In this document: in pieces, positions 1 to 14,294 of the stretch
Numbering within the stretch: position 1 is the first letter of the stretch
How the letters are laid out: each line of letters begins with the position of its first letter
NCBI GenBank assembly: GCA_024693415.1
Contig: JAILKX010000239.1
Coordinates: 1-14,294 of the forward strand
From: Bacilli bacterium
Lineage (GTDB): Bacteria; Bacillota_I; Bacilli_A; RFN20; CAG-826
DNA: 14,294 bases
Direction: 5' to 3'
Program-made: the position numbers and the translations under genes
Notes under the pieces: generated by a model
The model's database searches: none
The model's input: the letters and a program-made list of their open reading frames with translations, nothing else
What the model was told of the DNA's origin: nothing

Positions 1-981
1 GGTATTGATGTAGCCGAGGAACCTCACGCCGTCTTTATTGAGCTCGGCGATGAAGTCCTTGAGTCCGGTGTATAGCTTCTCGTCGGCCTCCCAGTTCCAG
101 TAGACCTGGTAGCCGAAGGAAGTGACGACGTGGCCGCACCAGTCCTGCGACCAGATGGCCGCGACCTTGACGCCGTGTTTCTTTGCTTCCTCGTATTTGG
201 CCCTCACGGCTTCGGTGCCGCCTTGGACCGCGAGGATCACGCCATTGCCGACCCAATCGGGGATGCGAGGCGAGACGCCGACGAAGGTGCATAGCTTTGC
301 CGCGAGGTCCCTGGTGTTGCGGGCGGTCAAGATGGAGATCGACTGCGGGAATTTGCGGAAGGTGATCTCGACTTCGCCCTCGCCGAACCTGATGAGGCCA
401 TAGGAATCGGCGTGGCAATAGAAGGAGTAGTGCTTCGAGGAGATGAAACTAGGGACGGAGCAGTAGGATTGGTGGTTCTTGTATTTGGAGACGCGGTCGG
501 GCTCGGGGCGTCCCTTGATCTTCCAGCGGAGTAATTTCCTCGCGATCTTGAGGACCGCCTGATGCTCGCTCACCCAGATCGGGACCGTCTTCCCCTTGAG
601 GTCGAGGGTGGTGTACTGCTCGCCGCAGCCGTAGAAATGCTCGCCCTCGAAGGTCTTGAAACGGATCGTGAAGTGGTCGTATCCGAGGTCCACGTGGAAG
701 TGGAGCTTGAGGATGTCGTCCTCCTCGGTGACGATGATCTCGCCGAAGACGCGCTCATCGCGGAAGAGGTAGCGGTTCCCCTCTTTGTGATAGTACTTCA
801 GGGTGTGCTTGTCGTAGACGTGGGCCCGGGTCTTGAAGGAGCCGCGGCTCATCTTGTACTTGGTTTTCGCTTTGCCGACGATCAGGTAGCACTCGCCGTT
901 GGTGAGCTGATTTAGGAAATATTCCTTGAGCTCGTCCTTGTTGAGCGCGCCCTGAAGCGCCGGGATCTTAGATTTGTCCAT
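1..981 (-). CDS. GH31 alpha-glycosidase, YihQ/sulfoquinovosidase-like branch (partial, C-terminus off the left edge)
   Basis: The minus frame is open from ATG at 981 to the window edge, giving the first 327 residues. GH31 enzymes of this branch are about 680 aa, so roughly half is present and the catalytic Asp residues lie outside the window. The start follows GGAGG with 5 nt spacing. Visible hallmarks are GCGEQ and WVSEHQ in the N-terminal beta domain, VQGGTE at about 252-257, and WSQDWCG at about 277-283 followed by TSFG and YWNW. These match the E. coli alpha-sulfoquinovosidase YihQ layout. From memory, its substrate-pocket QQRW set aligns to Q253, Q279, Q292 and W295 here, so the sulfonate-contacting Arg is Gln. 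I infer an alpha-glycosidase acting on an unsulfonated glycoside, probably cytoplasmic since no signal peptide is seen. It is divergent from a GPH sugar symporter, fitting an uptake-plus-hydrolysis pair. The family call is firm; the substrate is unknown. Confidence 0.9.
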   Translation of the reverse strand, partial: MDKSKIPALQGALNKDELKEYFLNQLTNGECYLIVGKAKTKYKMSRGSFKTRAHVYDKHTLKYYHKEGNRYLFRDERVFGEIIVTEEDDILKLHFHVDLGYDHFTIRFKTFEGEHFYGCGEQYTTLDLKGKTVPIWVSEHQAVLKIARKLLRWKIKGRPEPDRVSKYKNHQSYCSVPSFISSKHYSFYCHADSYGLIRFGEGEVEITFRKFPQSISILTARNTRDLAAKLCTFVGVSPRIPDWVGNGVILAVQGGTEAVRAKYEEAKKHGVKVAAIWSQDWCGHVVTSFGYQVYWNWEADEKLYTGLKDFIAELNKDGVRFLGYINT

Positions 982-1000
982 TTCGACCTCCAGGATAATT

Positions 1001-1020
1001 AATTAAACAATTTAAGCAAT
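1001..1020. promoter_or_regulatory. Putative operator box 1 (TTAAA-N3-TTTAA)
   Basis: AATTAAACAATTTAAGCAAT contains the palindrome TTAAA-CAA-TTTAA (1003-1015). It matches box 2 at 1094-1113 in 17 of 20 positions. It overlaps the predicted start site of the GH31 transcript. Function as a regulator site is inferred; no regulator gene lies in the window. Confidence 0.5.
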
Positions 1021-1023
1021 AAG

Positions 1024-1052
1024 ATATTAGCCCTAGCGTGCGCAAGTTTCAA
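1024..1052 (-). promoter_or_regulatory. Promoter of the GH31 gene
   Basis: Read on the minus strand, TTGAAA (1052-1047), a 17-nt spacer and TAATAT (1029-1024) form a near-consensus sigma-A promoter. Transcription would start near 1017, about 36 nt before the start codon. The start site falls within the first palindromic box (1001-1020), so a protein bound there would block initiation. Confidence 0.72.
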
Positions 1053-1093
1053 TATCTATTGGAGGGGTGGTAGGACCAGTTTCCGAAATAGAT

Positions 1094-1113
1094 AATTAAA
1101 CACTTTAAATAAT
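1094..1113. promoter_or_regulatory. Putative operator box 2 (TTAAA-N3-TTTAA)
   Basis: AATTAAACACTTTAAATAAT contains the perfect palindrome TTAAA-CAC-TTTAA (1096-1108), in the same orientation as box 1 and 93 bp from it, close to nine helical turns. It lies in the likely promoter region of the transporter gene. The two boxes could bind one regulator and loop the divergent spacer. Confidence 0.5.
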
Positions 1114-1178
1114 CGCTCCGACATTGTATCCTTGTTACAAGTGCTTCAACCTTCTTTATATCTTTAAGGAGATTTTTC

Positions 1179-2747
1179 ATGGAAGAAGAAAAAACCACAT
1201 TGGCCGAGCAGCCCTCTAACGCGGCGTCGGACATCATCAGCCGCACCAGTGGCCTTCAGGGCAAGGACTACTTCGGCTACGCGTTAGGCGATTTCGCCGG
1301 ATGCATGGCGTTCGCGACCGTCACCACCCTTCTGCAGAGGTTCTACACCGACGTATGGGGACTCTCGCCGCTATTTATCCTCTTTATGTTCATGTTCGCC
1401 CGCATATGGGACGCGATCAACGACCCGATCATGGGCCGCATCGTCGACATCAGGCGCTCCGGCAAAGGCGGGCGCTACAAGGTGTGGATGAAGATCGTCG
1501 CGATCCCGCTCGCGCTATCGACCGTCCTCATGTTCCTCCCTTGGCCGACCCTCGCCGAGACCTTCGGACAGACCGGCATGATGGTCTACGCCGCGATCAC
1601 CTACGTCCTCTTCGGCATGATCTACACCATGCACCAGATCCCCTATGGCTCGCTAGCCTCCGTCGTCACCACCGACGTCAAGGAGCGCAATAAGCTCTCC
1701 GTCTTCCGCTCGATCGGCGCGGCGCTTGGCAACATCCCCATCCTCGCCATCACCTTCATCTGGACCATCGGCGGCGAAAAAGGCGCCGACGGCAAAGCCA
1801 AAGTCAATTACTTCCCCGTCATCATCGGCATCGCGATCGTCGCCGTCCTCATCGCCGCGCTCCTGTTCCTTGCCTACAAGCTCAACAAGGAAAGGGTCGT
1901 CGCCAAGCCGAAGACCGAAAAGGCCCCGAAGGGCGAATTCGTCCGCATCGCGAAGAACCTGCTCACCAACAAGAGCTTCCTCGCCGTCTCCCTCGCCGGC
2001 ATGCTCCTGCTCGCCGGGCAGATGTTCACCCAATCCTTCTACACCTACCTCTTCTCCTATAAGTTCGGCGCCTACGCCACCGTCGAAGGCGTCCAGGTCT
2101 GGAAGGGCCAGGACTGGATGAGCACCGTCTCGATGGTCTGCACCTACCTCCCGATGGTCATCCTCATGCCGTTCATGGGCAAATTGGTCCAGAAGTTCGG
2201 CAAGAAGGCCATCTGCGCCGCCGGCGCCTTCCTCGCCGCCGCCGCGAACCTCATCCTCTTCGGCATCGGCTTCCTAGGCCTTCCGAACATGGTCCTCACC
2301 ATCCTCTTCCTCCTGTTCTGCTTCATCTCCGGCTTCGGCCTCTCCATCATCACCCTTGAGGTCTGGGCCCTCGCGACCGACGCCATCGACGACGTCGAGG
2401 TCAAGACCGGCATGAGGAACGACGGCTCTTCCTACTCCATCTTCATGTTCTTCCGCAAGTTCGGCCAGGTCATTGCCGCGGTCGCCGTCAACGGTGCCCT
2501 CCTCGGCATCCAATACCTGAACGACGACGGCTCGATCAACTCCATCGCCATCACCGAGAACGTCGACATGTTCTACATCTTAGCCACCATCATCCCGGCC
2601 GCGATGTTCGGCCTCATGGGCCTCGTGATGCTCCTCCTCTATTCCCTCTCCAAGAAGAAGACCGAAGAGCTCCAGACCGCGAAAGCGGAGATGCTGGCCG
2701 CCCAAGTCGCCAACAACGAAATCTCCGTCGGCGGCGAAGAAGCCTGA
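1179..2747 (+). CDS. GPH-family (MelB-type) glycoside:cation symporter
   Basis: A 522-residue membrane protein with about 12 hydrophobic segments, the size and layout of the GPH branch of the major facilitator superfamily, which imports glycosides with Na+ or H+. The clearest mark is helix II, RIWDAINDPIMGRIVD at about 75-90: D78 and D82 match the DxxxD pair that binds the cation in E. coli MelB. It is followed by the basic loop RRSGKGGRYKVWM. The N-terminal 25 residues and the last 35 are hydrophilic and cytoplasmic. The start is fixed by AAGGAG at 1166-1171, 7 nt before ATG. It is divergent from the GH31 enzyme; YihO and YihP, which accompany YihQ in E. coli, belong to the same transporter family. 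I infer that it supplies that enzyme's substrate. The sugar cannot be read from sequence. Confidence 0.9.
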   Translation: MEEEKTTLAEQPSNAASDIISRTSGLQGKDYFGYALGDFAGCMAFATVTTLLQRFYTDVWGLSPLFILFMFMFARIWDAINDPIMGRIVDIRRSGKGGRYKVWMKIVAIPLALSTVLMFLPWPTLAETFGQTGMMVYAAITYVLFGMIYTMHQIPYGSLASVVTTDVKERNKLSVFRSIGAALGNIPILAITFIWTIGGEKGADGKAKVNYFPVIIGIAIVAVLIAALLFLAYKLNKERVVAKPKTEKAPKGEFVRIAKNLLTNKSFLAVSLAGMLLLAGQMFTQSFYTYLFSYKFGAYATVEGVQVWKGQDWMSTVSMVCTYLPMVILMPFMGKLVQKFGKKAICAAGAFLAAAANLILFGIGFLGLPNMVLTILFLLFCFISGFGLSIITLEVWALATDAIDDVEVKTGMRNDGSSYSIFMFFRKFGQVIAAVAVNGALLGIQYLNDDGSINSIAITENVDMFYILATIIPAAMFGLMGLVMLLLYSLSKKKTEELQTAKAEMLAAQVANNEISVGGEEA

Positions 2748-2768
2748 TCAACTAGCCTCCTCCAAAAT

Positions 2769-2802
2769 GGGCCGGTAGAGAAATCTATCGGCTCTTTTCT
2801 TT
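2769..2802 (+). terminator. Rho-independent terminator of the symporter gene
   Basis: An 11-bp stem, GGGCCGGTAGA (2769-2779) with TCTATCGGCTC (2784-2794), contains two G-T pairs and closes a GAAA tetraloop. It is followed by TTTTCTTT and lies 21 nt after the stop codon. Confidence 0.85.
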
Positions 2803-2919
2803 GCCCTGGGCGCCGCCATGAGGGGATAACGAAAGGCCAAACGCGATAACCCATGCGCCCCGAATGGGTGGCCGCGCCCGAACCCCCGGCCAAAAAGAGG
2901 ACATTTCGCGGCATCGGTG

Positions 2920-2940
2920 GGGGACATGTATGCATATTCG
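2920..2940 (+). repeat. Short intergenic repeat, copy A
   Basis: GGGGAC followed by ATGTATGCATATTCG, upstream of the SDR gene. It differs from copy B by three substitutions. Its role is unknown. Confidence 0.45.
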
Positions 2941-2990
2941 CGTTTTCCAATAGACCGGGAGGCGATTGCAAAATACAATTATGCTCGGCT

Positions 2991-3866
2991 ATGAAATCGG
3001 CGAAGTACCTTGCAAAGCATACCTCCTCGCAGGAAGGCAAACGCTTCCTGATCACCGGGGCGTCCAATGGAATCGGGCTGGAGGCCGCGAAGGCTTTGCT
3101 CTACCTTGGGGCTTCGGTCACCTTCATGGTGAGGAACGAAGCGAAGGCGAAAGCCTGCATCGAGGCGATTTCAAAAGAATTGGGGCGACCCGTGGATGCG
3201 GATATCGCCATATATGACCAAGCTTCGCCTACCTCGATTCGCGCCTGCATCGCCTCTTTGCCTTCGAAGCATTACGATGCGATCGTTTTGAACGCCGGCG
3301 TCTATTTCCCAAAAACAGGGTCGCTTGGTGAAAAGAATAATTCCTTGACCCTGCAGGTGAACGCGACCGGGACGCAAGCCTGCTTCGACGCGTTCTACGA
3401 AAGGTATCCCGACGCCAAATACGTCTTCACGACCTCGGTGGCGCGCTGCAAGGCGAAGAACCATGACTATGCCCAGTACTTCCATTGCGGCGATAAGCGG
3501 AGGTGGAAGGATTATGGAATCTCCAAGCAAATCGCGGTCGATATGATGGCTTTGGCCCTCGAAAAGGGCGCAAAAGCCTACTTAACGCATCCTGGGATGT
3601 GCAAGACGGGGATCATCAATGGCTTCGCGCCTTTGATGAAGCGCATTGGCAATGGCTTCATGTATCTGGTGTCCCATCATGCCTGGAAGGCGTCGCTAGG
3701 GATTACGTTGCTATGCGCTAACGATTATGAGCCCGGCACCTATTTGGCGCCGCGAGGACCGCTTGAAGTAAGCGGCTATCCGAAGGTGAAACGCATACAC
3801 GGGTTCGCTGAATTGGATAAAGAAACCTGGAAATCCTTCTACGAAGGGGAACAGGGATCGAAGTGA
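2991..3866 (+). CDS. Short-chain dehydrogenase/reductase (SDR)
   Basis: A 291-residue Rossmann-fold oxidoreductase. The NAD(P)-binding TGASNGIG is at 22-29, NAG at 101-103, the active-site Ser at 149 (TTSVAR) and the catalytic YGISK with Tyr175 and Lys179. A conserved Asn (LQVN) is at 124. The fold and active site are complete, so it should be active; the substrate is unknown. The length and pattern resemble the retinol-dehydrogenase/WWOX-like branch. The frame stays open upstream to 2853, but that extension has Pro/Gly/Cys-rich, non-SDR sequence, so I start at ATG 2991. No ribosome binding site is well placed there: GGGAGG at 2957-2962 is 28 nt away, and TACAAT (2974-2979) could be a -10 box giving a very short leader. 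The gene stands alone, flanked by terminators. Confidence 0.88.
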   Translation: MKSAKYLAKHTSSQEGKRFLITGASNGIGLEAAKALLYLGASVTFMVRNEAKAKACIEAISKELGRPVDADIAIYDQASPTSIRACIASLPSKHYDAIVLNAGVYFPKTGSLGEKNNSLTLQVNATGTQACFDAFYERYPDAKYVFTTSVARCKAKNHDYAQYFHCGDKRRWKDYGISKQIAVDMMALALEKGAKAYLTHPGMCKTGIINGFAPLMKRIGNGFMYLVSHHAWKASLGITLLCANDYEPGTYLAPRGPLEVSGYPKVKRIHGFAELDKETWKSFYEGEQGSK

Positions 3867-3873
3867 CGAAAAA

Positions 3874-3902
3874 GCGGAGCCCGTTCGGACTCCGCTGATT
3901 TT
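3874..3902. terminator. Bidirectional terminator between the SDR gene and tRNA-Leu
   Basis: GCGGAG (3874-3879) pairs with CTCCGC (3890-3895), with two further G-C pairs beyond a C-A mismatch. Plus-strand transcripts read TGATTTT after the stem and minus-strand transcripts read TTTTTCG, so it can end both convergent units. Confidence 0.75.
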
Positions 3903-3907
3903 CGAAT

Positions 3908-3992
3908 TGGTGCGGGGGATGGGACTCGGACCCACACGATTTTACTCATACGCCCCTCAAACGTACGCGTCTACCAATTCCGCCACTCCCGC
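3908..3992 (-). tRNA. tRNA-Leu(GAG), CCA end encoded
   Basis: An 85-nt class II tRNA folds fully: acceptor GCGGGAG with CCCCCGC, D-stem GCG/CGC with the AATTGGTAGA loop, anticodon stem TACGT/GCGTA with loop TTGAGGG (anticodon GAG), a 13-nt variable arm typical of Leu, T-stem GTGGG/CCCAT, discriminator A and encoded CCA. It reads CUC and CUU; CTC is the dominant Leu codon in these genes. Two oddities are visible: an A6-C67 mismatch in the acceptor and a T loop that reads TCCGAGT, with C at position 55 where nearly all tRNAs have T. A near-perfect promoter suggests it is expressed all the same. Confidence 0.93.
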
Positions 3993-4002
3993 AGCGAGAT
4001 GA

Positions 4003-4031
4003 ATTATATTCAAGGGCAAAATAGAAATCAA
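4003..4031 (-). promoter_or_regulatory. Promoter of tRNA-Leu
   Basis: On the minus strand, TTGATT (4031-4026), a 17-nt spacer and TATAAT (4008-4003) are close to the sigma-A consensus. Initiation near 3996 leaves only about 4 nt of 5' leader before the mature tRNA. The promoter also separates the tRNA from mgtE upstream. Confidence 0.8.
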
Positions 4032-4058
4032 TCTTTTATTTGCTTCGCGCGCAAATCA

Positions 4059-5531
4059 TCAGGGATGGAACGTCATCGCGATCGCAAAGTAGATCATCAG
4101 GGTCGCGACGTCCATGACGGTGGTGAGAAGCGGCTGGGACAATAGGGCAGGGTCCTTCTTGATCGCGGCAGCGCCCATCGGAAGGAGGGTGCCGACGGCT
4201 TTCGAGACGATGATTGCGAACATCATCGTCAAAGCGACGAGCCCGGCGTTCCTTAACGCGTATCCCGCGAATTCGGCGGTCCAGCACTGGCCGTTCCAGA
4301 CGTTCATCCCCTCTAGTCCGGGGCCGACGCCGTTGACGATGCCGGTATATTGCTCGATGAGGAGCCAGACGAAGACGAAGGAGGCGACGGTGCCCGCGAC
4401 GATGAGGGCGGATTTGAATTCGCGGAAGAGGATCGAAAGCACCTGCTTCGGCCCGAATTCTTTGACCGCGAGCCCGCGGATCATCATACCGGTGGTTTGG
4501 CCGCCTGCGTTTCCGCCGGTGTCCATAAGCATCGGCACGAAGGCGATAAGGATTGGTAGTCTCACGAAGACGTCCTGACTTTCCAAACGGTTCAGGACCA
4601 TCGTGGTGAAGGTGCCGAGGATGAGTAGGGCGATGAGCCAGGGGATGCATCGCTTGGCGTTGGACCAGGCGGAAAGCTCCATATAGGGCTCGTCGATCGG
4701 CTCCATGTTGGTCATGCGGGCCAAGTCCTCGTTGCTCTCTTCGGTCATGACGTCGACCGCGTCGTCGATGGTGACGATGCCGACGAGGCAGGAGTCGTCG
4801 TTTAAGACCGCCAAGGCATTCAGGTCGTAGCGGCGGAACAATTGGCCGATCTCTTCCTGGTCGGTCCCGACGAAGCAGGATACGACGTCCTGGTTCATGA
4901 TTTCGCTGAGCTTCTGCTGCTTTGAGGCGAAGATGAGGTCGTCTAAGTCGACCGTCCCGACGAAGCGCCTGGAGGGGTCTCTTACGAAGATGGTGTAGAT
5001 GGTTTCGGCGTCGCGGCCGCGCTCACGGATCTGCTCAATGGCCTGCTCGACGGTCAAGGAATCGCCGAACTCGAGGTACTCGGTGGTCATGATCGACCCG
5101 GCGGTGCCCTCTTCGTATTTGAGCAGCTGATTGATGTCTTTGCGCATGTCCTTGTCGGCGGCCCTAAGGACCTTATTGGCAAGGTTTGCCGGCATATCGC
5201 CGACGGTATCGGCGACGTCGTCCGCCGCCTGGGAATTGATGATCTGGACCAGGTCGCGGTTGGTCATGGCCGCGATGAGCTGTTCCTTTGTGTCTTGGGA
5301 AAGCGCGTCGAAGAAGTCGGCGGTCAGGCTGCTCTCGACGTTGCGGAAGATGAAGATGAGGTCCTTCGCCTCCATCTCGTCGGCCGCTTCGGCGATATCG
5401 ATGGCCGGGACGTGCAGGAAAATATCCTTCAGGGCGCCCCGATCCTTGCGGTCGATGATGTCCTGGAGCTGTTCGGATTCAACTTTCGCGACGTTTAGAC
5501 CCTCGCGCTCCTCTTCCCTTTCTTCGTCCAT
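4059..5531 (-). CDS. mgtE: Magnesium transporter MgtE
   Basis: A 490-residue MgtE, which conducts Mg2+ as a homodimer in the inner membrane and is gated by cytosolic Mg2+. The order is as expected: an acidic helical N domain (about 20-130), a CBS pair (about 140-265, starting at EEGTAGSIMTTEY), a plug helix, and five membrane segments from about 295 to the end. Family signatures are present: PMLMDTGGNAGGQTT (333-347) and KDPALLSQPLLTTVMD (459-474), where D460 matches the pore Asp that binds Mg2+ in the Thermus protein. The loop around 395-420 between membrane segments is fairly long. The start follows AAAGGA. I see no convincing M-box riboswitch upstream. A hairpin, ATTTGC/GCAAAT at 4038-4056, starts just after the stop codon but lacks a U-run. 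Confidence 0.96.
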   Translation of the reverse strand: MDEEREEEREGLNVAKVESEQLQDIIDRKDRGALKDIFLHVPAIDIAEAADEMEAKDLIFIFRNVESSLTADFFDALSQDTKEQLIAAMTNRDLVQIINSQAADDVADTVGDMPANLANKVLRAADKDMRKDINQLLKYEEGTAGSIMTTEYLEFGDSLTVEQAIEQIRERGRDAETIYTIFVRDPSRRFVGTVDLDDLIFASKQQKLSEIMNQDVVSCFVGTDQEEIGQLFRRYDLNALAVLNDDSCLVGIVTIDDAVDVMTEESNEDLARMTNMEPIDEPYMELSAWSNAKRCIPWLIALLILGTFTTMVLNRLESQDVFVRLPILIAFVPMLMDTGGNAGGQTTGMMIRGLAVKEFGPKQVLSILFREFKSALIVAGTVASFVFVWLLIEQYTGIVNGVGPGLEGMNVWNGQCWTAEFAGYALRNAGLVALTMMFAIIVSKAVGTLLPMGAAAIKKDPALLSQPLLTTVMDVATLMIYFAIAMTFHP

Positions 5532-5581
5532 GGCTTTTCCTTTGTTCGTCTTAGGATAAACGCATTTTCCCTAAAGGGATA

Positions 5582-5619
5582 GCAAAATCGCACGCGAATT
5601 TCGTAGCGTACGATTTTGC
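5582..5619. repeat. Long inverted repeat upstream of mgtE
   Basis: GCAAAATCGCACGC (5582-5595) and GCGTACGATTTTGC (5606-5619) pair at 13 of 14 positions around a 10-nt loop. In the mgtE transcript it would form a stable leader hairpin; as DNA it could be a regulator site. There is no U-run on the mgtE side, so it is not a classical terminator for that strand. Confidence 0.6.
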
Positions 5620-5744
5620 GGAAGGAATCGTACGCCATTTTTGTTTACGACACTGAACGGGCGCCCTTTGTTTTCTTGACCGCCGCATTGTGGCGTCCAC
5701 CATATCGCCGACCTAAAAAACGGACTTGGTTTTCCGAATCCGCT

Positions 5745-5765
5745 GGGGACGTGTATGCGTTTTCG
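5745..5765 (+). repeat. Short intergenic repeat, copy B
   Basis: GGGGAC followed by GTGTATGCGTTTTCG. Copy A is at 2920-2940 (three mismatches) and copy C at 14081-14100 (one gap). All three lie 50-135 bp upstream of a plus-strand gene. Confidence 0.55.
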
Positions 5766-5844
5766 CTCGCTGCGAGCCAGAACGATTTGACCAAAAAGCC
5801 AATGGCATCGATGTGAATTGCGCCTACACATAAGCGTGGCGGGC

Positions 5845-5872
5845 TTGAATTTTTGCACGTGCATATTACAAT
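5845..5872 (+). promoter_or_regulatory. Promoter of the SHOCT-domain gene
   Basis: TTGAAT (5845-5850), a 16-nt spacer and TACAAT (5867-5872). Initiation near 5879 leaves about 17 nt of leader carrying the ribosome binding site GAGGG. Confidence 0.55.
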
Positions 5873-5895
5873 TAACGGCAGTAGAGGGACAACAC

Positions 5896-6519
5896 ATGGA
5901 AGAAAAAGTCATCCAGCCCGTCATTCATGGCAAATTTGCTTTCGATGAAAAAGGGTTTTTCTATTTAGGCGCGGGCTTCTTTGCCTTGGTCGCCACCGCC
6001 TTTGCGATCGTGTTCCATTTCGTAACATTCGAAATGTCTTGGCTCATCATCGCGATCTGCGCCGGCATCGCATTCCTATGCGGCATCGTCGGATGGGTCG
6101 GCAAGCTCAGGAACAAAAAGAAATCGTTCGTGGTTTACGAAGACCGCGTCGAGTATAGCGGCGACGGCACGAACTTCACCATGGAGATCGCCACCATCAA
6201 GATCCTTAAGGTCCACGAAAGCATGGTCACGATGCTAAGCGACGAAGCCGGGCACACCGTCGATGGCCTCACCAACGCCGATGACCTCGGAGCCACCCTC
6301 CGCAGGCTCATGGCGCCGGCCCCCGTCCCCGAAGCTCCGAAAGATGGACCGGTCGTCTACTCGAACCTCGCCGTCGAAGAGCTCCGCGCCGCGAAGCAGC
6401 TTCTCGATCAGGGTCTCATCACCGAGGACGATTACAACGAGAAGAAGCGCGAATACCTCGATTCGTTCGCCGAGGTCTTCGTCGACAACGCCGGCGGATC
6501 CCAGATCCCCCAGCCGTAA
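5896..6519 (+). CDS. Two-TM protein with PH-like domain and C-terminal SHOCT domain
   Basis: A 207-residue protein of unknown role. Two hydrophobic segments (about 22-45 and 48-68) form a membrane hairpin, followed by a basic stretch KLRNKKK and a beta-rich region (about 76-138) that resembles the small bacterial PH-like domains found in such proteins. A Pro-rich linker leads to a clear SHOCT domain at 160-188 (EELRAAKQLLDQGLITEDDY, then NEKKREYL), a short helical hairpin often found at protein ends and thought to mediate oligomerisation or tethering. I start at ATG 5896 because GAGGG sits 7 nt upstream; the frame also opens at TTG 5818, but that extension has no ribosome binding site. The gene is monocistronic with its own promoter and terminator. 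Confidence 0.75.
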   Translation: MEEKVIQPVIHGKFAFDEKGFFYLGAGFFALVATAFAIVFHFVTFEMSWLIIAICAGIAFLCGIVGWVGKLRNKKKSFVVYEDRVEYSGDGTNFTMEIATIKILKVHESMVTMLSDEAGHTVDGLTNADDLGATLRRLMAPAPVPEAPKDGPVVYSNLAVEELRAAKQLLDQGLITEDDYNEKKREYLDSFAEVFVDNAGGSQIPQP

Positions 6520-6535
6520 AATCCGTTTACCGATG

Positions 6536-6557
6536 AACCCGCGCCATGCGGGTTTTT
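6536..6557 (+). terminator. Rho-independent terminator of the SHOCT gene
   Basis: AACCCGC (6536-6542) pairs with GCGGGTT (6548-6554) around a 5-nt loop, followed by a T-run, 16 nt after the stop codon. Confidence 0.88.
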
Positions 6558-6613
6558 AATATGCTCATGCGCATATAGGTGCATTCTCATATGCCGAACC
6601 TAAAAGGTTGTAC

Positions 6614-6619
6614 TATAAT
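6614..6619 (+). promoter_or_regulatory. -10 box of the pduL operon
   Basis: A perfect TATAAT. No good -35 box is found 16-18 nt upstream (ATGCCG lies at the 17-nt position), so activation or an unusual promoter is possible. The inverted repeat AACCT-AAA-AGGTT (6598-6610) sits in the spacer next to the -10 box and could bind a regulator. Confidence 0.5.
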
Positions 6620-6653
6620 GTTCAAGTCAAATTAGGAGTGACAAAAAATTCTT

Positions 6654-7325
6654 ATGGAAAACAAAATTCTCGTCGAAACCAGCGCCCGCCACATCCACCT
6701 CGATCAGGCGGCGTTCGATTACCTCATGGCCGCCCCCGAGGGCGAGCATGCTGAGCTCGGCTTCCGCAAAGAGCTCTCCCAGCCCGGTCAGTTCGTCTCG
6801 ACCGTCAGGCTCAACCTCGTCGGCCCCGTCAACCCGAAGACCGGCAAGCCCCGCGCCATCAACGGCGTCTCGATCCTTGGACCTTTGAGGAACCTCAACC
6901 AGGTCGAAGTGAGCGCCACCGATGCCCGCACCCTCGGCGTCAATGCCCCGATCCGCCTCTCCGGCGACGTCAAAGGCTCTGGCCCGATCACCCTCGTCAA
7001 CCCCGAAAACGGCCGCGAACTCCACCTTGAAGAAGGCGTCATCGTCGCCAAGCGCCACATCCACATGACCCCTGAGGATGCCGATTTCTTCGGCGTCAAG
7101 GACGGCGAAGTCGTCTATGTCCGCGTCAAGACCGAAGGCCGCGAGACCATCTTCGGCGACACCGTCGTCAGGATCAGCCCCAAGTTCGCCCTCGCGATGC
7201 ACATCGACACCGATGAATCCAACGCCGCCAACGCTTCCGGCGTCGTCTATGGCGAGATCATCGGCATCGGCTGCGACGAGCACGAGTGCTGCTGCGGCGG
7301 CGAAGGCGAATGCCATTGCAAGTAA
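6654..7325 (+). CDS. pduL: Phosphate propanoyltransferase, PduL family, with Cys-rich tail
   Basis: A 223-residue zinc enzyme that moves an acyl group between CoA and phosphate (acetyl-CoA or propionyl-CoA to acyl phosphate). Both beta-barrel domains are complete. Zinc and active-site residues expected for PduL are present: H13 and H15 (SARHIHL), E85 (QVEVS), H135 and H137 (AKRHIHM), and H183 in MHIDTDESNAA. LSQPGQF and SGDVKGSGPITLV are also typical. There is no N-terminal encapsulation peptide and no microcompartment gene nearby, so I infer a housekeeping role in acetate/ATP metabolism in place of Pta. The last 17 residues carry six Cys and two His, an unusual extension. AGGAG (6634-6638) is 15 nt from ATG, a long spacing. 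The stop overlaps the next gene's start (TAATG), implying coupled translation. Confidence 0.94.
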   Translation: MENKILVETSARHIHLDQAAFDYLMAAPEGEHAELGFRKELSQPGQFVSTVRLNLVGPVNPKTGKPRAINGVSILGPLRNLNQVEVSATDARTLGVNAPIRLSGDVKGSGPITLVNPENGRELHLEEGVIVAKRHIHMTPEDADFFGVKDGEVVYVRVKTEGRETIFGDTVVRISPKFALAMHIDTDESNAANASGVVYGEIIGIGCDEHECCCGGEGECHCK

Positions 7326-7609
7326 TGGAAGAGACCTTCAGATACATACCGAAAAACGTCTGTTCACGGGAACTCGTCATCCATTATGATGGCGATACCG
7401 TTTTGGATATGGAAGTCGTCGGGGGGTGCAATGGGAATCTTCAGGGCATCACCGCCCTCATGAAGGGCATGAAGATCGACGACGTCATCGCGAAGCTTAA
7501 CGGCATCAAGTGCCGCGGCTCGCGTACAAGGATGACCTCCTGCCCCGATCAGATTTCGTTGGCGCTCATCGCCCTCAAGGAGCAGAAGGCAAATGAAGCC
7601 GCTGTTTGA
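7325..7609 (+). CDS. TSCPD-domain protein, TIGR03905-like
   Basis: A 94-residue protein whose end carries the name-giving TSCPD motif (71-75, TSCPDQISLAL). Cys 13, 35, 63 and 73 and the GGCNGNLQGI stretch match the small stand-alone family of unknown function. The same TSCPD module closes some B12-dependent ribonucleotide reductases, but nothing here suggests that activity. The start at 7325 is chosen because it overlaps the pduL stop in TAATG; the 13 extra residues possible from 7286 are Arg-rich and out of family. Its end overlaps the next gene by 17 nt, so the three genes are one translationally coupled operon. The conserved Cys pattern suggests metal or thiol chemistry, which is inference. 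Confidence 0.85.
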   Translation: MEETFRYIPKNVCSRELVIHYDGDTVLDMEVVGGCNGNLQGITALMKGMKIDDVIAKLNGIKCRGSRTRMTSCPDQISLALIALKEQKANEAAV

Positions 7610-8705
7610 TCCGAGCGTCACCGACGTCAAGACGACGCTCGTGAACCTCAGCAACTCCATCCTCAAGCATTATGGCCATGAGACTTTTCATGCCACGATC
7701 CCTGAGTTCGACAATCTTTTCAAGGGACATCGCAAAATCGCGGTGTTCCTTTTCGATGGGATGGGCGAAGCGATCCTCAGGAAGCACCCGTTCGCCGGCA
7801 AATCCTTCCTGAAGCACGGCTTCTTCACCATCCATAGCGTCAACCCCGCGACCACCGTCGCCGCCACGACCGCCTTTTTGACCGCCAAATTCCCGATCGA
7901 GACCGGCTGGGTCGGCTGGAGCCAGCAGTTCGACAATTACGGTCTGCCGATCGATTGCTTCCGCGGGACGAGCTCAATCGACAAAGCCAAGGTCGAGGGC
8001 TTCTCGATGGACGAGGAGTGCCCGGTCACGCGCCTTGATCAGCTGCTGGGCGAAGTAGGGGTGAAGGCAAAGCTTTCCTATCCCTTCCCTTTGAGCGAGG
8101 AGGGCGCCAAGGATTACCGCGAGATCTCCGCAAAAGCCGAGGCATTCTTCCGCGGAGGCGGCGAATTCCTCTATAGCTATTGGAAGGAACCCGACCACAT
8201 CATGCACGAATACGGCACCGAGAGCATCAGGGCCGGAATCCTCATCCACAAGCTCAAAAGGGCGGTGGAGCGCTTCGCTAGGCGCAACCCCGACGTCCTG
8301 TGTCTAGTGATCGCCGACCACGGCCAGCTCGATGTGCAGTTCCGCGACTTCGCCGCGATCGATGAGCTCCGCGATTCGATCAGGAAGCCGATGTCGCTGG
8401 ACGGCAGATGCCGCAGCTTCTTCGTCGCCGAAGGGTATGAGGATACGTTCGTCCCCCTTATGGAAAAAAATTTCCCCGATTACGTCCTAATGACCGCCGA
8501 CGAGGCGATCGAGGCGCAATTCTTCGGCGAAGGGACCCCGCATCCGCGCATCAAAGAATTCTTGGGCGATTACGTCGGGACGACGTCCGGAAACGGATAC
8601 ATCTACGACAGCATCCGCAAGAAGAACAACCACATCCTGATCGGCCACCACGCCGGGATCCATAAAGACGAGAAGGACATCCTGGTATCGGTATTCAATA
8701 ATTGA
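7593..8705 (+). CDS. Alkaline phosphatase-superfamily hydrolase (type I phosphodiesterase/nucleotide pyrophosphatase)
   Basis: A 370-residue two-metal hydrolase. The metal ligands expected for this fold can be assigned: D55 (FLFDGMG), nucleophile T87 or T88 (NPATTVAATTAF), D201 and H205 in PDHIMHEYG, D242 and H243 (ADHGQLD), and a late His at 352/353 (GHHAG). Such enzymes cleave phosphodiesters, pyrophosphates or phosphomonoesters; the substrate here is unknown. No signal peptide or membrane segment is visible, so it is probably cytoplasmic. AAGGAG (7577-7582) and AGAAGG (7584-7589) lie inside the end of the TSCPD gene, 10 and 3 nt before ATG 7593. The gene closes the pduL operon and is followed by a terminator. 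Confidence 0.88.
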   Translation: MKPLFDPSVTDVKTTLVNLSNSILKHYGHETFHATIPEFDNLFKGHRKIAVFLFDGMGEAILRKHPFAGKSFLKHGFFTIHSVNPATTVAATTAFLTAKFPIETGWVGWSQQFDNYGLPIDCFRGTSSIDKAKVEGFSMDEECPVTRLDQLLGEVGVKAKLSYPFPLSEEGAKDYREISAKAEAFFRGGGEFLYSYWKEPDHIMHEYGTESIRAGILIHKLKRAVERFARRNPDVLCLVIADHGQLDVQFRDFAAIDELRDSIRKPMSLDGRCRSFFVAEGYEDTFVPLMEKNFPDYVLMTADEAIEAQFFGEGTPHPRIKEFLGDYVGTTSGNGYIYDSIRKKNNHILIGHHAGIHKDEKDILVSVFNN

Positions 8706-8707
8706 TG

Positions 8708-8739
8708 CAGGCGCCCGCATATGCGAGGCGTCTGTTTTT
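8708..8739 (+). terminator. Rho-independent terminator of the pduL operon
   Basis: CAGGCGCC (8708-8715) pairs with GGCGTCTG (8727-8734) with one G-T pair. The loop region is itself the palindrome CGCATATGCG. TTTTT follows. Confidence 0.88.
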
Positions 8740-8742
8740 GAC

Positions 8743-8771
8743 TTGAACCGCAGGCCATAATGTCATATAGT
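8743..8771 (+). promoter_or_regulatory. Promoter of metK
   Basis: TTGAAC (8743-8748), a 17-nt spacer and TATAGT (8766-8771). Initiation near 8778 gives a leader of about 175 nt that starts with the small hairpin CCGA-GAAA-TCGG (8779-8790). Confidence 0.75.
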
Positions 8772-8788
8772 TTTGCCACCGAGAAATC

Positions 8789-8889
8789 GGACATCCAGAA
8801 GCGCCGCCGCATCAGCCTTGGGCGCTAGCAACTCCGCTATAGCGGTAAGTGCTCGCTGATTGCCCCTGCCCACAAGGGGAACGATGTTC
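8789..8889 (+). ncRNA. Putative SAM riboswitch aptamer (SAM-I/SAM-IV clan topology)
   Basis: The metK leader folds into a four-way junction. P1 is GGACATC (8789-8795) with GATGTTC (8883-8889). P2 is AGCGCC (8800-8805) with GGCGCT (8821-8826). P3 is CCGC-TATA-GCGG (8834-8845). P4 is CCCC (8863-8866) with GGGG (8876-8879). The P2 loop ATCAGC (8811-8816) is exactly complementary to GCTGAT (8855-8860) between P3 and P4, which is the pseudoknot of the SAM-I/SAM-IV clan. The clan's core segments GCAAC (8828-8832, after P2) and GTGC (8849-8852, after P3) are in place. P2 is short and lacks a recognisable kink-turn, unlike ordinary SAM-I. Placement before metK and a downstream terminator support SAM sensing. 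The ligand is inferred; the exact class is uncertain. Confidence 0.75.
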
Positions 8890-8906
8890 GAAAGGATGGA
8901 TTAACA

Positions 8907-8937
8907 GACCTTCCGCTATGTGGGGGTCAATTTTTTT
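8907..8937 (+). terminator. Regulated terminator in the metK leader
   Basis: GACCTTC (8907-8913) pairs with GGGGGTC (8922-8928), including two T-G pairs, followed by seven T residues and then the metK ribosome binding site. Its position between aptamer and start codon marks it as the expression platform of an attenuator. AAGG (8892-8895) could pair with CCTT (8909-8912) as a weak antiterminator. Confidence 0.8.
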
Positions 8938-8954
8938 CGGGGAAAGAGAGAACC

Positions 8955-10127
8955 ATGGAAAAACAGAGAATCCTTTTCACCAGCGAATCGGTGGCCGAGG
9001 GCCATCCCGACAAAGTCTGCGACCAGATCGCCGACGCGATCCTCGACGAGTGCCTGCGCCTCGATCCGGAATCCCACGTCGCCTGCGAGGTCTTCGCCAC
9101 GACCGAGTACGTTTTGATTGGCGGCGAGATCACCTGCCACGGCAAAGTGGAGTATGAGCGCATCGCCCGCGAGGTCTTGCGCGACATCGGCTACGTCTCG
9201 CCGGAACTTGGCATCGGCTGCGACACCTGCCAGATCGATGTGAGGGTCAAAGAACAATCGCCCGACATCGCGATGGGCGTCGTCCGCGGCGACCCGCTTG
9301 AGCAAGGAGCGGGGGACCAGGGCATCATGTTCGGCTACGCCACCAACGAGACCGAAGGCTATATGCCCTTAGCGATTTCCTTCGCCCACAAGCTCGTCCG
9401 CGTGGCGACCAAACTTCGGAAAGAGGGCAAATTCAAGGGCGCCCGCCCCGATATGAAGAGCCAGGTCACCGTCGACTATAGCGGCGACAAGCCCCATATC
9501 GAGACCGTCCTCATGTCGGTTCAGCACGACCCCGACATCGACCTTGACGCCTTCCGTGCCTACATCAAGAACGAGATCATGATCGAAGCGGCGAAAAGCT
9601 TCGGCTTAAACACCGACTTCGATGTGCTGATCAACCCGACCGGCAGGTTCGTCATCGGCGGCCCGGCCGGCGACACCGGGCTCACCGGTCGCAAGCTCAT
9701 CGTCGACACCTATGGCGGATCCTCGCGCCATGGCGGCGGAGCCTTCTCGGGCAAAGACCCCTCGAAGGTCGACCGCTCCGCTTCCTATTACGCGCGCTAC
9801 ATCGCCAAAAACCTCGTGGCCGCGGGAGCGGCGGATCGCTTGGAGGTTCAACTCTCCTACGCGATCGGCGTCGCTAAGCCGATGAGCCTTGGCATCTCAA
9901 CCTTCGGGACCAAGCATTATTCCGACGAATTGATCCTCGAGGCGGCCGAGAAGTTCTTCGACGCCCGCCCCGGCGCGATCATCCAGGCTTTCGGGATGAC
10001 CCGTCCCACCTGGCGCTACCGCGACACCTGCAATTACGGCTGCTATGGCCGCCCCGACCTCGACCTCCCTTGGGAAAGGCTAGACAAGGTCGAGGAAATC
10101 AAAAGGTTCTTCGCCGAACATAAATAA
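8955..10127 (+). CDS. metK: S-adenosylmethionine synthetase
   Basis: A 390-residue enzyme, normal length for the family, making SAM from methionine and ATP in the cytoplasm as a tetramer. Family signatures are complete: GHPDK at 16-20 with catalytic His17, the GAGDQGIMFGYA signature near 117-128, and the glycine-rich GGGAFSGKDPSKVDRS near 260-275, which forms the phosphate-binding loop. SASYYARY replaces the commoner SAAYAARY just after it, a mild change. The start lies after GGGGAAAGAGAG and fits the conserved N-terminus. It stands alone in its unit; the leader with aptamer and terminator indicates feedback by its own product. Confidence 0.98.
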   Translation: MEKQRILFTSESVAEGHPDKVCDQIADAILDECLRLDPESHVACEVFATTEYVLIGGEITCHGKVEYERIAREVLRDIGYVSPELGIGCDTCQIDVRVKEQSPDIAMGVVRGDPLEQGAGDQGIMFGYATNETEGYMPLAISFAHKLVRVATKLRKEGKFKGARPDMKSQVTVDYSGDKPHIETVLMSVQHDPDIDLDAFRAYIKNEIMIEAAKSFGLNTDFDVLINPTGRFVIGGPAGDTGLTGRKLIVDTYGGSSRHGGGAFSGKDPSKVDRSASYYARYIAKNLVAAGAADRLEVQLSYAIGVAKPMSLGISTFGTKHYSDELILEAAEKFFDARPGAIIQAFGMTRPTWRYRDTCNYGCYGRPDLDLPWERLDKVEEIKRFFAEHK

Positions 10128-10147
10128 TCCTATTTGGACAAAAACGT

Positions 10148-10217
10148 CCCATTGTGACCCAATTGCGTAATTTTTTGCAAAAAATTCGGCAATGGGTATC
10201 CCCACGATGGGATTTTT
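10148..10217 (+). terminator. Nested hairpins between metK and hpf, with terminator
   Basis: CCCATTG (10148-10154) pairs perfectly with CAATGGG (10190-10196), enclosing the 18-bp palindrome AATTTTTTGCAAAAAATT (10169-10186). Directly after it, ATCCC (10198-10202) pairs with GGGAT (10209-10213) and runs into TTTTA. The last hairpin is the more terminator-like. These structures probably end metK transcripts; a leader role for hpf is possible. Confidence 0.55.
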
Positions 10218-10262
10218 ATATTAAAATATAAGTACCAACAAGCCCTTAGGAGGGGCAAACAT

Positions 10263-10814
10263 ATGAAATACCAAATCATTGGAAAGAACATCGATGTCAC
10301 TGATGCTATCCGCACGGACATCGAAAAAAAGCTTGCCCGCATGGACAAGTACTTCATCATCGATGATGATGTGTCCTGCCGCGCCGTAGTGAGAAGCTAC
10401 ACCGTCGGCGCCAAAGTCGAGATCACGATCTTTACCAAGCAGATGGACTTCCGCACCGAAGTCCGCGATAACGACCTCTACGCCGCCGTCGACTTCGCCG
10501 TCGACAAACTCGAGGGCCAGATGAGGAAGCTCAAGACCCGCCTCGACCGCACCAAAGAAGCCGACTCCCTCGGCAAAGCCCTCGCCTTCGAGAACTTCGA
10601 GGCCGAGCTCGAGGAAGAAGAGGAAGACGAAGTCGTCCGCACCAAATCGATCTACTTGAAGCCGATGACCCTCGAAGAGGCCATCACCCGCATGGAGGCC
10701 TTGGGCCACAGTTTCTTCCTCTACCTCGACATCGACGACAACCAGATCTCCGTCCTCTATAAGCGCTTCGACGGCGGATATGGCATCCTCCAGGCTGAGA
10801 ACAAGCTGAAATAA
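10263..10814 (+). CDS. hpf: Long-form ribosome hibernation-promoting factor
   Basis: A 183-residue protein, the long form found in Firmicutes, which dimerises 70S ribosomes into inactive 100S particles in stationary phase. Residues 1-100 form the ribosome-binding S30AE domain (start MKYQIIGKNIDVTDAI). An acidic linker of Glu and Asp covers about 112-123. The C-terminal dimerisation domain covers about 125-178, with the typical VVRTKSIYLKPMTLEEAI, MEALGHSFF and VLYKRFDGGYGIL. Both domains are intact. The start is well set by AGGAGG 9 nt before ATG. The leader contains the 14-nt inverted repeat TATATT-AA-AATATA (10217-10230), and no clear -35/-10 pair could be assigned. Confidence 0.96.
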   Translation: MKYQIIGKNIDVTDAIRTDIEKKLARMDKYFIIDDDVSCRAVVRSYTVGAKVEITIFTKQMDFRTEVRDNDLYAAVDFAVDKLEGQMRKLKTRLDRTKEADSLGKALAFENFEAELEEEEEDEVVRTKSIYLKPMTLEEAITRMEALGHSFFLYLDIDDNQISVLYKRFDGGYGILQAENKLK

Positions 10815-10833
10815 CCTTTCCCCAACCATCCTC

Positions 10834-10857
10834 ACCGCGAGTCACCTCGCGGTTTTT
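10834..10857 (+). terminator. Rho-independent terminator of hpf
   Basis: ACCGCGAG (10834-10841) pairs perfectly with CTCGCGGT (10846-10853) around the loop TCAC, followed by TTTT. Confidence 0.92.
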
Positions 10858-10940
10858 AAATGCAAAGCGAAGGAAGCGCCGAAACAATTCCGTCTTTCAT
10901 GCATAGCATGACGCCCCGTTTTCCCCAAAGCGTTAATTTA

Positions 10941-10972
10941 TTTCATATAAATTAGAAAAAAGTGTATATTAT
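10941..10972 (+). promoter_or_regulatory. Probable promoter of the HAD gene (leaderless)
   Basis: TTTCAT (10941-10946) and overlapping -10 candidates TATATT (10965-10970) or TATTAT (10967-10972). Initiation would fall at or next to the ATG at 10979. The inverted repeat AATTTAT-N5-ATAAATT (10935-10953) covers the -35 area and may bind a regulator. Confidence 0.45.
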
Positions 10973-10978
10973 ATCCGC

Positions 10979-11836
10979 ATGAAAGTACTCGCATCGGATC
11001 TTGACGGGACCTTGTTCTATCCGAAATCCCGGTTCCTTATGGTCCCCAAAGCCAACCGCAAGTTCCTCCACCGCGTCTATGAGCGCGGGGACCGCCTTTT
11101 GGTCGTCTCGAGCCGCAGCCTCCAGTTCAAGCCCCAGCTCCAGAAGCGGCTCGGGGTCGATTTCGACTTCATCGGCTGCGACGGATGCGTGATCGAGTCC
11201 GGCGGCAAGATCGTCCATGAGGAATTCTTCGAGCCCGCGTCGACTCTGGCGATGATCGATGAGATCGCCAAGGACTACGAGCCCGGGATGATGATCCTCA
11301 CTTCGCCCGAGCACCCGATGGTCTGCACGCGCAAAGAGGTCGGCTTCCGCACGACGGTCGGCTACTTCCTCTATATGTCGGTCCAAGGTGTCTACCGCGA
11401 GGAATACGTCCGCGATGACAAACTCTTCCGCGAGGTCATCGAGCAGGGGAAGTGCTACAAGATCATGGTCCTGATCGGCATCACCGCCAAGTCGAAGCAG
11501 CGCGCCGAAGTGATCACCAAGGAACTGATCGAGAAATACCCGGGTTTCCACTTCGCCTGGCTCAACGAATTCATCGAAATCACCCCTAAGGGGTGCACCA
11601 AAGCCACCGGCGTAGCGAAATACCTTGATTCGCTTGGGTTATCGGAAGATAATGTGTACGTTGTCGGCGATTCGGGCAACGACGTCCCGATGTTCGAAGC
11701 GTTCTACGAAAACAGCTACTGCATGGGCCACGCCCCGCAGTCGATTCGCGAAAAAGCGAAGCACGTCGTCGAAAATTACACCGATTTGGAAGCAGCGTTA
11801 TACCCATTGGAGGATAACCAAACCCCAAAATCATGA
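10979..11836 (+). CDS. HAD-superfamily phosphatase, Cof-type (class IIB)
   Basis: A 285-residue hydrolase of the haloacid dehalogenase superfamily, which removes phosphate from small molecules using an Asp nucleophile and Mg2+. Motif I is SDLDGTL with D7 as nucleophile and D9 as acid/base; motif IV is GDSGNDVPMF with D231 and D235; the motif III Lys is K204 or K208 in PKGCTKATGV. The large insert between about 75 and 195 is the type IIB cap. Motif II reads VVSSRS where relatives have TGR, and the usual NG is CDG, so it is a divergent member. The substrate is unknown. No ribosome binding site precedes ATG 10979, yet motif I forces this start; a -10 box ends 6-8 nt upstream, so the mRNA may be leaderless. 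Only 18 nt separate it from the next gene, suggesting an operon. Confidence 0.88.
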   Translation: MKVLASDLDGTLFYPKSRFLMVPKANRKFLHRVYERGDRLLVVSSRSLQFKPQLQKRLGVDFDFIGCDGCVIESGGKIVHEEFFEPASTLAMIDEIAKDYEPGMMILTSPEHPMVCTRKEVGFRTTVGYFLYMSVQGVYREEYVRDDKLFREVIEQGKCYKIMVLIGITAKSKQRAEVITKELIEKYPGFHFAWLNEFIEITPKGCTKATGVAKYLDSLGLSEDNVYVVGDSGNDVPMFEAFYENSYCMGHAPQSIREKAKHVVENYTDLEAALYPLEDNQTPKS

Positions 11837-11854
11837 CAGTAAGGAAGTAAGATT

Positions 11855-12715
11855 ATGAATCAAGCAAGCCAAGTCCTCACCACCCTCATCCACTACAACG
11901 TTGCCGTGAGGGACACCCTCGAGTACTGCCTCGTCAAGGAGAAGTACGATGAGAACCTCTTCAAGGAAAAGAAGCGCTCGGTTTTGGTCGAAGTCAATGA
12001 GCACACCCCGCTCAAGGATATCATCGATCACTCCGGCGAAAACGGCGAAAAGCTCGAGAAGGCGATCCGCGAATTCTATGACGAAGTCTACGGCGATGAA
12101 TCGACCATCCTCAAATTGGCCGACGACGGCCTCCGCGTCGACCACAACCAGCACCTCGCCATCTACCGCCACGTCCTCCCCATCCACGAGAACGTCACCT
12201 CGATGATCCGCGGCATCATCAGCGATGCCCACTCCAAGAACATCGACGTCGCCGAGGCCGAGAAGGTCCAGCTCGCGAACGACCGCATGTTCCGCGCCGT
12301 CGCCTACATGACCCTCGTCGCCGACCTCAACAAGCTCTTCAACGAGTACAACCAGGCCCGCAATGACGCCAAAGGCGAGGAATCCCCCGCCTCGAAGTTC
12401 ATCGGCAATGACATCTCGACCGTCATCCAGAACATCAACTTCGTCCGCGGCAACGCCCGCGAGACCGATTCGGTCTACAAGAACATGGAGGACAAGATCA
12501 ACGGCCTCATGGAGAACATGACCGGCCGCCGCGACCTCCCCACCGGCAAGAGGTTCCCCGACGTCATGCGCGAAACCGCCGAGACCGTGAGCCTCTACGT
12601 CCGCGACGCCGAAGCCGCCTTCCGCGCCTGCTACCCGCAGCTCATCCAGGAACTCCTCGACCAGGTCAAGGCCGACCGCGAGAAAGCCGCCCAGAAGGAA
12701 ACCCCCGCCGCCTAA
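11855..12715 (+). CDS. Uncharacterised soluble helical protein
   Basis: I do not recognise this 286-residue protein. It has no signal peptide or membrane segment and appears almost entirely helical and highly charged, with an acidic first half and Lys/Glu-rich end. Stretches such as DGLRVDHNQHLAIYRHVL (about 91-108) and RETDSVYKNMEDKI are not motifs I can name. Codon use matches neighbouring genes (heavy CTC, GCC, GAC, ATC), so it is a resident and probably well-expressed gene. The ribosome binding site AAGGAAG lies 7 nt before ATG. It follows the HAD gene by 18 nt and precedes a small membrane protein by 33 nt, so the three may form an operon. The antisense frame is also open over its whole length, which I regard as a codon-bias artefact. 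Confidence 0.8.
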   Translation: MNQASQVLTTLIHYNVAVRDTLEYCLVKEKYDENLFKEKKRSVLVEVNEHTPLKDIIDHSGENGEKLEKAIREFYDEVYGDESTILKLADDGLRVDHNQHLAIYRHVLPIHENVTSMIRGIISDAHSKNIDVAEAEKVQLANDRMFRAVAYMTLVADLNKLFNEYNQARNDAKGEESPASKFIGNDISTVIQNINFVRGNARETDSVYKNMEDKINGLMENMTGRRDLPTGKRFPDVMRETAETVSLYVRDAEAAFRACYPQLIQELLDQVKADREKAAQKETPAA

Positions 12716-12748
12716 TAGGCAAATCCACCCTAGGAATCGAGTCGAATC

Positions 12749-13078
12749 ATGAAAAAGCTTTCGAAAAAGGAAATAACCTTCTATGTGATCGCCGCGGTGA
12801 TCGGGGCGATTGGGCTGTTTTCGCTCGTCCTCGGGATCGTCGGCGAACACCTCCCGGTCCTCGCTAGCGACAACTGGATCCTGACCTCCGAGGCCGCATG
12901 GCTCAGCAACTGGTCCCACATGGGATACCGCTTTTGGGGCCTCATCCTCATCGGCGCAGCCGTCTTGCTCACCTGCATCTGCCTCACCGTCTTCGCCCGC
13001 GAAGGCGACCGTGACACCGAGCGTGCCCTCCGCCGCGCCCAGCGCCTTGGCCAGGCCAAGCAGCCGACCGACGAATAA
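12749..13078 (+). CDS. Small two-TM protein of unknown function
   Basis: A 109-residue membrane protein. A basic start (MKKLSKKE) leads to a hydrophobic segment at about 11-31, an extracytoplasmic loop of about 30 residues rich in Trp and Ser, a second segment at about 63-83, and a charged Arg/Gln-rich tail. The tail has many Arg and Gln residues and is probably cytoplasmic, giving N-in/C-in topology. I do not recognise the family. AGGAA lies 12 nt before ATG, a weak ribosome binding site. No terminator separates it from the preceding unknown gene, so they are probably co-transcribed; a strong terminator follows. Confidence 0.75.
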   Translation: MKKLSKKEITFYVIAAVIGAIGLFSLVLGIVGEHLPVLASDNWILTSEAAWLSNWSHMGYRFWGLILIGAAVLLTCICLTVFAREGDRDTERALRRAQRLGQAKQPTDE

Positions 13079-13092
13079 GGAAACCTTTGAAT

Positions 13093-13116
13093 CCCCCGAA
13101 GCGATTCGGGGGTTTT
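13093..13116 (+). terminator. Rho-independent terminator after the two-TM gene
   Basis: CCCCCGAA (13093-13100) pairs perfectly with TTCGGGGG (13105-13112) around GCGA, followed by TTTT. It probably ends the HAD-unknown-membrane protein unit. Confidence 0.92.
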
Positions 13117-13168
13117 CATTTGCGCGCGCACGCGTACTATATAAATAAGCTAGGGAGGTAAACCATAC

Positions 13169-13690
13169 ATGGATGCATTAACCGCGATGAAGCAGCGCAG
13201 GAGCTGCCGCAAATTCGATCCGAACAAAGAGGTGGAGCAGGAGAAGCTCGACAAGATATTGGAAGCAGGCTTATACGCCCCGACAGGCGTCGGAAGTCAA
13301 TCTCCCCGCTTCATCGTCATCCGCAACAAGAAGGAGCGCGATGACTTGATGAGGCTCAACGCCAAGATCTTAGGAAGAGGCGACATCGACCCCTTCTATG
13401 GCGCCCCCGTCATCGTCTTGGTCGTCGTCGACAAGAAAGCCCCCTGCGCGATCTATGACGGCGCCCTCGCCATGGGCAACCTCATGAACGCCGCCGAAGC
13501 CTTAGGCGTAAGCTCGATCTGGATCCACCGCGCAAAGCAGGAAATCGAGACCGAAGAAGGCAAAGCCCTCCTCAAGAGGGCGGGACTAGAAGGCGACTTC
13601 GAAGGCATTGGCCATTGCTGCCTCGGGTATGGTGAGAACCCCACCAAATTCGCCGACAGGAAGCCTGGGCGCGTCGCCTATATCGATTGA
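13169..13690 (+). CDS. Nitroreductase-family flavoprotein
   Basis: A 173-residue protein of the FMN-dependent nitroreductase fold, which reduces nitro compounds, quinones or enones with NAD(P)H as a homodimer. The FMN-binding start MDALTAMKQRRSCRKF is typical (Arg10, Arg11 and Ser12 near the phosphate), as are APTGVGSQSPRFIVI (37-51), GAPVIVLVV (78-86), ALAMGNLMNAAEALGVSSIWIHRA (about 99-122) and the closing LGYGENP (152-158). It is on the short side but complete. The physiological substrate is not predictable. GGGAGG lies 10 nt before ATG; an AT-rich TATATAAAT at 13138-13146 is a likely -10 region. The gene is monocistronic between two strong terminators. Confidence 0.92.
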   Translation: MDALTAMKQRRSCRKFDPNKEVEQEKLDKILEAGLYAPTGVGSQSPRFIVIRNKKERDDLMRLNAKILGRGDIDPFYGAPVIVLVVVDKKAPCAIYDGALAMGNLMNAAEALGVSSIWIHRAKQEIETEEGKALLKRAGLEGDFEGIGHCCLGYGENPTKFADRKPGRVAYID

Positions 13691-13694
13691 TTTG

Positions 13695-13734
13695 AAACGG
13701 CGGCAATCGAGATTTGCTTGCCGCCGTTTTTTTT
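13695..13734 (+). terminator. Rho-independent terminator of the nitroreductase gene
   Basis: AAACGGCGGCAA (13695-13706) pairs perfectly with TTGCCGCCGTTT (13718-13729) around an 11-nt loop, in a run of eight T residues. Confidence 0.95.
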
Positions 13735-13829
13735 CGCCCTTTCTTCATGCATGGCCAAGGCTGATCAGCGGATTCGTCCGCATCTACCAAGCCGACGACT
13801 GATCCCTCGCCCCGAACCCATGCACCAAC

Positions 13830-13858
13830 GCAGGAACCCCAAAAAGTCCTGCTTTTTT
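13830..13858 (+). terminator. Second terminator-like hairpin with no obvious gene
   Basis: GCAGGA (13830-13835) pairs with TCCTGC (13847-13852) around ACCCCAAAAAG, followed by six T residues. It lies about 100 bp after the nitroreductase terminator. No credible ORF precedes it, so it may be a backup terminator or end an unrecognised small RNA. Confidence 0.6.
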
Positions 13859-14216
13859 CTTATCGGTATGCCCTAAATCGCTCTAGGAGCCCCGCTAAGA
13901 AGGAAATGGCATTCCTAGGGACTTACCTCCCTTCGACGCCAAATCGCTCTTAGAACGGCCTCTAGGGCCCCGGGCGGTGCCGGAGCTAAACTCGCATTAG
14001 CTCTGGGTGCCCACCGCGGTCAAGACCCAAATCGCCATAGATGAGGACATCGCAAGTCCCTACCGAAAGCAATTCCGTTAGGGGCGTGTATGCGTTTTCG
14101 GCCGAAACCGGGCAAACTAAGTCCTCCTCGCTTAGGCGCAATCGCGCGTTGGGCTTTCCCGAAATTGGAACACAAAAGGTGTTCCTCATTGCCTGCAAGG
14201 CGAGTAAAATCTCCGT
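13859..14216 (+). other. Gene-free region with strong hairpins and short repeats; possible structured leader or small RNA
   Basis: No believable protein is encoded. GCGGTG (13974-13979) pairs with CACCGC (14012-14017), and inside it CCGGAGCTAA (13980-13989) pairs with TTAGCTCTGG (13997-14006) around ACTCGCA: 16 base pairs in 44 nt. Other hairpins are CCTA/TAGG (13872-13887), GGAC/GTCC (14045-14059) and the perfect GGAACAC/GTGTTCC (14167-14185). AAATCGC occurs at 13875, 13941 and 14029, twice followed by TCTAGGA-like sequence. Repeat copy C and TTTCGGCCGAAA also lie here. It may be a leader RNA of the terminal gene, a separate small RNA, or a decayed sequence. Confidence 0.45.
14081..14100 (+). 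repeat. Short intergenic repeat, copy C
   Basis: GGGGCGTGTATGCGTTTTCG, upstream of the truncated terminal gene. It is identical to copy B apart from one missing A. The next bases extend it into the palindrome TTTCGGCCGAAA. Confidence 0.55.
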
Positions 14217-14294
14217 ATGGAAAAAATCATCGAACAACAAAACCCTGAAGAGGGTCTGATCTACAAGAAAGTCGCGCCGAAGCCCGCGACCTTC
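14217..14294 (+). CDS. Start of an unidentified gene, cut by the window edge
   Basis: ATG at 14217 opens a frame that continues to the window end, giving 26 residues (MEKIIEQQNPEEGLIYKK, then VAPKPATF). This is too short to identify. No ribosome binding site is well placed (AAGGCGAG is 12 nt upstream), while TAAAAT (14205-14210) is placed like a -10 box whose start site would be the ATG, so it may be leaderless like the HAD gene. Codon use resembles a real start, but with so little sequence the call is tentative. Confidence 0.5.
   Translation, partial: MEKIIEQQNPEEGLIYKKVAPKPATF

Follow-up and report, generated by a model that had tools for sequence, protein, structure and literature searches.

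The metK gene of the 14,294-nucleotide stretch of DNA analysed here (the window) is preceded by a leader RNA that we read as a probable S-box-derived transcriptional off-switch for SAM, in which P2 is compact and the loop of P4 may take part in the on-state. That C-rich loop, CCCACA (8869..8874; all features lie on the + strand), is the exact complement of TGTGGG (8919..8924), which runs from the terminator loop into the terminator 3' arm and would be its alternative partner, and such a match, of 5–9 Watson-Crick base pairs and again involving the terminator loop and its 3' arm, was found in 67 of 94 leaders, that of the window included. The original prediction caught the anatomy of the leader but missed this complementarity, its most unusual part.

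Methods

Relatives were gathered by a metK search, and upstream regions were extracted from genomes in the family that includes G001 (source of leader L001), of which 116 were searched and 110 had metK. The upstream set comprised 112 sequences: 110 from one Bacilli family, L003, and the window. Ninety-five were parsed; the 17 unparsed sequences were eight with the core motif and an unusual P2 or joiner, L105 (also with the motif), three cut by a contig end, and five without the motif, three of these being second metK copies. The 61 non-redundant parsed leaders (alignment A3) formed the covariation set, and 48 hand-picked among them formed alignment A1 and aptamer model R1. In swap tests, the match between a leader's own strands was compared with that of strands exchanged between leaders; dropping duplicates left 85 of the 95 parsed leaders for the pseudoknot PK1, and dropping duplicates and P4-less rows left 88 of the 95 for P4. 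Classification of P4 matches and the metK tree covered 94 leaders, the second contig of G009 having been dropped. Counts of P4 pairs came from scripts, the tool-made alignment A2 (43 of 49 sequences) having misplaced gaps in the P4 loop. Control metK leaders, of a related and mostly kink-turn-bearing type, could be parsed in 22 of 23 cases; L253, L256, L260, and L261 among them look like eroded kink-turns.

Results

The open reading frame of metK, the presumed target gene (8955..10127), starts with ATG at 8955 and encodes the three S-AdoMet_synt domains of S-adenosylmethionine synthetase (Pfam PF00438, PF02772, and PF02773); the nearest MetK seen, from G096, is 81% identical to it. Second copies of metK (L190-L192, in G056 and G029) lack this leader, and their MetK is ∼50% identical to the window's. 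Because the upstream gene ends at 8705 and is followed by a hairpin and T run near 8710-8738, a feature read by eye from the sequence and absent from the list produced by the terminator scan of the window, metK looks like a transcription unit of its own, separate from the upstream gene. A sigma70-like promoter, TTGAAC-17-TATAGT (8743..8771; 9 of 12 consensus matches), would place the start near 8778; two such sites were found in 8600-9000, as compared to 0.3 expected from shuffled sequence. A sub-threshold Rfam match to RcsR1 at 8677-8738 (28.2 bits, cut-off 60), which overlaps the T-run hairpin 3' of the phosphodiesterase-like upstream gene, and one to PVT1_3 (7.9 bits) were taken as chance.

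Helices P1 to P4, the exact 6-bp pseudoknot between the P2 loop and J3/4, the GCAAC and GTGC core, and the seven-T terminator ahead of metK, all of which had been predicted, could each be located, within 8787-8937. P1 is a 9-bp helix with one G-U pair, formed by TCGGACATC (8787..8795) and GATGTTCGA (8883..8891), and its columns vary among relatives by paired changes. The J1/2 joiner CAGA (8796..8799) leads into P2 (8800..8826), where AGCGCC (8800-8805) and GGCGCT (8821-8826) make an uninterrupted 6-bp stem with no internal loop, as foreseen in the claim of a P2 of about 6 bp that lacks a kink-turn. The 15-nt P2 loop contains the 5' strand of PK1, ATCAGC (8811..8816), whose partner is GCTGAT (8855..8860) in J3/4. 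P3 (8828..8852) carries GCAAC at 8828-8832 and GTGC at 8849-8852, a motif also present upstream of metK in relatives, and P4 (8863..8879) pairs CCCC (8863-8866) with GGGG (8876-8879) in columns that change on both sides. Two nucleotides past P1 lies the proposed 5' strand of an antiterminator, GGATGG (8894..8899); its predicted pairing with CCTTCC (8909-8914) has five pairs and one U-U mismatch, is worth −6.6 kcal/mol, and takes zero P1 nucleotides. The terminator hairpin (8907..8928) was given both by the predicted fold and by the terminator scan, and its U-tract of seven T (8931..8937) was read in the sequence. The classical S-box opening had been called missing; its letters are indeed altered, but most of the change is a compensated P1, with CTTATC/GATAAG of the relatives replaced by GGACATC/GATGTTC in the window and the form of the joiner kept.

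The 5' end of the leader, CCGAGAAA, is complementary to the U-tract, UUUUUCGG, and this pairing closes the minimum-energy fold of the window. Among the 12 leaders of the window's clade, own strands paired over 5.17 bp and swapped strands over 4.73 bp, and swaps were as good as own strands in 6% of trials (18% for the 79 other leaders); a functional pairing of the 5' end with the U-tract in this clade is an unproven lead. The segment CCGAGAAATCGG (8779-8790) can fold a hairpin with a GAAA tetraloop just 5' of P1 or, alternatively, pair with the U-tract and the following CGG (8931-8940), and CGAAAA/UUUUCG matches of the same kind occur in several close relatives with marginal statistics.

The predicted fold of the leader was only modestly better than that of shuffled sequences (z = −2.16; 5 of 200 shuffles equally stable), so the case for a structure beyond chance rests on comparison rather than on folding energy. 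The GCAAC/GTGC motif precedes metK in 104 of the 112 upstream sequences (93, 10 more on turned loci, and L105). Collecting metK leaders from relatives, as the original prediction had proposed, revealed covariation both in the helices, where both partners vary in 19 of 25 consensus pairs among the 61 non-redundant parsed leaders (17 of 26 among the hand-picked 48), and in PK1, whose own strands match over a mean of 5.32 bp as compared to 3.78 bp when swapped (n = 85; maximum over 2000 swaps, 4.16 bp). The inner P1 pairs ATC/GAT occur in 90 of the 95 parsed leaders, with part of the 5' side fixed by the parser, and next to the core 91 have a U-A pair and four a C-G pair. The joiner follows the pattern [AC][AC]GA in all 95 (AAGA in 76, CAGA in 14, CCGA in 4, ACGA in 1), counts that are biased because the parser demanded nearly this form; unparsed L133 carries AGGA. 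Three metK leaders (L180-L182, from G060, G078, and G091) are extreme, P4-less versions, where the PK-1 strand and a handful of bases are all that separates GTGC from P1.

The core and joiner letters, which we take to be the SAM pocket, are conserved throughout the parsed leaders, most of them having been imposed by the search anchors and the parser. SAM is very probably the ligand. Rare SAM-I variants do sense spermidine, and one of these precedes metK in Oceanobacillus damuensis (PMC10853860), a precedent for a metK leader with a ligand other than SAM. In the spermidine variants, however, nucleotides that contact SAM are altered (PMC10853860). Here the core and joiner letters are kept, even if the leaders were partly found through them, and we regard a ligand other than SAM as very unlikely.

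In all parsed leaders P2 is one uninterrupted stem closed by its loop, with 6–9 bp in 88 of the 95 and 3–5 bp in the other seven. Only 16 of the 95 loops allow any Watson-Crick helix of 3 bp. The kink-turn within P2 that is a feature of SAM-I riboswitches is therefore lacking from these leaders. Outside the family sample, metK leaders L253, L256, L260, and L261 have P2 loops such as GATGAGGATCGTTTTAAAG that resemble partly eroded kink-turns; these loops suggest that the kink-turn may have started to be lost on more than one occasion.

The Rfam scan of the window returned no SAM family even at E ≤ 10, which agrees with the original prediction of a structural variant: the leader is kink-turn-less and goes unrecognised by Rfam. 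Fourteen close relatives likewise gave no SAM match at E ≤ 1. L003 reached 42.6 bits to RF00162 (cut-off 44.4); of 20 other relatives, six matched it at E ≤ 0.01 and two exceeded the cut-off, and RF00162 was the only SAM family that relatives matched. Five metK leaders of an Erysipelotrichia type pass the RF00162 cut-off and, judged from three of their sequences, are read as having a kink-turn-like bulge. Because less diverged relatives bridge the gap to RF00162, the window RNA is most likely an S-box (SAM-I) descendant that has lost the kink-turn of P2. It possesses the P1-P4 junction, PK-1, the GCAAC/GTGC core, and the J1/2 joiner of RF00162 and falls short of the gathering cut-off (44.4 bits).

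Membership in the SAM-I/SAM-IV clan, also proposed at the outset, is borne out by the core and by homology; the narrower suggestion of a SAM-IV-like or SAM-I/IV identity is not. Riboswitches of the SAM-I-IV-variant family (RF01725) carry PK-2. In the window's relatives, P3 loops and 3' tails, which PK-2 would join, matched no better within leaders than between them (own 3.66 bp, swapped 3.78 bp). A P2 without an internal loop does speak for such an identity, as it is described for SAM-I/SAM-IV variants (PMC2864571), but the leader has both P4 and PK-1, and its relatives match RF00162 only. SAM-IV, as described in PMC6890682, has no P4 and uses its P3 loop to form PK-2; SAM-I/IV has P4 and lacks PK-1. 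We thus rejected SAM-IV (RF00634) on the presence of P4, the negative P3-loop/3'-tail signal, and the want of an Rfam match, and the SAM-I-IV-variant on the presence of PK-1, the missing PK-2 signal, and again the want of an Rfam match; that the RNA is a true member of either is extremely improbable.

Within the class, 54 of 296 genomes had a match to aptamer model R1 under stricter filters. Seventeen R1 matches outside the family sample were examined; one (L268) was of the same kind, and the other 16, mostly of kink-turn or eroded kink-turn types, were not. Within the order, 35 of 147 genomes had an RF00162 match over the cut-off, and among 30 of these loci inspected, L204 and L215 were this metK leader and most others were other SAM-I types. 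The order's genomes also hold short kink-turn SAM-I riboswitches that apparently lack P4, with the pattern CCATAAAGAG...GACAAGC...GCTTG (L195, L198-L200, L202, L207-L209, L211, L212, L214, L216-L219, and L221). They precede several kinds of gene, by eye metK in L198, L208, and L221; the frame behind L202 looks like a phosphate propanoyltransferase (PduL), a family that is also encoded at 6654-7325 of the window.

The complementarity between the P4 loop and the terminator is maintained through change. Co-varying versions of the match include CCCAGAA/TTCTGGG, CCCATAA/TTATGGG, and CCCACC/GGTGGG, and the base that follows CCA is Watson-Crick paired in 64 of 65 cases, through C-G, G-C, or T-A (5000 shuffles: mean 40.1, maximum 50). 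The outer pairs are less constant: Watson-Crick pairing holds for the base before CCA in 59 of 65 cases and for the second base after it in 51 of 64. The metK tree requires at least four changes of Watson-Crick state at the base before CCA, at least three at the first base after, and at least five at the second. Own partners pair over 5.69 bp and swapped partners over 4.67 bp (n = 88; maximum of 2000 swaps, 5.01 bp), these swap and shuffle statistics being calculated without a full phylogenetic null. The CC[AC] motif is found in P4 of none of the 22 control leaders. Match length alone is a weak criterion, since eight of these 22 also have some match of at least 5 bp anywhere, as compared to 70 of the 94 leaders studied here.

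The eight control leaders with such a match, and the swapped mean of 4.67 bp that GGG-rich terminators and CCC-rich P4 loops yield by themselves, speak for a complementarity that has no function, the leader being an ordinary off-switch of the SAM-I type. That reading leaves unexplained why own partners exceed every one of 2000 swaps and why the base after CCA stays paired through three different base pairs, and we consider it improbable.

Leaders with and without the P4 match also tend to differ in their predicted expression platforms. In 23 of the 27 leaders counted as lacking the match (three of which have a 4-bp match), the predicted antiterminator takes at least three nucleotides of the P1 3' strand, as in the classical S-box switch. 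Among the 67 leaders with the match it takes fewer than three P1 nucleotides in 53 and at least three in 14. It contains no P1 base at all in 41 of 62 positive leaders; in 39 of these 41 its first pair lies 0–3 nt past P1, and between these P1-free antiterminators and the P4-matching part of the terminator there are 2–6 nt. A quick metK tree shows 11 changes of platform type, a number that was the same under the final match classification, and at least seven changes are forced by supported branches. Because the association between match and platform is clustered on the tree, we also counted independent pairs: of seven, an average of 4.5 went the expected way and 0.2 the opposite way, which is not significant alone (sign test, median p = 0.125).

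The position of the match bears on the direction in which it would act. It is heavier in the terminator 3' arm than in the loop in 47 of 62 positive leaders, and the loop contributes at most two matching nucleotides in 31 of the 62 (median 2.5). A full P4 match and a closed terminator thus need the same bases and are incompatible, which favours competition between them. Median energies, calculated without loop or tertiary penalties, were −14.0 kcal/mol for the terminator, −7.4 for the antiterminator, and −9.6 for the P4 pairing. An effect of the opposite sign, in which the P4 loop of the SAM-bound RNA makes a kissing contact with the loop of the closed terminator and so strengthens that hairpin, would account for the part of the match that lies inside the terminator loop, and it has an analogue in the corrinoid L5/L13 kiss, which promotes the terminator of metE in P. 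megaterium (PMC10653944). With most matches mainly in the 3' arm and half offering two loop nucleotides or fewer, such a kiss seems to us rather unlikely, and an antiterminator role for the P4 loop is somewhat the better supported by the placement of the match.

Discussion

The leader of the window is highly likely, on the evidence of its sequence and that of its relatives, to be an off-switch for metK. Binding of SAM would close P1 and allow the terminator to form, such that a high level of SAM stops SAM synthesis, and the compact P2 would still bring its loop to PK-1 without a kink-turn. In the on-state proposed for the window and most relatives, the short antiterminator GGATGG/CCTTCC would be joined by the pairing CCCACA:TGTGGG of the P4 loop; without SAM, the two together would compete with the terminator and keep its arms apart. 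Closure of P1 by SAM would leave the P4 loop too distant to reach the tail, and termination would be favoured. This gating by distance is a tentative part of the model. There is about an even chance that the wider account holds, namely that in this Bacilli lineage a kink-turn-free SAM riboswitch uses its P4 loop as an antiterminator that captures the terminator 3' arm in place of the exchange of P1 strands, and that the two platforms were swapped repeatedly.

The kink-turn of SAM-I, a textbook riboswitch, has been described as essential, and in the T. tengcongensis riboswitch its replacement by a simple bulge left no detectable binding of SAM (PMC3651934). About a hundred related metK leaders nonetheless manage without it. 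The bulge mutant makes the reach of the compact P2 loop to J3/4 a real structural question; a pk-turn, another kinked element, can substitute for the kink-turn (PMC4316175). Because kink-turn-less leaders mostly score below the Rfam SAM cut-off (2 of 34 leaders put to Rfam pass it), regulation of metK is under-annotated in these bacteria.

The match of the P4 loop to the stop signal suggests that metK may be switched off in an unfamiliar manner. In the open-licence literature, which leaves most subscription papers outside its scope, we found neither this metK leader nor a pairing of the P4 loop with a terminator described. A whole-riboswitch covariation model of 2026 on RF00162 gave no significant covariation between aptamer and platform (PMC13273304); if true, the P4-loop pairing would be an aptamer-platform link absent from that model. 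Two platforms on one orthologous leader would, likewise, make the evolution of switching mechanisms directly testable.

As compared to SAM-I (RF00162), these leaders share the P1-P4 layout, PK-1 between the P2 loop and J3/4, GCAAC/GTGC, J1/2, and a terminator before metK. They differ in lacking the kink-turn and P2b, in a short P2 with a long loop, and in a P4 loop that is matched to the expression platform; the Rfam SAM-I consensus has C-G next to the core, whereas U-A prevails here, as in some kink-turn leaders. The window leader and the SAM-I-IV-variant (RF01725) are alike in P4 and in a P2 without an internal loop. With SAM-IV (RF00634) it has in common the core and a second long-range contact that reaches into 3' sequence, but SAM-IV makes this pairing with the P3 loop and has no P4, whereas here P4 is present and its loop is the one that pairs. 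The nearest parallel to the platform is in corrinoid riboswitches, in which L5 (consensus UCCCG) kisses L13 of the platform upon effector binding, and the kiss works against the terminator in a cobT switch (PMC10653944). There, as here, a C-rich aptamer loop pairs with a hairpin of the expression platform; the corrinoid aptamer is unrelated, however, and the match described here enters the terminator 3' arm and looks competitive.
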